Assembly: GCF_000745775.1 (NCBI RefSeq)
Contig: NZ_JQJY01000009.1
Coordinates: 186,001-250,000 of the forward strand
DNA from: Flavobacterium sp. ASV13
GTDB taxonomy: Bacteria > Bacteroidota > Bacteroidia > Flavobacteriales > Flavobacteriaceae
Length of the DNA stretch: 64,000 nucleotides
Direction: 5' to 3'
Shown: piece after piece, positions 1-64,000 of the stretch
Layout: every line of letters begins with the position of its first letter
Position numbering within the stretch: the first letter of the stretch is position 1
Program-made: the position numbers and the translations under genes
Notes under the pieces: generated by a model
What the model saw: only the letters and a program-made list of their open reading frames with translations
Told to the model about the DNA's origin: nothing
Database searches by the model: none

Positions 1-550
1 CAATTGGCATTTTGCCTAATTTGACTTTCTTTTTATTTAGAAAATCTTCATCGCTGTAGTTTAAATAAACTAAAACACGATCATAATATTCAATTTCGAT
101 ATCTTTTTTCCAGAAGAAATATTTTTTGACTTTTTCTTTTGCTTTATGATGCCCGCGCGCGTAGAGTTCAAAATCTTTGAAAGCATTAAAATCAATGGAA
201 AGATTTAACCCAATCAAATCCGAATCGTTGAATGCCTCATCTAACGCTTTCTGATCAATTCGGTAGTAATTTCCACGTTCTAAAACAGTAAGAAGTGTTT
301 CTTTGAAAACAGAAAAATCACTTTTGCCTATAAATTGTTTACGTTCTTTTTTACTCAAATCGGGATCAAATAAAGCATAATGCTGCTTTAAATTCCTATT
401 AAGATTAAAAGATTCGTAATGATAGTAATGCTCAATTATATCAAACAATTTTTTAAAATCAGCTATTTTTTCCTGATCTTCAGAGAAAGCATTCATTTGC
501 TGCTCTAATAAGAATTCTTTGTTGAACGGAATATAATGTTCTAGGGTCAT
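1..550 (-). CDS. DUF3754/TMEM143-like protein, N-terminal part (cut by window edge)
   Basis: An open frame runs on the minus strand from an ATG at 550 to the window edge with no stop, giving about 183 residues, so only the N-terminal part is visible. The translation begins MTLEHYIPFNKEFLL and carries a stretch near the visible end with RVLVYLNYSDEDF followed by a lysine-rich segment. That stretch resembles what I recall of the DUF3754 (TMEM143-like) family, whose biochemical role is not known to me. The family usually has membrane segments towards the C terminus, which lie outside this window. The family call rests on memory of the motif and could be wrong; that it is a real gene is fairly sure, because the frame is long and codon use matches the neighbours. 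Confidence 0.6.
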   Translation of the reverse strand, partial: MTLEHYIPFNKEFLLEQQMNAFSEDQEKIADFKKLFDIIEHYYHYESFNLNRNLKQHYALFDPDLSKKERKQFIGKSDFSVFKETLLTVLERGNYYRIDQKALDEAFNDSDLIGLNLSIDFNAFKDFELYARGHHKAKEKVKKYFFWKKDIEIEYYDRVLVYLNYSDEDFLNKKKVKLGKMPI

Positions 551-718
551 GTCGATTTTTGGGCTTTTATGCGTGGCGTTTAAAGAACGCAAAAATACTG
601 CCTGAAATTCGATTTCGAAAAAGTTTTTTGGTTAGTAACAGTATTTTAACTTCAAAGTTTGCAGTTTTACTGATTTAGGAGAAATTCTAAAATAAAAAAG
701 TAAGATTTCGAAACACAA

Positions 719-828
719 CGCTGTGCGAAGTCTCCTGACTTCGCGTCGTTGTTATATTCCGTTTGGGATATTTTTATTTTTTTGTGGATAATTGTAGTGG
801 GTACGAAGTCAGGAGACTTCACACAGCG
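719..828. repeat. MITE/REP-like palindromic element with 25-bp inverted ends
   Basis: The two 25-nt ends, 719-743 and 804-828, are reverse complements of each other with one mismatch. Each end can also fold on itself (CGAAGTC, four bases, GACTTCG). About 60 bp of AT-rich sequence lies between them. Related single arms occur at 3752-3780 and 6212-6224. This is the structure of a REP doublet or a small non-autonomous element. It lies between the ends of the DUF3754-like and OLD genes. Confidence 0.7.
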
Positions 829-850
829 ATTATCGAATTTTAAAAGAACA
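783..850 (+). repeat. 68-bp direct repeat, copy 1
   Basis: This 68-bp segment recurs in the same orientation at 3736-3803 with about eight mismatches by eye. It contains the right arm of the 719-828 palindrome plus about 20 bp on each side. The two copies bracket the OLD-family gene and the 161-aa gene. Confidence 0.7.
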
Positions 851-875
851 CTTCGTAGAGCTGGGTTAAATAATC

Positions 876-2633
876 TTATAATGTGGAAATTTTATTTTTT
901 AGGGCTTCTACATAATTTCCGTATTCAATTAAAATATCTGTTTTTTTTGCGGAAGTGAGTATAGATTTTTTTAAAGTTTGTTTTAACTCTTTGTCTTTAT
1001 TAACAGCTTTCTCAATATTAAAATTCACATTTTTACTTTCGTCATAAGTTAATTCATAACCATTCTTTTGAAGTTGTGATTTCACATGGCTTATTGTGAA
1101 AAAGTCTTCCATTGTAGAAGCGGGTTTGAATATATCTGCATAGCTTAACCAATAATTTTTATATTCTGGATAATTTCTTTCGAAATCTATTCTTTTCTTA
1201 TTTGAGGTTTCATCTGAGTCAGCAACGATTATAAATTTTTTCTTTGCTAAAATAAGAATCTGGACTAGTGTTTCGACTCCAACAATACCACTTAAATAGA
1301 CTGTTCCATAGGTATTAGTATCAAATTCAACTTTATTAAAGTTAATATATGCAGTGAACAATTCTTTATCAAGAAATCCTTCAAAAATTATATTCTTTGG
1401 TTTTAGACATTCAAAAATACTTGAGCCTATTGCACGTCTCAATAACTCATCTTTTGTATAGGGAGCGTTAATATCCTCTCTTTTTATAGTTGTAACATCG
1501 TCTATTTTTTCTACTACTAGATGTCTATCTAGATTCTCTGAATCAATCATGTATTGTGAATGTGTTGAGTAAATAACTTTTGATTTCTTACTTATCTCAA
1601 TTAATTCATCTTTAAGATATTTAGCACTTGTTGGATATAAACTTTGATCAGGCTCGTCAATCAATATTATGTCATTTTCAAACATCTTATTGGCTCTTGA
1701 TCTGGTAGAGATCATTAATAAGATACTGATGAATTTTTTGAATCCGTCACTTCGATCTTCAAAATTATATTTTGCTTTATCTACAATTTTGATTAAAATT
1801 TCATCACCATTCGGAATTAATTGGATAGAAGTTCCTTTGAAATCTTTCCAAATTTTTTGAAATGTTAAAGTTACTTTTTTTGAAATTTGTTCTAGTAAAT
1901 TTAAGTAATCCCCATCTTCAGCCTTTGCCATTTCAAACTCAGTTTTAATATCTTCACGACCACATAAAGCAAAAATATTTTCTAATGCTTTAAAATCTGA
2001 AGGATTGGAAATAAAATCTTCAATATTGACTGTATTAGGCAGTAGAAAATTATCATTATGCTGCCAATAGTGGCATTTTAAAGGATTGGCCCCATATAAT
2101 TCTTTTACAATTTCAAATGTTCTGCTGATAAGATTAAAGCTTGACATTCCTGAAATTGCTGAATTTGAAATGGTATTATCTGCAATAAAAAGTTGTTTTT
2201 CTAATTCAAATTCAGAGCCAGCATATCTCCAATATGAAAACTCAGGTTTTTGGTTTTCAGAAATGTTAATCTGAAGAAGTAGACATCGAAAGACTTTTTC
2301 TATAAATTCGCGATACGATTTACCACTTTTAAAGCTTATATTTTCAAAGCCTTTATATTTTTTTCTGAATCGTTCTTCAATTGTTTTAAAATCAGAGGGA
2401 GTTAGGTTGAAAACTGCTCGAATATAATTTTCGGTAATTTTTTCATTTTCAATTCTTTTTCTTTTGTCCTTGTCTGAAACTTTGTAAATGGCAAAAAGTG
2501 AAGAAATCGCTTTTAACACATTAGTTTTTCCAGCTTCATTTTTACCTAAAAGAACTAAGCAATTATGATTGAATTTTATCTCTTCATCTTTAATAGATCT
2601 GAAGTTTTTGATATGTATATGACTAAGATTCAT
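876..2633 (-). CDS. OLD-family ATP-dependent nuclease (AAA ATPase + TOPRIM)
   Basis: This 585-aa protein has an SMC/RecF-type ABC ATPase at its N terminus: FRSIKDEEIKF, then Walker A GKNEAGKT at residues 30-37. The Walker B segment DIILIDEPDQSLYP and H-loop region VIYSTHSQYMID lie near residues 320-360. A TOPRIM domain follows, with the glutamate in IIFEGFLDKEL and the paired aspartates in IIVADSDET. These are the hallmarks of OLD (overcoming lysogenization defect) nucleases, which cut DNA and often act in phage defence. The metal-binding residues look intact. No UvrD-like helicase (GajB), reverse transcriptase or other standard partner is adjacent, so a stand-alone class 1 OLD is likelier than Gabija. 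It lies in a repeat-rich stretch next to IS-like genes, which suggests it is accessory. ATP binding and TOPRIM are read from sequence; a defence role is inferred. Confidence 0.85.
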   Translation of the reverse strand: MNLSHIHIKNFRSIKDEEIKFNHNCLVLLGKNEAGKTNVLKAISSLFAIYKVSDKDKRKRIENEKITENYIRAVFNLTPSDFKTIEERFRKKYKGFENISFKSGKSYREFIEKVFRCLLLQINISENQKPEFSYWRYAGSEFELEKQLFIADNTISNSAISGMSSFNLISRTFEIVKELYGANPLKCHYWQHNDNFLLPNTVNIEDFISNPSDFKALENIFALCGREDIKTEFEMAKAEDGDYLNLLEQISKKVTLTFQKIWKDFKGTSIQLIPNGDEILIKIVDKAKYNFEDRSDGFKKFISILLMISTRSRANKMFENDIILIDEPDQSLYPTSAKYLKDELIEISKKSKVIYSTHSQYMIDSENLDRHLVVEKIDDVTTIKREDINAPYTKDELLRRAIGSSIFECLKPKNIIFEGFLDKELFTAYINFNKVEFDTNTYGTVYLSGIVGVETLVQILILAKKKFIIVADSDETSNKKRIDFERNYPEYKNYWLSYADIFKPASTMEDFFTISHVKSQLQKNGYELTYDESKNVNFNIEKAVNKDKELKQTLKKSILTSAKKTDILIEYGNYVEALKNKISTL

Positions 2634-2859
2634 GGTTTTTATTTGAAAGTTTTAATATCGTTTTTGGTTAAATCATTTTTTTTATTGTTATAATTATTTG
2701 GAAAGTAAGAGTTTTAAAAGGAAACTTGAAGTCCAATTACTTTTTTTTTTTAATCACTATTTACTAATCAAAACCTTTATGGGAAATGATAATTTTAAAA
2801 CAATTATACCAATAAATAAAGATTTAACATCAAGTACTTATACGTGTTTTTATCGAAGC

Positions 2860-3049
2860 GTTTAGGTCTTTTCATGAAGTGGTTGGGGTATTTCGCGAAA
2901 AGCTTAAATAGAAAGGTTAAAGTTTTAGGTTCTAAACCTAAACGATTATTTGTCAAACCTAAAATTTTACATCAAAGAGCCAAAAGTTTTGGGTTAGCGA
3001 CCTAAAAAAATAACGAAGTAACTTAAACACTTCATGAAAAGATCTAAAC
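2860..3049. repeat. 190-bp imperfect palindrome / MITE-like element
   Basis: The outer 22 bp at 2860-2881 and 3028-3049 are inverted repeats with one mismatch (core TCTTTTCATGAAGTG). Weaker pairing extends inward to about 36 bp per arm. The interior has several TTTAGGT/ACCTAAA segments that could pair further. No ORF is present. It may be a small non-autonomous mobile element or a long structured RNA. Confidence 0.65.
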
Positions 3050-3076
3050 AGAAGATGTTTTGGTTAATAAGCATAA

Positions 3077-3112
3077 AAAAAACCTCCTAATTTACTTTCA
3101 GGAGGTTTCGTT
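3077..3112 (-). terminator. Rho-independent terminator of the 161-aa gene
   Basis: The stem AAACCTCC/GGAGGTTT closes a 13-nt loop. On the minus strand it is followed by a run of T, 18 bp after the stop codon of the gene ending at 3130. Confidence 0.85.
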
Positions 3113-3129
3113 TTTAATATTGTGTTGTA

Positions 3130-3615
3130 TTATGATGTTGGTTCGTCAGTAGGTTTTGCCGAAGAAGTTCGCGGAAAAAACTGCGCCAGTTCTTTCACTT
3201 TTACTTCAAACCCTGTGGCTTTGCTTCCTGCTTTGTATTTGCTGTAATCGTAATCAGTTAACGCAGCGTGATAACAATCGTAATCGTGAAGAATTTTATT
3301 GTTTTTTAAGTTGTTCAGCAAAGCTTCTAAACGCATAATAGTGTTTTGCAGGAACTCTCTTGAGTCGCAATCATTTTGAAATTCTGTCCAATCAACATCA
3401 GGACTGCTCATTGTGGGTTGGCTGTTTCTAAAATCTTTGACTTTGTTAATGAACAGTTTGTTTTGCTCGTTTACGCTTCCGTACTTAGTGCGTTCTTCGG
3501 GAGTTAAGTTTTTAAAATTTGCAGTGAGCGAATTCTCCATGCTCATCATTGAAGCAATAACATTAGTTTTTTCTGCATCAGTGTAATGAAGTCCGTTGAG
3601 GTTTTCTAAAGGCAT
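3130..3615 (-). CDS. Unknown 161-aa soluble protein
   Basis: I do not recognise this protein. It has no signal peptide, membrane segment or obvious motif. It looks mostly helical, with a charged centre and a short low-complexity tail rich in Ser, Thr and Pro. Its own terminator follows directly, so it is transcribed alone. It lies on the same strand as the OLD gene, 496 bp upstream of it, and both sit between the two copies of the 68-bp repeat. That makes co-inheritance possible but not co-transcription. The start MPLENLNGLHY at 3615 is preceded by an AT-rich leader. It is probably a real gene, because the frame is clean and ends at a strong hairpin; function is unknown. Confidence 0.65.
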   Translation of the reverse strand: MPLENLNGLHYTDAEKTNVIASMMSMENSLTANFKNLTPEERTKYGSVNEQNKLFINKVKDFRNSQPTMSSPDVDWTEFQNDCDSREFLQNTIMRLEALLNNLKNNKILHDYDCYHAALTDYDYSKYKAGSKATGFEVKVKELAQFFPRTSSAKPTDEPTS

Positions 3616-3735
3616 ACTCTTTTTGATTTAAGTTAAAAAATAAATTGTTACCTGTAAACTTAAAAGACGATTACGATACCTAATGACCCAAATGCGGTTT
3701 AGTTGTGATAATTTAGGTTAAGAATAATATGGTAT

Positions 3736-3803
3736 TGTGGATAATTGAAATGGGCACGAAGTCAGGAGACTTCGCACAGTGATCATCGAATTTTAGAGGA
3801 ACA
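3736..3803 (+). repeat. 68-bp direct repeat, copy 2
   Basis: Second copy of the segment at 783-850, same orientation, about 88% identical by eye. Only the right arm of the palindrome is present here. Weaker similarity appears to continue about 40 bp further, around a shared TAATGTGG. The rest of the gap 3616-4031 is AT-rich, with nothing else recognisable. Confidence 0.7.
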
Positions 3804-4031
3804 GAGGACACTCGCATAAGAGATAATGTGGTGACTTATATTTTTTATAAAGCATGAAAAATGTAAAGTCAGAGACATCTCCATAAAATTCCGGAAGGAA
3901 TATTTCGTTAAAAAAATAATAATTTCAAGAAGTACTGTACTTTTTATTAATAAAGTTACGTTTTAATGCATTGTAAAACAGTTTATTAGTTGTTTTTCTA
4001 GGTAAGCGGATTAACGTTAAAACTTGATAGC

Positions 4032-5189
4032 ATGAAAGAAAATATCAGACATTACGATCCAATCTTCAAAGAGAACGCAGTCCGACTAAGTTATTTAAGA
4101 AAAACGGTTTCAGAAACTGCAGAAGAATTAGGTATCAAACCTGTAATGCTCTCTAAATGGCGTAGTGCATACCTTAAGTTTGGAAAAGGAAGTTTCCCAG
4201 GTTTAGGTATCAAAAGAGTCTATTATGAAAACAAGAAAATCTACGAATTAGAAAAGAAACTTGCAGATTCCCAATTACGATTAGAAATACTGGAAGAAGG
4301 GCTGAAATATATGCATCAGGGAAAACACGTATTATGTAATTTCATACATCAGAATAGAGATAAATACCCTTTGCTAAAGATGTGCGAAGTCTTAGGAGCT
4401 TCTCATTCCACCTATAATTTATGGACCAAGCAACCTTTTTCAAAAAGGGAAACTCGTATATATCTGCTTAGAAAAGAAATAACCTCAATATTTTTTGAAT
4501 TCAAGCAACATAAAGGAAGTTTACTAATTATGAGAGAGCTCCACAAGCGTGGATTTCAAATTTCTGACGCTCAAGTGTCTTTTCATATGACACAACTTGG
4601 ATTACGCAGTAAAGCAAAAAAGAAATTCAAAGCCACAACAGATTCAAAACACAATCTATATGTTGCTCCCAACTTATTAAAAAGACAGTTTAAAGTAGAT
4701 AAACCTTGTGAAGTTTGGGTTTCAGATATTACTTATATCCAAATAAAAAGAAGGTTTTCGTATCTTACTATTGTAATGGATTTGTATGATCGAAAAATAG
4801 TAGGATGGAATTTGAGTTCTGTACTTTCTACAACGGTTACCACTTTAGCTGCGTTTGAAAAAGCTGTTGTTAATCGTCCAATTTCAAACGGATTAATATT
4901 TCATTCTGATAGAGGATCGCAGTATGCGAATAAAATGTTTACTAATAAATTGGGTGAATTTAAGTGCATTCGAAGTATGAGTCGTAAAGCAGATAGCAAA
5001 GATAATGCTGTTGCTGAAAGCTTTTTTAATTCGCTGAAAAGAGAACTAATTTATAAGCAAACAAGATTACTAACAACAAATGAACTGAAAATTATAATAT
5101 TTGAATATATAGAAAACTGGTATAATAAAAGAAGAATACATTCTACTCTTAATTACAAAACTATAGAAGAGTTCAATTTAATAAATTAG
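4032..5189 (+). CDS. IS3-family-like transposase, OrfA and OrfB fused in one frame
   Basis: This 385-aa protein has an N-terminal helix-turn-helix of the Tnp_1 type (AVRLSYLRKTVSETAEELG), then a coiled-coil leucine-rich stretch, a helical HTH_21 region and a C-terminal rve/DDE integrase core. The catalytic residues are visible as D232 (WVSDITYI), D293 (FHSDRGSQY) and E329 (AVAESFFNSLKRE), with the D-35-E spacing typical of the family. In classic IS3 elements OrfA and OrfB are joined by a -1 frameshift; here they are one uninterrupted frame. It should catalyse cut-and-copy transposition through a circular intermediate. I could not find convincing terminal inverted repeats, so the element ends are undefined. 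A second, shorter relative follows 42 bp downstream. Confidence 0.88.
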   Translation: MKENIRHYDPIFKENAVRLSYLRKTVSETAEELGIKPVMLSKWRSAYLKFGKGSFPGLGIKRVYYENKKIYELEKKLADSQLRLEILEEGLKYMHQGKHVLCNFIHQNRDKYPLLKMCEVLGASHSTYNLWTKQPFSKRETRIYLLRKEITSIFFEFKQHKGSLLIMRELHKRGFQISDAQVSFHMTQLGLRSKAKKKFKATTDSKHNLYVAPNLLKRQFKVDKPCEVWVSDITYIQIKRRFSYLTIVMDLYDRKIVGWNLSSVLSTTVTTLAAFEKAVVNRPISNGLIFHSDRGSQYANKMFTNKLGEFKCIRSMSRKADSKDNAVAESFFNSLKRELIYKQTRLLTTNELKIIIFEYIENWYNKRRIHSTLNYKTIEEFNLIN

Positions 5190-5231
5190 ATATATAAAAA
5201 TAGCACTACTTGTAGTCTTAATTTTGAATTT

Positions 5232-5870
5232 ATGAAAGAGATTAGAAATACTTATGAACGAGATTTCAAATTAAAAGCAGTTATGTTAAGTTATGAAAGT
5301 GGAAGTTTAGCTCAGACAGCCAGAGATTTGGATATACACAAAAACCTTCTATTTCTGTGGCGTAAGGAATTTAAAGAATATGGAACAGGAAGTTTTCCAG
5401 GCTATGGATATTTAAAGTTAAATTCTGAGGAGCAAAAAATTTACGATCTCGAAAAAAAAATCAAGGAAACAGATTCAAAGTTTGAAATGATTAAAGATGC
5501 CCGTAAGTGTATTTGCCTTGGGAAACCTTTCATTTTTCATTTTATAGCAGAAAATGAAAAAAAATATCCTATAAGGTTTATGTGCAGGACATTAGGCGTA
5601 AATAGTGGAACGTATCGAATATGGAAAAAAGGTTCTTTAACAGAAAGACAAAAATGGAAAATGGCTTTAAAAATGGAAATCAATTCGATCTTTTCTGCTT
5701 CTAAAGAAACTTATGGATGTCATCGTATTGCAGTAGAACTTCAAAAATCAGGTTATTTCGTATCACATACCACAGTGTTAAAATGCATGAGAGAATTGGG
5801 GATTTATGTATCGATTAAAAAAAATAATCAAGCAATCAGAAATCAACGAATTATTACAAATTCGCATTAG
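5232..5870 (+). pseudogene. Truncated IS3-like transposase lacking the DDE domain
   Basis: The 212 residues align in architecture with the upstream transposase: start MKEIRNTYERDFK, the HTH segment, the shared GSFPG motif, the coiled coil, and the HTH_21 region ending CMRELGIYVSIKK. The frame then runs into an unrelated short tail and stops before any catalytic domain. It is clearly divergent from its neighbour, so it is not a recent tandem copy. It is most likely the 5' remnant of a second insertion element. A truncated protein able to bind DNA but not to transpose, acting as a regulator, is an alternative. The short intergenic distance would allow co-transcription with the intact transposase. 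Confidence 0.75.
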
Positions 5871-5955
5871 AAGGATTATTTGTCTTATTGTATTATAAAT
5901 GAAACCTGAATAGACTTTTTTACTTTTTGCTGTTCTATATTTTTGATAAAAAAAA

Positions 5956-6111
5956 ATGGCAATTACAAATAGTCATATTGATTTTAAAAATGCAGAGAAA
6001 TTAGTTAAAATCGAAGCCCAAAGAAAAAAAATAATTTGGGAACGAAAAAGCAAAAAACTATTAATAATCTTAATAGTTTTTCTTCTAATCATTATACTTT
6101 TAAGAGAATAA
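5956..6111 (+). CDS. Putative 51-aa single-span membrane protein
   Basis: A short frame starting ATG GCA ATT encodes a polar, lysine-rich N-terminal half and a C-terminal hydrophobic helix (LLIILIVFLLIIILL) ending in Arg-Glu. The profile fits a tail-anchored membrane peptide. The stop codon is followed within five bases by a large hairpin and T-run at 6116-6206, which fits a small transcription unit. I do not recognise the family. A chance ORF is possible in such AT-rich DNA, but the sharp split into basic and hydrophobic parts and the terminator favour a gene. Confidence 0.5.
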   Translation: MAITNSHIDFKNAEKLVKIEAQRKKIIWERKSKKLLIILIVFLLIIILLRE

Positions 6112-6115
6112 GTCT

Positions 6116-6206
6116 CCTGTCTGAGCGAACGTCTAAATAGCTCATAATTTTTGAAGTTGGTTACTTTCAAGAATGTGACGTTCGTATTCAGCAGGGGCTT
6201 TTTTTA
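6116..6206 (+). terminator. Long-stem terminator-like hairpin
   Basis: 6116-6133 pairs with 6177-6195 (one bulge), closing a 43-nt loop. GGGC and a run of seven T follow. The long loop is unusual for an intrinsic terminator. Confidence 0.55.
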
Positions 6207-6243
6207 TTCTACGCTGTGCGAAGTTTCGCTGAGAAAAACATAA

Positions 6244-6297
6244 AATAAAAAAGTGAGATTTCGAAATCGGTTCCAGCGATTTCAAATCCCACTTTGT
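6244..6297 (-). terminator. Minus-strand hairpin followed by T-run
   Basis: The arms around GTGAGATTTCGAAATCG and CGATTTCAAATCCCAC pair with few mismatches around a short loop. On the minus strand the hairpin is followed by TTTTTT. No minus-strand gene lies upstream of it. One arm of it (6241-6266) also occurs at 689-713, next to the palindromic element. Confidence 0.5.
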
Positions 6298-6628
6298 TTC
6301 AAAAAAAAGTGACAAAATTTACCCCCACCTTCCTTGCGGAAAATGTATTTTATTTCTTATAGCAGAAAAAATTATTCATCACAATTTTAATAATAAATAA
6401 AATAATGGCTATAGGTATTTATACCTGTTTTAGTGAATGTATGTGAATTATTAGTTTGTAAATGTATTTTGCCCTCAGATCTAAATAAAAAAATAAATTC
6501 CCTTGCATTTGCTTCGGGGATTTAGCCTCAAATAAATATTCATTTCTATCTTTCAAATTAGAGAATTTACTCAAATAAAAATTTCAATTTTAAAAGTTTT
6601 TATTTAACTTTAAATTACTCAAATCTAG

Positions 6629-6847
6629 ATGGTTATGGTAGTGGAAGTTTTTAAAACAAATGTTCAGAAAGAGGCAGATAAAAATTACGTTATTGCTGTT
6701 ATCCAAAGTCAGTTTCCAGATTACAAAATTAATTTTGATCTGGAGGATTGTGATAAGATATTAAGGGTTGAAGGTGTTGATCTTGAATGTGATAATATAA
6801 TTGATTATGTGCATTGTTTAGGGTATACTTGTGTGAGGTTGGATTAG
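6629..6847 (+). CDS. Small HMA-like (ferredoxin-fold) protein, function unknown
   Basis: A 72-aa acidic protein beginning MVMVVEVFKTNV. It has a beta-alpha-beta pattern, the segment INFDLEDCDKILRVEG, and a terminal CLGYTCVRL. This resembles small proteins in Bacteroidetes that have the fold of heavy-metal-associated domains but lack the usual CxxC metal motif. An alternative start lies two codons in (6635). It is on the same strand as the SulP gene and ends 60 bp before its start, but that gene has its own promoter box between them. A role in metal or anion handling is only a guess from position. The fold call is from pattern and is moderately sure. Confidence 0.6.
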   Translation: MVMVVEVFKTNVQKEADKNYVIAVIQSQFPDYKINFDLEDCDKILRVEGVDLECDNIIDYVHCLGYTCVRLD

Positions 6848-6867
6848 AATGTAGAGAATAGAAAAGC

Positions 6868-6901
6868 TTGGGTCTCTTCTAGGTATTATTTTTTACATTT
6901 G
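6868..6901 (+). promoter_or_regulatory. Bacteroidetes-type promoter for the SulP gene
   Basis: A perfect TAnnTTTG box (TACATTTG) lies at 6894-6901, with a TTG at 6868-6870, a 23-bp spacer. It lies just before the ATG at 6908, which favours that ATG over the TTG at 6899. Confidence 0.6.
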
Positions 6902-6907
6902 TGTCCT

Positions 6908-8437
6908 ATGAAAAAAGCATTCCAACTCTTCGATTTTACTCAAAAAGTCAATTATAAAAATGAAATATTAGCCGGTTTGACCGTCGCTATGACGATGATA
7001 CCAGAATCATTATCATTTGCTATTTTGGCTGGATTTCCGCCTTTGGTTGGTTTGTATGCGGCTTTTATTGCCGGGTTGGTAACGGCTATTTTTGGCGGAA
7101 GACCTGGAATGATTTCGGGTGGGGCGGGAGCAACTGTAATTGTTTTGATTGCCTTAATGAAATCGCATGGAATCGAATATGTTTTTGCTGCTGTCGCATT
7201 GGGCGGTGTCGTTCAAATTTGTATTGGACTTTTTAAGCTTGGAAAATTTATTCGGCTAGTGCCACAGCCTGTGATGTTTGGTTTTGTAAACGGTTTGGCG
7301 GTAGTGATTTTTATGTCGCAACTGGAACAGTTTAAAACCATTATCAACGGTCAGGTTTCCTGGCTTGAGGGAACGCCTCTTTACATTATGCTAGGATTAG
7401 TTGCGCTGACAATTGCTATTGTTTTGGTTTTTCCTAAAATCACAAAAACGGTTCCGGCTTCTTTGGTAGCCATTATGGTGGTTTTTGCTTTGGTTATTAT
7501 CTTTAATATCGAAACTAAAACGGTTGAAGATATTGCCTCTGTTCAAGGCGGATTTCCTCCTTTCCATATTCCGAATATTCCGCTTTCGTTTGAAACTTTT
7601 AAAATCATATTTCCGTATTCGGTTATTGTTGCTGCAGTTGGTTTGACGGAAGGTTTGTTAACGCTTAATTTAGTCGATGAAATCACCGGAACCAGAGGAA
7701 ACAGTAATCGTGAATGTATTGCACAAGGAAGTTCGAACATTTTAAACGGTTTTTTCTACGGAATGGGAGGTTGTCCAATGATTGCACAAACTTTAGTAAA
7801 TCTTGGCGCAGGTTCACGTGCCCGACTTTCGGGAATTATTGCCGCGTTGACTATTTTGATTATTATACTTTTTGGAGCACCAGTAATTGGGAAATTGCCA
7901 ATGGCTGCATTAGTTGGTGTAATGATGATGGTCGCGATTACAACTTTTGAATGGGCAAGTTTCAGGATTATCAACAAAATGCCAAGACACGATATTTTTG
8001 TGGGGATTCTGGTTGCTGTAATTACAATTGTGCTTCATAATCTGGCTTTGGCTGTCTTGATTGGCGTAATTATTTCGGCTTTAGTTTTTGCCTGGGAAAG
8101 CGCCAAAAGAATCCGTGCCAGAAATTATATTGATGAAAACGGAATAAAACATTACGAGATTTATGGCCCGTTATTTTTTGGATCGATAACTGCTTTTATG
8201 GAAAAATTTGATATTCAAAATGACCCAAATCATGTGATTATTAATTTTAAGGAGAGTCGGGTTTCAGATATGTCGGCAATAGAAGCTTTAAATAATTTGA
8301 CTAAAAAATACAATCAGATAAATAAAACAGTAGAATTACAGCATTTAAGTGCTGATTGCAGACAATTGCTCAAAAATGCCGATGCGGTTATTAAAGTAAA
8401 TGTAATTGAAGACCCTACTTATAAAGTGGTTTCTTAA
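6908..8437 (+). CDS. SulP-family inorganic anion transporter
   Basis: The protein is about 509 aa from the ATG at 6908. It has an N-terminal transporter domain of many hydrophobic helices, with the SulP signature region PESLSFAILAGFPPLVGLYA near residues 30-50, and glycine-rich helices through residue 400. A STAS domain (NHVIINFKESRVSDMSAIEAL) occupies the last 80 residues. SulP proteins move sulfate, bicarbonate or related anions across the inner membrane, and the STAS domain is regulatory. The substrate cannot be read from the sequence. No sulfate-assimilation gene or carbonic anhydrase is adjacent. A strong promoter box sits just upstream, so it is probably transcribed by itself or together with the next gene, 50 bp downstream. 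Confidence 0.9.
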   Translation: MKKAFQLFDFTQKVNYKNEILAGLTVAMTMIPESLSFAILAGFPPLVGLYAAFIAGLVTAIFGGRPGMISGGAGATVIVLIALMKSHGIEYVFAAVALGGVVQICIGLFKLGKFIRLVPQPVMFGFVNGLAVVIFMSQLEQFKTIINGQVSWLEGTPLYIMLGLVALTIAIVLVFPKITKTVPASLVAIMVVFALVIIFNIETKTVEDIASVQGGFPPFHIPNIPLSFETFKIIFPYSVIVAAVGLTEGLLTLNLVDEITGTRGNSNRECIAQGSSNILNGFFYGMGGCPMIAQTLVNLGAGSRARLSGIIAALTILIIILFGAPVIGKLPMAALVGVMMMVAITTFEWASFRIINKMPRHDIFVGILVAVITIVLHNLALAVLIGVIISALVFAWESAKRIRARNYIDENGIKHYEIYGPLFFGSITAFMEKFDIQNDPNHVIINFKESRVSDMSAIEALNNLTKKYNQINKTVELQHLSADCRQLLKNADAVIKVNVIEDPTYKVVS

Positions 8438-8487
8438 GATTTTATATTATCCCATAGTTTAAAATTACAAGTTTAGATACTTAAAAT

Positions 8488-9597
8488 ATGAAAGAAAATC
8501 CATTAGTCCTAAAAGCAGTACAATATATTAAAGCAGATTATAATGATTATGAAATTAGAAATTTTTTATTGGAAGAAGGAGCTGCAGAAGATGAAGTAGA
8601 AGATATTCTTGAGGAGGCAAGCGCAATTTTAAAGGAAGAACAAGTTCAAATAAATAGTAAGAAATATAAAGTTTTCTTTGTGTTATTTGTTGTGCTTTTT
8701 GTAACTAGCTTTTATTATTTTCTGTTTGTATTACCTGCTAAAATAGAGTCGGCTTCGATAATTTATCCTTTATTGGGTTCAATTCTAATATGTCTTTTCG
8801 GTATTCTTTCTTTTGTCTATTTTGGCACTTGGAATAAAGATACACTTCGAAAAATAGGGAGTGTTCATCTTAAATTTGATGTTCTCTTTTTTTTTATGAT
8901 GCTCCCAGTCATTCTTATGTGTGCTTTTCTTAATTCGGTATTTGAGGATGCTGCGAATGATATATTAAAAAAGGATCATATAGAAGTTGTAGGAACTGTA
9001 ATTTCAAACACGGTAACAAAAAAACTAGTAAGCGGGCGCATTACGAATATTAAAATTGCAGTTGAATTTAATACCCTTGAGGGAGAAAAAATAATTGCAG
9101 ATAAAGAGGTTTCACCTTATGAGTTTAATCAAATCTATGAAGGGCAGGAGGTTAACGTAGTATACTCGAGAACTAATCCGCACAATATTGATGTTTTACT
9201 TTTTGATGATGCTATCAGGAAGTTTAAAAATAGCCTGGAAAGGGATATTATACTTCAGGATTTAACCAATTTAATTGGTCTTGAAAAAGAGCAGGTTGGG
9301 GTAGAATTAAATAAAATAATATATGGCTGGAAGTATGATAATAATAAGAAAGCATGGTTTAATGAAAGAAAAAATATAGGAGTTTCTGTTCATGAAAATA
9401 AAGTAAGTTATCTTTCCTTAAATGCTCAATATGCTAATTTCTTGCTAGAAAGGAATGGTTTTGTTGTTATAAATAAAAGTGAATCAGGTTTATTGTTTAA
9501 AAAAGGAAATTTAACAGCGAGTCTTCAATTACTTAGTACAGGAAATAATGAGGAGGAGCCTTTTTCTGTACTTATTATAGAAAGAATAAAGAGTTAG
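8488..9597 (+). CDS. Unknown membrane protein with DUF3592-like domain
   Basis: 369 aa. The N terminus (KAVQYIKADYNDYEIRNFLL) is an acidic helical segment of about 55 residues that resembles a UBA-like or short helical bundle. Three hydrophobic segments follow at about 60-85, 90-115 and 130-155. Next comes a beta-rich region with VVGTVISNT, VEFNTLEGEKI and GQEVNVVYSRTNPHNI, which is the pattern of DUF3592-type extracytoplasmic domains. The C-terminal 120 residues form a soluble alpha/beta domain that I do not recognise. It starts 50 bp after the SulP gene on the same strand and ends in a terminator shared with the convergent phosphodiesterase gene. Function unknown. Confidence 0.7.
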   Translation: MKENPLVLKAVQYIKADYNDYEIRNFLLEEGAAEDEVEDILEEASAILKEEQVQINSKKYKVFFVLFVVLFVTSFYYFLFVLPAKIESASIIYPLLGSILICLFGILSFVYFGTWNKDTLRKIGSVHLKFDVLFFFMMLPVILMCAFLNSVFEDAANDILKKDHIEVVGTVISNTVTKKLVSGRITNIKIAVEFNTLEGEKIIADKEVSPYEFNQIYEGQEVNVVYSRTNPHNIDVLLFDDAIRKFKNSLERDIILQDLTNLIGLEKEQVGVELNKIIYGWKYDNNKKAWFNERKNIGVSVHENKVSYLSLNAQYANFLLERNGFVVINKSESGLLFKKGNLTASLQLLSTGNNEEEPFSVLIIERIKS

Positions 9598-9721
9598 TTG
9601 AGCTTCAAAAATACTATATATAATACGGCAAAACTTAAAGATAGAGAATGAAAAGAAGCCGTTTTATTTTAAATTTGAAAAAAAATGGATTTTTTGAAGA
9701 GGAAAAATTAATAATAAAGAG

Positions 9722-9765
9722 AATGGGTTTAACTAAATTTAAAGTTTAGTTAAACCCATTGTTTT
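9722..9765. terminator. Bidirectional terminator
   Basis: A perfect 16-bp stem (9722-9737 with 9745-9760) and 7-nt loop are followed by a T-rich stretch. It lies between the ends of two convergent genes and can serve both. Confidence 0.85.
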
Positions 9766-9834
9766 GTTTTTGATATTTAACTTCGGTTAAAGTAAAAGGT
9801 AAGCCCTAATTTTTTTAATTTGTGATGAAAAGTT

Positions 9835-11040
9835 TTAATTGTCTTTCAGCATATTTTCAACTTCACTGAATTTGCCATCTATGGCTTCAAATTTTAATCC
9901 TAAAATATGAGCTATTAAAGGATAAACCGAAACATTTTGAAATGTTTTTACTTTTTTGCCAACTTTAAAAGCTGGACCTTTCGCATAAAAAATAGCATGC
10001 ATATCTTTTTCATTGTTGTCATAACCATGTGTGCCACCTTTTATGTTTTGAGACTCTTTGCTAACCAAACTCCATCCTTTATCAGCTTCAATAACAAAAT
10101 CATGTACGCGAGGATTGGTTCCGTAATGTAGTCTTTTTGGAACTTCAATTGATTTCCAAAAATGAATATGAGGGACTTTTTTTAAAGCATTTGCAATCGA
10201 ATCCTGAAATCCAGCTTTTGCCTGCAAACTCATAATTGGGTTAATTACATCTTTATAACCTAGCCACTCTGGTTTTAAATAATCTAGGACCGCAACTTTT
10301 TTATCATTGCTTATATCGGCCATTCCATGGTCAGAAACAATAATCAAATTGATTTGTTTTCCGATTGGCAATTGATCTAGTTTTCGGGATATTTCTCCCA
10401 TAATTGAATCCATTTTAATGACCATTTTTTTATTTTCTGGTGAAAGTGGACCAAAATTATGTCCGGTATGATCTGGTTCGTCAAAATATAAAGTAATCAA
10501 ATGTGGACGCTGCTTTTCTGGAAGCTGTAACCATTTCATAACAGTATCGATTCTAGCTTCGTACGGAATTTTATTATCGTATTTTTTGTAAATACTTGGA
10601 TTTCTATTATCAATATCAGAACCAGGCCAAAAGAAAGAAGCCGTTTTTACACCTTGTTGCTCCGCTAAATTCCAAATCGGATTTCCGCCATAAAATCTTG
10701 AATCATTTTTTGCATCAGATGATAATGAAAATGATTCATTCAAAGCTGAATCATAAAAAACATTATTAATAATTCCGTGATGATCTGGATAAAGGCCTGT
10801 AACGATAGAATAATGATTCGGGAAAGTTTTGCTCGGATAAGATGGTTTCATGGATTTTGCATGAACGCCTTCTTTTTCAATTTGCTTCAGATTTGGAAGA
10901 TTGAATTGTTTTTGATAATCCCAGCGAAATCCATCCATTGAAACTAAAACGATGTAAGTATCTTTATTGGTTTGGGCTTGTGAAAAAGTAGTAAGAAGTA
11001 AGAATGTAAAAGATAGAAGCTGAGTTGTGAATTTTCTCAT
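9835..11040 (-). CDS. Exported alkaline-phosphatase-superfamily phosphodiesterase (ENPP-like)
   Basis: 401 aa with a signal peptide (residues 1-22, ending FSQAQ). The mature protein opens with the metal-binding strand IVLVSMDGFRWDY. The catalytic threonine region SYPSKTFPNHYSIVTGLYP follows, then FDEPDHTGHNFGP, IIVSDHGMAD and KGGTHGYDN, which carry the Asp and His metal ligands. This is the type I phosphodiesterase/nucleotide pyrophosphatase family: two-zinc enzymes of the periplasm or surface that hydrolyse nucleotide or other phosphodiesters. The substrate is not readable. It is a single gene, ending at a terminator shared with the convergent upstream gene. Confidence 0.88.
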   Translation of the reverse strand: MRKFTTQLLSFTFLLLTTFSQAQTNKDTYIVLVSMDGFRWDYQKQFNLPNLKQIEKEGVHAKSMKPSYPSKTFPNHYSIVTGLYPDHHGIINNVFYDSALNESFSLSSDAKNDSRFYGGNPIWNLAEQQGVKTASFFWPGSDIDNRNPSIYKKYDNKIPYEARIDTVMKWLQLPEKQRPHLITLYFDEPDHTGHNFGPLSPENKKMVIKMDSIMGEISRKLDQLPIGKQINLIIVSDHGMADISNDKKVAVLDYLKPEWLGYKDVINPIMSLQAKAGFQDSIANALKKVPHIHFWKSIEVPKRLHYGTNPRVHDFVIEADKGWSLVSKESQNIKGGTHGYDNNEKDMHAIFYAKGPAFKVGKKVKTFQNVSVYPLIAHILGLKFEAIDGKFSEVENMLKDN

Positions 11041-11118
11041 TTTGCAATTTTAAATAGAACTGCAAAGGTAGAGATAACAGATTTTTTAAAGAAAAAGAGA
11101 ATGTTAAATAAAGGTGAT

Positions 11119-11301
11119 AGCCACGAATTCACGAATTTTATTTTTCTAATCTTTATGGGAATTTTTTAGCCTCAGATTACACAAATTAAAAGGATTTTAA
11201 TCTCTGACATAATTCTTTCACATAAAGCATTCGTTTAATTAATGATAATGATTCTCAAAGGCAAAGATTTGAAAAAATAAAATTCGTGAATTCGTGGCGA
11301 A
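11119..11301. repeat. Intergenic inverted repeat
   Basis: About 20 bp at 11119-11140 (around CCACGAATTCACGAATTTTA) is repeated in inverted form at 11279-11299. The arms flank about 140 bp of AT-rich sequence with no ORF. The whole gap 11041-11352 holds only this and the groL terminator. Confidence 0.65.
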
Positions 11302-11304
11302 CAA

Positions 11305-11332
11305 AAAACGCCAGACATTAATCTGGCGTTTT
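11305..11332 (-). terminator. groL terminator
   Basis: An 11-bp stem AAAACGCCAGA/TCTGGCGTTTT with a 6-nt loop and minus-strand T-run lies 20 bp after the groL stop. Confidence 0.9.
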
Positions 11333-11352
11333 AAGTTTTAAGAAAAGAACGA

Positions 11353-13014
<1,662 letters not shown>

Positions 13015-13055
13015 TTAAATGAAGTTCTTAATGCTCCGTACTTAATACAATATTT

Positions 13056-13331
13056 TTAGATAATCGCTAAAATATCGTCCTCACGCATGATTAGATAATC
13101 AGTTCCTTCTAATTTTAGTTCAGTTCCTGCATATTTGCCATAAAGAACAGTATCGCCAACTTTTACAGTCATAGTATGATCTTTAGATCCGTTTCCAACT
13201 GCAACTACAGTTCCTTTTTGTGGTTTTTCTTTGGCAGTGTCTGGAATAAAAATACCTGAGGCAGTTTTAGTTTCAGCTGCAACAGGTTCAATAAGTACGC
13301 GGTCTGAAAGGGGTTTAATGTTTAATGCCAT
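13056..13331 (-). CDS. groS: Co-chaperonin GroES (Hsp10)
   Basis: The 91 aa are of standard length. It has the beta-barrel start [12 protein letters not shown], the mobile loop around [19 protein letters not shown], and the end [16 protein letters not shown]. It caps GroEL during protein folding and is the first gene of the groESL operon. A strong terminator 90 bp upstream separates it from secG, so it needs its own promoter in 13332-13426. No CIRCE inverted repeat is present there, as expected for Bacteroidetes. Confidence 0.98.
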
Positions 13332-13424
13332 GATTTTTTATTATTATTAGTTATACGTTTTTTAATGTTCAAGAAACTTTCAGAAATTATGCCACGCTCA
13401 GTAAACTGACATTTTTTCTTAAAA

Positions 13425-13456
13425 AAAATGCCAGCTTTGACAGGCTGGCATTTGAT
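13425..13456 (-). terminator. secG terminator
   Basis: A 10-bp stem AAATGCCAGC/GCTGGCATTT with a 7-nt loop and a minus-strand T-run lies just after the secG stop and insulates groS from it. Confidence 0.9.
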
Positions 13457-13473
13457 TTTATATCGAGCTTTAA

Positions 13474-13809
13474 TTATTTTGCTGGTGCTGCAGGTGCAGG
13501 AGTTCCTTGAGCAGGAGCTGCTGGTGTAGTTGCAGGAGCTTCAGTTTTTTCAATAATTTTAGATCCTGTGTCGTTTAATGATCCTGTAAAGCTTAAGCTT
13601 GAAAGTAAAATTAAAACAATCAAAACAGTAGCTAATGTCCAAGTACTTTTATCTAAAAAGTCAGTTGTTTTTTGTACACCGCCTAACATTTGTGTTCCGC
13701 TGATAGTAGAAGATAATCCGCCTCCTTTAGGGTTTTGTACCATAATTACGACGATCAATAGAAAACAAACTATTGTGATTAAAACTAAAAAAATTGAAAA
13801 TGTGCTCAT
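13474..13809 (-). CDS. secG: Preprotein translocase subunit SecG
   Basis: 111 aa with two membrane helices (residues about 3-22 and 55-75). The conserved loop VVIMVQNPKGGGLSSTI and a GG pair follow the first helix, as in SecG. The C-terminal tail is rich in Ala, Pro and Thr, common in Bacteroidetes. SecG assists SecYE/SecA-driven export across the inner membrane. It starts 3 bp after the stop of the upstream TPR-like gene, suggesting translational coupling, and is last in the miaB-to-secG block. Confidence 0.95.
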   Translation of the reverse strand: MSTFSIFLVLITIVCFLLIVVIMVQNPKGGGLSSTISGTQMLGGVQKTTDFLDKSTWTLATVLIVLILLSSLSFTGSLNDTGSKIIEKTEAPATTPAAPAQGTPAPAAPAK

Positions 13810-13812
13810 TAC

Positions 13813-15210
13813 TTAATTATTGTTATTGTTATTTTGTTGTAAAATCTTTATATCCGATATGCGGTCTGCAAAGAAAGTAATTTTTTCTGGATATTTCAAA
13901 ATTAATATTTCATATGCTTGAATTGCTTTTGTATATTTTTTTTGTTCCAAATATACTCGGGCTAAAGTCTCTGTCATTAGATAAGAACTCTCGTCTTTAT
14001 TGATGTCGAGTTGAGCCGCTGCTGTTATTGCAGTTTGCTTTATTGGAGAAATTTTTGGGTTTGCTTCAATAAAACGATCAATTATTTCGGCTTTTTTCTT
14101 TTTTTCGTCTTCTACTTTTTCTTCTTCTGCGACTGCTCCTAGTGTTTGTTCTGCTTTTTCAATCGCATTTTCTGTTAGATTTTCTTCCATTGGCGCGTCT
14201 ATGGTTCTGTCAATAGGTTCTGTTCTAGCTAATTGAAGCCATTCCTGAAATGAATGTTTTTCATTTCCTGAAAAATCCAGTGGTTTTCCGATTTCTAAAT
14301 TCTCTTCTGCAGTTTTTACTGCTTCAGAAATTTCAATTTTTATTGGATCTGGAAGTGTTTCGGTTTCTTCAGCTTCGATTACCGTTTCTGGTATTTCGAT
14401 TTTTTCTGGTTCTGTAATAGTTATTGTCTCTTCAGGAATCAATATTGTTTCTGGAATTTCAACTGCTTCAGGATTTTCTGAAGTTGTAGTTTCTTCCGTA
14501 GTAATTATTGTTTCCGGAATTTCAATCGAAACGGATTCTTCCGGTGTTTTAACTTCTTCAAAAATTACATTCTCTGCTTCTTTAATAGCATTGAATACTG
14601 ATTTTTCAATCGGATCAATATGTATATTCGGAATTTCATCTTCTAATCTGTCTTCCAGAAAAGTTCGGCTTGGTTCCTTAATAATAGGTGTTTCTTCTTT
14701 AACAGAAAGTTCAACTGTTGGTTCTTGGAATTCAGATTGAATTATTTCTTCTTCAAAAACAGGTTCAATTGGTTTTTCTTCCGTTTTTTTTGATTCTTCA
14801 AAAGTTACAGTTGTTGCTTCTTTAATAGAATCCAAAATAGATTTTTCAATAGGATCTATTCGAACTTCAGCAAGTTTCTTTTTTTCTTCGGCCGAGATAA
14901 TTTCAACATCAAAAACTGTAATATTCAAAAGATCTCTCAGTTTTCTATTGTAATACGCGCCCTGAATAGGAGTAAATTCTTCTGAAGTAATAAAATCAAA
15001 TAAAACCGAACGATCGGTAGTATGTGCGGCCGTTACTTTTAGAGCATAATTATACTTAAAGCTGTTTTGTTTGTAAAGACCTTTTAATCGCAATGCGCGT
15101 GCACTTTGAAAATACGGAAATTCATTCAAAACACTTCCTAATGTTTCGGCCTGTTTTTCTGTAACGGTATCAGGTTTATTTATTAGGTATGTATAATCGG
15201 TTACGTTCAT
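13813..15210 (-). CDS. Large acidic TPR-like protein upstream of secG
   Basis: 465 aa. The N-terminal 90 residues (VTDYTYLINKPDTVTEKQAETLGSVL) look helical and repeat-like. The centre (about 110-330) is a long low-complexity stretch rich in Glu, Pro, Thr and Ile, with recurring IPETI and EET units and two related blocks around DPIEKS. The last 70 residues hold a tetratricopeptide-like pair (SYLMTETLARVYLEQKKYTKAIQAYEIL). There is no signal peptide. TPRs usually mediate protein contacts; the acidic centre is likely disordered. Its place between an lptE-like gene and secG suggests an envelope-related function, but this is only inferred from position. Confidence 0.75.
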   Translation of the reverse strand: MNVTDYTYLINKPDTVTEKQAETLGSVLNEFPYFQSARALRLKGLYKQNSFKYNYALKVTAAHTTDRSVLFDFITSEEFTPIQGAYYNRKLRDLLNITVFDVEIISAEEKKKLAEVRIDPIEKSILDSIKEATTVTFEESKKTEEKPIEPVFEEEIIQSEFQEPTVELSVKEETPIIKEPSRTFLEDRLEDEIPNIHIDPIEKSVFNAIKEAENVIFEEVKTPEESVSIEIPETIITTEETTTSENPEAVEIPETILIPEETITITEPEKIEIPETVIEAEETETLPDPIKIEISEAVKTAEENLEIGKPLDFSGNEKHSFQEWLQLARTEPIDRTIDAPMEENLTENAIEKAEQTLGAVAEEEKVEDEKKKKAEIIDRFIEANPKISPIKQTAITAAAQLDINKDESSYLMTETLARVYLEQKKYTKAIQAYEILILKYPEKITFFADRISDIKILQQNNNNNN

Positions 15211-15300
15211 TTTTATTGTTTAATCGTTTTTTATTGTTTAATCGTTTATTCGTTTAACTGTTAAATCGATTAAACGGTTAAACGATTCAACAAATAAACA
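15211..15300. repeat. Tandem 18-bp repeat plus inverted arms
   Basis: An 18-bp unit (TTTTATTGTTTAATCGTT) occurs twice back to back at 15211-15246. It is followed by the complementary-type sequence CGATTAAACGGTTAAACGATT. The same TTTAATCG-type sequence recurs at 57186-57212. Confidence 0.6.
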
Positions 15301-15303
15301 TTA

Positions 15304-15822
15304 CTACCATTTGGCCAATGACTCATTGAAAATATCTTGAGTGATTCTTTCAAAAATAGTCTGAATTGCATTGTTTAAAACAGTTCCTGTTGGCAAATCT
15401 GTTCCTGCAAAGTCATTATAAAATTCGAATTGTTTCTCGAAATCATCCTTTTCGTTTTTCTTGTTTGTAAAACGAACATTTACACGAATTGTTAAACGGT
15501 TTTGTGCAGCTCCTACGCTACCATCTGCTGCAACAGCTGTTGCTGTCATCGGACTTATTCTGTAATCTACAATTTCTCCTTCATATACTAAATCTCCACT
15601 GTTGCTTACTAAATTCAGGTTGGTTTGATTCATAATCAAATCCTGTAATGCCAATGTAAATTGTCTATCGATTCCAGGCTCAATTAAGTCTGCATTATTT
15701 TGGAAAAAGTTAACCTGAAATGTTTTGGCATCAATAGTTCCAGTTCCTGTAAAGTTGTAAACATTGCATCCGCTTAATAAAAACAAGCTTAATAAGGCAA
15801 ATAAAGAATATATTTTTTTCAT
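15304..15822 (-). CDS. lptE: LptE-like lipoprotein (LPS assembly)
   Basis: 172 aa with a lipoprotein signal (LFLLSGC, cysteine at residue 19). It is followed by NVYNFTGTGTIDAKTFQVNFF, the opening of Bacteroidetes LptE-like proteins. In proteobacteria LptE is the plug of the LptD outer-membrane channel that inserts LPS. The fold and length match; sequence identity to the enterobacterial protein would be low. It lies in the order miaB, sigma-54 activator, lptE, TPR-like, secG, which I recall as conserved in flavobacteria. It may be co-transcribed with the activator gene, 103 bp upstream. Confidence 0.85.
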   Translation of the reverse strand: MKKIYSLFALLSLFLLSGCNVYNFTGTGTIDAKTFQVNFFQNNADLIEPGIDRQFTLALQDLIMNQTNLNLVSNSGDLVYEGEIVDYRISPMTATAVAADGSVGAAQNRLTIRVNVRFTNKKNEKDDFEKQFEFYNDFAGTDLPTGTVLNNAIQTIFERITQDIFNESLAKW

Positions 15823-15925
15823 AATGATTATTAGAAAAGTCCAATGTTATAAATTCCAAATTCCAATTGTGTCCAAATATAGGTAATTGGGATTTGGATT
15901 TTTAAAAATTGGAATTTAATTATTT

Positions 15926-17182
15926 TTATAGATCGAATTGTTTGATTTTTCGATATAATGTTCTTTCAGAAATCCCCAATTCATCGGCAGCAGCTTTACG
16001 TTTTCCTTTGTTTTTTTCTAATGATTTCTTGATCATTTCGATTTCCTTTTGTTCTAAACGTAAAATTTCTTCCTCTTCAATGGTTTCGGCAAATAAATAA
16101 TTATCATCCTGCATTTGGTAATTATCCTCACGGCTTGCAGGCGTCATAACTGCTGTTCGTGGTTCTTCTTCAAAATCAATTTCGCTGTCGTTTTCTTGAT
16201 TCCCGTATATTTTCTGAATTAAATTTGGGTTGATATCCTGTACTTTTGAAGAACCATTTTTCATTAGTTCCAATGTCAGTTTTTTTAAATCATTAAGATC
16301 GCTTTTCATATCAAAAAGCACCTTATATAATATGTCTCGTTCTGTACTGAAATCACTTTCTTTTTTACTGTCGCTAATTACAGAAGGCAAGTTGCTTCCT
16401 TCAGCAGGTAAATAAGATTGCAAAGTTGCGAGACTAATATCACGATTAGTTTCTAAAACCGAAATTTGTTCTGCCACATTTCGGAGCTGGCGAATATTTC
16501 CGCTCCATCTGAATTTTTGCAAAAGCTGAACCGCATCGTCATCTAGTCTTAAAGGCGGCATTTTGTATTTATGAGCGAAATCGGCAACAAATTTTCTGAA
16601 TAATAAATGAATGTCGTCATTTCGTTCACGCAAAGGGGGTAATGTAATTTCTACCGTTGTTAAACGATAATACAAATCCTCACGGAATTTTCCTTTTTCG
16701 ATTGCATTAAATAAATTCACGTTTGTTGCAGCAACAATTCTCACATTCGTTTTTTGAACCTGAGATGAACCAACTTTTATGAATTCGCCATTTTCCAAAA
16801 CACGAAGTAATCTTACCTGAGTTGTTAATGGCAATTCACCAACTTCATCAAGGAAAATTGTTCCGCCGTCTGCCACTTCAAAATAACCTTCACGCGTACT
16901 TGTAGCACCTGTAAAAGCTCCTTTTTCGTGGCCAAAAAGTTCACTGTCAATAGTTCCTTCCGGAATTGCACCACAGTTTACGGCAATATATTTTCCATGC
17001 TTTCTGTGCGAAAGCGAATGTATAATTCTAGGAATGTTTTCTTTACCAACACCACTTTCCCCAGTTACCATAACCGAAATATCAGTTGGAGCAACCTGAA
17101 TGGCTTTTTCGATAGCACGATTTAATTTCGGATCATTTCCAATAATCTCAAATCGTTGTTTTATTGCTTGAACTGTTTCCAT
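15926..17182 (-). CDS. Sigma-54-dependent transcriptional activator without receiver domain
   Basis: 418 aa. The AAA+ domain begins almost at the N terminus: Walker A GESGVGKE near residue 41, the sigma-54 contact motif GAFTGA near residue 89, and Walker B GGTIFLDEVGEL. The C terminus has a Fis-type helix-turn-helix (KRKAAADELGISERTLYRKIKQF). A linker of about 100 residues, acidic towards the end, separates the two. There is no response-regulator or GAF domain, so activity must be controlled by another partner, by expression, or be constitutive. It would drive RpoN-dependent promoters by ATP hydrolysis. Targets cannot be read here. It lies between miaB and lptE. Confidence 0.92.
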   Translation of the reverse strand: METVQAIKQRFEIIGNDPKLNRAIEKAIQVAPTDISVMVTGESGVGKENIPRIIHSLSHRKHGKYIAVNCGAIPEGTIDSELFGHEKGAFTGATSTREGYFEVADGGTIFLDEVGELPLTTQVRLLRVLENGEFIKVGSSQVQKTNVRIVAATNVNLFNAIEKGKFREDLYYRLTTVEITLPPLRERNDDIHLLFRKFVADFAHKYKMPPLRLDDDAVQLLQKFRWSGNIRQLRNVAEQISVLETNRDISLATLQSYLPAEGSNLPSVISDSKKESDFSTERDILYKVLFDMKSDLNDLKKLTLELMKNGSSKVQDINPNLIQKIYGNQENDSEIDFEEEPRTAVMTPASREDNYQMQDDNYLFAETIEEEEILRLEQKEIEMIKKSLEKNKGKRKAAADELGISERTLYRKIKQFDL

Positions 17183-17189
17183 ATCGATT

Positions 17190-17325
17190 TTGTTTCAAGT
17201 TTTTAATTGTTTCAGGTTTCAGGTTTTTCAACTTTGACCCTAAACTTTAAAATTTGGCTTATAATTTTGTTTCAAGTTTGAAGTTACAGAAATAACCTGA
17301 AACTTGAAACCTGAAACTTCAAACA
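17190..17325. repeat. Intergenic inverted repeat of the GAAACCTGAAAC type
   Basis: The sequence around 17209-17226 (GTTTCAGGTTTCAGGTTT) reappears inverted at 17294-17317. The same short units occur near 32703-32725 and 32900-32930, so this is a dispersed intergenic repeat family. Confidence 0.6.
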
Positions 17326-17328
17326 ATT

Positions 17329-18774
17329 TTAATTCATTTCACTCAAGCCAACTGCTTCACCTTTTAAGGTTCCTGAAGTACAGCTTGTGATTTTTACATT
17401 TACGAAATCTCCAATTTTGTAATTCTCTTTCGGGAAAACTACCGTTATACTTTGAGAGTTTCTTCCTGAAAATTCGTCTTTAGATTTTTTAGAAACTTTT
17501 TCGACTAAAACTTCAACTGTTTTTCCAACGAATTCTTCGCTTCTAAACCAAGCGTGTTTTTGTTGTAAATCGACAATTTCCTGCAATCTTCTTGCTTTGG
17601 TTTCTTCTTCAACATCATCTTTCATTTTTCTTCCGGCCAAAGTCCCAGGACGTTCAGAATACGAATACATATAACCGAAATTATATTTCACATATTCCAT
17701 TAAACTCATAGTGTCTTGGTGATCTTCTTCAGTTTCTGTTGGAAAACCGGCAATCATATCTTGCGAAATCGAAGCGTCCGGAACAATTGCTCTGATTTTA
17801 TCAATCAAAGCCATATATTCTTCACGAGAATGCAGACGATTCATTTCTTTCAAAATTCGGTTACTTCCAGATTGAACTGGCAAGTGAATGTGTTTACAGA
17901 TATTTGGGTATTTGGCAATAACGTGTAGAATGCTTTCATGCATATCCTGCGGATTTGAAGTTGAGAATCTGATTCGCATTTTTGGAAAACCAACCGCAAC
18001 CATTTCCAGCAATTGATCAAAATCGACAGCAGTTGCTTTTTGCATTTCAGAAGCGTTTACAAAATCTTTTTTCAATCCGCCGCCGTACCAAAGATAACTA
18101 TCAACGTTTTGACCTAAAAGTGTAATTTCTTTAAAACCTTTCTCCCAAAGATCTTTGATTTCATTCATGATACTTTGAGGTTCACGACTACGCTCACGTC
18201 CGCGTGTAAAAGGAACAACGCAAAACGTACACATATTATCGCAACCACGAGTTATAGAAACCAAAGCCGTAATTCCGTTGCTCATTAAACGAACTGGTGA
18301 AATGTCTCCGTAAGTTTCTTCTTTCGATAAAATTACATTGATGGCGTCGCGTCCTTCTTCAACTTCTGCTAATAAATTAGGAAGATCTTTATAAGCATCA
18401 GGGCCAACAACAAGGTCGACTATTTTTTCTTCTTCCAAAAACTGACTTTTCAAACGCTCAGCCATACAGCCCAAAACGCCTACTTTCATTTTCGGATTCG
18501 TACGTTTTACAGCGTTGTATTTTTCTAGACGTTTACGAATAGTTTGTTCGGCCTTATCTCTAATTGAACAAGTATTTACCAAAACCAAATCAGCTTCTTC
18601 TAAAACAGAAGTAGTGTTATATCCTCCGTCAGATAAAATGGAAGCTACGACTTCACTGTCCGAAAAATTCATCGCACATCCGTAGCTTTCTATAAATAGT
18701 TTTTTAGTATTCTCAGGTTTATTTTCTAAAACAAGACTTTCGCCCTGTTTGCTTTCTTCAATAATCTTTTCCAT
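17329..18774 (-). CDS. miaB: tRNA-2-methylthio-N6-dimethylallyladenosine synthase
   Basis: 481 aa. The N-terminal UPF0004 domain carries cluster cysteines C33 (ESYGCAMN), C69 (VNTCSIR) and C103 (LGCMAER). The radical-SAM motif CxxxCxxC is at C178, C182 and C185 (TRGCDNMCTFCVVPFTRG). A C-terminal TRAM domain closes the protein. It methylthiolates i6A37 in tRNAs reading UNN codons, using SAM and two iron-sulfur clusters. Sequence motifs favour MiaB over the related RimO or MtaB. It is the first gene of a seven-gene minus-strand block. Confidence 0.97.
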   Translation of the reverse strand: MEKIIEESKQGESLVLENKPENTKKLFIESYGCAMNFSDSEVVASILSDGGYNTTSVLEEADLVLVNTCSIRDKAEQTIRKRLEKYNAVKRTNPKMKVGVLGCMAERLKSQFLEEEKIVDLVVGPDAYKDLPNLLAEVEEGRDAINVILSKEETYGDISPVRLMSNGITALVSITRGCDNMCTFCVVPFTRGRERSREPQSIMNEIKDLWEKGFKEITLLGQNVDSYLWYGGGLKKDFVNASEMQKATAVDFDQLLEMVAVGFPKMRIRFSTSNPQDMHESILHVIAKYPNICKHIHLPVQSGSNRILKEMNRLHSREEYMALIDKIRAIVPDASISQDMIAGFPTETEEDHQDTMSLMEYVKYNFGYMYSYSERPGTLAGRKMKDDVEEETKARRLQEIVDLQQKHAWFRSEEFVGKTVEVLVEKVSKKSKDEFSGRNSQSITVVFPKENYKIGDFVNVKITSCTSGTLKGEAVGLSEMN

Positions 18775-19100
18775 TGTAAAAATTCAAAGTGCAAAGATAG
18801 GTTAATTGAGATTAATATGACAAGATGGCAGGGAAAGAATTAACAAATTTAATTTATAGATTTTAGAGTGTGGATTTGGATTCTGATTTCATTTTGATCT
18901 AAAATCCTGAATAAGAAATCTAAAATGAAAAGCACATTTCTCGGTCATAATCATTTAAAATTTATACCTATATATATAATAGGTAGGATTACAGATAAAT
19001 CTGCAATTTTGAGAAACATAATATTAAAATAACTCAAAAATGCACTGATAAGGTTAATATTTAAAAAAAATAGATACTTTTGTTGCAGAAAATAAGAGCA
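18775..19100. other. 326-bp divergent intergenic region
   Basis: AT-rich spacer between the divergent miaB and topA genes. It must hold both promoters. A partial inverted repeat around GATCTAAAATCC and AAATCTAAAATGA is visible near 18896-18925. No ORF or RNA gene was recognised. Confidence 0.5.
19075..19082 (+). promoter_or_regulatory. Probable topA promoter -7 box
   Basis: TACTTTTG matches the TAnnTTTG consensus and lies 18 bp before the chosen topA start. No convincing TTTG -33 element was found at the right distance. Confidence 0.4.
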
Positions 19101-21617
19101 ATGGCAAAGAATTTAGTTATAGTGGAGTCACCTGCAAAGGCGAAAACGATCGAGAAATTTCTCGGAAGCGATTTTCAGGTGGAGTCAAGTTATGGTCACA
19201 TAGCCGACTTACCATCAAAGGAAATAGGAGTAGATGTAGAGAATGGTTTTAAACCTAAATATGAAGTTTCTCCGGATAAAAAAGCCTTGGTAAGTAAACT
19301 TAAAACACTATCTAAGAATGCCGAAACGGTTTGGTTAGCATCCGATGAGGACCGCGAGGGAGAAGCTATTTCATGGCACTTGGCGGAAGAATTAAAACTG
19401 GATACAAAAAAGACTAAACGAATTGTTTTTCATGAGATTACAAAATCTGCGATACTTAAAGCAATTGAAAATCCTAGAGAAATTGATTATAATTTAGTAA
19501 ACGCACAACAGGCACGTCGTGTTCTGGATCGTTTAGTAGGTTACGAATTATCTCCGGTTTTATGGAGAAAAATCAAAGGAGGACTTTCTGCCGGACGTGT
19601 ACAATCTGTTTCTGTGCGTTTGATTGTAGAAAGAGAGCGCGAAATTCAAAGCTTTAATGCAGTTGCAACTTACTCAATTGTTGCAGAATTTGTAAACGAA
19701 GCTGGAAAAGTTTTCAAAGCAAAACTTCCAAAAAACTTTAATACTAAAAAAGAAGCCGAAGATTTTTTAAATAAAAACATCGGTTCTAAATATAAGGTAG
19801 CAGATTTAGAAACTAAACCTACCAAAAAATCACCAACAGCACCTTTTACAACATCTACGTTGCAACAGGAAGCAGCAAGAAAATTATACTTGCCAGTTGG
19901 AATCACAATGCAGTTAGCACAGCGTTTATACGAAGCCGGACTTATTACTTATATGAGAACGGATTCGGTGAATCTTTCAAAAGATGCAATGGATGCCGCT
20001 GAAGCTGAAATCATAAAATCTTACGGAAAAGAATTCTCAAAACCGAGAACTTTTGCAAATAAAAGTAAAGGAGCACAAGAAGCGCACGAAGCAATTCGTC
20101 CTACTGATATGTCACGCCATAGCGTAAATATCGATCGTGATCAGGCTCGTTTGTATGATTTGATCTGGAAAAGAACTTTAGCTTCGCAAATGAGCGACGC
20201 GCAGCTTGAAAGAACAAACGTAAAAATTGAAGCAGATAACCACAATGAAGTTTTTACAGCTTCTGGAGAAGTTTTACTTTTTGAAGGTTTCTTAAAAGTT
20301 TACCTGGAAGGACATGATGATGATGAGGAAGAACAAGAAGGAATGCTTCCTGCTTTAAAAGTAAACGAAAAATTGGCTAATAACTATATTACAGCCACAG
20401 AACGATATTCAAGACCGCCTGCAAGATACACTGAAGCTTCTTTAGTTAAAAAACTTGAGGAACTTGGAATTGGACGTCCTTCTACTTATGCACCAACCAT
20501 TTCAACAATTATTAACAGAAATTATGTTGAAAAAGGAACGTTGGAAGGTCAGGAACGTAATTATACACAGCTTACTTTGCAAAACAGTAAAGTAGGAGAG
20601 AAGGTTTTAAAAGAAAATACAGGTTCTGATAAAGGAAAATTAGTTCCAACAGATATCGGAACTATTGTTACTGATTTCTTGGTTAAAAACTTCGGAAATA
20701 TTTTAGATTACAATTTTACTGCAAAAGTAGAGCAGGATTTCGACGAAATTGCCGAAGGAAATATTGACTGGGCAAAAATGATGCAGGATTTCTACAATCA
20801 GTTTCACCCAAATGTAAAAGAAGTTGAGGCAAATGCGGAACGAGAAAGCGGTGAAAGAATTCTTGGTAAAGATGCAGACGGAAGACAAGTTTCTGTTCGT
20901 TTAGGAAAATTTGGACCGATGGCTCAAATTGGAGAAGCAGATGACGAAGATAAAAAGTTTGCCAGCTTAATGGCGGATCAAAATATTGGAAACATTACTC
21001 TTGAAGAAGCTTTAAATTTATTTTTGCTTCCTAAAAGTTTAGGTGAATATAAAGGAGAAGAAGTTGAAGTAAGTAATGGTCGTTATGGTCCTTATGTACG
21101 TCACGGAAGTGTCTTTATTTCGTTGCCAAGAGGAGAGGATCCTTTAGGTGTTTCAAAAGAAAGAGCTCAGGAATTAATTGATGAGAAAGCACTAGCTGAT
21201 GCACCAATTGCCGTATATAAAGGAGAAGCAGTTCAAAAAGGTGTGGGGCGTTTTGGTCCGTTTATCAAATGGAATGGTCTTTTTGTAAATGTGAGCAAAA
21301 AATACAATTTTGATAATTTATCTCAGGCTGATGTTGAGGAATTGATTGAAGATAAATTACAGAAGAACATTGATAAAGTGCTTCACAATTGGGAAGAAGA
21401 AGGAATTTTGGTTGAAAAAGCACGCTGGGGCCGATCTGTTATTACAAAAGGCAAAATCAAAATCGAACTAAGTAAAGATGTTGATGCAACAAAATTGACA
21501 TTGACTCAGGTTCAGGAAATGATTGCAGCAAAAACTCCGGCTAAAAAAGCTCCGGCAAAAAAAATAACAACAGCAAAGAAAGCTCCGGCTAAAAAAGCAG
21601 CAGCTAAAAAGAAATAA
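19101..21617 (+). CDS. topA: DNA topoisomerase I
   Basis: 838 aa from the ATG at 19101 (MAKNLVIVESPAKAKTIEKFLG); the frame extends upstream only through a TTG that overlaps the promoter box. The TOPRIM domain has the SDEDREGEAISWHLAEEL motif. The active-site tyrosine is in LITYMRTDSV at about residue 284. Zinc-ribbon-like repeats (GRYGPYVRHG, GRFGPFIKWN) replace the CxxC zinc fingers of E. coli TopA. The Lys/Ala/Pro tail is typical of Bacteroidetes. It relaxes negative supercoils through a 5'-phosphotyrosine intermediate. It is followed after 14 bp by the arginase-like gene. Confidence 0.98.
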   Translation: MAKNLVIVESPAKAKTIEKFLGSDFQVESSYGHIADLPSKEIGVDVENGFKPKYEVSPDKKALVSKLKTLSKNAETVWLASDEDREGEAISWHLAEELKLDTKKTKRIVFHEITKSAILKAIENPREIDYNLVNAQQARRVLDRLVGYELSPVLWRKIKGGLSAGRVQSVSVRLIVEREREIQSFNAVATYSIVAEFVNEAGKVFKAKLPKNFNTKKEAEDFLNKNIGSKYKVADLETKPTKKSPTAPFTTSTLQQEAARKLYLPVGITMQLAQRLYEAGLITYMRTDSVNLSKDAMDAAEAEIIKSYGKEFSKPRTFANKSKGAQEAHEAIRPTDMSRHSVNIDRDQARLYDLIWKRTLASQMSDAQLERTNVKIEADNHNEVFTASGEVLLFEGFLKVYLEGHDDDEEEQEGMLPALKVNEKLANNYITATERYSRPPARYTEASLVKKLEELGIGRPSTYAPTISTIINRNYVEKGTLEGQERNYTQLTLQNSKVGEKVLKENTGSDKGKLVPTDIGTIVTDFLVKNFGNILDYNFTAKVEQDFDEIAEGNIDWAKMMQDFYNQFHPNVKEVEANAERESGERILGKDADGRQVSVRLGKFGPMAQIGEADDEDKKFASLMADQNIGNITLEEALNLFLLPKSLGEYKGEEVEVSNGRYGPYVRHGSVFISLPRGEDPLGVSKERAQELIDEKALADAPIAVYKGEAVQKGVGRFGPFIKWNGLFVNVSKKYNFDNLSQADVEELIEDKLQKNIDKVLHNWEEEGILVEKARWGRSVITKGKIKIELSKDVDATKLTLTQVQEMIAAKTPAKKAPAKKITTAKKAPAKKAAAKKK

Positions 21618-21631
21618 TTTAAGTACTATAA

Positions 21632-22783
21632 ATGGAATTTGATTTTCTAGAACCAGTTAACGACGGAATTGTAAATTTTATCAATTCGTTGTCTTCTCAA
21701 GAATTGGGTAGTAAAATAGTTTTGCATACCCACGATCAATTTCCTGATTTAAGTAAAATAAATATTGCCATTATTGGTGTTTTAGAGGACAGACGAAACA
21801 TTAATATGGTAAATGAAGTTAACCTGACTGCAATTCGGAAGAAGATTTATGGTATGTTTCCTGGTAATTGGGACGCATCTATTGCAGATCTAGGTGATAT
21901 CCTAGCTGGAGACTCAGTTGATGATACTTATTTTGCACTTAAAAAAGTTGTAGCTTCTTTAATTAAAAATAAAATCATTCCTATAGTCCTAGGAGGTTCT
22001 CAGGATTTGACGTATGCTTTGTATCGCGCTTATGACGATTTGGAGCAAATGGTAAATTTGGTTTCGGTAGACAACCGATTTGATTTTGGTAAAGAAAATG
22101 AATCAGTTTCGGCTAATTCATATTTGACGAAAATCATTATAGATGAGCCAAATAACCTGTTTAATTATTGTAATATAGGATATCAAACCTATTACAATTC
22201 TCAGGAAGAAATTGATTTGATCGAAAAACTATTTTTTGATGCTTATAGATTAGGAGAAATTTCAACTAATATTGCATTGGCTGAACCTGTTTTCAGAGAT
22301 GCAGATTTGGTTAGTATTGATTTGAGTTCTGTAAAGTCTTCAGAATCAGGAAATTTGGTTTCGTTTGAGCCAAATGGTTTTAATGGAAAAGAGATTTGTT
22401 CTTTAGCAAGATATTCAGGAATCAGTGATAAAGTTTCCGCATTCGGAATTTTTAATCATAATAGTACGGTGCATGAAGCTGTATTGATTGCACAAATAGT
22501 TTGGTATTTTATTGAGGGATATCACTATCGTTCAAAAGAATATCCATTTGGAAGCCGAACAAATTATTTGAAATATATTGTTCCTTTAGAAGAAGAGGAA
22601 CTTATTTTTTACAAAAGTGATAAAACAGATCGTTGGTGGATCGAAATTCCATTTGTTTCAAATGGCAGCAATAAATTGAAAAGAAATACGTTATTACCGT
22701 GTTCATACGACGAATATTTATGCGCCTGCAATCAAGAATTGCCAGAAAGATGGTGGAAAGCACAGCGAAAAAATGCTTTGTAG
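21632..22783 (+). CDS. Arginase/formimidoylglutamase-fold protein, probably inactive
   Basis: 383 aa with the ureohydrolase fold. The fold is recognisable from IIPIVLGGSQDLTYALYRAY, LVSVDNRFDFG and ADLVSIDLSSVKSSESG at the usual spacing. In active enzymes these segments read GGxH, DAHxD and DxDxxDP. Here the first His is Gln124, the second His is Arg149 and the second Asp of the last pair is Ser232, so three of six manganese ligands are gone; D147, D151 and D230 remain. It is therefore probably not a metal-dependent hydrolase. It starts 14 bp after topA and lies immediately upstream of gldK, so a link to gliding or secretion is possible but unproven. Confidence 0.8.
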   Translation: MEFDFLEPVNDGIVNFINSLSSQELGSKIVLHTHDQFPDLSKINIAIIGVLEDRRNINMVNEVNLTAIRKKIYGMFPGNWDASIADLGDILAGDSVDDTYFALKKVVASLIKNKIIPIVLGGSQDLTYALYRAYDDLEQMVNLVSVDNRFDFGKENESVSANSYLTKIIIDEPNNLFNYCNIGYQTYYNSQEEIDLIEKLFFDAYRLGEISTNIALAEPVFRDADLVSIDLSSVKSSESGNLVSFEPNGFNGKEICSLARYSGISDKVSAFGIFNHNSTVHEAVLIAQIVWYFIEGYHYRSKEYPFGSRTNYLKYIVPLEEEELIFYKSDKTDRWWIEIPFVSNGSNKLKRNTLLPCSYDEYLCACNQELPERWWKAQRKNAL

Positions 22784-23045
22784 AAGAAAATTTCAATTAA
22801 AATCTTAATTTTTTAAAATTTTAAAAAAATATTTAAGAAATATTAATAAGAAGTAGATTACATATTATAAAATTTGATGTTTTTGGTCGATTTTTTACGT
22901 TAGTTTATCGATGAAATATTTTTTTTTTATTTTATTTAACATTATTTTTGAACGGTAAAATAAAATTCGCAAGTAGTATTGTTTTTTAGATAAATAATAA
23001 ATACGTTTACGGACTTTTAATAATGAATAGATAATCCAAATTTAT

Positions 23046-24449
23046 ATGAAGAAGTTTATTGCATTTGCAGCAATGTTAACACTAGTAATTGGCTGTGGTA
23101 AGTCAGGTGACAAAGGTGAATTAGTTGGTGTTACAGGAGGGAAATGGCATCCTGAAAAACCTTATGGAATGACTTTGGTTCCAGGCGGATCTTTTATTAT
23201 GGGTAAATCTGATGCTGACTTAGCTAATGTGGAAGATGCTCCAACTAAAACGGTAACAGTTCGTTCGTTCTATATGGATGAAACTGAGATCACTAATAGC
23301 GAGTATCGTCAGTTTGTGGAGTGGGTAAAAGACTCTACAATGAGAGTTCGTTTAGCAATTTTGGCAGATGAAACTGGTCAAAAAGCTACAGGTGATGGTA
23401 AAGGTAAAAAAGGCGGCAGTATTGCTGATTATGCATTTAATGATTCTGAGCCAGATAAAATGACGGCTTATGATAAATATATGTATGATAACTACTATAG
23501 TGTAGGAACAAAAGATGATCCATATGCTGGTAGAAAATTAAACAAAAAAGTAAAGTTAATTAAAGATACAAAAGCTTATCCAGATGAGTATTACACTGAA
23601 GTAATGGATTCTATGTATTTGCCAATTGAAGAATCTTACAATGGTTTGAGAACAATTGATGTAAATAAATTGAAATTCCGTTATTCTTGGATGGATATTC
23701 AGGCTGCAGCAAAAGCTAAAGTAGGAAAAAGAAAAGATTTCGTTAAAACGGAGCAAGTAAGTGTTTATCCTGATACTACAGTTTGGATTAAAGATTTCGC
23801 TTATTCATATAATGAGCCAATGCATAATGATTACTTCTGGCATAAAGCTTACGGTGATTATCCTGTAGTAGGTGTTACTTGGAAACAAGCAAAAGCTTTC
23901 TGTGCTTGGAGAACTTTAAACAAAAACAGTTATATTAAATCTAAGAAAAAAGGACGTGACTTAGTAAATGCTTTCAGATTGCCAACAGAGGCTGAATGGG
24001 AGTATGCTGCAAGAGGAGGTCTGGAATCAGCAACTTACCCATGGGGAGGTCCTTACACTAAGAGTGATAGAGGTTGTTTCATGGCAAACTTCAAACCAAG
24101 CAGAGGAGATTATGCTGCTGATGAAGCATTGTACACAGTTGAAGCTAAGTCTTATGAGGTAAATGGTTATGGTTTATATAATATGGCAGGAAATGTTTCA
24201 GAATGGACGGATTCAGCTTACAACCCAAATGCATACGAATATGTTTCTACAATGAACCCAAATGTTATTGATGGAAACAATCAAAGAAAAGTAGTTCGTG
24301 GAGGATCTTGGAAAGATGTTGCTTACTTCCTACAGGTAAGTACTCGTGATCACGAATATGCTGATTCAGCTAGAAGTTATATTGGATTCAGAACTGTACA
24401 AGATTACATGGGAACTCAAGTAACTGGAAGCAGTAAAAAAAGAAAGTAA
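23046..24449 (+). CDS. gldK: T9SS/gliding lipoprotein GldK
   Basis: 467 aa with a lipoprotein signal peptide (lipobox LVIGC near residue 17). The rest is a formylglycine-generating-enzyme-like (FGE-sulfatase) fold. Its segments include GMTLVPGGSFIMGKSDADL, YPVVGVTWKQAKAFCAWR, RLPTEAEWEYAARGG, AGNVSEWTDSAYN and VVRGGSWKD. GldK and GldN form the large periplasmic ring attached to the outer membrane in type IX secretion and gliding. It is the first gene of the gldKLMN cluster, after a 262-bp AT-rich gap that should hold its promoter. Despite the fold it is not thought to act as an FGE enzyme. Confidence 0.97.
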   Translation: MKKFIAFAAMLTLVIGCGKSGDKGELVGVTGGKWHPEKPYGMTLVPGGSFIMGKSDADLANVEDAPTKTVTVRSFYMDETEITNSEYRQFVEWVKDSTMRVRLAILADETGQKATGDGKGKKGGSIADYAFNDSEPDKMTAYDKYMYDNYYSVGTKDDPYAGRKLNKKVKLIKDTKAYPDEYYTEVMDSMYLPIEESYNGLRTIDVNKLKFRYSWMDIQAAAKAKVGKRKDFVKTEQVSVYPDTTVWIKDFAYSYNEPMHNDYFWHKAYGDYPVVGVTWKQAKAFCAWRTLNKNSYIKSKKKGRDLVNAFRLPTEAEWEYAARGGLESATYPWGGPYTKSDRGCFMANFKPSRGDYAADEALYTVEAKSYEVNGYGLYNMAGNVSEWTDSAYNPNAYEYVSTMNPNVIDGNNQRKVVRGGSWKDVAYFLQVSTRDHEYADSARSYIGFRTVQDYMGTQVTGSSKKRK

Positions 24450-24506
24450 ATTATAATTAAATTCAATAACCAACAAATCTATTTTAAAACCTAAAAAAAA
24501 AGTATT

Positions 24507-25154
24507 ATGGCATTATTAAGTAAAAAAGCAATGAATTTCGCTTATGGTATGGGAGCGGCAGTAGTAATTATTGGAGCTTTATTCAAAATTACTCACTTTG
24601 AAATTGGGCCATTGACAGGAACATTAATGCTTTCTGTTGGATTAGTTACAGAAGCGTTAATCTTTGCACTTTCTGCTTTCGAACCAGTTGATGATGAGTT
24701 AGATTGGACTCTTGTTTACCCAGAATTAGCTAACGGACAAGCTAGAAAAAAAGAAGCTAAAGCTGATACTCCAACTGATGCTCAAGGATTACTATCTCAA
24801 AAATTAGATTCATTATTAAAAGAAGCTAAAATTGATGGTGAATTAATGTCAAGCTTAGGAAACTCAATCAAAAATTTCGAAGGAGCTGCTAAAGCAATCT
24901 CTCCAACAGTTGATTCAATTGCAGGACAAAAGAAATATGCTGAAGAAATGTCTATGGCTGCTGCACAAATGGAATCATTAAACAGTTTATATAAAGTACA
25001 ATTAGAAAGCGCTTCAAGAAACGCACAAGCTAATAGTGAAATCGCTGATAATGCTGCTAAATTAAAAGAGCAAATGCAATCTATGACTGCTAATATCGCT
25101 TCTTTAAACAGCGTTTACGGTGGAATGCTTTCTGCAATGAGTAACAAAGGATAA
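24507..25154 (+). CDS. gldL: T9SS/gliding motor protein GldL
   Basis: 215 aa. Two membrane helices lie at about residues 8-30 and 36-58 (MGAAVVIIGALFKITHFEIG, LTGTLMLSVGLVTEALIF), followed by a long cytoplasmic helical tail rich in Ala, Ser and Gln. In the T9SS motor, GldL pentamers surround a GldM dimer and use the proton motive force to drive rotation. The glutamate in the second helix (VTEAL) is where the conserved proton-pathway residue is expected. It sits 57 bp after gldK and 52 bp before gldM. Confidence 0.97.
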   Translation: MALLSKKAMNFAYGMGAAVVIIGALFKITHFEIGPLTGTLMLSVGLVTEALIFALSAFEPVDDELDWTLVYPELANGQARKKEAKADTPTDAQGLLSQKLDSLLKEAKIDGELMSSLGNSIKNFEGAAKAISPTVDSIAGQKKYAEEMSMAAAQMESLNSLYKVQLESASRNAQANSEIADNAAKLKEQMQSMTANIASLNSVYGGMLSAMSNKG

Positions 25155-25206
25155 TTAGTTTTTAACTATTATATTAAAATTATTAATAAGAACTAATTAG
25201 AAAAAA

Positions 25207-26745
25207 ATGGCAGGAGGAAAATTAACCCCTAGACAGAAGATGATCAACCTGATGTATCTGGTTTTCATCGCGATGTTAGCAATGAACATGTCCAAAGAAG
25301 TTTTATCTGCTTTTGGATTAATGAATGAAAAATTTGAAAGTGCTAACACGTCTTCAGAAACATCAAATGCAGGTTTGTTGATGTCGTTAGACCAAAAAGC
25401 AGCTGAGGCAAAAGGAGAATTTGCTACAGCAGCGGTAACGGCTCACAAAGTTGAAACAACTTCAAAAGAATTTTATGCATACATTGGTTCATTAAAAGCT
25501 GATGTTTTAAAAGGTTTTGAAACTGATAAAGAAACTGGAAAATTGCCATATGAGGCAATGGACAAAGGTGATAATATCGACAACTGGTTTACTGGTGAAG
25601 GATACACTAAAAAAGGAAATGAAATCATTTCTAAAATTGAAAAATATAAAGCAGACATGAAAGCTGCTTTGTCAGACAAAAAATACGCTGCAATCTTAGC
25701 TGAGATTGAAAAGAAATTTGATGTTTCTGATGTTAAAAATAAAGAAGGTTTAAAAGATAAATATTTAGCTTACCACTTTAAAGGTTTTCCTGCGGTTGCT
25801 TCATTAGCTAAACTTTCTGCTTGGCAAAATGACGTTCAAAAAGCTGAATCTGATGTTTACAGTGCTGCTTTAGGAAAAGCTGCGGTTGCTGCTGCTTCTT
25901 ATAGCAATTACCAAGCAATTGTAGTTTTAGATAAAAATGCTTACTTCCAAGGTGAAAAAGTTACAGGTAAGGTAGTTTTAGGTCGTTATGACGAAAACAC
26001 TAAACCAACTTCTTTCCAAGGTCCAGGACAAATCGTAAACGGACAGGCTGTTATCTCATTAACTGCTGGTGGTGTAGGAGAACAAAACATCAATGGACAA
26101 TTTACTTTCTTAGAAGATGGAAAGAATATTCCACTTAAATTCGCTGGAAAGTATGTTGTAGTTCCAAGACCAAACTCTGCTACAATTTCTGCAGACAAAA
26201 TGAATGTAGTATATAGAGGTGTTGTTAACCCAATCTCTGTATCATTCGCTGGTGTTGCTGACAATAAAGTTGTTGCTAGTGCTCCTGGATTAAGTTCAGC
26301 TGGTAAACCAGGTAAATATAACATGAGCCCAGGTACAGGTACTGAGACAACAATTTCAGTTACTGGTACATTACCAAATGGAGACAAAGTTTCAGATAAG
26401 AAAACATTCAGAATTAAAGGTATTCCTGGACCAACAGGTACAATTAGAGGTGATTATGGTGTTGTTAAAGGACCTAAATCTAACCTAGAAGTTGCTACAA
26501 TTGGAGCAAAATTAATGGATTTTGATTTCGAAGTTGGTTTAGACGTTGTTGGATTTAACTTGAAAATTGCTGGACAGCCTACAGTTGTTGTTACAGGAAA
26601 CAAATTAAATGCTCAATGCAAATCAGTTCTTGCAAGAGCTGGTAGAGGGGATCAGGTTACTATTTCTGAAATTAAAACTAAACTTGTTGGAGCTGGAAGT
26701 TATTTATTACCAAGAACTGCTCCAGTAATTTTCGAAATACAATAA
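25207..26745 (+). CDS. gldM: T9SS/gliding motor protein GldM
   Basis: 512 aa. A short cytoplasmic start (MAGGKLTPRQKMINLMYL) leads into one membrane helix, then a helical periplasmic domain (about 40-220) and beta-rich domains to the C terminus. This is the normal length and architecture. With GldL it forms the inner-membrane motor, and its periplasmic part reaches the GldK/GldN ring. An arginine in the first ten residues (R9) faces the GldL glutamate in known structures. Confidence 0.97.
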   Translation: MAGGKLTPRQKMINLMYLVFIAMLAMNMSKEVLSAFGLMNEKFESANTSSETSNAGLLMSLDQKAAEAKGEFATAAVTAHKVETTSKEFYAYIGSLKADVLKGFETDKETGKLPYEAMDKGDNIDNWFTGEGYTKKGNEIISKIEKYKADMKAALSDKKYAAILAEIEKKFDVSDVKNKEGLKDKYLAYHFKGFPAVASLAKLSAWQNDVQKAESDVYSAALGKAAVAAASYSNYQAIVVLDKNAYFQGEKVTGKVVLGRYDENTKPTSFQGPGQIVNGQAVISLTAGGVGEQNINGQFTFLEDGKNIPLKFAGKYVVVPRPNSATISADKMNVVYRGVVNPISVSFAGVADNKVVASAPGLSSAGKPGKYNMSPGTGTETTISVTGTLPNGDKVSDKKTFRIKGIPGPTGTIRGDYGVVKGPKSNLEVATIGAKLMDFDFEVGLDVVGFNLKIAGQPTVVVTGNKLNAQCKSVLARAGRGDQVTISEIKTKLVGAGSYLLPRTAPVIFEIQ

Positions 26746-26789
26746 TAAAGTAGTTTATACTACGTTCAATATCTTATAATGATACCACG

Positions 26790-27779
26790 ATGAAAGTAAG
26801 AAATTTTTTAATAGCCATTGTTTCTATTGCTGGAGGTTTTGCTTCTAATGCGCAATCGAATTTGCTTAACGCGAAAACACCTGCTCAAATAGGACTTAAA
26901 ACTCCTGCGCAACTTATCTCAGATAATGATAAGCCTTTAGCTTACGGTTATGTTGATGATAGAGATATTTTGATGGGAAAAACAACTTGGGAGATTATCG
27001 ATTTGAATGAAAAAATCAATTTTCCTTTATACTTTCCTATAGATACAGCTAACATTGGTGCTGATAGACGTTCATTGTATGACGTTTTAACAAAAGCTAT
27101 CAAAAAAGGTAAGATAACTGAAGTTTATACTGATAGTTATTTTAACACTAAAAAGTCAATGAAAGACATCGAAGGATCATTATCTCGTATTGATACAACT
27201 GATGCTGGTAGAGAACTTATCAACCAAAATCCAGACGACTATAGATCACGTGTTGTGAAGAAAAAAGTTGTAACTGGAACTGGTAAAAAGAAAGTTGTTA
27301 CTTATGTTGATGAAACGGTACCTGCTTCAAGAACGGTACCTGCAGAATATATCTTAAAGCAAGATTTAACTGCTCAGGACGTTACGCAATACAAAATCAA
27401 AGGATATTGGTATTTTGACAAACGTCAAAGTGAATTGAAATATCGTTTGCTTGGAATTTGTCCTGTAACTCCAGACGTTTACACGATGAATAGTGATGAA
27501 AAGGATTATATTGAGTTATTTTGGGTTTTCTTCCCAAATTCAAGAGAAGCTTTGCATGAAGCAAAAGCATTTAACGATAATAACTCTGCATTACCAATTT
27601 CATTCGATCAGATCTTAAATTCTAGACGTTTTAATGCGGTTGTTTACAAAGAGGAAAACCTTTATGGAGACAGAGCGATCAGTGATTATATGAAAGATAA
27701 CGCTCAAAACCAATTATTAGAATCTGAAAGAGTAAAAGAAAAGATTCGTAATTTCGAACAAGATATGTGGAACTACTAA
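26790..27779 (+). CDS. gldN: T9SS/gliding protein GldN
   Basis: 329 aa with a cleavable signal peptide ending about residue 21 (FASNAQS). The mature protein has DRDILMGKTTWEIIDLNEKINFPLY-type sequence and a conserved DVTQYKIKGYWYFDK segment. GldN binds GldK and forms the periplasmic ring of the type IX secretion machine. It ends in a strong terminator. A close paralogue, gldO, follows 164 bp downstream. Confidence 0.97.
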   Translation: MKVRNFLIAIVSIAGGFASNAQSNLLNAKTPAQIGLKTPAQLISDNDKPLAYGYVDDRDILMGKTTWEIIDLNEKINFPLYFPIDTANIGADRRSLYDVLTKAIKKGKITEVYTDSYFNTKKSMKDIEGSLSRIDTTDAGRELINQNPDDYRSRVVKKKVVTGTGKKKVVTYVDETVPASRTVPAEYILKQDLTAQDVTQYKIKGYWYFDKRQSELKYRLLGICPVTPDVYTMNSDEKDYIELFWVFFPNSREALHEAKAFNDNNSALPISFDQILNSRRFNAVVYKEENLYGDRAISDYMKDNAQNQLLESERVKEKIRNFEQDMWNY

Positions 27780-27802
27780 GTTGAAACATAGCATTATATA
27801 AA

Positions 27803-27837
27803 AACTCTTACTACCTTTGTAGTAAGAGTTTTTTTTT
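27803..27837 (+). terminator. gldN terminator
   Basis: An 11-bp stem AACTCTTACTA/TAGTAAGAGTT with a short loop and a long T-run. An almost identical terminator follows gldO, so the duplicated unit included it. Confidence 0.9.
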
Positions 27838-27943
27838 GCCTGGAACTTTTTTGATGGACAATAAAATCTTTAGGATTTTAATTTTGTAAGAAAATTTATA
27901 ATATTTTGTAAAATGTTGCGTTTGGTTTCTTATACTATTAATT

Positions 27944-28936
27944 ATGATGAAAGTGAGAAATTTTTTGATCGTTATTTTTTTTGTTGCAGGAAGTTTTGTT
28001 TCTATTGCACAATCTAATTTGCTTAATGCAAAAACCGTTTCCCAAATTGGGATTAAGACACCCGCTCAACTTATCGCAGATAACGATAAACCTTTAGCAT
28101 ATGGCTACGTTGAAGACAGAGATATTTTGATGGGGAAAATGACATGGGAAATTATTGATTTAAATGAAAAAATTAATTTTCCGTACTATTTTCCTGTGGA
28201 CACTGCGAACATTGGTGCTGATAGACGTTCGCTTTATGATGTTTTGACCAAAGCTATCAGAAATGGTAAAATAACAGAAGTGTATTCAGACAGTTATTTT
28301 AATACAAAAAAAACCATGAAAGATATTCAGGGTTCATTATCTCGTGTAGATACTACAGATGCAGGTAGAGAACTAATCAATCAAAATCCGGATGATTATA
28401 GGTCGCATGTTGTAAAGAAAAAAGTGGTTACTGGTACTGGCAAGAAGAAAAACGTGAGCTACAAAGAAGAGACAGTTGGACCTACACGTACAGTTCCGGC
28501 AGAGTATATTTTAAAACAGGATTTAACGGCTCAGGATGTTACACAATATAAAATAAAAGGATATTGGTATTTTGATAAACGTCAAGGAGAATTGAAGTAT
28601 CGCTTAATTGGTATTTGCCCGGTTACTCCAGATGTTTATACTATGAACAGTGACGAGAAAGATTATATTGAGTTATTTTGGGTTTTCTTTCCCGATGCCC
28701 GAACGGTATTACATGAAGCAAAAGCTTTTAACGATACAAACTCTGCAGCATCAATTTCGTTTGACCAGATTTTAAATTCTAGACGTTTTAATGCAATTAT
28801 TTACAAAGAAGAAAATATGTATGGCGATCGTGAAATAAAAGATTACATGAAAGATAATGCACAAAATCAATTGCTGGAATCTGAAAGAGTAAAAGAAAAG
28901 ATACGCAACTTTGAAGAAGATATGTGGAATTACTAA
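27944..28936 (+). CDS. gldO: GldN paralogue GldO
   Basis: 330 aa and roughly 85% identical to GldN by eye, with the same signal peptide, core segments and C-terminal EDMWNY. In F. johnsoniae gldO is known to be partly redundant with gldN. Differences concentrate in the signal peptide, the residues around 165-175 and scattered surface positions, while third codon positions differ widely, so this is an old, maintained duplication rather than recent gene conversion. The gldN terminator separates the two genes, implying a separate promoter in 27838-27943. Confidence 0.95.
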   Translation: MMKVRNFLIVIFFVAGSFVSIAQSNLLNAKTVSQIGIKTPAQLIADNDKPLAYGYVEDRDILMGKMTWEIIDLNEKINFPYYFPVDTANIGADRRSLYDVLTKAIRNGKITEVYSDSYFNTKKTMKDIQGSLSRVDTTDAGRELINQNPDDYRSHVVKKKVVTGTGKKKNVSYKEETVGPTRTVPAEYILKQDLTAQDVTQYKIKGYWYFDKRQGELKYRLIGICPVTPDVYTMNSDEKDYIELFWVFFPDARTVLHEAKAFNDTNSAASISFDQILNSRRFNAIIYKEENMYGDREIKDYMKDNAQNQLLESERVKEKIRNFEEDMWNY

Positions 28937-28959
28937 ATCAAGTTAATTTTATTAAGACA

Positions 28960-28991
28960 AACTCTTACTATCTTTGTGGTAAGAGTTTTTA
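28960..28991 (+). terminator. gldO terminator
   Basis: The stem AACTCTTAC/GTAAGAGTT is followed by a T-run. It is a near copy of the gldN terminator and lies 20 bp before the next gene. Confidence 0.85.
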
Positions 28992-29011
28992 TTTTATCTA
29001 TACATTACACA

Positions 29012-30100
29012 ATGCTTGATTATCTAATTGTCGGATCTGGATTGGCCGGAATTTCTTTTGCCGAAGTGGCCCTTAAAAACAATAAAACCATTTTACTTAT
29101 TGATGATAAGTCGCAACATTCTTCCAGAGTTGCGGGTGGGCTATACAATCCGGTAATTTTAAAGCGTTTTAGTGAAGTGTGGAATTCTCAGGAGCAATTG
29201 GTTTTGATGAATGAATTTTACAATCGCGTAGAAGACAAATTGAATCAGAAATTCAACTATAAAATGCCAATCTTGCGAAAGTTTTTTTCAATAGAAGAGC
29301 AAAATAATTGGTTTGCAGCTTCAGATAAGATAAACTTGGCTCCTTTTTTATCTTGTAAACTGATTACTAGAAAATTCAATGGAATCGAGTCGCCATATGA
29401 TTACGGAGAAGTACTGCACACGGGCTATGTTGATACTGCTTTACTGTTAGAGCACTACCATAAATATCTTCTTGAAAACAATTTGCTTTTGGAAGAATCT
29501 TTCGATAGCAGCAATATTGAATTTTTGGATTCTGGAATTCAGTATAAAAATATTCAGGCTAAACATATCATTTTTGCAGAAGGCTTTGGAATGCACAAAA
29601 ATCCATTTTTTAATTATTTGCCTTTAGATGGTACCAAGGGCGAACTGTTTATTATAAAAGCACCCGATTTAAATTTAGATCTTATCGTTAATACAAGTGT
29701 TTTTATTTTGCCTTTAGGAGAGAATTTGTTCAAAGTTGGAGCTACTTACAATTGGTTTGATAAAACTGATGCACCTACAGAAGAAGGCAAACAGGAACTT
29801 TTGGAAAAAATAAAAGAAATTATAACCTGCGATTTTGAAATTGTAAAGCATTTTGGCGGAGTTCGTCCAACAGTTGCAGACAGAAGACCTTTGCTTGGTA
29901 CTCATGAAGTTCATAAGTCACTACATATTCTCAATGGTTTGGGTACTCGCGGCGTAATGCTTGGACCTGCAATGGCACAAGCTTTATACGATCATATTGA
30001 AAATCAGGTTCCTTTAGATAAGGGAGCTGATATTAAACGATTTCATAAAAGATATTTACGAACCCTTACTTCTGACCAGCCTTCGGGTCGTAAGAAATAA
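29012..30100 (+). CDS. FAD-dependent oxidoreductase (DAO family)
   Basis: 362 aa from the ATG at 29012, chosen because the frame upstream runs through the gldO terminator. The N terminus has the dinucleotide-binding GxGxxG motif (DYLIVGSGLAGISFAEVAL) with the acidic residue at the end of the second strand (LLIDDKSQ). The C-terminal FAD-binding segment is GVRPTVADRRPLLG plus LHILNGLGTRGVMLGP. The family oxidises amines or amino acids; the substrate is not readable. It resembles the DAO module also found in MnmC, but the methyltransferase half is absent. Its last 35 bp overlap the convergent DUF983 gene. Confidence 0.85.
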   Translation: MLDYLIVGSGLAGISFAEVALKNNKTILLIDDKSQHSSRVAGGLYNPVILKRFSEVWNSQEQLVLMNEFYNRVEDKLNQKFNYKMPILRKFFSIEEQNNWFAASDKINLAPFLSCKLITRKFNGIESPYDYGEVLHTGYVDTALLLEHYHKYLLENNLLLEESFDSSNIEFLDSGIQYKNIQAKHIIFAEGFGMHKNPFFNYLPLDGTKGELFIIKAPDLNLDLIVNTSVFILPLGENLFKVGATYNWFDKTDAPTEEGKQELLEKIKEIITCDFEIVKHFGGVRPTVADRRPLLGTHEVHKSLHILNGLGTRGVMLGPAMAQALYDHIENQVPLDKGADIKRFHKRYLRTLTSDQPSGRKK

Positions 30101-30449
30101 ACATATTGATATATAAATTTCTGGAAAGTCTTAAAACAAAAGGGAATAATACAATTAAAGTAACTACTATTGCAATGAATGATTGCTCAACAGTACTTCC
30201 AAAAAAAACAAATGAAACTATAAAAGCTGCAATCCCGACAGCCACATTTAGACCATAACTTACATACATTGCTCCATAAAAAAAGGAAGGTTCAATTTGA
30301 TATTTTAAACCGCAGTGACTGCAATTTTCATTCATTTTTAGAACTTTGGTCAAATGTAATGGGTTTTTGTCCTCATACATGCTTTCATTTTGACATCTTG
30401 GACAGCTTCCACTGAAAATACTGTTTATTTTAGATCCTTTTTTAAACAT
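30066..30449 (-). CDS. DUF983 family membrane protein
   Basis: 127 aa. An N-terminal zinc-ribbon-like part has two CxxC pairs (SCPRCQNES and NCSHCGLKY). Two membrane helices follow at about 60-82 and 88-108. This pattern is DUF983, whose role is unknown to me. The 3' end overlaps the convergent oxidoreductase gene by 35 bp, so the two share their ends and no terminator is visible between them. Confidence 0.85.
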   Translation of the reverse strand: MFKKGSKINSIFSGSCPRCQNESMYEDKNPLHLTKVLKMNENCSHCGLKYQIEPSFFYGAMYVSYGLNVAVGIAAFIVSFVFFGSTVEQSFIAIVVTLIVLFPFVLRLSRNLYINMFISYDPKAGQK

Positions 30450-30784
30450 TGTTATGTCTGTTTTTTTATTCTGAAATCAAAGAAATTGATTTCTAAAAGA
30501 AGAATATTTTTAAATGAAGTTATCTTACAAAGATACTATTTTATTTGAGTTTTAACTTTGTTTCAATACAATTGCCAATAAAAATGAAACTAAAATTTCT
30601 AATAATTTGTGGTCTCTTTTTTATTCGAAATATCCAAATTAGCTGAAATTCAGAAATATTGATTAAGCTGTTCTTTTCAGTCCCAAAACTTTCAATTAAA
30701 AGTTATACTTTTGCACTTTCAAAATTGCAAAGGCAATTGGCTTATTTGCAATGATTTTAATTTCTAGTTTTTCAGCAATACATT
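30450..30784. other. 335-bp divergent intergenic region
   Basis: AT-rich gap between the divergent DUF983 and ABC-F genes. A TAnnTTTG box is visible at 30706-30713. No ORF, RNA gene or repeat was recognised in the rest. Confidence 0.5.
30706..30713 (+). promoter_or_regulatory. Probable promoter -7 box for the ABC-F gene
   Basis: TACTTTTG matches the Bacteroidetes -7 consensus, 72 bp before the start codon. No clear -33 element was seen. Confidence 0.4.
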
Positions 30785-32698
30785 ATGCTTAATATACACA
30801 ATCTTTCTGTTTCTTTTGGTGGAACTTATTTATTTGAAGAAGTTACTTTTCGTTTAGGCGCTGGCGACCGCGTTGGTCTTGTTGGTAAAAACGGAGCAGG
30901 TAAATCGACAATGCTTAAAATGTTGGCCGGAGATTTTAAACCTGATTCAGGAGTTATTTCTCAGGAAAAAGATATCCGAATGGGATTTTTACGTCAGGAT
31001 ATTGATTTCGAACAAGGAAGAACAGTGCTTGAAGAGGCGTATGAAGCCTTTACAGAAATTAAAGTTGTAGAGAAAAAATTAGAAGAAATCAATCATCAAT
31101 TGGTTACAAGAACCGATTATGAAAGCGAAGAATACGGTCAGATTATTGAAGATTTATCTGATTATACACATCGCTTTGAACTTCTTGGTGGTTATAACTA
31201 TGTTGGAGATACTGAAAAAATTCTTTTAGGTCTTGGTTTTAAAAGAGAAGTCTTTAATAATCAGACAGAAACATTTTCTGGAGGATGGAGAATGCGTATC
31301 GAACTTGCAAAGCTTTTATTGCAATCAAATGACGTTTTATTGCTGGATGAGCCAACCAACCACTTAGATATCGAAAGTATCATTTGGTTAGAGAACTTCC
31401 TTCGCAGTTATCCGGGAGTTGTGGTGATTGTATCGCACGATAAAATGTTTTTGGACAATGTTACTAATAGAACAATCGAAATTTCGTTAGGGAAAGCATA
31501 CGACTTCAATAAGCCTTATTCTCAGTATTTAGAATTGCGTCATGAAATTCGTGAAAAGCAATTAGCTACGCAGAAGAATCAGCAGAAAAAAATTGAAGAA
31601 ACAGAAAAATTAATCGAGAAATTCCGTGCAAAAGCCTCAAAAGCTTCAATGGCGCAATCGTTGATTAAAAAATTAGATAAAGTAGAAAGAATCGAAGTTG
31701 ATGAAGACGACAATTCGGTAATGAATATTTCGTTTCCAGTTTCAAAAGAACCAGGAAAAGTAGTAATCGAAGCTGAAAACGTTACAAAGGCTTACGGAGA
31801 CAAAACGATTCTAAAAGATATTAGTTTATTGGTTGAGCGCGGAAGTAAAATCGCTTTTGTTGGACAAAACGGACAAGGTAAATCGACTTTCATCAAAGCG
31901 CTTGTAAACGAGTTTGAATACCAAGGAAACATCAAATTAGGACACAATGTTCAATTAGGATATTTTGCTCAAAATCAAGCAGAATATTTAGATGGAGAAA
32001 TTACTTTGCTGCAAACTATGGAAGATGCCGCAACAGATACAAATCGTATGAAGGTTCGTGATATGTTAGGTTCGTTTTTATTCCGTGGTGATGATGTCGA
32101 GAAAAAAGTAAAAGTACTTTCTGGAGGCGAGCGAAACCGTTTGGCACTTTGTAAATTATTGCTTCAGCCAATCAACGTTTTGCTGATGGATGAGCCTACA
32201 AACCACTTAGATATCAAATCTAAAAACGTTTTAAAAGCGGCACTTCAAAAATTTGGCGGAACATTATTATTGGTTTCTCACGACAGGGATTTCCTTCAGG
32301 GAATGTCGAATATTGTTTACGAATTCAAAGACCAAAAAATCAAAGAATATTTAGGCGACATCAACTATTTCTTAGAGCAGCGCAATCTTGAGAATATGCG
32401 TGAAGTAGAGAAAAAAGATGTTGTTAAAGCTGCGCCAGTAAAAGAAAATACCAAAACTTCATACGAAGATCAGAAAAAAGGAAAAGCGCTTCAAAACAGG
32501 CTAAGCAAAATCGAAAGCCAGATTCAGCAATTAGAAAAAGATATTCAGCATAACGATAAAATGTTGGAAACTAATTATGATAAACACATTGAAGACGCGT
32601 CGTTTTTTACAGCATACAACAAAAAGAAAGCTGATTTAGAGCAATTACTTCTAGATTGGGAAATCGTTCAGGAAGAGATTGATAATTTTAATGTTTAA
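30785..32698 (+). CDS. ABC-F family ATPase (ribosome-associated type)
   Basis: 637 aa with two ATP-binding cassettes and no membrane part. The first has Walker A GKNGAGKST, signature SGGWRMRIELAK and LLDEPTNHLDIESI. The second has GQNGQGKST, SGGERNRLALCK and LMDEPTNHLDIKSK. Between them is the charged linker typical of ABC-F proteins, and a C-terminal coiled coil (about 560-630) places it with the Uup/YheS-like types. ABC-F proteins bind the ribosomal E site and relieve stalled translation; some give antibiotic resistance. Nothing here marks a resistance subtype. Confidence 0.92.
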   Translation: MLNIHNLSVSFGGTYLFEEVTFRLGAGDRVGLVGKNGAGKSTMLKMLAGDFKPDSGVISQEKDIRMGFLRQDIDFEQGRTVLEEAYEAFTEIKVVEKKLEEINHQLVTRTDYESEEYGQIIEDLSDYTHRFELLGGYNYVGDTEKILLGLGFKREVFNNQTETFSGGWRMRIELAKLLLQSNDVLLLDEPTNHLDIESIIWLENFLRSYPGVVVIVSHDKMFLDNVTNRTIEISLGKAYDFNKPYSQYLELRHEIREKQLATQKNQQKKIEETEKLIEKFRAKASKASMAQSLIKKLDKVERIEVDEDDNSVMNISFPVSKEPGKVVIEAENVTKAYGDKTILKDISLLVERGSKIAFVGQNGQGKSTFIKALVNEFEYQGNIKLGHNVQLGYFAQNQAEYLDGEITLLQTMEDAATDTNRMKVRDMLGSFLFRGDDVEKKVKVLSGGERNRLALCKLLLQPINVLLMDEPTNHLDIKSKNVLKAALQKFGGTLLLVSHDRDFLQGMSNIVYEFKDQKIKEYLGDINYFLEQRNLENMREVEKKDVVKAAPVKENTKTSYEDQKKGKALQNRLSKIESQIQQLEKDIQHNDKMLETNYDKHIEDASFFTAYNKKKADLEQLLLDWEIVQEEIDNFNV

Positions 32699-32743
32699 GA
32701 AAAGTTTTAAGTTTCAGGTTTCAAGTTGTAATCTTGACGCGTA

Positions 32744-32890
32744 AATTTAACCGCAAAGCACGCTAAGTTTTTTATAGTTTGCATTTACAACGCGCAAAGT
32801 TCGCAAAGCTATTTATTAATAAAGCTTTGCGAACTTTGCGTTTTATGAAACCTCGCAAATCAAAAAACTTAGCGTGCTTTGCGGTTAAAT
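32744..32890. repeat. 147-bp long inverted repeat
   Basis: Two arms of about 67 bp face each other across a 10-bp centre. The outer 29 bp pair perfectly, as do 18 inner bp (CGCAAAGTTCGCAAAGCT). Short GAAACTTGAAAC-type repeats flank it on both sides, also inverted. It lies between convergent genes and could fold into a very stable hairpin. It has the look of a dispersed intergenic element. Confidence 0.85.
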
Positions 32891-32933
32891 ATTCATTCAG
32901 TTCAAAACCTGAAACTTGAAACTTGAAACAAAA

Positions 32934-33896
32934 CTATTTAATAATTCCAATTGATTTTGAGTGTTCAATTGCCTGGCTACTTTCTTTAAAATAACAAACA
33001 GAAACATCCAGAGTTTCTAAATTTTTCATAATTTTTTTGACTTCTTCTTTCTGTTTCTTTCCTGTTTGTCGAATGTAAACGGCAATAACTGTAACGGGAA
33101 ATATTTTGCAGATTCTTTCATATAAAACTGGATCATGCTGTGAATCATCTCCTAATAAAATATATTTCAAGTTGGGGTAAAACTCTAAAACATGTTTTAT
33201 TTTCTCGAATTTATGATCATGATTGCCGCGTCCGCTCATGAAAAAATCGGTAATTCCCCTTTTAATGTCTTTTAATAAAATAACAGCTCTTGGCAAATGA
33301 TGGATTTTGGTAAACTGTACGATAAAACGATACAAATTCCATTCACTGCTCGAAATATAAAAAAAGGCATTGACTTCCTCTTTATTCTTTCTTCCTGCTG
33401 AACTTAAAGCTTGGTAATGCGCTACAACATCTTTAAAGACTTTTCGGTCGTTAACATTCTTAAATAACAAAATGTAAATTTTTCTGAAGATATTCTGCGT
33501 ATGCGAAATCAAAAAAGTGTCATCAATATCAGAAATAATACCTAATTTTCCCGTATGTGGGCGTATGAAGCTTCCTTTTGATGTAATCGTTTCAGAATTG
33601 TATTTAATACTGACGTCGTAATTCATCCATCCAAAATGCGTTTCATTTTCAAGCGGAATACAAAACTTAAAATGTCCGTCGTCTAATGTTTTAGTGTGAA
33701 TTTCCTGATTTCCATATTTCAGATAAACATCAAAATTCTGAAGCGTTTTTATCCGAAATTGATTGATTATGGATTTTGCATTTTTTAAATTCCTCTTCTG
33801 AAAGTCATAATCATACGTTCTTTTAAAAACATGTCCCATTACAATTAATTCTTCTTCATTGGCATAACCTCGATATAATTGTAAGATTGGTTTCAT
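32934..33896 (-). CDS. App1-like phosphatase domain protein (DUF2183)
   Basis: 320 aa. The catalytic motif is SDIDDTFLISHT near residue 145, the HAD-type DxDxT that defines the App1/DUF2183 phosphatase family. The downstream segments FFYISSSEWNLYRFIV and YILLGDDSQHD complete the HAD core. The N-terminal 130 residues look beta-rich. Yeast App1 is a phosphatidate phosphatase. The divergent neighbour, only 62 bp away, is a diacylglycerol-kinase-type lipid kinase, so opposing roles in phospholipid metabolism are plausible. Confidence 0.87.
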   Translation of the reverse strand: MKPILQLYRGYANEEELIVMGHVFKRTYDYDFQKRNLKNAKSIINQFRIKTLQNFDVYLKYGNQEIHTKTLDDGHFKFCIPLENETHFGWMNYDVSIKYNSETITSKGSFIRPHTGKLGIISDIDDTFLISHTQNIFRKIYILLFKNVNDRKVFKDVVAHYQALSSAGRKNKEEVNAFFYISSSEWNLYRFIVQFTKIHHLPRAVILLKDIKRGITDFFMSGRGNHDHKFEKIKHVLEFYPNLKYILLGDDSQHDPVLYERICKIFPVTVIAVYIRQTGKKQKEEVKKIMKNLETLDVSVCYFKESSQAIEHSKSIGIIK

Positions 33897-33958
33897 TTAT
33901 TACGTATATTTATGTAACTGTAAATTACTTAATTTAATTGATTTCTAAAGATAAAATT

Positions 33959-34828
33959 TTGAAAAAGAACATTCTATTCGTTGTGAATCCCATTTCTGGC
34001 GACCTTGATAAAACTGATTTAATCGAGACGGTTCAGGAATTTGCAACTATCAATCATTTTAATCTTGAAGTGTACGAAACAACCGGAAAAAATGATTTAA
34101 ATAAAATTCAGTCGATTTATAATGAACTTCTTCCTGAGCGAATCATTGTTGCAGGCGGCGACGGCACAATCAAAATGGTGGCAGAAGCAATGGAAAATTA
34201 CGATATCATTATCGGGATTTTGCCAGCTGGATCAGCAAACGGATTATCGGTCGATTTGAATTTGCCTGTTGAAATAGAAGAAAATCTAAAAATAGCTTTT
34301 TTGAATCATTATATCGAAATGGATATGATTTGTATCAACGGAAAAAAAAGCATCCATTTAAGTGATTTAGGATTGAATGCCAATTTGGTTAAAAACTATG
34401 AACAAAGTGATATTCGCGGTTTTTGGGGATATGCATTACAGGCTTTTACAACTTTAACCGAATCTGAAGAACCATTTGTCGCCACGATTTCTGCCAATAA
34501 TGAAACGGTAAATCATGTAGCGAGAATGATTGTTATTGCCAATTCACAGAAATATGGCACAGGCGTAATCATTAATCCGAATGGAGCTATGAACGACGGA
34601 AAGTTTGAATTGGTGATTTTGAAGAGTTTAGATCTGCTTTTAATTGGAAAAATTATTACTGGAAATATGCCAATTGATTCTGATGATATTGTCATTATTT
34701 CAACAGACAAAGCCACAATAAAAACAGATTATCCGGTAAATTTTCAAATCGACGGCGAATATTGCGGTGCACAGACCAATTTAGAAATTTACATTCTGCA
34801 CAAACAAATGAAAATGGCTGTGCCTTAA
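33959..34828 (+). CDS. Diacylglycerol/sphingosine-kinase-like lipid kinase
   Basis: About 290 aa. The DAGK catalytic domain is clear: ILFVVNPISGD, the nucleotide-binding GGDGTIKMVAEAM and GILPAGSANGLSVDL. There is no in-frame ATG near the start. A stop at 33935-33937 limits the frame, so translation begins at a TTG, either 33938 or 33959; the latter gives the usual KKNILFVVNP opening. The family phosphorylates diacylglycerol or related lipids at the membrane. It is divergent from the App1-like phosphatase and ends 13 bp before the convergent GNAT gene. Confidence 0.87.
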   Translation: MKKNILFVVNPISGDLDKTDLIETVQEFATINHFNLEVYETTGKNDLNKIQSIYNELLPERIIVAGGDGTIKMVAEAMENYDIIIGILPAGSANGLSVDLNLPVEIEENLKIAFLNHYIEMDMICINGKKSIHLSDLGLNANLVKNYEQSDIRGFWGYALQAFTTLTESEEPFVATISANNETVNHVARMIVIANSQKYGTGVIINPNGAMNDGKFELVILKSLDLLLIGKIITGNMPIDSDDIVIISTDKATIKTDYPVNFQIDGEYCGAQTNLEIYILHKQMKMAVP

Positions 34829-34841
34829 GAAGAAATGATTT

Positions 34842-35987
34842 TTATTTAAACGGATTTCGTTCCTGCCATTCAGTTTTTGGTTCCAAATACTGGAATAATT
34901 TGGCAATATTATGATTAATCAATGCATTGCTGTGCGTAATTAAACCATACATTTTTAAAGGTTTTGCGCCAACAGAACTTTTGATTTCGAGTGCAGTTCT
35001 CGCAAATACAATTGTTTTGAAACCCTGATTGATTGAATAGGCAATTATATCGTAAAGCATGTTTAGATACAGCATTTTTTCGCGTTGCAGATTTTCATCA
35101 TAACCTAGAAAATAAGTATCCATTACATTTCCATTCTTTATTAATGTGTTGAATCCAATAAGTTTTTCATCTAAAAAATAACCATAAAACAAAAAGTTAT
35201 CTTTCATGATTTCTTTGAAAAAACTAAAATGATTTCGCGCCAGAAAAAAGGTATTGAAAGGTGCATTTTTTGCCACATGAAAATACAAATCATAAATAAC
35301 ATCTTCATACTGTTTGATATCAGACAAAGACATTTTCTTTTTTATAATTCCTTCTGATTTTTTGCGTGCGCGCTTGTATTGATCTCTGTATTTTTTTGAT
35401 AAAGCCTCGATATAATCTTGTTCGGTTTTCCAATTTTCATTGATTTCAAAAATCATATTGGGCTGTGTCGAAAACGTATAATTGTTTTTGAATTCAGCTT
35501 GAAGTGGCTTAATTTCCTCCGAAGTAAAATCTTTTATACTAGTAATGTGAACTTTTTTACCAGAAGATCTTAAATCTTTTTTGAGCTGATTTATAGCTTT
35601 ATGAAGTGTTTTTACAGCTTTTTGGATTTCTGTATTTTTAGAAAAAACAAAAGCATTTTGTCCTGTAAGCATATTATTGCCAACGAACAATACATGTGAA
35701 GCAAAATTTTTGAAAGCAAAATTGCGCACAGATGTTTTTAAACATTGATCACGTTCGCCAAAAGATTCAAGTTTTTCAGCAAACAAAAATTGAGTTAAAG
35801 CAATTCCTTCTAGCTTTTCATCTTTAAAAATTCCAATAAAATGACAAATCATATTTACCGGACAAGAATTTTCCAGTACTTCGAGATATTCCCGTGTCAA
35901 AAAAATGTTTTCTGCTGCAAGCGAGTTCCATTCTGAAGGGAGCAACGACGTGCGATTGTAGATTTGAAAAGAATAAGTTGTATTCAA
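34842..35987 (-). CDS. GNAT-fold acyltransferase, FemAB/BioF2-like
   Basis: 381 aa with the doubled GNAT arrangement seen in CelD/FemAB-type proteins. It has an N-terminal half with WNSLAAENIFLTREYLEVLE, a basic helix (KKYRDQYKRARKKSEGIIKK) in the middle, and a second GNAT half with FYGYFLDEKLIGFNTLI and YLNMLYDIIAYSINQGF. No signal peptide or membrane segment. Proteins of this kind transfer acyl or aminoacyl groups to cell-surface precursors, but the substrate is unknown here. It is convergent with the lipid kinase gene. Confidence 0.75.
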   Translation of the reverse strand: MNTTYSFQIYNRTSLLPSEWNSLAAENIFLTREYLEVLENSCPVNMICHFIGIFKDEKLEGIALTQFLFAEKLESFGERDQCLKTSVRNFAFKNFASHVLFVGNNMLTGQNAFVFSKNTEIQKAVKTLHKAINQLKKDLRSSGKKVHITSIKDFTSEEIKPLQAEFKNNYTFSTQPNMIFEINENWKTEQDYIEALSKKYRDQYKRARKKSEGIIKKKMSLSDIKQYEDVIYDLYFHVAKNAPFNTFFLARNHFSFFKEIMKDNFLFYGYFLDEKLIGFNTLIKNGNVMDTYFLGYDENLQREKMLYLNMLYDIIAYSINQGFKTIVFARTALEIKSSVGAKPLKMYGLITHSNALINHNIAKLFQYLEPKTEWQERNPFK

Positions 35988-36060
35988 AAGTGTGCGCTAA
36001 TTTCTTCAAAATTAGATAATATTTGCAATAACTTACTTCCTTTAAGTTATTATTAAGAAA

Positions 36061-36096
36061 AACCCGTTTGAGTTTTGGTTTCAAACGGGTTTTTGT
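36061..36096. terminator. Terminator after the DUF1761 gene
   Basis: A perfect 11-bp stem AACCCGTTTGA/TCAAACGGGTT, with T-runs on both sides, so it could work on either strand. Confidence 0.88.
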
Positions 36097-36105
36097 ATAT
36101 TTTGA

Positions 36106-36594
36106 TTATGCGTATGCACAGATAATTCCGCCCATGAGCATAAGTGTCAGCATCCAATAACCTGCGTGTATTAAAATATATTTCCACGATTTTCTTTCAA
36201 ATAAACCATTGATTCCCACAATTGGTAAAGCAAAAAATAATCCAGACATAAAGCCGTGAAGTGCACCGTGCTTAAAAGTTCTGTATGCCGTTCCGTAATC
36301 TGCCATGAATGCAGCGAATGATGGTTTTGCTTCAGCTAACTTTGGTGGTCCGCCTACCATTCCAACTGCGCCTGATTGATGAATAGTCAAAGCCATTAAA
36401 ATCACAGTAATCATTAAAGAAAAAACATACGTTAATCCGAAGATTTTTAGCATATTTCCAGTTCTTAATTGCTCTTGAGTGAAATTATTTTCTCTCATCC
36501 AGATTGTTCCGAATACTTTTGGATGATACCAAATAAATCCAGTTACTAAAGTAACAACAGCAGCAGCCAATAGTGCAATAAAGTTAATTTCCAT
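36106..36594 (-). CDS. DUF1761 family membrane protein
   Basis: 162 aa with four membrane helices (about 5-25, 50-70, 100-125 and 135-160). The opening INFIALLAAAVVTLVTGFIWYHPKVFG and a central loop before GALHGFMSGLFFALPI are typical of DUF1761. Function unknown. A single gene with its own terminator. Confidence 0.85.
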   Translation of the reverse strand: MEINFIALLAAAVVTLVTGFIWYHPKVFGTIWMRENNFTQEQLRTGNMLKIFGLTYVFSLMITVILMALTIHQSGAVGMVGGPPKLAEAKPSFAAFMADYGTAYRTFKHGALHGFMSGLFFALPIVGINGLFERKSWKYILIHAGYWMLTLMLMGGIICAYA

Positions 36595-36738
36595 AATATG
36601 AGGTTTTTAGATTAGTTGAATCAAATGTAGTCAAAAAAATGTAAACGTAGCATTTTTGTAGTAAGTAGTAAAAAAGCTGTTAATTATTTACTTATTAACA
36701 CTTTATCGACATCTGATGTATTATGTCTATGAAATGTC

Positions 36739-36746
36739 TAATTTTG
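36739..36746 (+). promoter_or_regulatory. Probable promoter -7 box for the LRR gene
   Basis: TAATTTTG matches the TAnnTTTG consensus and lies 26 bp before the chosen start codon. Confidence 0.35.
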
Positions 36747-36772
36747 TAAGCGTAACAAACCCCAAATCTGTT

Positions 36773-37627
36773 ATGAAAAGCTTAATTACTTTTTTTATAG
36801 CACTCGCTTTTTCTATCAATTCTTTTGCAGATACTGTTTCAGATAAAGAAAAAGAGGCCCTGATAAAATTATACCATGCCACAAATGGTCCGGAGTGGAA
36901 AATGAAATGGGATTTATCCCTTTCTGTATCAACGTGGTATGGAGTTCGTGCCGAAAATGGAAAAGTAATAGCGTTAGATTTGTCAGACAACAATTTGCAA
37001 GGAGAATTGCCTGCAGAATTTTTTGACTTGATAAATTTGGTTCAGGTAAATTTTCAAAAAAATCAATTAGAAGGAAATTTGCCAAACAACATTCATAATC
37101 TCAAAGAACTTGAAGTTTTAAATGTTTCTGATAATAAATTTTCGGGAACAATTCCGGCAGAAATCTGCGATTTGCAAAAACTGAAAGACTTGGAGCTTTT
37201 TAAAAATAAAATTTCTGGAGAATTACCTGCTGATCTTGGAAAATTAAAAGAATTAGAAGTTCTTGCATTGTTTAATAATGAAATTCAAGGTTCGCTGCCA
37301 AGTTCGATTTATAAAATTTCGACCTTAAAAGTATTGCTTTTAAATGGCAATAAATTATCAGGAAATTTGAGCAGAGAAATCGTGAATTTTAGAGCTTTAG
37401 AGAATCTGAGTTTATTTGACAACAGTTTTGAAGGAGAAATTCCGGATGGACTTGGAAAGCTGAATAAACTTTCTGAAATGAATCTTTCTTACAACAAATT
37501 CAAGGGAGGAGTTTCAAAAAAAATAGCTTTATTAGACGCTTTAAATATGACAATGTTTGATGAAAATGGGAATCCGTTTTTATTAGAAATAAATGCTGAA
37601 AGACAAAAAAATATTACCGAAAATTAA
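36773..37627 (+). CDS. Exported leucine-rich repeat protein
   Basis: 284 aa from the ATG at 36773, which opens a good signal peptide (MKSLITFFIALAFSINSFA). The mature N terminus has the cap motif ALIKLYHATNGPEWK plus WYGV. It is followed by about nine 23-24-residue repeats of the plant-type pattern LxxLxLxxNxLxGxLPxxIxxL. Such proteins are secreted or surface exposed and bind other proteins or glycans. There is no C-terminal T9SS sorting domain visible. Followed by its own terminator. Confidence 0.88.
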   Translation: MKSLITFFIALAFSINSFADTVSDKEKEALIKLYHATNGPEWKMKWDLSLSVSTWYGVRAENGKVIALDLSDNNLQGELPAEFFDLINLVQVNFQKNQLEGNLPNNIHNLKELEVLNVSDNKFSGTIPAEICDLQKLKDLELFKNKISGELPADLGKLKELEVLALFNNEIQGSLPSSIYKISTLKVLLLNGNKLSGNLSREIVNFRALENLSLFDNSFEGEIPDGLGKLNKLSEMNLSYNKFKGGVSKKIALLDALNMTMFDENGNPFLLEINAERQKNITEN

Positions 37628-37689
37628 TCGTGCTTATGGAATGAATTTTACTCTGAAAAAAGTTGATTAAATATATTTAGTTAATTGTT

Positions 37690-37718
37690 GAAAACCGTAA
37701 TTCGTTACGGTTTTTTTT
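37690..37718 (+). terminator. LRR gene terminator
   Basis: A 9-bp stem AAACCGTAA/TTACGGTTT with a 4-nt loop and a run of T. Confidence 0.85.
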
Positions 37719-37860
37719 ATTTCCTTTTTCAGGATTATTGCTTTAATTTTGTGAAAATATTTAAAAAACTTTTAGTTTTTTTCTTTAATTTTAAAATTAG
37801 ATTCGGCTGTTTTGGCTGAAGCCCGAAAGAGAAAAATAATTAACCTTTAATGTTAAAATT

Positions 37861-38166
37861 ATGACACTGCAATATCAAGGCGAAGAATACGGAAAAAAAA
37901 CAACATTTACACTGAGAATCATTGGGAACAACTTATCAAAAAGTAGTTCAAATTATCAAATTGATCTTTTGGTAGGAGATAAAAAAGTTCCAACTTTTAC
38001 AACTGAAATCCACCAAAGTCTTTCTAATTGCCTGAAAGAAATTTATTTGTTCAGAAAACATCACGGAATCCAATTTGATGCATCTTCAGAAAAAAATGTT
38101 TCGCTGTATGTTCCTTATGACAAAGTTTTGTTCAATTATAATAAATATGCTTTGTTCAGAGCTTAA
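37861..38166 (+). CDS. Unknown 101-aa protein
   Basis: A small soluble protein that I do not recognise. It begins MTLQYQGEEYGKK, alternates short beta-like and polar segments, and ends YALFRA. It has no signal peptide and no cysteines beyond one. The clean frame, the flanking terminators on both sides and ordinary codon use support a real, separately transcribed gene. Confidence 0.65.
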   Translation: MTLQYQGEEYGKKTTFTLRIIGNNLSKSSSNYQIDLLVGDKKVPTFTTEIHQSLSNCLKEIYLFRKHHGIQFDASSEKNVSLYVPYDKVLFNYNKYALFRA

Positions 38167-38188
38167 GTTTAGTGCTTAATAAAAATAT

Positions 38189-38220
38189 AAAGACCGTTCA
38201 TTTTGAACGGTCTTTTTTTT
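38189..38220. terminator. Bidirectional terminator
   Basis: A perfect stem AGACCGTTCA/TGAACGGTCT with a 3-nt loop and an 8-T run. It lies between convergent genes. Confidence 0.92.
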
Positions 38221-38246
38221 GTTAAGAAGTCTAGCTTAAAGAAAAA

Positions 38247-39326
38247 TTAAGCTTTTTGCACTTTGTTTTTTCCTGTCAAATATTTCCGAATCGGAATATC
38301 TATATAGGTCATAACTAGATAAGCGAATCCAATTAAAAGCAGCGTTCCTATAAAAACGACTGTGTATAATGTCAGGCCAGTAAACTTATATGTTTGATTG
38401 TACGAAGCAAATATCCACATTGCGAAATAATGTGTCATATATAGCGGATAAGATATGTTTCCTGAAAAGACACAAACTTTTTCTGTATTTTTTAAAGTTC
38501 CGGCGCCAGCTCCCAAAGCAATTATAAACGGAAAATAAAACAAAACAATAAGAGGTTCTGTAATGAAATTGAATTCCTGGTTGAATGGATATATAAATGT
38601 AGGGAATAAAAGTAATGAGAGTCCTAAAAACCCAATTTTTGAAGGGATAATCCATTTGAATCTGTAAACGGTCATTCCGGCCAGAAAACAGTATGAAATC
38701 CGTGCAGCGCCATGCCAAAAAGTGTCGCCGCCCCAACCACCTGAAATGCCTTTTGCATGATAAGAAACATAAGCTAGAGCTATTCCTGCAATACAAGTTA
38801 GCAAAAGAATGATTTTACGAGATAAACGATATAAGAATATGGAATAAAAAATATTGGCAATATATTCCCAAAACAAAGACCAAGCCGGAGCGTTTAATCC
38901 AAAATTATTGTAATAACGCTCTTTCATTATTGGAAGCGGAATTAATAATAATGAACATATAAATAAGAGCAGAACTTCAGAAATGCTTCTGTTTGTAATG
39001 TCTCCATATGGTAAAACAAAATACCCAATCAAACCTAGAATTGATCCTAAAATAACAAGCGGATGTAATCGTATAAGGCGTAATTTGAAGAACTCGAAAA
39101 CACCAATTTTTGCTATTCGGTCATCATAAGCGTAAGCAATCACAAAACCCGAAAGACAAAAGAAAAAATCGACAGCAAGAAAACTGTGAGCAAATAAATT
39201 CTTGCTGTAATCGGAAATTGCTATTTCTAAAAAGTGATAAATTACAACGGCTATCGCAGCAACACCTCTTAGTCCGTCAAGAACTTTAAAATGTTGTTTA
39301 GGTTTAATTGTGTCAAAATTGGTCAT
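38247..39326 (-). CDS. Acyltransferase 3 family membrane protein (OafA/YrhL-like)
   Basis: 359 aa with about ten membrane helices. The family opening is present: FKVLDGLRGVAAIAVVIYHF, with the conserved R and H, then AVDFFFCLSGFVIAYAY. A later ISYPLYMTHYF segment also matches. These enzymes O-acylate cell-surface sugars in the inner membrane. The acceptor is not known. No polysaccharide cluster is adjacent. The ThuA gene lies 69 bp upstream on the same strand, so co-transcription is possible. Confidence 0.9.
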   Translation of the reverse strand: MTNFDTIKPKQHFKVLDGLRGVAAIAVVIYHFLEIAISDYSKNLFAHSFLAVDFFFCLSGFVIAYAYDDRIAKIGVFEFFKLRLIRLHPLVILGSILGLIGYFVLPYGDITNRSISEVLLLFICSLLLIPLPIMKERYYNNFGLNAPAWSLFWEYIANIFYSIFLYRLSRKIILLLTCIAGIALAYVSYHAKGISGGWGGDTFWHGAARISYCFLAGMTVYRFKWIIPSKIGFLGLSLLLFPTFIYPFNQEFNFITEPLIVLFYFPFIIALGAGAGTLKNTEKVCVFSGNISYPLYMTHYFAMWIFASYNQTYKFTGLTLYTVVFIGTLLLIGFAYLVMTYIDIPIRKYLTGKNKVQKA

Positions 39327-39395
39327 GTAAATATTGTTTGTATAGGAGTTGGATTTTGATGAATTGTTTGATATTTGCTTTCTTTTTCGAAGTAT

Positions 39396-40160
39396 TTAAT
39401 TGCCAAATGCATAGTTGATGCCTCCAAGCAAATGCTGTACAAAAAGCGGATCGCTGTAGCTTTCAGGACTATGACCTAAGGCTGTATAAAATGCTCTTCC
39501 GCCATCATAATTGTGATACCATGCTAAAGGATGATTGTCACCATGTTTGCCGCCCTTATAAGATGATTCATCAATTTTTATGAGCACATTTACGTCGGGA
39601 TTTATATATTTGAAATTGTACCATTCGTCTTTTCTTTCCCAAATCGCAGGAAGATGTTTGGTTGATGGATGCTCTTTATTCACAATTACAAGTTTTGCAA
39701 TCTGAGGTTCTGGATGACCTTCAAAAATACCGCCGATCATTTTAGTGTACCAAGGCCAGTCTGGTTCGCAGTTTGTAGCGGAATGAATCCCTACAAAGCC
39801 ATTTCCTTTCTCAATGAATTTCTGTAAAGCCAATTTCTGTTCTTCTCCCAAAACATGCCCCGAAGCACTAAGAAATATAACGACTTGATATTGTTTTAAG
39901 TTTTTTGAATTAATTGCAAGAGAATCTTCAGTAGCATCTACAATAAAATGATTTTCGGTTCCCAATTTTTTGATGGCGGCAATTCCGGCAGCAATGCTTT
40001 CATGTCTGAAACCGTTTGTTTTGGAGAAAATCAAAACTTTTTTTTCTTTTTTAAAATTGATTTGTTCGGTGCTTTTCGGATAAAAAGAAAATAGAAAAAA
40101 ACTTGCCAGTAGAATTAAAATGGATAAAACTGATTTTTTTATTGAAGGAAGAAAGATCAT
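39396..40160 (-). CDS. Exported ThuA-domain protein
   Basis: 254 aa with an N-terminal hydrophobic signal/anchor segment (about 10-27). The ThuA-like (class I glutamine-amidotransferase-like) fold has KVLIFSKTNGFRHESI, NGFVGIHSATNCEPDWPWY, GHPEPQIAKLVI and GGRAFYTALGHSPESY. Members occur in sugar-use pathways in many bacteria; the reaction is not firmly known. It is upstream of the acyltransferase on the same strand. Confidence 0.88.
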   Translation of the reverse strand: MIFLPSIKKSVLSILILLASFFLFSFYPKSTEQINFKKEKKVLIFSKTNGFRHESIAAGIAAIKKLGTENHFIVDATEDSLAINSKNLKQYQVVIFLSASGHVLGEEQKLALQKFIEKGNGFVGIHSATNCEPDWPWYTKMIGGIFEGHPEPQIAKLVIVNKEHPSTKHLPAIWERKDEWYNFKYINPDVNVLIKIDESSYKGGKHGDNHPLAWYHNYDGGRAFYTALGHSPESYSDPLFVQHLLGGINYAFGN

Positions 40161-40321
40161 TTCGCTTGAATTTTATTTTGGGAAGATAGAAAAAATAATT
40201 TATTCTTTATGAAGGTATTTCATGTCATAAGAGACTTTCAGATGTTTTTGAAACAGCTACAAATCTTTTGTTGCAATCTGGAAAGGCATTGTAATTCTGC
40301 TTTTGGAAATGCTAAAATGAA

Positions 40322-40367
40322 AAACTGCACAATTCTGAAATTTTCAGAATTACGCAGTTTTTTTTAT
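40322..40367. terminator. Terminator after the TlpA-like gene
   Basis: An imperfect stem with AAACTGC/GCAGTTT at the base and AATTCTGAAA/TTTTCAGAATT above, flanked by T-runs on the plus strand and a shorter one on the minus strand. Confidence 0.7.
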
Positions 40368-40384
40368 TGTTTAGAAATTTGATA

Positions 40385-41725
40385 TTATATTTTTAAACTG
40401 TTCAATAAATCAATAAGTTTAGGGTCAGAAGGTTTTGGAGCACGTGCCGAAACAATATTGCCATTAGGATCAAGAAGTATAAATATCGGGATTTCATGAA
40501 TACCATAATCTTTTATGAATTTTGATTCAAATTCCTTATCTGCCAATAATTGAATGCCGCTTAATTGTTTTTCTGAAACAAATTTGCTCCATTTTGAGTG
40601 ATCCTTTATCGCATCTAAAGAAATAGCGACAAATTCAATATTCTTTCCTTTATACTGTTCTTCCACTTTCTGAAGAAATGGGAACTGTTCACGGCATGGA
40701 CTGCACCAAGTTGCCCAAAGATCAATATAAATATATTTTCCTTTTAAGTTTTCTAAGCTAGTTTTTCCTCCTTTTTGATTTTCATAATCAAACTTTGGAG
40801 ATGGATTACCGGGTTGTAATGCATTTGTTGCGTTATAATTGGCGGTTAGCGTTTGTTTAATAATTGGGTCATTTGTAATGGATAAAAATTCCTGATATAT
40901 TTTAGCGTAATTAAGATTTTTTATATTTATATCGTTTGCTGAATTTTCAATTAAATGATTTTTTATGCTTTGACTTTTAAGAGCTTTAATTTCTGGAATT
41001 GCATTTTTAGCAGTTACAAAATCAACACCGCCATCTCCTTTAATATTTTCATAGAATTTGTATAGCACAATTCCTTGATATTCATTTGAAAATAAAAAAT
41101 CAGAGTCATTGTCCATATCGATTGTTTGATCAAATTTTGGGTACTTTTCAGAAACTTTATCACCTCTTGCACTTGCAAATGCTTTATAAAAAAACAAATG
41201 TTTTTGCTCTAGATAATGAATACTTCTGGCTTCTTTTACTTTGAAATCAGCATCAGTGAATTTTGTTTTGAGGTATAAAGTGTTAATCGAATTTTTTATT
41301 TCCTGAAGTTTTTTCAGAAACTCATTTTCGTTAAGTTTATAAAGTTCTTCATCTGAAATTGCTGAAGTTATAAGCTGTTTTTTAGCAAGATATTGATTTT
41401 CTACACTTCCTTTGCCAGTAAATTTTAAAGTTGAATTTAAGTTCGCATCATCAGTAGATAGTACTAATTTAGAATCTTTAGCTAAATATACAGGAATGCT
41501 ATTTTTAGTAGTTTCAATTTTATAAATGCCATCATATTGTAATGGTAGGTTTTCTGAAAAACTTCCATCTGGTTTTAGCTTGATTTCTTTATCAAACATT
41601 TCCCCTTTAATTCGGATTGTTTTATTTTCAGTATTTGTGATTTTACCTGAAACGGTTACGATCTCTTCAGGAGTTGTGAAAGAGTAGAAAGCTATAATTA
41701 ACAATAAAAGAAGGTTTTTTTTCAT
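40385..41725 (-). CDS. TlpA-like thiol:disulfide oxidoreductase, exported
   Basis: 446 aa with a signal peptide (about residues 1-17). The N-terminal 100 residues are a beta-rich domain (VSGKITNTENKTIRIKG) of the DUF4369-like kind. A helical middle follows. The last 140 residues are a thioredoxin fold with the active site WCSPC (C341 and C344) after LKGKYIYIDLWAT, and a cis-proline region HEIPIFILLDP. It should reduce or isomerise disulfides, or pass electrons, in the periplasm. This three-part layout is common in Bacteroidetes. Confidence 0.88.
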   Translation of the reverse strand: MKKNLLLLLIIAFYSFTTPEEIVTVSGKITNTENKTIRIKGEMFDKEIKLKPDGSFSENLPLQYDGIYKIETTKNSIPVYLAKDSKLVLSTDDANLNSTLKFTGKGSVENQYLAKKQLITSAISDEELYKLNENEFLKKLQEIKNSINTLYLKTKFTDADFKVKEARSIHYLEQKHLFFYKAFASARGDKVSEKYPKFDQTIDMDNDSDFLFSNEYQGIVLYKFYENIKGDGGVDFVTAKNAIPEIKALKSQSIKNHLIENSANDINIKNLNYAKIYQEFLSITNDPIIKQTLTANYNATNALQPGNPSPKFDYENQKGGKTSLENLKGKYIYIDLWATWCSPCREQFPFLQKVEEQYKGKNIEFVAISLDAIKDHSKWSKFVSEKQLSGIQLLADKEFESKFIKDYGIHEIPIFILLDPNGNIVSARAPKPSDPKLIDLLNSLKI

Positions 41726-41914
41726 TTTTTGGCGGTTTGATAGTTAAAATGTTAAACGAAATCTTGTTAAAAATAGCGATTATTTTTTGAGAATGGATTT
41801 ATGAGACGAGATTTTCCTGTTTTTTGAAGTCTTTTTAAGAATTATGAATGTTGTTCGAATATCTCTTGATTTGATATTTATTGCCTAAATCAAATTTCTA
41901 GTTCAATGAAAACA

Positions 41915-41944
41915 AAAAAGCCCCAGATTTCTCTGAAGCTTATC
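41915..41944 (-). terminator. Terminator of the DUF4468-like gene
   Basis: On the minus strand AAGCTTCAGA pairs with TCTGGGGCTT, including two G-U wobbles, followed by TTTTTT. It belongs to a hairpin type seen twice more in this window (47747 and 49254). Confidence 0.75.
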
Positions 41945-41961
41945 TTATACATTCTTATGAT

Positions 41962-42501
41962 TTACCATTCATTTTCTTGCTCTAAAGGTGTATTAAGAAT
42001 TTTCTCAATCATCAAAATCTTCTTTGGCATTTCAGAATAAATAAAATCTTTAATTTCGATCCATTTTCTTTTACGAAATTTTAAGTAATCTTTGTCAGTA
42101 TGAGGATATTCTTTGTTTTCAGTAATGGCTCCCATAGATATACCCATACCGGTATGCGTAATATTATCGATTAATACCTTACATCGTCCTTTTTTAAAAA
42201 ATACATTTATATTAAAATCAATCACACCGTTAGCACTATTCATAAATTCATTTTTACTATAGCGCATCTCTTGCTTAATTTTAATAACTCCATTTTCTTT
42301 ATCAGATTGAATAATGTTTTTATTAAAATTATTTTGTCCTCCATAATAATCAATCAATTTACTATTAAGTCTTTCGAAAAGAATTTCTTTTGATTTTGTG
42401 GAGTCGACTTGAACAATTTTTTCAAAAACTAAAGATTGCGAAAAACAATTATATGAAATTGTTAAGATAAATAGGAGAATTATTAATGATGTTTTTCTCA
42501 T
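41962..42501 (-). CDS. Exported DUF4468-like protein
   Basis: About 179 aa from the ATG at 42501, which gives a clear signal peptide (MRKTSLIILLFILTISYNCF). A longer frame reaches into the tRNA terminator and is not credible. The mature protein begins SLVFEKIVQVDSTKSKEILF, the typical opening of DUF4468 domains, with a beta-rich core. Function unknown; probably periplasmic. It is downstream of tRNA-fMet and separated from it by that gene's terminator. Confidence 0.78.
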   Translation of the reverse strand: MRKTSLIILLFILTISYNCFSQSLVFEKIVQVDSTKSKEILFERLNSKLIDYYGGQNNFNKNIIQSDKENGVIKIKQEMRYSKNEFMNSANGVIDFNINVFFKKGRCKVLIDNITHTGMGISMGAITENKEYPHTDKDYLKFRKRKWIEIKDFIYSEMPKKILMIEKILNTPLEQENEW

Positions 42502-42555
42502 TGCAGTAAAATTGATTTTTATCAAATATAAAAAGATAAATATTGCTATAAACAA

Positions 42556-42587
42556 AAAACACCACTTGTAATAAGTGGTGTTTTTCT
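42556..42587 (-). terminator. tRNA-fMet (copy 1) terminator
   Basis: A perfect stem AACACCACTT/AAGTGGTGTT lies just downstream of the tRNA on the minus strand. The same hairpin follows tRNA copy 2. Confidence 0.85.
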
Positions 42588-42590
42588 TAG

Positions 42591-42663
42591 TAGCGGGAAC
42601 AGGACTCGAACCTGTGACCTTCGGGTTATGAGCCCGACGAGCTGCCTACTGCTCTATCCCGCG
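42591..42663 (-). tRNA. tRNA-fMet (CAT), copy 1
   Basis: A 73-nt cloverleaf on the minus strand with anticodon CAT and T-loop GGTTCGAGTCC. It has the initiator marks: three consecutive G-C pairs at the base of the anticodon stem (GGG/CCC) and an unpaired C1-T72 end. CCA is not encoded. An identical copy lies at 56071-56143. Confidence 0.95.
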
Positions 42664-42791
42664 ATGTTTCGGGTGCAAAGATAAGCACTAAATACAGTTT
42701 TTCAAAGGAATTAGTGAAATATTTTTATTTTAATAAATTTAGTTTGTAACTGTTTGTTGTGTAGTGAATTGCGATTGTTTTAGTTTTGCAA

Positions 42792-43316
42792 TTAGATTTT
42801 ATAATTCAGTAATTCTATATAAGGATCATTTTTTAAACCTAATAATTTGGCAAAAGCAGGCTCAGTTTTGTAACCGTTTTGTTTGAGTTTTATGATTTCC
42901 TGCCGAAAATTTTCGTCTCGCGATTCCAGAATTTGGTATTCGATAATCATGTGTCTGTAGCCGTTTTGATTTTTGGTTGGAATATTTTGTCCGAATATTT
43001 CAATTTCAAAATCATCTAGTTTGAAATTTCCAACTATAGATTCGTGCTGATTTATAACAGTTTCTCTGATTGTAAAATCGGATTTATTTTTAAAAAGAGA
43101 AGTGACTTTTTCGATAAAATGATTTTTATTCTTCCAAAAACAAATGATATCAAGATCGCTGTTTTCAATGTCAATATTTATTGGAATTGTGCCAACAAGA
43201 ATTGGATCAAATTCAATCAAAACTTCTAAGATCTTATTTTTAGTCAAAGTTTCATAAGCCAGAATTTGTCTTTCATTTCCAGATTTTAAATATTCAATTG
43301 TGCTGAAGTCGATCAT
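42792..43316 (-). CDS. DUF4269 nucleotidyltransferase-like protein
   Basis: 174 aa. The segment VGTIPINIDIENSDLDIIC carries a G-x-n-D-x-D pattern of nucleotidyltransferase-fold proteins, with DDFEIEIFGQ providing a further acidic strand. This is the DUF4269 pattern. The start codon directly follows the stop codon of the glycosyltransferase gene (TAA then ATG, no gap), so the two are translationally coupled. The target of the putative transfer is unknown. Confidence 0.8.
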   Translation of the reverse strand: MIDFSTIEYLKSGNERQILAYETLTKNKILEVLIEFDPILVGTIPINIDIENSDLDIICFWKNKNHFIEKVTSLFKNKSDFTIRETVINQHESIVGNFKLDDFEIEIFGQNIPTKNQNGYRHMIIEYQILESRDENFRQEIIKLKQNGYKTEPAFAKLLGLKNDPYIELLNYKI

Positions 43317-44843
43317 TTATTTGTCGTAATTTTTCTCTTCTTTAATTTCCTGTTCTAATCTTTTGTTGATATTGATTTTAGCTTTGGTAAAAACAAAAAT
43401 TGTGGTTTTGTATTCACGGGCAAATTTGTTTGTTATCTCACCGCCAATTGCAGCTTTTTCAAAAAACGGACTTGTTTCTGCAAACTCAGTGCTGTTTTCT
43501 TCAAATTCTTTTATTCTAATTAGGTTTGTGTAATAGATGTTTAAATTGAACCAATTGACATAATCGGCATTGAAAGAAACGGCTTTAATTCCGTTTTTGG
43601 TGTAATAATTTATTGCTCCGGCCTGACCGTAATTGTCGCAAAGCACCAAGGTTTTTTCTGATTTTGGAAACAAAGCATAAACCGAATCGGTTTTTCGGGC
43701 AAGTTCTTTCCAGCCCAACATATCGGCGAAATCCTGAGGTAATTCATGATCTTTTCCGTCTTCCCAGCGAAGCATTCCAAATTTTTTATATTTTTCAGGT
43801 TTTGCAACTATTTCCTGTGGTGTTTTATTAGGAAAAGCGACTTTATAAATTGGAATAAAAAGCAAAAGCGGAATCAGGATTAAAACTGGTTGTAAGAATC
43901 GTTTCCATCCTGATTTTGAAATTTCGCCTAAAAAAACGGCACCAAATGCAATATAAATTGGATAAAGACCAATTGCATAATATGCTTTAGCTTTGAAATA
44001 AATAAAAACTAAAAGAGTAAAGACAATCGAAAGAAAAAAGAATCGATAATTTGCAAAAGGTTTATAAAAAAGCAGTGCATAAAAGGAGGAAAGAATAACG
44101 ATAAATCCGCCAATAAAAAACAATAATTGTTCTTTTAAAAATCCAGCTCTATCAACATTTACTAATTGCGTTTCGGCCAATTCTTTCATGTGATGCACAA
44201 TCGGAAAATGATTGTTATACTGCCATAAAAGGTTCGGAAGAATTAAAATTAATCCCAAAATCAGAGCAAAATAAAGATTTTTGTTAGCAACAATTTTTCT
44301 TTGTTTTGAAAGCAAAAGTGCAGGTAAAAGTCCGATTAAAAGAAAAAGAATATTGTATTTATTCAGAAAGCCAAAAGCAAAAATGATGGCGCCTGCATAA
44401 AGCCATTTTACTTTTTCACTTTTGATGTATTGAATAACTGTGAAATAAAAAGCGGTCCAGCATAAAATGTCTAACGAATTTGGCTGAAAAAGCATGTTTA
44501 ATCGTAAAAGCGATGACAGTAAAATGCAAGTTGAAGCTAAAATCAAAGCAAATAAATTTCCTTTTAAAACCTCAATTGTTTTCCAAACCACTAAAAGTGT
44601 CAAAACGCCAAAAAGGGCAGGGAAGAACTTGACCCAAAAAACAGTATTTCCGAGTAAATAAATGATATACGAAAACCAGGAAGTTACAGGAGGAACCGAT
44701 AAATATCCCCAAGCCAAATGATGCGCCTGATCCAGATGCAGATATTCATCACGTTGCAGATCATATTCCGGACTCAGCAAAATATACTGCAGTGCAAATT
44801 TTAAAATGATAAACCCAATTAAAATAAATGTCTTTTTGGTCAT
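43317..44843 (-). CDS. GT-C fold glycosyltransferase (family 39 / ArnT-like)
   Basis: 508 aa with about ten or eleven membrane helices and a C-terminal soluble domain of about 150 residues. The first periplasmic loop has the catalytic acidic pair region YDLQRDEYLHLDQAHHLAWG followed by SVPPVTSW, as in PMT/ArnT-type enzymes that use lipid-linked sugars. It likely glycosylates a lipid or protein in the inner membrane, facing the periplasm. It is transcribed with the DUF4269 gene, which starts immediately after its stop. Confidence 0.87.
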   Translation of the reverse strand: MTKKTFILIGFIILKFALQYILLSPEYDLQRDEYLHLDQAHHLAWGYLSVPPVTSWFSYIIYLLGNTVFWVKFFPALFGVLTLLVVWKTIEVLKGNLFALILASTCILLSSLLRLNMLFQPNSLDILCWTAFYFTVIQYIKSEKVKWLYAGAIIFAFGFLNKYNILFLLIGLLPALLLSKQRKIVANKNLYFALILGLILILPNLLWQYNNHFPIVHHMKELAETQLVNVDRAGFLKEQLLFFIGGFIVILSSFYALLFYKPFANYRFFFLSIVFTLLVFIYFKAKAYYAIGLYPIYIAFGAVFLGEISKSGWKRFLQPVLILIPLLLFIPIYKVAFPNKTPQEIVAKPEKYKKFGMLRWEDGKDHELPQDFADMLGWKELARKTDSVYALFPKSEKTLVLCDNYGQAGAINYYTKNGIKAVSFNADYVNWFNLNIYYTNLIRIKEFEENSTEFAETSPFFEKAAIGGEITNKFAREYKTTIFVFTKAKININKRLEQEIKEEKNYDK

Positions 44844-45073
44844 GTAGATTTTGGTTTTTTAGGTTTGTTTGGCTTTGGTGGTCTAAGTGGTTTTAAATCA
44901 ACGCGTAATTCTGTAGCTAAGATAGGATTTATTTTGATTTTTGAATATTCAGAATATTTTACAATAGGATATTGTAAATATCAGATATCTAGATGTTTAT
45001 GGTTGTTTAATGTCAACTGAATTGACATTTTTATTACCTTTAATACCCAGCAATAACTTTAAAAGAAAAAACC

Positions 45074-45493
45074 ATGAAAAAGAAATTATTGATTGCGGCT
45101 GTCCTTTTAGGGGCAATTTCATTTGCAAATGCGCAAAGTGTAGGAGAAATTACAAAAGCGGCGAGTAAGGCGTCGACAACAGCAGTTCCTGCTTTTGATG
45201 TTGCTAGTCTCTCGAATCAGGTTATGGGCGTATTATCTCCAAAATTAAAATTAACCGAGGCCCAAAAACCGATTGTGAATTCATTGGTAAATGAAACTTT
45301 AAATAAAAAGAAGAACATTTTGCCTACAATGGCTACAGATAAGGCGGGTTATACTTCTAAAATGACAGCCAGTAGAGAGTCTTTTATAGCTAAAATGAAA
45401 AAAAATATAAGTCCAACACAATTTGATGCACTTACATCTTTATTGCCAAAATCAGCTTCGGCAGTGACGCCATTGGCAAAAATGCTTTATTAA
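45074..45493 (+). CDS. Small exported helical protein
   Basis: 139 aa with a signal peptide (MKKKLLIAAVLLGAISFANAQ). The rest is Ala/Ser/Lys-rich and helical (QVMGVLSPKLKLTEAQKPIV, RESFIAKMKKNISPTQFDAL), and the end MLY is hydrophobic. The LTEAQKPIVNSL segment recalls periplasmic Spy/CpxP-like or similar small helical proteins, but I cannot name the family. A single gene with its own palindromic terminator. Confidence 0.72.
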   Translation: MKKKLLIAAVLLGAISFANAQSVGEITKAASKASTTAVPAFDVASLSNQVMGVLSPKLKLTEAQKPIVNSLVNETLNKKKNILPTMATDKAGYTSKMTASRESFIAKMKKNISPTQFDALTSLLPKSASAVTPLAKMLY

Positions 45494-45508
45494 AATAGTG
45501 TAAAATAA

Positions 45509-45541
45509 AAAAGCAAAATAGAATTCTATTTTGCTTTTTTA
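45509..45541. terminator. Palindromic bidirectional terminator
   Basis: AAAGCAAAATAGAA/TTCTATTTTGCTTT is a perfect palindrome with T-runs on both strands, between two convergent genes. Confidence 0.85.
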
Positions 45542-45569
45542 TTTTCATTTATTAGAAAATGTCTTGCAT

Positions 45570-46121
45570 TTAAAGACTTTCTTCTAAATAAGTAGGATCA
45601 AATTCGTTTGTATCCTGAACTTCGGCAGCTACAGGTTTAGAAGCTTTCAGTGTATTGAATCTTTCCAGCATTTCTGTTTCGCCTTCTTCACCGCTAAAAT
45701 AAGGGAAAACATCCATAATTGCTGTTTCTGAAATGGCCGGAATAGAATATTCACCCATTGTATTTTTCATTACGTGAAGTGTATTGTCGAAAGCTTCGCG
45801 AACATCGTTTGCCTGAATAAGCATGTACATGCTTGTTTTTCTTTCCTTACCGCTTTCTTCATCATAAGCAATTAAAGTGATTTTAGATTTAAACCATCTG
45901 TCCGCATTTTCAAAAGGATGAATTTCGGCATAATTTGCCACTTTGATAGCTGTGATTTTAAATTCTTCACTAGTATAAGCGGCCATTTCTTCGGTCATTC
46001 TTTTTTCAGCTTCTGTATAAGATAAAGCATCAACCAAATAAGGTTCGGTTAAAACTTTTTGCCCTCCAGTTTCATCTGTTTTTCTATATTTTACTTTGCA
46101 TTCGTACCAAGTTGCGCTCAT
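45570..46121 (-). CDS. DUF4494 family protein
   Basis: About 183 aa from the ATG at 46121 (MSATWYECKVKYRKTDETGG), chosen over a longer frame whose first 19 residues do not fit the family. The DUF4494 pattern continues with LVDALSYTEAEKRMTEEM and YMLIQANDVREAFDNTLHVM. Cytoplasmic, with no signal peptide or membrane segment. Function unknown. Confidence 0.88.
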   Translation of the reverse strand: MSATWYECKVKYRKTDETGGQKVLTEPYLVDALSYTEAEKRMTEEMAAYTSEEFKITAIKVANYAEIHPFENADRWFKSKITLIAYDEESGKERKTSMYMLIQANDVREAFDNTLHVMKNTMGEYSIPAISETAIMDVFPYFSGEEGETEMLERFNTLKASKPVAAEVQDTNEFDPTYLEESL

Positions 46122-46460
46122 TTTCTTGTAATTTTTAAGGATGTCAAAGATAGATTTTAAAGAGAAAATATGCCTCAAATTCTCAAATAGATATTCACAA
46201 TTTAAAACAACTATTGATTTGTTAATTTTTGTTTAATGTTTTGTTGTCTGATAATTTTATTTGATTTTTTAATTACAAATGTTTTAAAAATGTATTTCAT
46301 CGATTATTAATGAATATGGTATGCTTTATTTGTTAAAACGTTTTAAACTTTATAAATTTAATAGATTTCTGGGTGTGTCTTTTTTGAAGAATTTTACTAC
46401 TTTAGATTAAACAAAATTTAGTTATCAGCCTAACGTATTTATTAAGGATAATTTAAGCGT
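46122..46460. other. 339-bp divergent intergenic region with a 14-bp palindrome
   Basis: AT-rich gap between the DUF4494 and MutS-like genes. It contains the perfect palindrome TTAAAACGTTTTAA at 46333-46346, a possible operator. No ORF or RNA gene was recognised. Confidence 0.5.
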
Positions 46461-47723
46461 ATGAACAATATTCAGGATTTAAACATAAGAGAAGAAGTAT
46501 TGCCTATTTTTGATTTTTCACTAAATAGCTTCACTAAAAAAAGGATTCTTTATTTATTAGAAACGCCTTTAACAACCGAAAGCCAAATTGTTGAAAGGCA
46601 AAATATTCTTAAAGGATTTGCTTTGAATAATGAGGTTCTGGAAAAGTATTCTTATACTGTTTTGTATTTAAATGAAGTTCATTTTTTTCTAAACAATTTT
46701 AGAGAAGAAGAAATCAACTGGAAACGCTTTTTGTTTTTTGGTCCAACTGCTGATGAAATTCTTACGCACAATAAAATCCATTTATTAATATTATTTTTTT
46801 ATCGACTAGAATCGACTTGTTTTACAAGATTGAATCTTATTCATTTTCCTGAATCATATAGAAAGGATTTGAATAGAATTTTGTCTTTTCTTTCATTTTT
46901 TGAATTGAGTAAATACGAATATATAATTAGGGAAAAACAATTAAAGAGCAAGCATCTCAAAAAAATAACAGCTAAAATTTCTGCATTGCAGGAAGAAGGA
47001 AAAATTGAAAAATTTTGGGACGATTTATTTTTGTTTGAATCGTATTTGTCGATTAGTAAAGCAATCATAAAGCGTGAATTTGTTTTTCCGGTTCTTACAG
47101 AAAACACCCTGAATATTAATGATTTTTACCATCCATTAGTCGAAAATCCTATCAAAAACAGTTTTAAGGCATTTAAGAATGTAATTGTATTGAATGGACC
47201 AAATATGTCTGGAAAATCTACTTTTCTTAAATCGGTAAGTTTGTGTCTTTATTTAGGAAATTTGGGTTTTGGTATTCCGGCTTCTTCGGCAGAAATTCCA
47301 TTTTGTACTGATTTTTCAATTGGAATAAACAAACGCGATGATATCTTGAATGGCTATAGTCATTTTATGACAGAAGTAATTAATGTCAAAGATGTAGTTC
47401 TAAAAGCGGCTGACGGCAAAAGATGTTTTGTTGTTTTTGATGAGCTTTTTAGCGGAACGAATGTTGAAGATGCTTTAGAAATTTGTACCCGAACCATAAA
47501 TGGTGTCAGTATTTATTCGAATTCGTATTTTTTAATTTCGACGCATATTCAGGAATTAAAAAATCTGACTAATGATACCGTTTCGACTTATTATCTCGAC
47601 TGCGAGCTGATAGATAATATTCCAACATTTACTTATAAACTAAAAAAAGGATGGTCGGATATTAAAGTGGGAAGAATTTTGTTTGAAAAAGAAGGGCTGA
47701 ATAAACTTTTGCAGGCCAATTAA
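46461..47723 (+). CDS. MutS-related ATPase lacking mismatch-recognition domains
   Basis: 420 aa, about half the length of MutS. The N-terminal 240 residues are helical and correspond to a MutS core/lever region. The C-terminal ATPase is clear: GPNMSGKS at residues 246-253, VVFDELFSGTN as Walker B, and FLISTHIQEL. The mismatch-binding domain with its Phe-x-Glu motif is absent, so it cannot act as canonical MutS. Similar short MutS-like proteins occur in Bacteroidetes, with no known role to my knowledge. It does not carry the Smr endonuclease domain of MutS2. Confidence 0.87.
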   Translation: MNNIQDLNIREEVLPIFDFSLNSFTKKRILYLLETPLTTESQIVERQNILKGFALNNEVLEKYSYTVLYLNEVHFFLNNFREEEINWKRFLFFGPTADEILTHNKIHLLILFFYRLESTCFTRLNLIHFPESYRKDLNRILSFLSFFELSKYEYIIREKQLKSKHLKKITAKISALQEEGKIEKFWDDLFLFESYLSISKAIIKREFVFPVLTENTLNINDFYHPLVENPIKNSFKAFKNVIVLNGPNMSGKSTFLKSVSLCLYLGNLGFGIPASSAEIPFCTDFSIGINKRDDILNGYSHFMTEVINVKDVVLKAADGKRCFVVFDELFSGTNVEDALEICTRTINGVSIYSNSYFLISTHIQELKNLTNDTVSTYYLDCELIDNIPTFTYKLKKGWSDIKVGRILFEKEGLNKLLQAN

Positions 47724-47746
47724 TTTTTTTCATCTTAAATAAAAAA

Positions 47747-47775
47747 AAAGCTCCAGATTTCTCTGAAGCTTTTTC
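47747..47775. terminator. Bidirectional terminator
   Basis: AAGCTCCAGA/TCTGAAGCTT with an ATTTC-type loop and T-runs on both strands, between convergent genes. Same hairpin type as at 41915 and 49254. Confidence 0.8.
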
Positions 47776-47790
47776 TATTTAAATAATACC

Positions 47791-48885
47791 TTAGAAATTA
47801 GTATTTACTTTTTTAGAGCGATCTGCAATGTAAGAGATCAACCAGATTACTTGTCCTTCTTTTACAAAAAGTACTTTTTTCGATTGTAAATTTGGAATAC
47901 TTTCAAGGCAAGTCTGTAATATATTATTTGCTGAAATAAGATATTGCTGGTCATAAGTGCTTAAAACTCTGGCAACTTCTTTGTTGGTTTTTGCCTGGTT
48001 GGTAAACTTCACAAAATTGTTTTTCAGAATAGCATCATAATTGATAACATCTTCTAAAGTTAAAGGAATATAATGTTCTTTTATTTCGTCATTGTAGTAT
48101 AACGTTGCAAAAGCCCAAACAGCACCGCCAGACAAATAGATTTTATTTTTTTTAGCCAAAGGAGGATTTGCATCTAGTAATGCTTTTACTTTTTTACGCA
48201 AAATAGGATTGAAATCAAATGCTTTTTCCTGATAAGTAGCCATGTCATTTGCCTGATTTGGATTGACAACTGTCTTTTTTACTGCGTCAGTAAGCGTCAT
48301 AGTTCCAAAATCAAGTTCTAAAGGAATAAATTCTAATTTATCGTCCTCAAGCTCATCAATATAACCACCTTTAGTAGTTTGAGCGCCAATATCAAGTAAG
48401 AATGCATTAGCAAAATCAACTGGAGGCATTGCACCTTTAACAAGTGTTTTTGCTTCTTCGTTAACGTTTAAAACGTCAAGATTTTTATTAGTTAACGTAT
48501 TAATTTTGGTTTTTAAAACATCAATATTACGTGCTTGTGCAAAAACGGGAGCTGCTACTATAAAGATGTTTTCTTCAAGAAGTTTAAAATCAGTTTTTAT
48601 TTTTTTTAATTGATCGACAACTGTAATACCAATTTTGTTGATGTCTTCTTGAGGAAGTTCGCCTTTTTCGGCAATATGTGCAGCAAAATCAAGTCTGTCT
48701 GTTGCAAAATAAAGAATTTTATAGTCGGCTTTTCTGATGTTGTTTACATCGACAACAGAAACTTTTATTGCTCTTCTTCCGATTTCAATTCCAGCGTAAA
48801 CACTTTTTTGAGAAAATGCGTTTAGAGAAAAAAATAAATTTAAAAGAATAAAAAATAAAATTTGGGGTTTGTTTTTTTTAATCAT
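47791..48885 (-). CDS. Exported actin-fold (Ppx/GppA-like) protein
   Basis: 364 aa with a signal peptide (about residues 1-25, ending NAFS). The mature protein opens VYAGIEIGRRAIKVSVVDV, like the phosphate-1 loop of Ppx/GppA exopolyphosphatases. It continues with NVNEEAKTLVKGAMPP, DIGAQTTKGGYI (phosphate-2 loop like) and IYLSGGAVWA (adenosine motif like). So it has the ASKHA/Ppx-GppA fold. Such enzymes normally act in the cytoplasm on polyphosphate or pppGpp, whereas this one appears to be exported. Its substrate is unknown, and a non-enzymatic role is possible. Confidence 0.75.
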   Translation of the reverse strand: MIKKNKPQILFFILLNLFFSLNAFSQKSVYAGIEIGRRAIKVSVVDVNNIRKADYKILYFATDRLDFAAHIAEKGELPQEDINKIGITVVDQLKKIKTDFKLLEENIFIVAAPVFAQARNIDVLKTKINTLTNKNLDVLNVNEEAKTLVKGAMPPVDFANAFLLDIGAQTTKGGYIDELEDDKLEFIPLELDFGTMTLTDAVKKTVVNPNQANDMATYQEKAFDFNPILRKKVKALLDANPPLAKKNKIYLSGGAVWAFATLYYNDEIKEHYIPLTLEDVINYDAILKNNFVKFTNQAKTNKEVARVLSTYDQQYLISANNILQTCLESIPNLQSKKVLFVKEGQVIWLISYIADRSKKVNTNF

Positions 48886-49253
48886 TGGATTTAATTGTTG
48901 TTGTAATATAGTTGTGAATAATGATGTACGATATTGATTTGATTGTGTAAATTGTAAAGAAAGTGTACTCTGGATTTTTTTGCGTTATGCGTCATTTAAA
49001 AATCGAACGAGTTTATTATAGGTTGTTAGGATTATGGTATTTGGGTTTTAATTAATTTTTGCAAAAATCCGATAATTTGTTTGAAGAAAAAAGAACTTAC
49101 ATGTTTTTTTATTGTTACTTTTTGAAGGATTATTGAGTTTGATATTTTTTTTCAGAGAATGTCATAAATTTCTAGATTCTTATCGCCAATTTTTGATACA
49201 ATTGTTAACGGATAAAATCTGCTAATATTTTTCCCAAACGATGAAAAACAAAA
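48886..49253. other. AT-rich gap, nothing recognised
   Basis: 368 bp between the exported actin-fold gene and the tRNA-Glu terminator. I see no ORF, repeat or RNA. It should hold the promoter of the minus-strand gene. Confidence 0.5.
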
Positions 49254-49283
49254 AAAGCTTCAGATTTCTCTGAAGCTTTTGCT
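49254..49283 (-). terminator. tRNA-Glu terminator
   Basis: A perfect 11-bp stem AAAGCTTCAGA/TCTGAAGCTTT with a 4-nt loop and a minus-strand T-run, 9 bp downstream of the tRNA. Confidence 0.9.
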
Positions 49284-49291
49284 TTGCTAAG

Positions 49292-49363
49292 TAGTCCGTG
49301 GGGGAATCGAACCCCCCTTACCAGGATGAAAACCTGGCGTCCTAACCGATAGACGAACGGACC
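49292..49363 (-). tRNA. tRNA-Glu (TTC)
   Basis: A 72-nt cloverleaf on the minus strand. The anticodon loop TTTTCAT carries TTC, which reads Glu codons. The T-loop is GGTTCGATTCC, and the acceptor stem GGTCCGT pairs with ACGGACT. CCA is not encoded. Its own terminator follows. Confidence 0.96.
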
Positions 49364-49793
49364 TGTTTTGCTATTGCGGGTGCAAAAGTGCAAATAATTT
49401 TGGAATACGCAAACAGTTTTTTGAAAAAACTTTTTAAAATTATTTTGGAAACATCAAATTTAGAAGCAGAAAAGCCTGAAATATTTTGTTTGATTAAGAC
49501 TTATTTGTTTGATTCGTAATTAATTGTTTTATGTAAAGAATGAAATAAAGAAGTTTTTTTCTTAAAATAAAAATTTCAAAAAAAATAAAAATTTTATGTG
49601 TGATTTTTTGTTTTGAAAGAATATTCTCTTGATTTTTTTATATCTTCGAAGAGTTCCTTGTGAGAAACTGTACAATCTCGAAATCTTTGGAGGCTTGCAC
49701 GACGCTTATATGAACACATTGGACATGCAAAGAATTTAAGTTAATAAATAGAAAATATTAAACTGATTTAAAAATTTTAAAACAAAGAAAGCA
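49364..49793. other. 430-bp gap, nothing firmly recognised
   Basis: AT-rich region between tRNA-Glu and the first SRPBCC gene. It must hold the tRNA promoter and that of the plus-strand gene. No ORF or repeat was seen. Confidence 0.5.
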
Positions 49794-50252
49794 ATGCAAA
49801 AATTACAATTTAAAAAAGAAATTAAAGCATCAGCTCAAAAGGTATATGAAACGATGCTAGGCTTAAAAAACAAAGCCACTTACGAATATTGGACAGCTAC
49901 GTTTAATCCTACTTCTACCTATGAGGGAAGCTGGGAAAAAGGAAGCAAAATCCTTTTTGTAGGAGTAGATGAAAATGGCAAAAAAGGAGGGATGGTTTCG
50001 GAAATTGCAGAACATAAACCAGCGAATTTTGTTTCCATTCGTCATTACGGATTTTTGGACGGAGATACCGAAGTAACTACAGGCGAACAGGTAGAAAAAT
50101 GGGCAGGTGGGCACGAAAATTATACCTTTCAGGAAAATAATGGTATTACAACTGTAATCGTGGATATCGATGTTATTGATGAGTATTTAGGCTATTTCAA
50201 TGACAATTATCCAAAAGCAATGGATAAATTAAAAGAAGTTGCAGAACAATAA
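49794..50252 (+). CDS. SRPBCC (START-like) domain protein
   Basis: 152 aa that is a single helix-grip fold. It begins LQFKKEIKASAQKVYETML, with the segments TFNPTSTYEGSWEKGSKILFVG and NYTFQENNGITTVIVDIDV, and a C-terminal amphipathic helix (PKAMDKLKEVAEQ). SRPBCC/AHSA1-type proteins bind small hydrophobic ligands or Hsp90-like partners; the ligand is unknown. It lies 15 bp before a second SRPBCC gene and the frameshifted membrane gene, so the three form a likely operon. Confidence 0.87.
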   Translation: MQKLQFKKEIKASAQKVYETMLGLKNKATYEYWTATFNPTSTYEGSWEKGSKILFVGVDENGKKGGMVSEIAEHKPANFVSIRHYGFLDGDTEVTTGEQVEKWAGGHENYTFQENNGITTVIVDIDVIDEYLGYFNDNYPKAMDKLKEVAEQ

Positions 50253-50267
50253 AAAAAACGCTGAAAA

Positions 50268-50726
50268 ATGAGCACGACTAAATTTGCAGAGACTATTTTA
50301 ATAAATAAAAATTCAGAACTGGTTTTTGACTTTACGCAAGATTATAATAAACGATTAAAATGGGATACTTTTCTTAAAAAGGCTGACTTAATTGATGGTG
50401 CAACAAAAGCTGATAAAGGGGTTAAAGCATATTGTGTAGCGAAAAACGGACTTGGTATGAAAACAGAATATGTTACCTATAATCGACCAAAAGTTACGGC
50501 AATAAAAATGATAGATAATTCCTTTTTATTTAAATCATTTTTAGGTTCTTGGACGTTTAAAGAAATACCTAACGATAAAACAGAAGTAGTTTTTTTATAT
50601 TCTTTTTCACTTAGATTTCCGTTCAATTTAGTGATAAATTTTATAAAAAAGATTTTGCAAACAAACGTAAGACAAAGACTTATTGATCTTAAATTGAATA
50701 TTGAGAAAGAAAACATGATTGTATAA
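50268..50726 (+). CDS. SRPBCC family protein (second)
   Basis: 152 aa with the same overall fold as its neighbour but little sequence similarity. It opens KFAETILINKNSELVFDFTQDYNKRLKWDTFL, a polyketide-cyclase/START-type start, and has a hydrophobic late segment (LVINFIKKIL) before a basic tail. The ligand is unknown. It is 15 bp after the first SRPBCC gene and 33 bp before the membrane gene, consistent with one transcript. Confidence 0.82.
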   Translation: MSTTKFAETILINKNSELVFDFTQDYNKRLKWDTFLKKADLIDGATKADKGVKAYCVAKNGLGMKTEYVTYNRPKVTAIKMIDNSFLFKSFLGSWTFKEIPNDKTEVVFLYSFSLRFPFNLVINFIKKILQTNVRQRLIDLKLNIEKENMIV

Positions 50727-50759
50727 CAATTACTATAATGAATTTAAGCAATTAACTTA

Positions 50760-51408
50760 ATGGAAAGTTTAACAATTAAGCAAATCGTTCAGAAACATTC
50801 GGTTTTGATATGTTTGGTCATTTCCGTGATTTTGATTGTAATAGCAACTTTATTGTATCCAGGCGGATCATTGCTTGACAAAAATTCTATTGGATTTGGC
50901 TGGTCAAAAAATTTCATTAGTAATTTGTTTGCTGCAAAAGCGATAAATGGGGCAGAAAACCCCGGCAGGATTTGGGCCATTATCGGAATGGCATTCCAAT
51001 CGGTTGGTTATGGTGTTTTTTTTTATTCATATGTCAAAAAAAATAGCTTTAAGACAATGGGCTAAAATTTTAAAATTTATAGGCGTTGCCAACATATTGT
51101 TTATTTTCTTAATTGCAACACCCTTACATGATCTGGGAACCATATCGATTGTTTTAACATTAATCGGTTTATTTATTATTACAGTATTGATTCTTAAGTC
51201 AAAACTTCGTTTACTTAAATTTTGCTGTATTATTTGCTTGCTGACATTTTATTGCTTCTTTTTTCTATTTGGGTTTGGTTATTTGAGTTCAGCCATCATA
51301 ATGCAGAAAGTATATAATGCAAGTTCGGTATTATTGGTTTTGGGACTTGAGTATTTTACCAAATATGAGGACTTTATAGCAGTTAAATCGGGAGAACAAA
51401 AAGTATAA
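50760..51408 (+). pseudogene. Frameshifted DUF998-like membrane protein
   Basis: Two overlapping frames together encode one multi-span membrane protein. The first frame (from 50760) gives MESLTIKQIVQKHSVLICLV, one helix, then WSKNFISNLFAAKAING and a helix ending in VFFYSYVKK before a stop at 51065. The second frame takes over near 51016-51043 with KIALRQWAKILKF and three more helices to 51408. The change of frame is +1 and falls in a T9 tract (51016-51024) and an A8 tract (51036-51043), 11 bp apart. It may be a sequencing error, a real inactivating mutation, or a phase-variable switch. Intact relatives resemble DUF998. Confidence 0.75.
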
Positions 51409-51615
51409 ATAATGAACTTGTAAAAACCGATGTAGCTTCAAAACGTATACTGAATCACTTCATTAATGGTAAATAACTGCTTATAATTCTGATTTTTATA
51501 AGTAGTAATTCTCACAAAAACTTCAGAATTAAAAACTGAATTCGTATATTGTTCTGCTAAAATTAATTTGTTTCCAAACGTCTTTCAGTTCATTTTAATA
51601 GAAATCATTTAAATT

Positions 51616-53628
51616 ATGAAAAAAACCTTAGTGCTCTTCAGTGCATTCTTAGCTTTTGCATCATGTTCAAAACATGAAGGAAAAAAAAATGTTGCTATCA
51701 CAGGAATAGATTCCACATTGACACCTGGCAATGATTTTTTTAAATATGTAAATGGTAAATGGTACGATTCTGTATCAATACCTGCATCTCAATCCGGAGT
51801 TGGTGCTTATATGTTTATGAATTTCCCACAACGAATGCGTCTGCAAGGAATATTAGACAGTATTTCAAAAAGCGAGAATCCGGCAGGAAGTATAGCGCAA
51901 AAGGTAGGAGATTTTTATGCATCAGGTATGGATACTGTAACTATTGACAAACGCGGTTACACACCTATAAAGCCGCTACTTTCCAAAATTGAAGCAATTA
52001 ACGATTTGCCTACCTTGATGAACTTTGTGGTTGATCAAGTAAAGGTGTATAATCCTTCTATTATAAGTTTTGGAGTCTCAACTGATGATAAAAACAGCAA
52101 AATGAACATTGCTCAAATCTATCAAACCGGTATTGGTTTACCAGACAGGGATTATTATTTCAAATCAGATTCGTCGACTGTTGCCATACAGGAAGCATAC
52201 AAAAAATACCTTATTACATTATTTCAGCAAACTGGCAGTAATGTAGAAGAGGCTAAAAAGAGTGCTGATTTGGTTTACAATATTGACAAGCAACTCGCTA
52301 CTTCACATAAAACAAAAGTTGAACTTCGAGATGTGCAGGCAAATTATAATAAAATAGCGGTGACAGATCTTGTAAAAAGACACCCTAATATCGATTGGAC
52401 TGCTTTTTTAAATAATTTAGGTGCTAAAACCGATTCTATTAATGTATGCCAGCCTGCTTATTATGATGCTCTTAATAAGCTCTTAAAAACCATTCCGCTT
52501 AATAATTGGAAAATTTATTTGAAAGCAAACTCTATAGAAAGATATGCTGATGATCTAAGTAAACCTTTTGTAGATGCTTCATTTGAATATACAAAAGTGC
52601 TTTCTGGTCAAGCTGTTCAAAAATCACGCGGCGAAAAAATGGCTAATGTCATTGATAGTTATTTGGGCGAAGCGTTGGGCGAATTGTATGTAAAGAAATA
52701 TTTTTCAGAAGATGCCAAAAAACGTATGTTGGTACTAGTGAATAATTTGCAAAAAGCGTACGGCAAAAGAATTGATAAATTGGAATGGATGAGTCCAATT
52801 ACGAAACAAAAAGCTAAAGAAAAATTGTTCGCCATTACTAAGAAAATAGGATATCCAGATAAATGGAGAGACTATAGCAATGTGAATGTAGCTAGAAATA
52901 CCTATTTTGAGAATATTATTTCGGCTTCTAAAGCTGCGTATCAATTTCAATTAGCAAAATTGGGCAAACCAGTCGATAAATCAGAATGGTTTACTACAGT
53001 TCCAACAGTTACGGCATATAATAATCCTACTGCAAATGAAATTGTTTTTCCAGCAGGTATTTTACAAGCTCCATATTTTGATAATAATGCAGATGATGCA
53101 CTAAATTATGGAGGTATTGGAATGGTTATAGGTCACGAAATTACTCATACTTTTGATGATCAAGGTGCTCAATATGACAAGGATGGAAACCTAAAAAACT
53201 GGTGGACAAAAGAAGATTATGCGCAGTTTAAATCAAGAATACAACAGGTTATCAATTTGTACAGTACCTATACTGTTTTAGGAGATTTGCATATTAATGG
53301 CGCAATGACAGTTGGTGAAAATACAGCTGATATTGCTGGAATAGCAGTTGCCTACGATGCTTTTAAAATGACCGAACAAGGAAAAGGAAACACAAAAATC
53401 GATGGTTTTACTCCAGACCAACGCTTCTTTATTTCTATAGCCAAAATATGGCGAGTAAAAATGAAAGACGAGTTCCTGCGTTTGTGGATTAACAATAATC
53501 CGCATTCTCCACCAAATTGGCGTGTTAACGGTCCTCTAATGAATACTACACCTTTTTATGATGCATTTAATGTAAAACAAGGCGATAAAATGTTTTTACC
53601 GAAGAAGGATAGGATAACGATTTGGTAA
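51616..53628 (+). CDS. M13 family zinc metallopeptidase (PepO/neprilysin-like), lipoprotein
   Basis: 670 aa with a lipoprotein signal (lipobox region LAFASC, Cys at residue 17). The catalytic motif HExxH is GHEITHTFDDQGAQYD, with H507, E508 and H511. The third zinc ligand lies in ENTADIAG (E568). The N-terminal M13 domain opens TPGNDFFKYVNGKWYDS. The C terminus ends FLPKKDRITIW, as usual for the family. It cleaves peptides at the cell surface or periplasm. A single gene with a 207-bp upstream gap. Confidence 0.95.
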   Translation: MKKTLVLFSAFLAFASCSKHEGKKNVAITGIDSTLTPGNDFFKYVNGKWYDSVSIPASQSGVGAYMFMNFPQRMRLQGILDSISKSENPAGSIAQKVGDFYASGMDTVTIDKRGYTPIKPLLSKIEAINDLPTLMNFVVDQVKVYNPSIISFGVSTDDKNSKMNIAQIYQTGIGLPDRDYYFKSDSSTVAIQEAYKKYLITLFQQTGSNVEEAKKSADLVYNIDKQLATSHKTKVELRDVQANYNKIAVTDLVKRHPNIDWTAFLNNLGAKTDSINVCQPAYYDALNKLLKTIPLNNWKIYLKANSIERYADDLSKPFVDASFEYTKVLSGQAVQKSRGEKMANVIDSYLGEALGELYVKKYFSEDAKKRMLVLVNNLQKAYGKRIDKLEWMSPITKQKAKEKLFAITKKIGYPDKWRDYSNVNVARNTYFENIISASKAAYQFQLAKLGKPVDKSEWFTTVPTVTAYNNPTANEIVFPAGILQAPYFDNNADDALNYGGIGMVIGHEITHTFDDQGAQYDKDGNLKNWWTKEDYAQFKSRIQQVINLYSTYTVLGDLHINGAMTVGENTADIAGIAVAYDAFKMTEQGKGNTKIDGFTPDQRFFISIAKIWRVKMKDEFLRLWINNNPHSPPNWRVNGPLMNTTPFYDAFNVKQGDKMFLPKKDRITIW

Positions 53629-53660
53629 TACCTTCGTTCTCCGAAGTGTTCCTATAAAAA

Positions 53661-53880
53661 GCTGCGCAAATGTCACTGACTTTGCGCAATTTTTTGTTTA
53701 TTAGAGATCGAAAGGCCTTCAAAGACTCTGACTTTTCAGTTAGTTTTTAATATTATTTTAATTATTTATTTTGGAAATTACTCCTAAGAAATTTAGTTTT
53801 AAAGTCGGAGACTTTATGACTTATTCGTTTTAAATTACATATTTATAAAATGGCGCAAAGTCGGAGACATTTGCGCAGCG
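53661..53880. repeat. 220-bp element with inverted GCGCAAA ends
   Basis: GCTGCGCAAATGTC at the left end recurs as its complement GACATTTGCGCAGC at the right. Each end is itself semi-palindromic around GCGCAAAGTC and GACTTTGCGC. The interior is AT-rich with more AGTCGGAGACT-type units. It resembles the 719-828 element in design and is probably the same class of intergenic repeat. Confidence 0.6.
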
Positions 53881-53908
53881 TTCTGAATAATACTTTGCGG
53901 AGCGGGTA

Positions 53909-53962
53909 TTATTTTTTGCATGGTGAAAGACCTCCAGGAAATCCAATTTTTAGATAATTATA
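53909..53962 (+). pseudogene. Remnant of a reading-frame tail, copy 1
   Basis: 18 in-frame codons including the stop read G-Y-Y-F-L-H-G-E-R-P-P-G-N-P-I-F-R. The same tail precedes the next paralogue at 54855-54908. Differences between the copies are mostly at synonymous positions (GGG/GGA, GGT/GGC, AAT/AAC, ATT/ATA), which marks this frame as once coding. Upstream of it the frame runs into the repeat at 53661-53880. It is probably the end of a lost toxin gene. Confidence 0.5.
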
Positions 53963-53979
53963 ATTAATAACAATTATAT

Positions 53980-54426
53980 ATGAAACTAGCATTAGCTCAA
54001 TATACATCGGCGGAAATAAAAAAAGAAACTAGATTTTTAATTGATTTTTCAGATGAAATCGAAAAATATTTTATTAAAAAAAAATATGGGAATGATTTAA
54101 TGGAAATTGTAATTGGAATTATATGTGTAAGTTCAATATTTGAACAATTTTTTAAGCCAAAGTCGCCGAAATATACAAAAGAAAAAAAACATATAAAAAG
54201 CGAGGGATTCGAATATGAAGTTGAAAAATGCTTAGAATATAGTATAAAATTAGATTTTGAAACATTTAAAAATTCTTCAGAAATTAAAGCAAAAAAATAT
54301 TTGGCACAAGAAATTTTAAAATCATTGGAAATTATAGACACGATGAAATCTAAATTTAAAGACTTCGATTTGGTAAATTTTAAAAAAGATTTAGAAAATT
54401 ATTTTAAAGAAAAAGAATTGATATAA
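53980..54426 (+). CDS. Probable immunity-type protein, copy 1
   Basis: 148 aa, lysine- and glutamate-rich, mostly helical, with no signal peptide. It begins MKLALAQYTSAEIKKETRF, and its second half reads IKLDFETFKNSSEIKAKKYL. A paralogue of the same length follows at 54933-55385. I do not recognise a named family with certainty. The size, charge, tandem duplication, low-GC sequence and the conserved frame tail directly upstream are typical of immunity genes paired with polymorphic toxins. No toxin gene is present. The immunity role is inferred. Confidence 0.65.
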   Translation: MKLALAQYTSAEIKKETRFLIDFSDEIEKYFIKKKYGNDLMEIVIGIICVSSIFEQFFKPKSPKYTKEKKHIKSEGFEYEVEKCLEYSIKLDFETFKNSSEIKAKKYLAQEILKSLEIIDTMKSKFKDFDLVNFKKDLENYFKEKELI

Positions 54427-54542
54427 AAAACTGACCGACAAATAATTTTAAGATTTAGTTTTCACATTTAAACAAAAGTTTGCGCTATTCTTGATAATTT
54501 CTTCGTTTGCGCGAGTGTATCACTCATGAACGCAATAAAAAT

Positions 54543-54576
54543 AAAAAGCCATTCCAAAAAAAAGGAATGGTTTTTA
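54543..54576 (+). terminator. Terminator after immunity-like gene 1
   Basis: The stem CCATTCC/GGAATGG with A-rich and T-rich flanks lies 120 bp after the stop. It could act on either strand. Confidence 0.65.
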
Positions 54577-54932
54577 GCTTTCTAAGTAATTGTAGGAATA
54601 GCAAAATTTAACCTTTGAACATACTTGTCCTAACTTCCAAAAGTGTACGCAGGATAAAGAATGCTAAGAAGAAAAGTTGTATAAATATCTCTGATTTTAT
54701 GCTTTTTTTTCTTACTCAGAATTTTATAAATAAATAATTTAAAACATTATTTGTTTTATTTATTGGATTTGTTTTTTGATATCTATGTGGCGTGTTTCTC
54801 CTCCTGAATGGAGGAAATCAAATGGAAATGTTGATTCTGGAAAAATATTACATATATGGATATTTTTTCTTGCATGGCGAAAGACCTCCAGGAAACGGAA
54901 TATTTAAATAATTATAATTAATTACATAATGT
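54577..54932. other. Gap between immunity-like paralogues
   Basis: Holds the second tail remnant at its right end. The earlier part is AT-rich with no further feature, although the frame leading into the tail stays open for about 30 codons before it. Confidence 0.5.
54855..54908 (+). pseudogene. Remnant of a reading-frame tail, copy 2
   Basis: The 17 residues before the stop read G-Y-F-F-L-H-G-E-R-P-P-G-N-G-I-F-K, matching copy 1 in all but three positions. The open frame extends upstream without stops to about 54770. It is followed 24 bp later by the second immunity-like gene, the same arrangement as copy 1. Confidence 0.5.
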
Positions 54933-55385
54933 ATGAAAATAGCATTGGCTCAATATACTTCAGCAGATATCAGAAAAGAGACAAATTTTATAAGCGATTT
55001 TTCAAATGATTTGAAAGAATGGTCTTCGGAAAAGAAATATGGTAAAGACTTAATCGAGCTTGTCATAGGCGTTATTTGCGTTAGCCAAAGTTTCGAGGCT
55101 TTTTTTAAACCTGGAAAGCCAAAATATATAAAAGAAAAAAAAGGCGTAAAAAGTACTTATACAAAGCAAGAGTATGATATTGAAAAATGTTTAACATATG
55201 ATATAAAATTAGATTTTGAAACATTTAAAAAATTTTCAGAAATCGAAGCTAAAAAGCATTTATCCTTAGAAATTTTGAAATCCTTAGATATCATTGTAAC
55301 TATGAAGACTAAAATTAAGGATTTTGATTTTTTAGCTTTTAGAAAAGATTTAGAAGACTATTTTAAAGAAAATGGATTGATATGA
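54933..55385 (+). CDS. Probable immunity-type protein, copy 2
   Basis: 150 aa, about 60% identical to the upstream paralogue by eye. It begins MKIALAQYTSADIRKETNF and shares ELVIGVICVS, EKCLTYDIKLDFETFKKFSE and the tail DYFKENGLI. Differences cluster in residues 20-45 and 60-75, the kind of region where immunity proteins diverge to fit different toxins. No toxin is present nearby. A role in protecting against effectors made by related strains is inferred only. Confidence 0.65.
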   Translation: MKIALAQYTSADIRKETNFISDFSNDLKEWSSEKKYGKDLIELVIGVICVSQSFEAFFKPGKPKYIKEKKGVKSTYTKQEYDIEKCLTYDIKLDFETFKKFSEIEAKKHLSLEILKSLDIIVTMKTKIKDFDFLAFRKDLEDYFKENGLI

Positions 55386-55702
55386 AAAACTGCATTCTGT
55401 TAAACGTTTCGGAACAAATCGTGTTGAAAGAAAAAATTTGACACTCAGAACTCATTTAAAAAGACTAAACCGCAGAACAATCTGCTTCAGTAAAAGTTGA
55501 GTAGTTTTTATTGCTGTTTTAAAAATTTACTTTTGGATATGAGTTTAATTGGATTTGAGTCTTTTGTTTGACTTAATGGGACTCGAACCAATTTTCCCTG
55601 AAAATACTAGAGGTTTTTATTTTTAATAAATGGAACAAGATTTTTCGAACCATAAAAAAAGCTTGAGAAATCTAGATTTTTCAGGCTTTTAGTTTTTACT
55701 AG
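55386..55702. other. Gap with degenerate tRNA-like fragment and hairpin
   Basis: Near 55578-55592 the sequence GGGACTCGAACCA resembles a tRNA T-arm on the minus strand but lacks the rest of a tRNA. A hairpin with AAAGCTTGAG/TTTTTCAGGCTTT arms lies at 55655-55692, downstream of the tRNA remnant. No ORF was seen. Confidence 0.45.
55655..55692 (-). terminator. Imperfect hairpin downstream of the tRNA remnant
   Basis: Arms around AAAGCTTGAGAAATC and ATTTTTCAGGCTTT pair with mismatches. On the minus strand a T-run follows. Confidence 0.5.
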
Positions 55703-55765
55703 TAGCGGGAACAGGACTCGAACCTGTGTCCGCCGCGGCGGATATAAGCCCGAAGAGCTAAATGT
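55703..55765 (-). pseudogene. tRNA-fMet 3' remnant
   Basis: The first 26 nt (55703-55728) are identical to the 3' end of tRNA-fMet (acceptor strand and T-arm). The next 35 nt are degenerate: a GGGCTTATA anticodon-like piece can be recognised, but the stem is replaced by CCGCCGCGGCGG. The D-arm and 5' half are missing. The stop codon of the GIY-YIG gene lies inside this remnant. Confidence 0.8.
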
Positions 55766-56012
55766 TAAGAATTAGATTTTTAATAAACTCTCTTCCAATT
55801 CCTGTTTTTAAATATTTTTCTCTTTTCATTGCTTCAGATTTTGAATTGAAAAATTCGACATGAATCACTTTCCAAGGTCTAAATTTTAAAGTATACCCTT
55901 TTGTTTCAAGAAGATTGTGAGATTTGAATCTCTCAATTAGATTAGAAGTATAACCTGTGTAATTTTTATTGAATTTTTCAGAATAAAGAATGTAAACTAC
56001 AAATTCTTCCAT
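55758..56012 (-). CDS. GIY-YIG endonuclease domain protein
   Basis: About 84 aa from the ATG at 56012; a longer frame would begin inside the tRNA terminator. It opens MEEFVVYILYSEKFNKNYTGYTSNL, with VYIL and YTGYTS standing for the GIY and YIG strands. The conserved arginine follows (LIERFKSHN), and the EAMKREKYLKTGIGREF segment holds the catalytic glutamate. This is the UPF0213-like single-domain type, which often carries a misleading UvrC label. Its place directly after tRNA-fMet, with its stop codon in a tRNA fragment, suggests it arrived by insertion at the tRNA gene. Whether it is an active nuclease is unknown. Confidence 0.85.
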   Translation of the reverse strand: MEEFVVYILYSEKFNKNYTGYTSNLIERFKSHNLLETKGYTLKFRPWKVIHVEFFNSKSEAMKREKYLKTGIGREFIKNLILNI

Positions 56013-56035
56013 AATACAAAATGTTATAAACAAAA

Positions 56036-56065
56036 AAAACACCACTTGTTGAAGTGGTGTTTTTG
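56036..56065 (-). terminator. tRNA-fMet (copy 2) terminator
   Basis: The stem AACACCACTT/AAGTGGTGTT is the same hairpin as after copy 1. It lies between the tRNA and the GIY-YIG gene. Confidence 0.85.
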
Positions 56066-56070
56066 CTTAG

Positions 56071-56143
56071 TAGCGGGAACAGGACTCGAACCTGTGACCT
56101 TCGGGTTATGAGCCCGACGAGCTGCCTACTGCTCTATCCCGCG
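56071..56143 (-). tRNA. tRNA-fMet (CAT), copy 2
   Basis: Identical in sequence to the copy at 42591-42663, including the initiator features (GGG/CCC anticodon stem, mismatched C1-T72). Even the few bases upstream and the downstream terminator are shared, so the duplicated unit is larger than the tRNA. Confidence 0.95.
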
Positions 56144-56231
56144 ATGTTCGGGTGCAAAGATACGGCGATTTTTGAGAAATCCAACGAAAATATTAAAAAA
56201 TGTTTTATTTTCTCTATTGAGTTGATATGAC

Positions 56232-56239
56232 TACCTTTG
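56232..56239 (+). promoter_or_regulatory. Probable era promoter -7 box
   Basis: TACCTTTG is a perfect TAnnTTTG match 46 bp before the era start. No good -33 element was found. Confidence 0.4.
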
Positions 56240-56285
56240 CACTCGAGACCGATAGGTCGAACTGTACGCAGTAAAATTAAATATT

Positions 56286-57173
56286 ATGCAAATGTCACAT
56301 AAAGCAGGTTTTGTAAACATCATCGGGAATCCAAATGTTGGGAAATCGACACTAATGAACGCTTTCGTTGGAGAACGATTGTCAATCATTACATCAAAAG
56401 CACAAACTACACGTCATAGAATCTTAGGAATTGTAAACGGAGAAGATTTTCAATTGGTATTATCAGATACTCCTGGAATTATAAAACCGGCGTATGAAAT
56501 GCAGGAATCGATGATGAATTTCGTAAAATCGGCTTTTGAAGATGCTGATATTTTAGTTTACATGGTCGAAATAGGCGAGCAGGATCTAAAAGATGAAGCT
56601 TTTTTTAATAAAATCATTCATGCTAAAATTCCGGTTTTACTTCTTTTAAATAAAATTGATAACTCGCACCAAGAACAATTAGAAGAGCAAGTAGCTTTTT
56701 GGAAAGAAAAAGTACCAAATGCTGAAATTTTCCCAATTTCTGCTTTGCAGAATTTCAATGTTCCAGAAGTTTTTGGAAGAATTATCGAATTACTTCCAGA
56801 ATCTCCAGCCTATTATCCTAAAGATCAATTAACAGATAAACCAGAACGTTTCTTTGTTAACGAAACAATCCGCGAGAAAATCTTATTGAATTACAGCAAA
56901 GAAATTCCATACGCAGTTGAAATCGTGACAGAAGAATTTCACGAAGACGAAAAAATTATCAGAATTCGTTCGGTAATTATGGTGGAACGCGATACACAAA
57001 AAGGAATTATCATCGGACATAAAGGAGCTGCTCTAAAAAAAGTAGGAACAGATGCCCGTGCTGATTTAGAGAAATTCTTCGGAAAACAAATTCACATTGA
57101 ACTTTACGTAAAAGTGAACAAAAACTGGAGAAGTAATGCCAATATGTTGAAACGATTCGGGTATAATCAGTAG
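56286..57173 (+). CDS. era: GTPase Era
   Basis: 295 aa. The GTPase motifs are GNPNVGKST (G1), the T of TTRHRI (G2), DTPG (G3) and NKID (G4). The C-terminal KH domain is marked by GAALKKVGTDARADLEKFFG. A second ATG at 56292 (MSHKAGFVNIIG) is an equally likely start. Era binds the 3' end of 16S rRNA and is needed for 30S assembly. It is followed by a structured RNA and then by der. Confidence 0.97.
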   Translation: MQMSHKAGFVNIIGNPNVGKSTLMNAFVGERLSIITSKAQTTRHRILGIVNGEDFQLVLSDTPGIIKPAYEMQESMMNFVKSAFEDADILVYMVEIGEQDLKDEAFFNKIIHAKIPVLLLLNKIDNSHQEQLEEQVAFWKEKVPNAEIFPISALQNFNVPEVFGRIIELLPESPAYYPKDQLTDKPERFFVNETIREKILLNYSKEIPYAVEIVTEEFHEDEKIIRIRSVIMVERDTQKGIIIGHKGAALKKVGTDARADLEKFFGKQIHIELYVKVNKNWRSNANMLKRFGYNQ

Positions 57174-57237
57174 TTTTTATTGAATCGGTTAATCGTTGAT
57201 TTGTTTAATCGTAAAAACGAAAATATTCTTGAAACAC

Positions 57238-57336
57238 AGATGCCCTAGCCCAGATGGGAACGGCATCCTTTTGTGGTCTCGTTTTTTTCTAACGAGACCA
57301 CAAAAGATATAGTGAACAGCTGGATTAAGCTCCTGA
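57238..57336 (+). ncRNA. Flavo-1-like structured RNA
   Basis: The block opens GATGCCCTAGCCCAGATGGGA, has a perfect long stem CTTTTGTGGTCTCG/CGAGACCACAAAAG (57269-57306), then GATATAGTGAACAGCTGGA and AGCTCCTG. These conserved pieces match my memory of the Flavo-1 RNA motif found between genes across flavobacteria. Its role is unknown. Its position, 65 bp after era and before the der promoter region, leaves open whether it is a leader, a trailer or an independent RNA. Confidence 0.65.
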
Positions 57337-57403
57337 AAATTATACAAATTAGAATAAAAACTTAGGTACTTAGAAACTTAGCATCTTAGCAACTTTTTTT
57401 AAC

Positions 57404-57411
57404 TACCTTTG
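57404..57411 (+). promoter_or_regulatory. Probable der promoter -7 box
   Basis: TACCTTTG matches the -7 consensus, 99 bp before the der start. It is preceded by CTTAGCATCTTAGC-type repeat sequence that also occurs at 61851-61888. Confidence 0.4.
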
Positions 57412-57509
57412 CAAAAAATTTAAATAAAGCATTTTTGGTTTATAATTTATTGTGATTTAGTCAAAAACGAAATCTGAAATTGTAAATCTGAGATCTAAAA
57501 TTCAAAAAA

Positions 57510-58817
57510 ATGAATAACATTGTTGCGATAGTAGGAAGACCTAATGTAGGGAAATCAACCCTTTTTAATAGGCTGATACAAAGAAGAGAAGCTATTGTAG
57601 ATTCAGTATCTGGGGTTACCCGTGATAGAAACTATGGTAAAAGCGAGTGGAACGGAAAAGAGTTTTCTGTTATTGATACGGGTGGATACGTTCGCGGATC
57701 TGATGACGTATTTGAAGGTGAAATCCGTAAACAAGTGGAGCTTGCTATCGACGAAGCCGATGTTATTATTTTTGTTGTTGATGTTGAAGAAGGAATTACA
57801 CCAATGGATGAAACGGTGGCTAAATTGTTACGTAAAGTAACAAAGCCGGTTTTATTGGCTGTAAATAAAGTAGATAACGCAATGCGTGAAAAAGATGCGA
57901 TTGAGTTTTATAATCTTGGTTTAGGAGATTATTACACTTTTGCAAGTATTTCAGGAAGTGGAACTGGAGATTTATTAGATGCTTTAATTGATGCATTTCC
58001 AGAGAAACCAGTTGTTGAGGTTAAAGAAGATTTGCCTCGTTTTGCTGTTGTTGGACGCCCGAATGCTGGAAAATCTAGTTTTATCAATGCTTTGATTGGC
58101 CAAGACAGATATATTGTAACGGATATTGCAGGAACAACTCGTGACGCAATTGATACTAAATTTGACCGTTTTGGTTTTGAATTTAATTTGGTTGATACTG
58201 CGGGAATTCGTCGTAAAGCAAAAGTGAAGGAAGATTTAGAATTTTATTCTGTAATGCGTTCTGTTAGAGCGATTGAGCATGCAGATATTTGTATATTGGT
58301 TATCGATGCAACACGCGGATTTGAAGGTCAGGATCAAAGTATTTTTTGGTTGGCAGAGAAAAACCGAAAAGGTGTTGTAATCTTGGTAAACAAATGGGAT
58401 TTGGTTGAGAAAGATACCATGTCAACCCGTGATTACGAAGAGAAAATCAAAAAAGAATTAATGCCTTTTACAGATGTGCCAATTTTATTCGTTTCGGCAT
58501 TGACAAAACAACGTTTGTTGAAAGCATTAGAAGCTACAGTTCAGGTTTTTGAAAACAGAAAACAAAGAATCGCTACTTCAAAATTTAACGAATATATGTT
58601 GAAAGTTATTGAGGCTTATCCGCCGCCAGCGACAAAAGGTAAATATGTGAAAATTAAATATTGTATGCAATTGCCAACTGCAACACCTCAGTTTGTGTTT
58701 TTTGCCAATATGCCACAATATGTTAAAGAACCATATAAAAGATATCTTGAAAATAAAATTAGAGAAAATTGGGACTTTGCCGGAGTGCCGATTGATATTT
58801 ATATCAGAGAAAAATAA
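57510..58817 (+). CDS. der: GTPase Der (EngA)
   Basis: 435 aa with two GTPase domains in tandem: [14 protein letters not shown] plus DTGG and NKVD, then [14 protein letters not shown] plus DTAGIRR and NKWD. A KH-like domain completes the C terminus. Der is essential for 50S ribosome maturation. It pairs functionally with the era gene upstream. A strong terminator follows. Confidence 0.98.
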
Positions 58818-58822
58818 AACTG

Positions 58823-58852
58823 AATCCCCTGTAAAAAGGGGATTTTTTTTTG
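58823..58852 (+). terminator. der terminator
   Basis: The stem AATCCCCT/AGGGGATT with a 6-nt loop and a run of T, directly after the der stop. Confidence 0.93.
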
Positions 58853-58939
58853 CTTCTAAACAAAATACGCAGTAAATGTTATATTTATAATTAAACCTTT
58901 AAGTTGCTTTCAGGTCTTAATAGTTCTAACCAACCAATT

Positions 58940-61696
58940 ATGACCAGGTATTTTTCTTATTTATTGTTTTTTCTTTTTTGCGTCGCTGCCAATGCGCAAA
59001 ATGATATTATCATTAAAGGAACTGTTGTTGATCTTAACACACAAGTTCCGCTTGAAATGGCGACAGTATATTTTACAACCGTTAAAGATTCTGCTGTAAT
59101 CGAATATGCTACTACTGATAAAAACGGCGTTTTCAGAATAAATACAAAAAAAATCAACAAACCTGTTTTCCTGAAAGTCAATTATATGGGATATCAGACT
59201 TTCGTTGAAGAACAAAAAGAACTTGTTGAAAGCAAGGATTTCGGGAAATTATATTTGGCCGAAAATATTAATGCTTTGGAAAATGTTGTCATTAAAACTG
59301 AAGCACCACCAGTTGCCGTTAAAAAAGATACTTTGGAATTTAATGCTTCGGCGTTTAAAGTAAGGCCAGATGCCAATGTTGAAAATTTATTAAAACAGTT
59401 GCCCGGCGTTGATGTTGATAATGACGGAAAAGTTACTGTAAATGGGCGGGAAGTAACCCAGTTTTTAGTTAACGGAAAAGCTTTTTTTGATAAAGACGGT
59501 CAGATGTTATTGAAAAATATGCCGGCCGAAATCATTAAAAAAGTTCAGGTTTCAGATTTTAAAACCAAAAAAGAAGAACTGGCAAAACAGGAATCAAGTT
59601 CAGATAATTCCTCGATTAACTTCACGATTGACGAAAAGAAAAATAAAGGTTTCTTTGGAAAAGCGCTTGCTGGTTATGGTTCAGATGATCGCTATGAAAG
59701 CAGTCTGATTATGAATTTCTTCAATAATAATCAGAAAATTAGCGTTTTGGCTTCTTCTAATAATATCAATTCGACCGGTTTTTCAATGGATGACGTATTT
59801 GATAATATGGGAGGTGGACGAAATAATAACGCCAATCAAGGAAGTACTACAAGTGGAAAAGGAATTATTCAGTCAAATTTGGCTGGAATTAATTATTCAG
59901 ATGAATGGTTTAAGGATTTCTCAGCTTCCGGGAGTTATAATTTTTCAAATAATATAACGAACAATGACAGCAAAGCTAATCAATTGAGCTTTTTGCCGAC
60001 AGGAAATATTTTAACGGAATCAGATGCCAAAACGAGAACTGAAAATACCGGAAATAAAGCCAATTTTGAGTTCGAGTACAAACTTGATCCGAGTACGCGA
60101 ATTGTTTTTACGCCAAAATTCAATCAGACGCGAGTTGATAGTGATTCAGATTCATCAAGTTCTTCTCAAGATGAAAATGGCCAGGCTTTAAATGAAAGTA
60201 CAGCGGTTTCTCGCCGAGAAAATACAACGACTAATTTTGCCAATACTTTAAATTTCAATAAAGCATTTGAGAAAAAAAATCGTAACCTGAGTTTCGTTTT
60301 TGATAATAACAATACAGATGCTATTACGGATGCATTGAATGTTTCAGAAACAATTTTTTATCAGGATAATAAACCAAATGATAAACGAAATCAGACGACA
60401 AGAAATGATAATGTGAATGATGCTTATTCCTTAGATATTGAATATACGGAACCGATTACAGATTCTTTAAGAATCAGATTTGGTTCTGATTTTGATTGGC
60501 AAAACGAAATAAAAGATCAAAAAACATTTGATTATGATGCTGATACACAATCGTATTCTCAAGTAAATGAGTCTTTGACGACTTATACAACGTCGAAACA
60601 AAATTCGGTGAGCCCGAAAGTTGGAATTACGCTTCAAAAGAACAAATACACCATAAATCTGGATACAAAAACCTCGATTATTGATTATGATAATCATGCT
60701 TTTTATTTAGGAAAACCAACCGATTTGAATCAGAAATATGCTTTGCCATACGCGACAGCTCAATTTCGATATAAGTTCAGCCGTTCAAAGAATATGACTT
60801 TTAAATATGATTATTCGAATGCGCTTCCGGCTTCGAGTTTTTTATTGCCAGTTGCAAATTTGAGCAATCCGTTGAATACGATTATAGGAAACCCGAATCT
60901 GACGCCAATAGAAAAAAGCAGTGCAAATTTTAGTTTCAGAAATTTTGATTTCCGAACACGTTCGGGTTACAGCGTGTATGCAAGAGGAGATTATTATTCT
61001 AATGATATTTCTTCTACTTCATTTTATGATGACAGCGGAAAAAGAACGACAACGTATGTGAATATATCAGATACCTACACCTTTACTGTTGGCGGAAACT
61101 GGAATCAATCGATCAAGAAAGATGCAAATACGTTTAGATATGGTTTGCAGTTGAACGGAACTTACAGTTTTGATAAAGGTTTTACAAATGGAGTTATGTA
61201 CAATGCAAAAGGTACTGCAGTAACGCCAAAAGTATATTTGTCTTATGAATATGGCGAGCTGATTGTTATTGCACCTTCGTACAGTTTGTCATACAATGAA
61301 ACAAAATATCAAAACTACACTCGCGATGCAACTTCAAATGTCGTACACCGAATTAATTTGCAAACAACGAGTTATTGGCCAGCTAAATTTATTTTCGGTA
61401 ATGACTTTGGATATACTTATAATTCTAATATTTCGAGTGATTTCAAAAAAGACTTCTACTTATGGAATACGAGTTTGTCTTACGGATTTTTGGACAAAAA
61501 ACTTTATGCAAAAGTGAAAGTGTACGACGTTTTGAATCAAAATCTAAGCGCTACCAGAACGATTTCGGCAACATCAATCCGAGATGAAGAAAACACCGTT
61601 TTAAAAAGATATATCATGTTTTCATTGGCCTATAAAATTGGAAATTTTGCAGGAAATGAAAAGGGTAAGAGAAGAGGCCGAGAAAGAGAGGAGTAG
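58940..61696 (+). CDS. Outer-membrane beta-barrel protein with CarboxypepD_reg-like domain
   Basis: 918 aa from the ATG at 58940, giving a clean signal peptide (LLFFLFCVAANAQ). The first mature domain (IIIKGTVVDLNTQVPLEMATVYF) is a carboxypeptidase-regulatory-like beta sandwich. A plug-like segment follows (LKQLPGVDVDNDGKVTVNG, QFLVNGKAFF). The remaining 650 residues are a beta barrel with alternating aromatic and polar strands. It resembles TonB-dependent-receptor-like OMPs of the outer membrane beta-barrel family of Bacteroidetes; I do not see a TonB box. No SusD partner is adjacent. The basic end GKRRGREREE is unusual for a barrel terminus. Confidence 0.85.
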   Translation: MTRYFSYLLFFLFCVAANAQNDIIIKGTVVDLNTQVPLEMATVYFTTVKDSAVIEYATTDKNGVFRINTKKINKPVFLKVNYMGYQTFVEEQKELVESKDFGKLYLAENINALENVVIKTEAPPVAVKKDTLEFNASAFKVRPDANVENLLKQLPGVDVDNDGKVTVNGREVTQFLVNGKAFFDKDGQMLLKNMPAEIIKKVQVSDFKTKKEELAKQESSSDNSSINFTIDEKKNKGFFGKALAGYGSDDRYESSLIMNFFNNNQKISVLASSNNINSTGFSMDDVFDNMGGGRNNNANQGSTTSGKGIIQSNLAGINYSDEWFKDFSASGSYNFSNNITNNDSKANQLSFLPTGNILTESDAKTRTENTGNKANFEFEYKLDPSTRIVFTPKFNQTRVDSDSDSSSSSQDENGQALNESTAVSRRENTTTNFANTLNFNKAFEKKNRNLSFVFDNNNTDAITDALNVSETIFYQDNKPNDKRNQTTRNDNVNDAYSLDIEYTEPITDSLRIRFGSDFDWQNEIKDQKTFDYDADTQSYSQVNESLTTYTTSKQNSVSPKVGITLQKNKYTINLDTKTSIIDYDNHAFYLGKPTDLNQKYALPYATAQFRYKFSRSKNMTFKYDYSNALPASSFLLPVANLSNPLNTIIGNPNLTPIEKSSANFSFRNFDFRTRSGYSVYARGDYYSNDISSTSFYDDSGKRTTTYVNISDTYTFTVGGNWNQSIKKDANTFRYGLQLNGTYSFDKGFTNGVMYNAKGTAVTPKVYLSYEYGELIVIAPSYSLSYNETKYQNYTRDATSNVVHRINLQTTSYWPAKFIFGNDFGYTYNSNISSDFKKDFYLWNTSLSYGFLDKKLYAKVKVYDVLNQNLSATRTISATSIRDEENTVLKRYIMFSLAYKIGNFAGNEKGKRRGREREE

Positions 61697-61710
61697 GTTT
61701 TGTCTTTCTG

Positions 61711-61749
61711 AAGAGACGTGTGTTGGCGCGTCTCTTTAAGGCTTTTTTT
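61711..61749 (+). terminator. Terminator of the outer-membrane protein gene
   Basis: The stem AGAGACG/CGTCTCT with a 10-nt loop and a long T-run after AAGGC. Confidence 0.8.
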
Positions 61750-61750
61750 T

Positions 61751-61888
61751 AAGATGCTAAGGTTCTAAGGTACTAAGGCGCTGAGGTTTTGAAAAAGCGT
61801 ATAAATCAAATAAAGTTTGATTTATACGCTTTTTTTTATCACTACATATAAAACCTTAGCATCTTAGAAGCTTAGCACCTTAGAACCT
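61751..61888. repeat. Inverted repeat of the CTTAGCATCTTAG type around a hairpin
   Basis: Arms at 61751-61780 and 61851-61888 (AAGATGCTAAGG against CCTTAGCATCTT) flank a perfect 19-bp hairpin at 61792-61834. Related sequence lies before der at 57361-57392. It is a dispersed intergenic repeat. Confidence 0.7.
61792..61838. terminator. Bidirectional terminator
   Basis: A 19-bp perfect stem (AAAAAGCGTATAAATCAAA and its complement) with a 5-nt loop and T-runs, between convergent genes. Confidence 0.9.
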
Positions 61889-62617
61889 CTTTTCTATTCG
61901 ATGATAAACAGTAAAACGAACAATATCCCTGTCATAAAAATCTATACCAGTGGCACGTCTTTGGAAGTTTTTTAGATAACCCAATTCTACTCCGATATTA
62001 GGATTGAAATGATAGCGAAGTGCTACGTAAAATCTGTTTTGATCAAAAGTATTCAGCTTGTTGTCTTTTCCGAAATTGAACATAACTTCGTCGGAAATTG
62101 TACCTTTTAAGCTTCTGTTTTCTTTTTTCCAAAGATCAAAAGTCGACTGCAATCTATATCGGAATCTTAAGGCAAATGAGAAATCATCGAGTAATTCTGT
62201 TCTTGAAGCTTTTTCGATAAAACGTTCTTCAAGCTGAAAACGATTGTGAAAAGTGATTTTCCCAATATCGTCAATCAAAGTAATATCTTGCTGAATTCGA
62301 TATTCCGGAATTGAGAAATCAGGATCAATATTGGGATTTTGAGTATTTACATTAAAAAAAGCAAGTCCGCCTCCTAAATCTACAAGTTTGCTTGCTCTAT
62401 ATCGACCCTGAACTCGGATAACAAAAAGATTTTCATGAACCGGATTTAAAAAAGCCCGATTATCAAATTCAGAATGAAGTGCCCATTTTTCGGATAAAGG
62501 CAAAATGTTATAATAACGAATCCAGGCTAAAGTTTGCTGGTCGGTTTTCTTTTCATTTTGCGCCGATAAATTTGTGCCAATTAAGCCAAGTAGGAACAGT
62601 AATTTGAAAAACTTCAT
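61880..62617 (-). CDS. DUF2490 family exported protein
   Basis: 245 aa with a signal peptide ending NLSAQ. The mature part (LAWIRYYNILPLSEKWALHS, FRYRLQSTF, YVALRYHFNPNIGVELGYL) is a run of amphipathic strands ending in VYHRIEKRF. That terminal aromatic fits a small outer-membrane barrel. This is the DUF2490 pattern; function unknown. Confidence 0.88.
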   Translation of the reverse strand: MKFFKLLFLLGLIGTNLSAQNEKKTDQQTLAWIRYYNILPLSEKWALHSEFDNRAFLNPVHENLFVIRVQGRYRASKLVDLGGGLAFFNVNTQNPNIDPDFSIPEYRIQQDITLIDDIGKITFHNRFQLEERFIEKASRTELLDDFSFALRFRYRLQSTFDLWKKENRSLKGTISDEVMFNFGKDNKLNTFDQNRFYVALRYHFNPNIGVELGYLKNFQRRATGIDFYDRDIVRFTVYHRIEKRF

Positions 62618-62722
62618 CTAATCTCCATAAATTCAGGCTGCGAATATATAGAAATCAGCGTTGATTCAGTGCAGATTAAAATTTGGTTTCATTACTATTT
62701 TGTGATTTCAAAGTATAAAAAA

Positions 62723-62752
62723 ACGAGGCAGGTTTAAAAACTTGCCTCGTAA
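62723..62752 (-). terminator. Terminator of the TonB-dependent receptor gene
   Basis: The stem ACGAGGCAgG/CtTGCCTCGT with a T-run on the minus strand, 30 bp after the stop codon. Confidence 0.88.
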
Positions 62753-62782
62753 TAATAATTTTAAACAAACTAACTTAACCGC

Positions 62783-64000
62783 TTACAGCGAATATTTTAA
62801 AGTAACTCCGTAAGTTCTTTGGTCACCAATTACCCCTGCATATTGTCCTGCGTTACCTCCGGCAGGCAACAATTGCTCATAGTAATCTTTATTCAATAAG
62901 TTGCGTCCCCAGAAGTGAACAGATAGCCCTTGAGAGGCACGGAAACCTAAACGTGCATTAAAAATAGCATATCCTGGTACAACCAAATATTTTGAAGCCG
63001 ATGGACTTGAAGAAAATTCTGAACGAGCATAAGAATCAAGTGCTACAAATATTTTTCCTCTATTTCCAAAGAATGTTGCATTGTCGGAAAGCTCTCCGCC
63101 TAATGATCCTGCCCATCTTGAAGCTCCAGGCAAATCAGTTCCAGAAACATCTTTGAAAGATACCGGTGCACCAGTTTCTTCTAATGGAAGCGGAGCATTT
63201 GTAAATTTCACATATTTTCCGTCAGTATAAGTTGCAGCAGCATTTACTGTTAAATGTGAGCTAAATACGAAACTTGCATCTAATTCTGCACCTCTTACAC
63301 GTACTTTATCAGCATTTGCAAGGTATCCACGGTTTACACCTAATTCAGCAGCCTGAACGTTTGTTTGGAAATCTTTAATATCTGTATTGAAGAACGTTAA
63401 GTTGAAAATCGAATTTTTAAATGGAGACGTTTTTACTCCAACTTCATAATGATTTACTTTTTCAGGTTTGATTACAGCAAGATCCAATAACGGATTTCCT
63501 TTTGAATCTGTAGGAAGTCCAGCAACGTTTACACCAACTGGTTTGTAGCTTTTTGCATAAGTTGCATAAGCATTGATTTTGTCTGTAACTTTATAAGTCA
63601 ATGTTAAGTTTCCTGAAAAATCGGTATTGTCTGTACTTGAATCAAAAGCCTGATCAGAGTAAACTGATTTTTTCAAAGCAATTAACGCAGGATCATTAGT
63701 TTGTAAACCTCCGTAAGTTAAACGGCTGTAATGAGCATCTTTTTTATCAAAGTTATATCTTAAACCTGGTAAGACATGCAAGCGTTCTGTAATTGCCCAG
63801 TCAATTTGGCCAAATACTGCTGCACTTGAAGCTCTGATTCTAGCATCAGTTTTGATTCCGTAGCCTTCAAAAAGACCTGGAGTTTTCCATAATGGGCTAG
63901 TAGAACTTTGTGCGAATCTCCATTGTGCATTTCCAGATTCTTCTGTACCATCTGTTTGAGAAGTTTGATCAATAAAGAATACTCCCGCAACACCACTAAC
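62783..64000 (-). CDS. TonB-dependent receptor, C-terminal part (cut by window edge)
   Basis: The frame stays open from 62783 to the window end (406 codons), so the N terminus lies outside. The visible part begins inside the barrel (VSGVAGVFFIDQTSQTDG) and continues through AAVFGQIDWAITERLHVLPGLRYNFDK, FDSSTDNTDFSGNLTLTYKV, YEVGVKTSPFKNSIFNLTFFNTDIKDFQ and VHFWGRNLLNKDYYEQLLP. It closes with YGVTLKYSL, a typical barrel end. The strand pattern and NLLNKDYY motif mark a TonB-dependent receptor of the siderophore/vitamin type. The ligand is unknown. The plug and TonB box are not visible. Confidence 0.93.
   Translation of the reverse strand, partial: VSGVAGVFFIDQTSQTDGTEESGNAQWRFAQSSTSPLWKTPGLFEGYGIKTDARIRASSAAVFGQIDWAITERLHVLPGLRYNFDKKDAHYSRLTYGGLQTNDPALIALKKSVYSDQAFDSSTDNTDFSGNLTLTYKVTDKINAYATYAKSYKPVGVNVAGLPTDSKGNPLLDLAVIKPEKVNHYEVGVKTSPFKNSIFNLTFFNTDIKDFQTNVQAAELGVNRGYLANADKVRVRGAELDASFVFSSHLTVNAAATYTDGKYVKFTNAPLPLEETGAPVSFKDVSGTDLPGASRWAGSLGGELSDNATFFGNRGKIFVALDSYARSEFSSSPSASKYLVVPGYAIFNARLGFRASQGLSVHFWGRNLLNKDYYEQLLPAGGNAGQYAGVIGDQRTYGVTLKYSL

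Follow-up and report, generated by a model that had tools for sequence, protein, structure and literature searches.

A candidate homing-endonuclease-like minimal element that inserts into bacterial tRNA genes and restores them

Transfer RNA genes are favourite landing sites of mobile DNA, which is usually explained by integrases. Integrative elements at tRNA 3′ ends, such as ICEs and tycheposons, target and restore the tRNA gene and leave a partial tRNA at their far end. Homing group I introns in tRNA genes represent selfish insertions that have been made harmless to the host. The known system closest to the element described here is phage SegB, a free-standing GIY-YIG homing endonuclease of T-even phages that cuts inside tRNA genes, is found near phage tRNAs and is required for tandem amplification (PMC13096335). 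The same text gives the motif RAWTSGAAC for 23 of 83 sites (PMC13096335), which we read as the complement of the T-loop sequence GTTCSAWTY. Among the entries listed by our searches of open-licence PMC papers, none described a link between chromosomal GIY-YIG genes and the tRNA genes of bacteria.

The locus studied here lies in a stretch of 64,000 nucleotides from Flavobacterium sp. ASV13, hereafter the window (genome G000, locus L003). It contains an insert at a tRNA-fMet gene (Table 1), which in our best reading is probably a free-standing, homing-endonuclease-like minimal element that would cut a tRNA gene and restore it on insertion. Such an element combines part of its target tRNA with a terminator, the gene of a single-domain GIY-YIG nuclease and, as its end, a tRNA-like sequence that contains a hairpin; at the two fMet sites where we determined its size, it measures 364–368 bp. 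A preliminary description of the window had drawn attention to the two direct repeats, to the single GIY-YIG gene and terminator between them and to the stop codon falling within the distal tRNA copy. Sequence comparison bears out the repeats, which are identical and offset by 368 bp, the gene matches the PF01541 profile, a terminator hairpin is present, and the TAG stop codon coincides with the edge of the distal copy.

Table 1. Features of the tRNA-fMet locus and of the second tRNA-fMet gene, in positions of the window.
Feature	Position	Strand	Remarks
Intact tRNA-fMet, tRNA-Met(CAT)	56070..56143	-	3′ part probably element-borne
28-bp direct repeat, proximal copy	56069..56096	-	insert length 368 bp
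Putative element-borne terminator hairpin (AAAACACCACTT..AAGTGGTGTTTT)	56035..56064	-	
GIY-YIG nuclease gene, 84 aa, single-domain	55758..56012	-	ATG 56012, TAG stop 55758-55760
tRNA-like piece (distal partial copy)	55702..55759	-	corresponds to tRNA positions 21-74
Palindrome TCCGCCGCGGCGGA	55729..55742	-	replaces 3′ side of anticodon stem and variable loop
28-bp direct repeat, distal copy	55701..55728	-	
Host's original tRNA terminator, displaced by the insertion	55657..55690	-	homologous to the empty-site terminator of G060 and F. plurextorum
Second tRNA-fMet, tRNA-Met(CAT)	42590..42663	-	element-type terminator (about 42551-42584) and leader, no GIY-YIG gene

The tRNA-like piece of the window needs a 4-nt insertion to align with the tRNA, and its alignment score exceeds those of 200 out of 200 shuffles; Rfam does not call it a tRNA. 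The only Rfam match above the gathering score at the locus is the tRNA itself, which is contiguous, and we therefore rejected a group I intron. The 5′ part of the piece is element-borne, and its 3′ part, comprising the T-arm and the acceptor 3′ strand, comes from the host's original tRNA. The distal copy had been called degenerate, which is half right: its 3′ part is the unchanged original end of the host gene, and the element-borne 5′ hairpin part is conserved. The palindrome TCCGCCGCGGCGGA stays with the element in other species. Beyond the displaced terminator, a T-loop-like fragment, GGTTCGAGTCCCATTAAGTC (minus strand, 55570-55596), is shared with the empty site of F. plurextorum and is perhaps a relic of an older insertion. 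The element is adjoined by a tandem pair of similar-looking proteins of 148–150 aa (53980-54426 and 54933-55385), of which the first has a weak match to Imm44, below the cut-off.

Comparison with related genomes shows an insertion. The cleanest case is a 364-bp insertion that distinguishes an occupied site (L233) from two empty ones (L155, L157). The left arm, comprising the flank and the tRNA, is 98.5% identical to the first and 96.7% to the second, and the right arm of 283 bp, which begins in the T-arm, is 96.5% and 97.5% identical, respectively; the junctions lie within the shared T-arm and 3′ end. The window aligns with the empty site of F. plurextorum (L211) over a right arm of 197 columns with 81% identity, and three further pairs (L215/L161, L213/L152, L230/L211) agree, with right arms of 135–165 columns at 84–88%. 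The insertion is clean, and present in some orthologous alleles and absent from others, which is the pattern by which a free-standing homing endonuclease is recognized. From these comparisons it follows that the tRNA now in use in the window precedes the terminator of the element, beyond which the host's own tRNA end and terminator are found at the opposite end of the insert. The fMet sequence itself is uninformative on an element-borne origin of the 3′ part of the intact tRNA, being the same in empty sites. We compared 38 occupied and 28 empty fMet sites, some of which are one and the same site entered under more than one locus identifier.

The preliminary description had thus been right to propose an insertion at a tRNA gene with the tRNA restored, and the empty sites for which it suggested looking exist. 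It had also held that the same arrangement in every relative would speak for an old, fixed one. A GIY-YIG gene stands behind the tRNA-fMet beside era in 3 of the 30 era loci fetched in the genus, and the empty sites rule out an arrangement inherited with the genome. In the related genome G060, where the site beside era is empty, the terminator after the tRNA resembles the window's displaced terminator past the partial copy. Further, F. resistens (L208) has the same unit of 375 bp, 98.1% identical, in flanks that show no long match in the window and with no intact tRNA before it. The second tRNA-fMet of the window had been suggested as an unoccupied site. It does have the same type of terminator, but a plain empty site is doubtful, as terminator and leader are of the element type. 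In G057 (L154), terminator and leader match the window up to position 56013, one base before the GIY-YIG start, and there is again no GIY-YIG gene. These two sites may have lost the gene, or may have been the source of the element's terminator.

The elements occur in two mirror layouts, both of which have empty sites. In layout A the order is tRNA, GIY-YIG gene and 3′ piece, in layout B 5′ piece, GIY-YIG gene and tRNA. A tRNA-like piece across the gene was detected at p≤0.01 in 60 of 70 loci of layout A and 12 of 17 of layout B, leaving 10 and 5 without one; these numbers replace initial ones of 61/72 and 13/18, from which the misassigned L059 and L062 (A) and L085 (B) were removed, and L119, at an edge, was not scored. 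Pieces of layout A retain the T-arm (identity 0.93) and the acceptor 3′ strand (0.87), with the acceptor 5′ strand mostly absent (0.19), whereas those of layout B keep the acceptor 5′ strand (0.88) and the D-arm (0.91) and have lost the T-arm (0.43), as computed from 61 and 13 pieces with one misassigned row each (L062, L085). For layout B, three empty sites (L296-L298) share the gene context of an element at tRNA-Arg(TCG) (L251), and the left match ends after the D-loop in two of them and in the upstream region in the third; for the Pro(GGG) array of layout B, the genus in which an empty site was sought comprised one genome. In sequence terms, both layouts fit an insertion into a tRNA of which one side was rebuilt by the element.

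The mirror layouts also bear on the origin of the unit, which the preliminary description had seen as reduced from a larger element integrating at the tRNA 3′ end. The 28-bp repeat at this end does resemble an attL/attR pair. Yet that the locus is a remnant of an integrase-borne island or prophage seems hardly credible to us: the insert of 364–368 bp holds the GIY-YIG gene only and has no room for an integrase, similarly small units with GIY-YIG genes next to tRNAs recur across the phylum, no relative was confirmed in viral contigs by a search reaching close relatives only, and those in phages and plasmids are weak. Integration at a tRNA 3′ end fits layout A, but not layout B, where the break lies in the 5′ half of the tRNA; nor does a reduced element of this kind predict a layout at the 5′ side. 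For the small size of the insert and the existence of layout B, we rejected an integrase-type island as the main reading.

A tRNA-Ala site in the genome of the window (L004) offers a further look at the rebuilt part. The intact tRNA has the T-stem ATCGG/CCGAT, whereas its tRNA-like piece is of the ACCGG/CCGGT type and interrupted by a hairpin; in G006, the corresponding site has an empty tRNA-Ala with the T-stem ACCGG/CCGGT. Most simply, the tRNA-Ala now used would owe its 3′ part to the element, and the former end of the host gene would survive as the piece on the other side of the GIY-YIG gene. Since the anticodon stem of the intact tRNA matches G006, the change from one type to the other falls at about positions 43 to 46. 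This account concerns one site and takes G006 as the ancestral state, and orthology of the site rests on the downstream side of G006, as the upstream side was masked. Elsewhere, G008 is occupied at this site and no tRNA was found in G015, so G006 provides the sole usable empty tRNA. ARAGORN reports a tRNA-Phe(AAA) at L004:1873-1948, which has a tRNA-Ala-like body with a hairpin in place of the anticodon arm; for this reason it is probably another tRNA-like piece rather than a functional tRNA.

Three of the five small GIY-YIG genes in the genome of the window lie beside tRNAs. In surveys of sampled genomes of the genus and the family, counting among the matches listed and after removal of L009 and L039 as duplicates of L003 and L004, a tRNA on the same strand adjoins 88 of 144 GIY-YIG clusters: 73 have one within 300 bp upstream and 18 directly downstream, with 3 clusters included in both numbers. 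In total, 80 upstream and 25 downstream tRNAs lie within 300 bp of these clusters, all on the same strand; opposite-strand tRNAs within this distance number zero among the 144. Among loci collected afterwards, L248 has, in addition to its same-strand tRNA, one on the opposite strand that lies 229 nt downstream. With 50 tRNAs in 5.28 Mb, we estimate the chance of a same-strand tRNA within 300 bp upstream at 0.14% per gene, or about 0.2 expected in 144. The association, a question already raised in the preliminary description, is thus far more frequent than chance would have it. One clade, made up of 25 GIY-YIG rows with proteins of about 100 aa, has no tRNA linkage. Outside its loci, 88 of 118 clusters are linked and 30 have no adjacent intact tRNA; some of the latter lie at contig or locus edges, have decayed genes or are arrays that look cut off by another element. 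In front of two such arrays of the Pro type (L090, L078), all that is left of tRNA-Pro is its final bases, which follow an unrelated sequence that is similar in both; another element, integrated in the tRNA 3′ end, seems to have separated these arrays from their tRNA. Tandem arrays at regular spacing comprise up to five GIY-YIG genes beside a tRNA (L083), and six in L090, where only the tRNA 3′ end is left before the array.

In a sample across the phylum, 179 of 296 genomes have a GIY-YIG match. Of 29 loci newly retrieved from it, 25 adjoin a same-strand tRNA, and in three of the remaining four the gene starts less than 100 bases from the edge of the locus. Eight loci have titles outside Bacteroidota (WOR-1, an unassigned bacterium, Saccharibacteria, Melioribacter, Nitrospirota, two Gracilibacteria and KSB1). 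As all eight are metagenome bins by title, single assignments may be wrong. Seven of them have a same-strand tRNA within 60 nt, and six of these seven a tRNA-like piece at p 0.005, two of the pieces being only 15 nt long.

The window protein is clearly a GIY-YIG protein (PF01541, 4.1e-17, 62.7 bits at a cut-off of 22.6). Six residues, Y7, Y18, G20, R28, H32 and E65, are invariant in 12 diverse relatives, and we take them to be the catalytic residues of GIY-YIG nucleases. With 84 aa, the protein comprises the nuclease domain only; an extra DNA-binding domain is not visible. One frame of another locus (L022:1504-1851) continues through the tRNA-like piece, giving a tail that is encoded by tRNA-like DNA. 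We rejected an extra domain in this long frame, as such frames may simply run on through the piece; read-through of this type may explain odd C-termini in annotated relatives.

We compared the tRNA isotypes of linked genes with the protein tree. On a tree of 85 linked rows, the amino acid of the tRNA changes 16 times, whereas 1000 shuffles never gave fewer than 50 changes; on a wider tree of 125 rows it changes 29 times, and the lowest of 300 shuffles is 82. The trees include only rows whose domain reaches 60 aa, and the shortness of the protein leaves many of their forks weak. Inheritance at one site adds to this clustering. As judged from these trees, the lineages would keep mostly to one tRNA isotype. 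This tracking, indirect as it is, makes recognition of the tRNA gene by the nuclease, which the preliminary description had ventured, the best reading. The fMet lineage is under purifying selection, with a median dN/dS of 0.107 over 268 pairs with dS between 0.1 and 1.5, taken from 27 of 28 hand-chosen sequences (L225, which has no tRNA-like piece, was omitted). Between the window's genome and G053, the synonymous-codon difference is 0.042 for the GIY-YIG gene and 0.129 for era (Fisher p 0.034, from approximate counts), which lends weak support to a recent movement between the two. Both numbers are available for 10 pairs: in 8 of them the difference is smaller in the GIY-YIG gene than in era, and in the other 2, which both involve G042, it is larger; five pairs with G045 gave no number.

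These observations also bear on a passive duplication, by which the gene would travel with tRNA segments through ordinary recombination of tRNA repeats, with no initiating role of the nuclease. The gene is indeed flanked by tRNA repeats, and the even spacing of the arrays is what unequal crossing over would give. We nevertheless consider this reading unlikely, as isotype tracking, purifying selection and placement on the same strand only suggest a role for the protein. Another possibility is a gene useful to the host, whose nuclease acts on tRNA, phages or incoming DNA and which lies near tRNAs for its expression. The low dN/dS, the same-strand layout and the position of the layout B gene just before the tRNA would agree with this, as would weak PADLOC matches of the Val-lineage protein and a hairpin with compensatory changes (see below), which could be a structured RNA. 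With its patchy presence, relatives with empty sites, a 98% identical unit elsewhere in another species and a window protein that finds no match in PADLOC, a host function seems quite improbable. The window protein has no match in PHROGs either. In a search of viral contigs, which reaches close relatives only, no relative of the Val or fMet protein was confirmed; among phage records, six have relatives, all of Listeria, and among plasmid records five, all with less than 60% identity. Within the reach of these searches, we rejected carriage by phages or plasmids.

Most of the tRNA-like pieces contain a hairpin. Counting perfect stems of at least 6 bp with loops of at most 6, and including the misassigned L062 (A) and L085 (B), 68 of 74 pieces have a strong hairpin, compared to 32 of 74 for their own intact tRNAs and 38 of 370 for shuffles. 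It takes the place of the anticodon arm in Val, Ala, Pro and Arg(TCT) pieces, of part of the anticodon arm and the variable loop in fMet pieces, and lies in the variable loop, T-loop or D-arm in other lineages. The form of the fMet lineage, TCCGCC-NN-GGCGGA, is found in 25 of 27 pieces compared, with variable bases before it. Compensatory changes occur at two pairs of the Pro hairpin (7 sequences, comprising all layout A Pro pieces with p≤0.01) and at two pairs of the Val hairpin, in 9 cells of 17 sequences, where 99.1% of 115 cells are paired. The Val analysis began with 10 of the 17 layout A pieces and was extended to all 17; one (L031) breaks a pair. Its covariation score is higher than in all 500 shuffles, the number of pairs changed on both sides was matched in 88 of 500, and the changes are few, with two of five shuffle measures not exceptional. 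The genome of the window also contains 47 dispersed 18-bp palindromes of the form TCCCGAW-4 bases-WTCGGGA (e.g. L268-L282, and the flanks of L005), against zero in a reversed control. Palindromes of the TCCCGAW and other types occur in most tRNA-like pieces, and in view of the similar ones dispersed in the genome, the hairpins may derive from a dispersed palindrome family.

The hairpin raises the further possibility that the nuclease recognizes this fold as the end of an element, and that the unit moves via single-stranded DNA and not by double-strand-break homing. The frequency of the hairpin (68/74) and its lineage-dependent position in the tRNA would be in line with such a transposition. 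We regard it as very unlikely, since the hairpin is found at one end only and since the insert contains tRNA sequence that completes the target, which is more simply explained by homing between tRNA arms.

Our preferred reading, a homing-endonuclease-like element, would proceed as follows. Insertion and restoration of the tRNA are seen in the comparison of occupied with empty sites; for cleavage by the encoded nuclease and repair from a donor we reason by analogy with SegB. The nuclease of each lineage would cut one kind of tRNA gene. Repair would then copy the element from the donor, with the tRNA sequences at both ends serving as homology arms; the arm left in the tRNA-like piece can be as short as about 28–31 bp. 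As the comparisons show, the element's own tRNA piece completes the recipient tRNA, so that the host keeps an intact tRNA, and the recipient's original tRNA end and terminator are displaced to the far side. In layout A the element would supply the 3′ part of the tRNA, in layout B the 5′ part, with the element placed before the tRNA. The hairpin probably prevents cleavage of the spare piece or its use as a tRNA. With the target restored each time, further insertions could stack into the arrays that are observed; their even spacing fits either a rebuilt and re-hit target or unequal crossing over.

In classical intron or intein homing endonucleases, the insertion destroys the recognition site; here this is not the case, as the tRNA is rebuilt. 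The commonest fMet sequence is the same in occupied (32/35) and empty (51/56) genes, and thus no protection of the rebuilt tRNA from recutting is visible. Immunity through recoding of the tRNA was looked for at fMet and not seen. The recognition site may extend outside the tRNA. Besides this lack of visible protection, several observations count against our reading: the small protein with its nuclease domain only, the shortness of the homology arm, the clusters without an adjacent intact tRNA, the loci without a tRNA-like piece, the opposite-strand tRNA at L248 and the small number of changes behind the hairpin covariation.

On a broader proposal, our judgment is evenly divided: that these are a new class of very small autonomous mobile elements in several bacterial phyla, which carry part of the essential tRNA gene they attack and so spare the host, with a hairpin end that is functional both as homology arm and as protected site, and a rebuilt target that allows tandem stacking. 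The sole gene here is a nuclease of about 84 aa, and its target is an essential gene that the element completes. If true, this would be a further route to harmlessness for a homing-type gene, besides splicing and intergenic insertion. It would offer a testable function for many small GIY-YIG (UPF0213-like) proteins of Bacteroidota and provide nucleases that nature has already sorted by tRNA isotype. Annotated genomes contain tRNA-like pseudogenes and proteins with unusual C-termini, and these, too, may be explained in this way.

Compared to ICEs and tycheposons, the element has no integrase, is only a few hundred bp long, carries a hairpin in its partial tRNA and also occurs in a layout at the tRNA 5′ side. 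It differs from group I introns in leaving the tRNA contiguous, so that no splicing is needed; some relatives match the NCBIfam model of group I intron endonucleases, below the cut-off. By sequence, the closest solved relatives are the UPF0213 or small GIY-YIG proteins BH0048 (1ZG2, E 3.3e-14) and EF2693 (1YWL, E 5.3e-11). The available parts of the 2006 analysis of the superfamily (PMC1564403) report no association of these with tRNA genes, and the clade of about 100 aa in our own survey is not tRNA-linked. With SegB the element shares a GIY-YIG gene that adjoins tRNA genes, presumably cuts within them and is tied to tandem amplification. SegB, however, is a phage gene, for which no favoured isotype is reported (PMC13096335), whereas the element is chromosomal, with lineages that appear to keep mostly to one isotype; it further differs in encoding 84 aa and in bringing along, besides a terminator, part of its target tRNA and a tRNA-like end that contains a hairpin. 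What is new relative to known homing endonucleases is a homing-endonuclease-like element that carries part of its own target.
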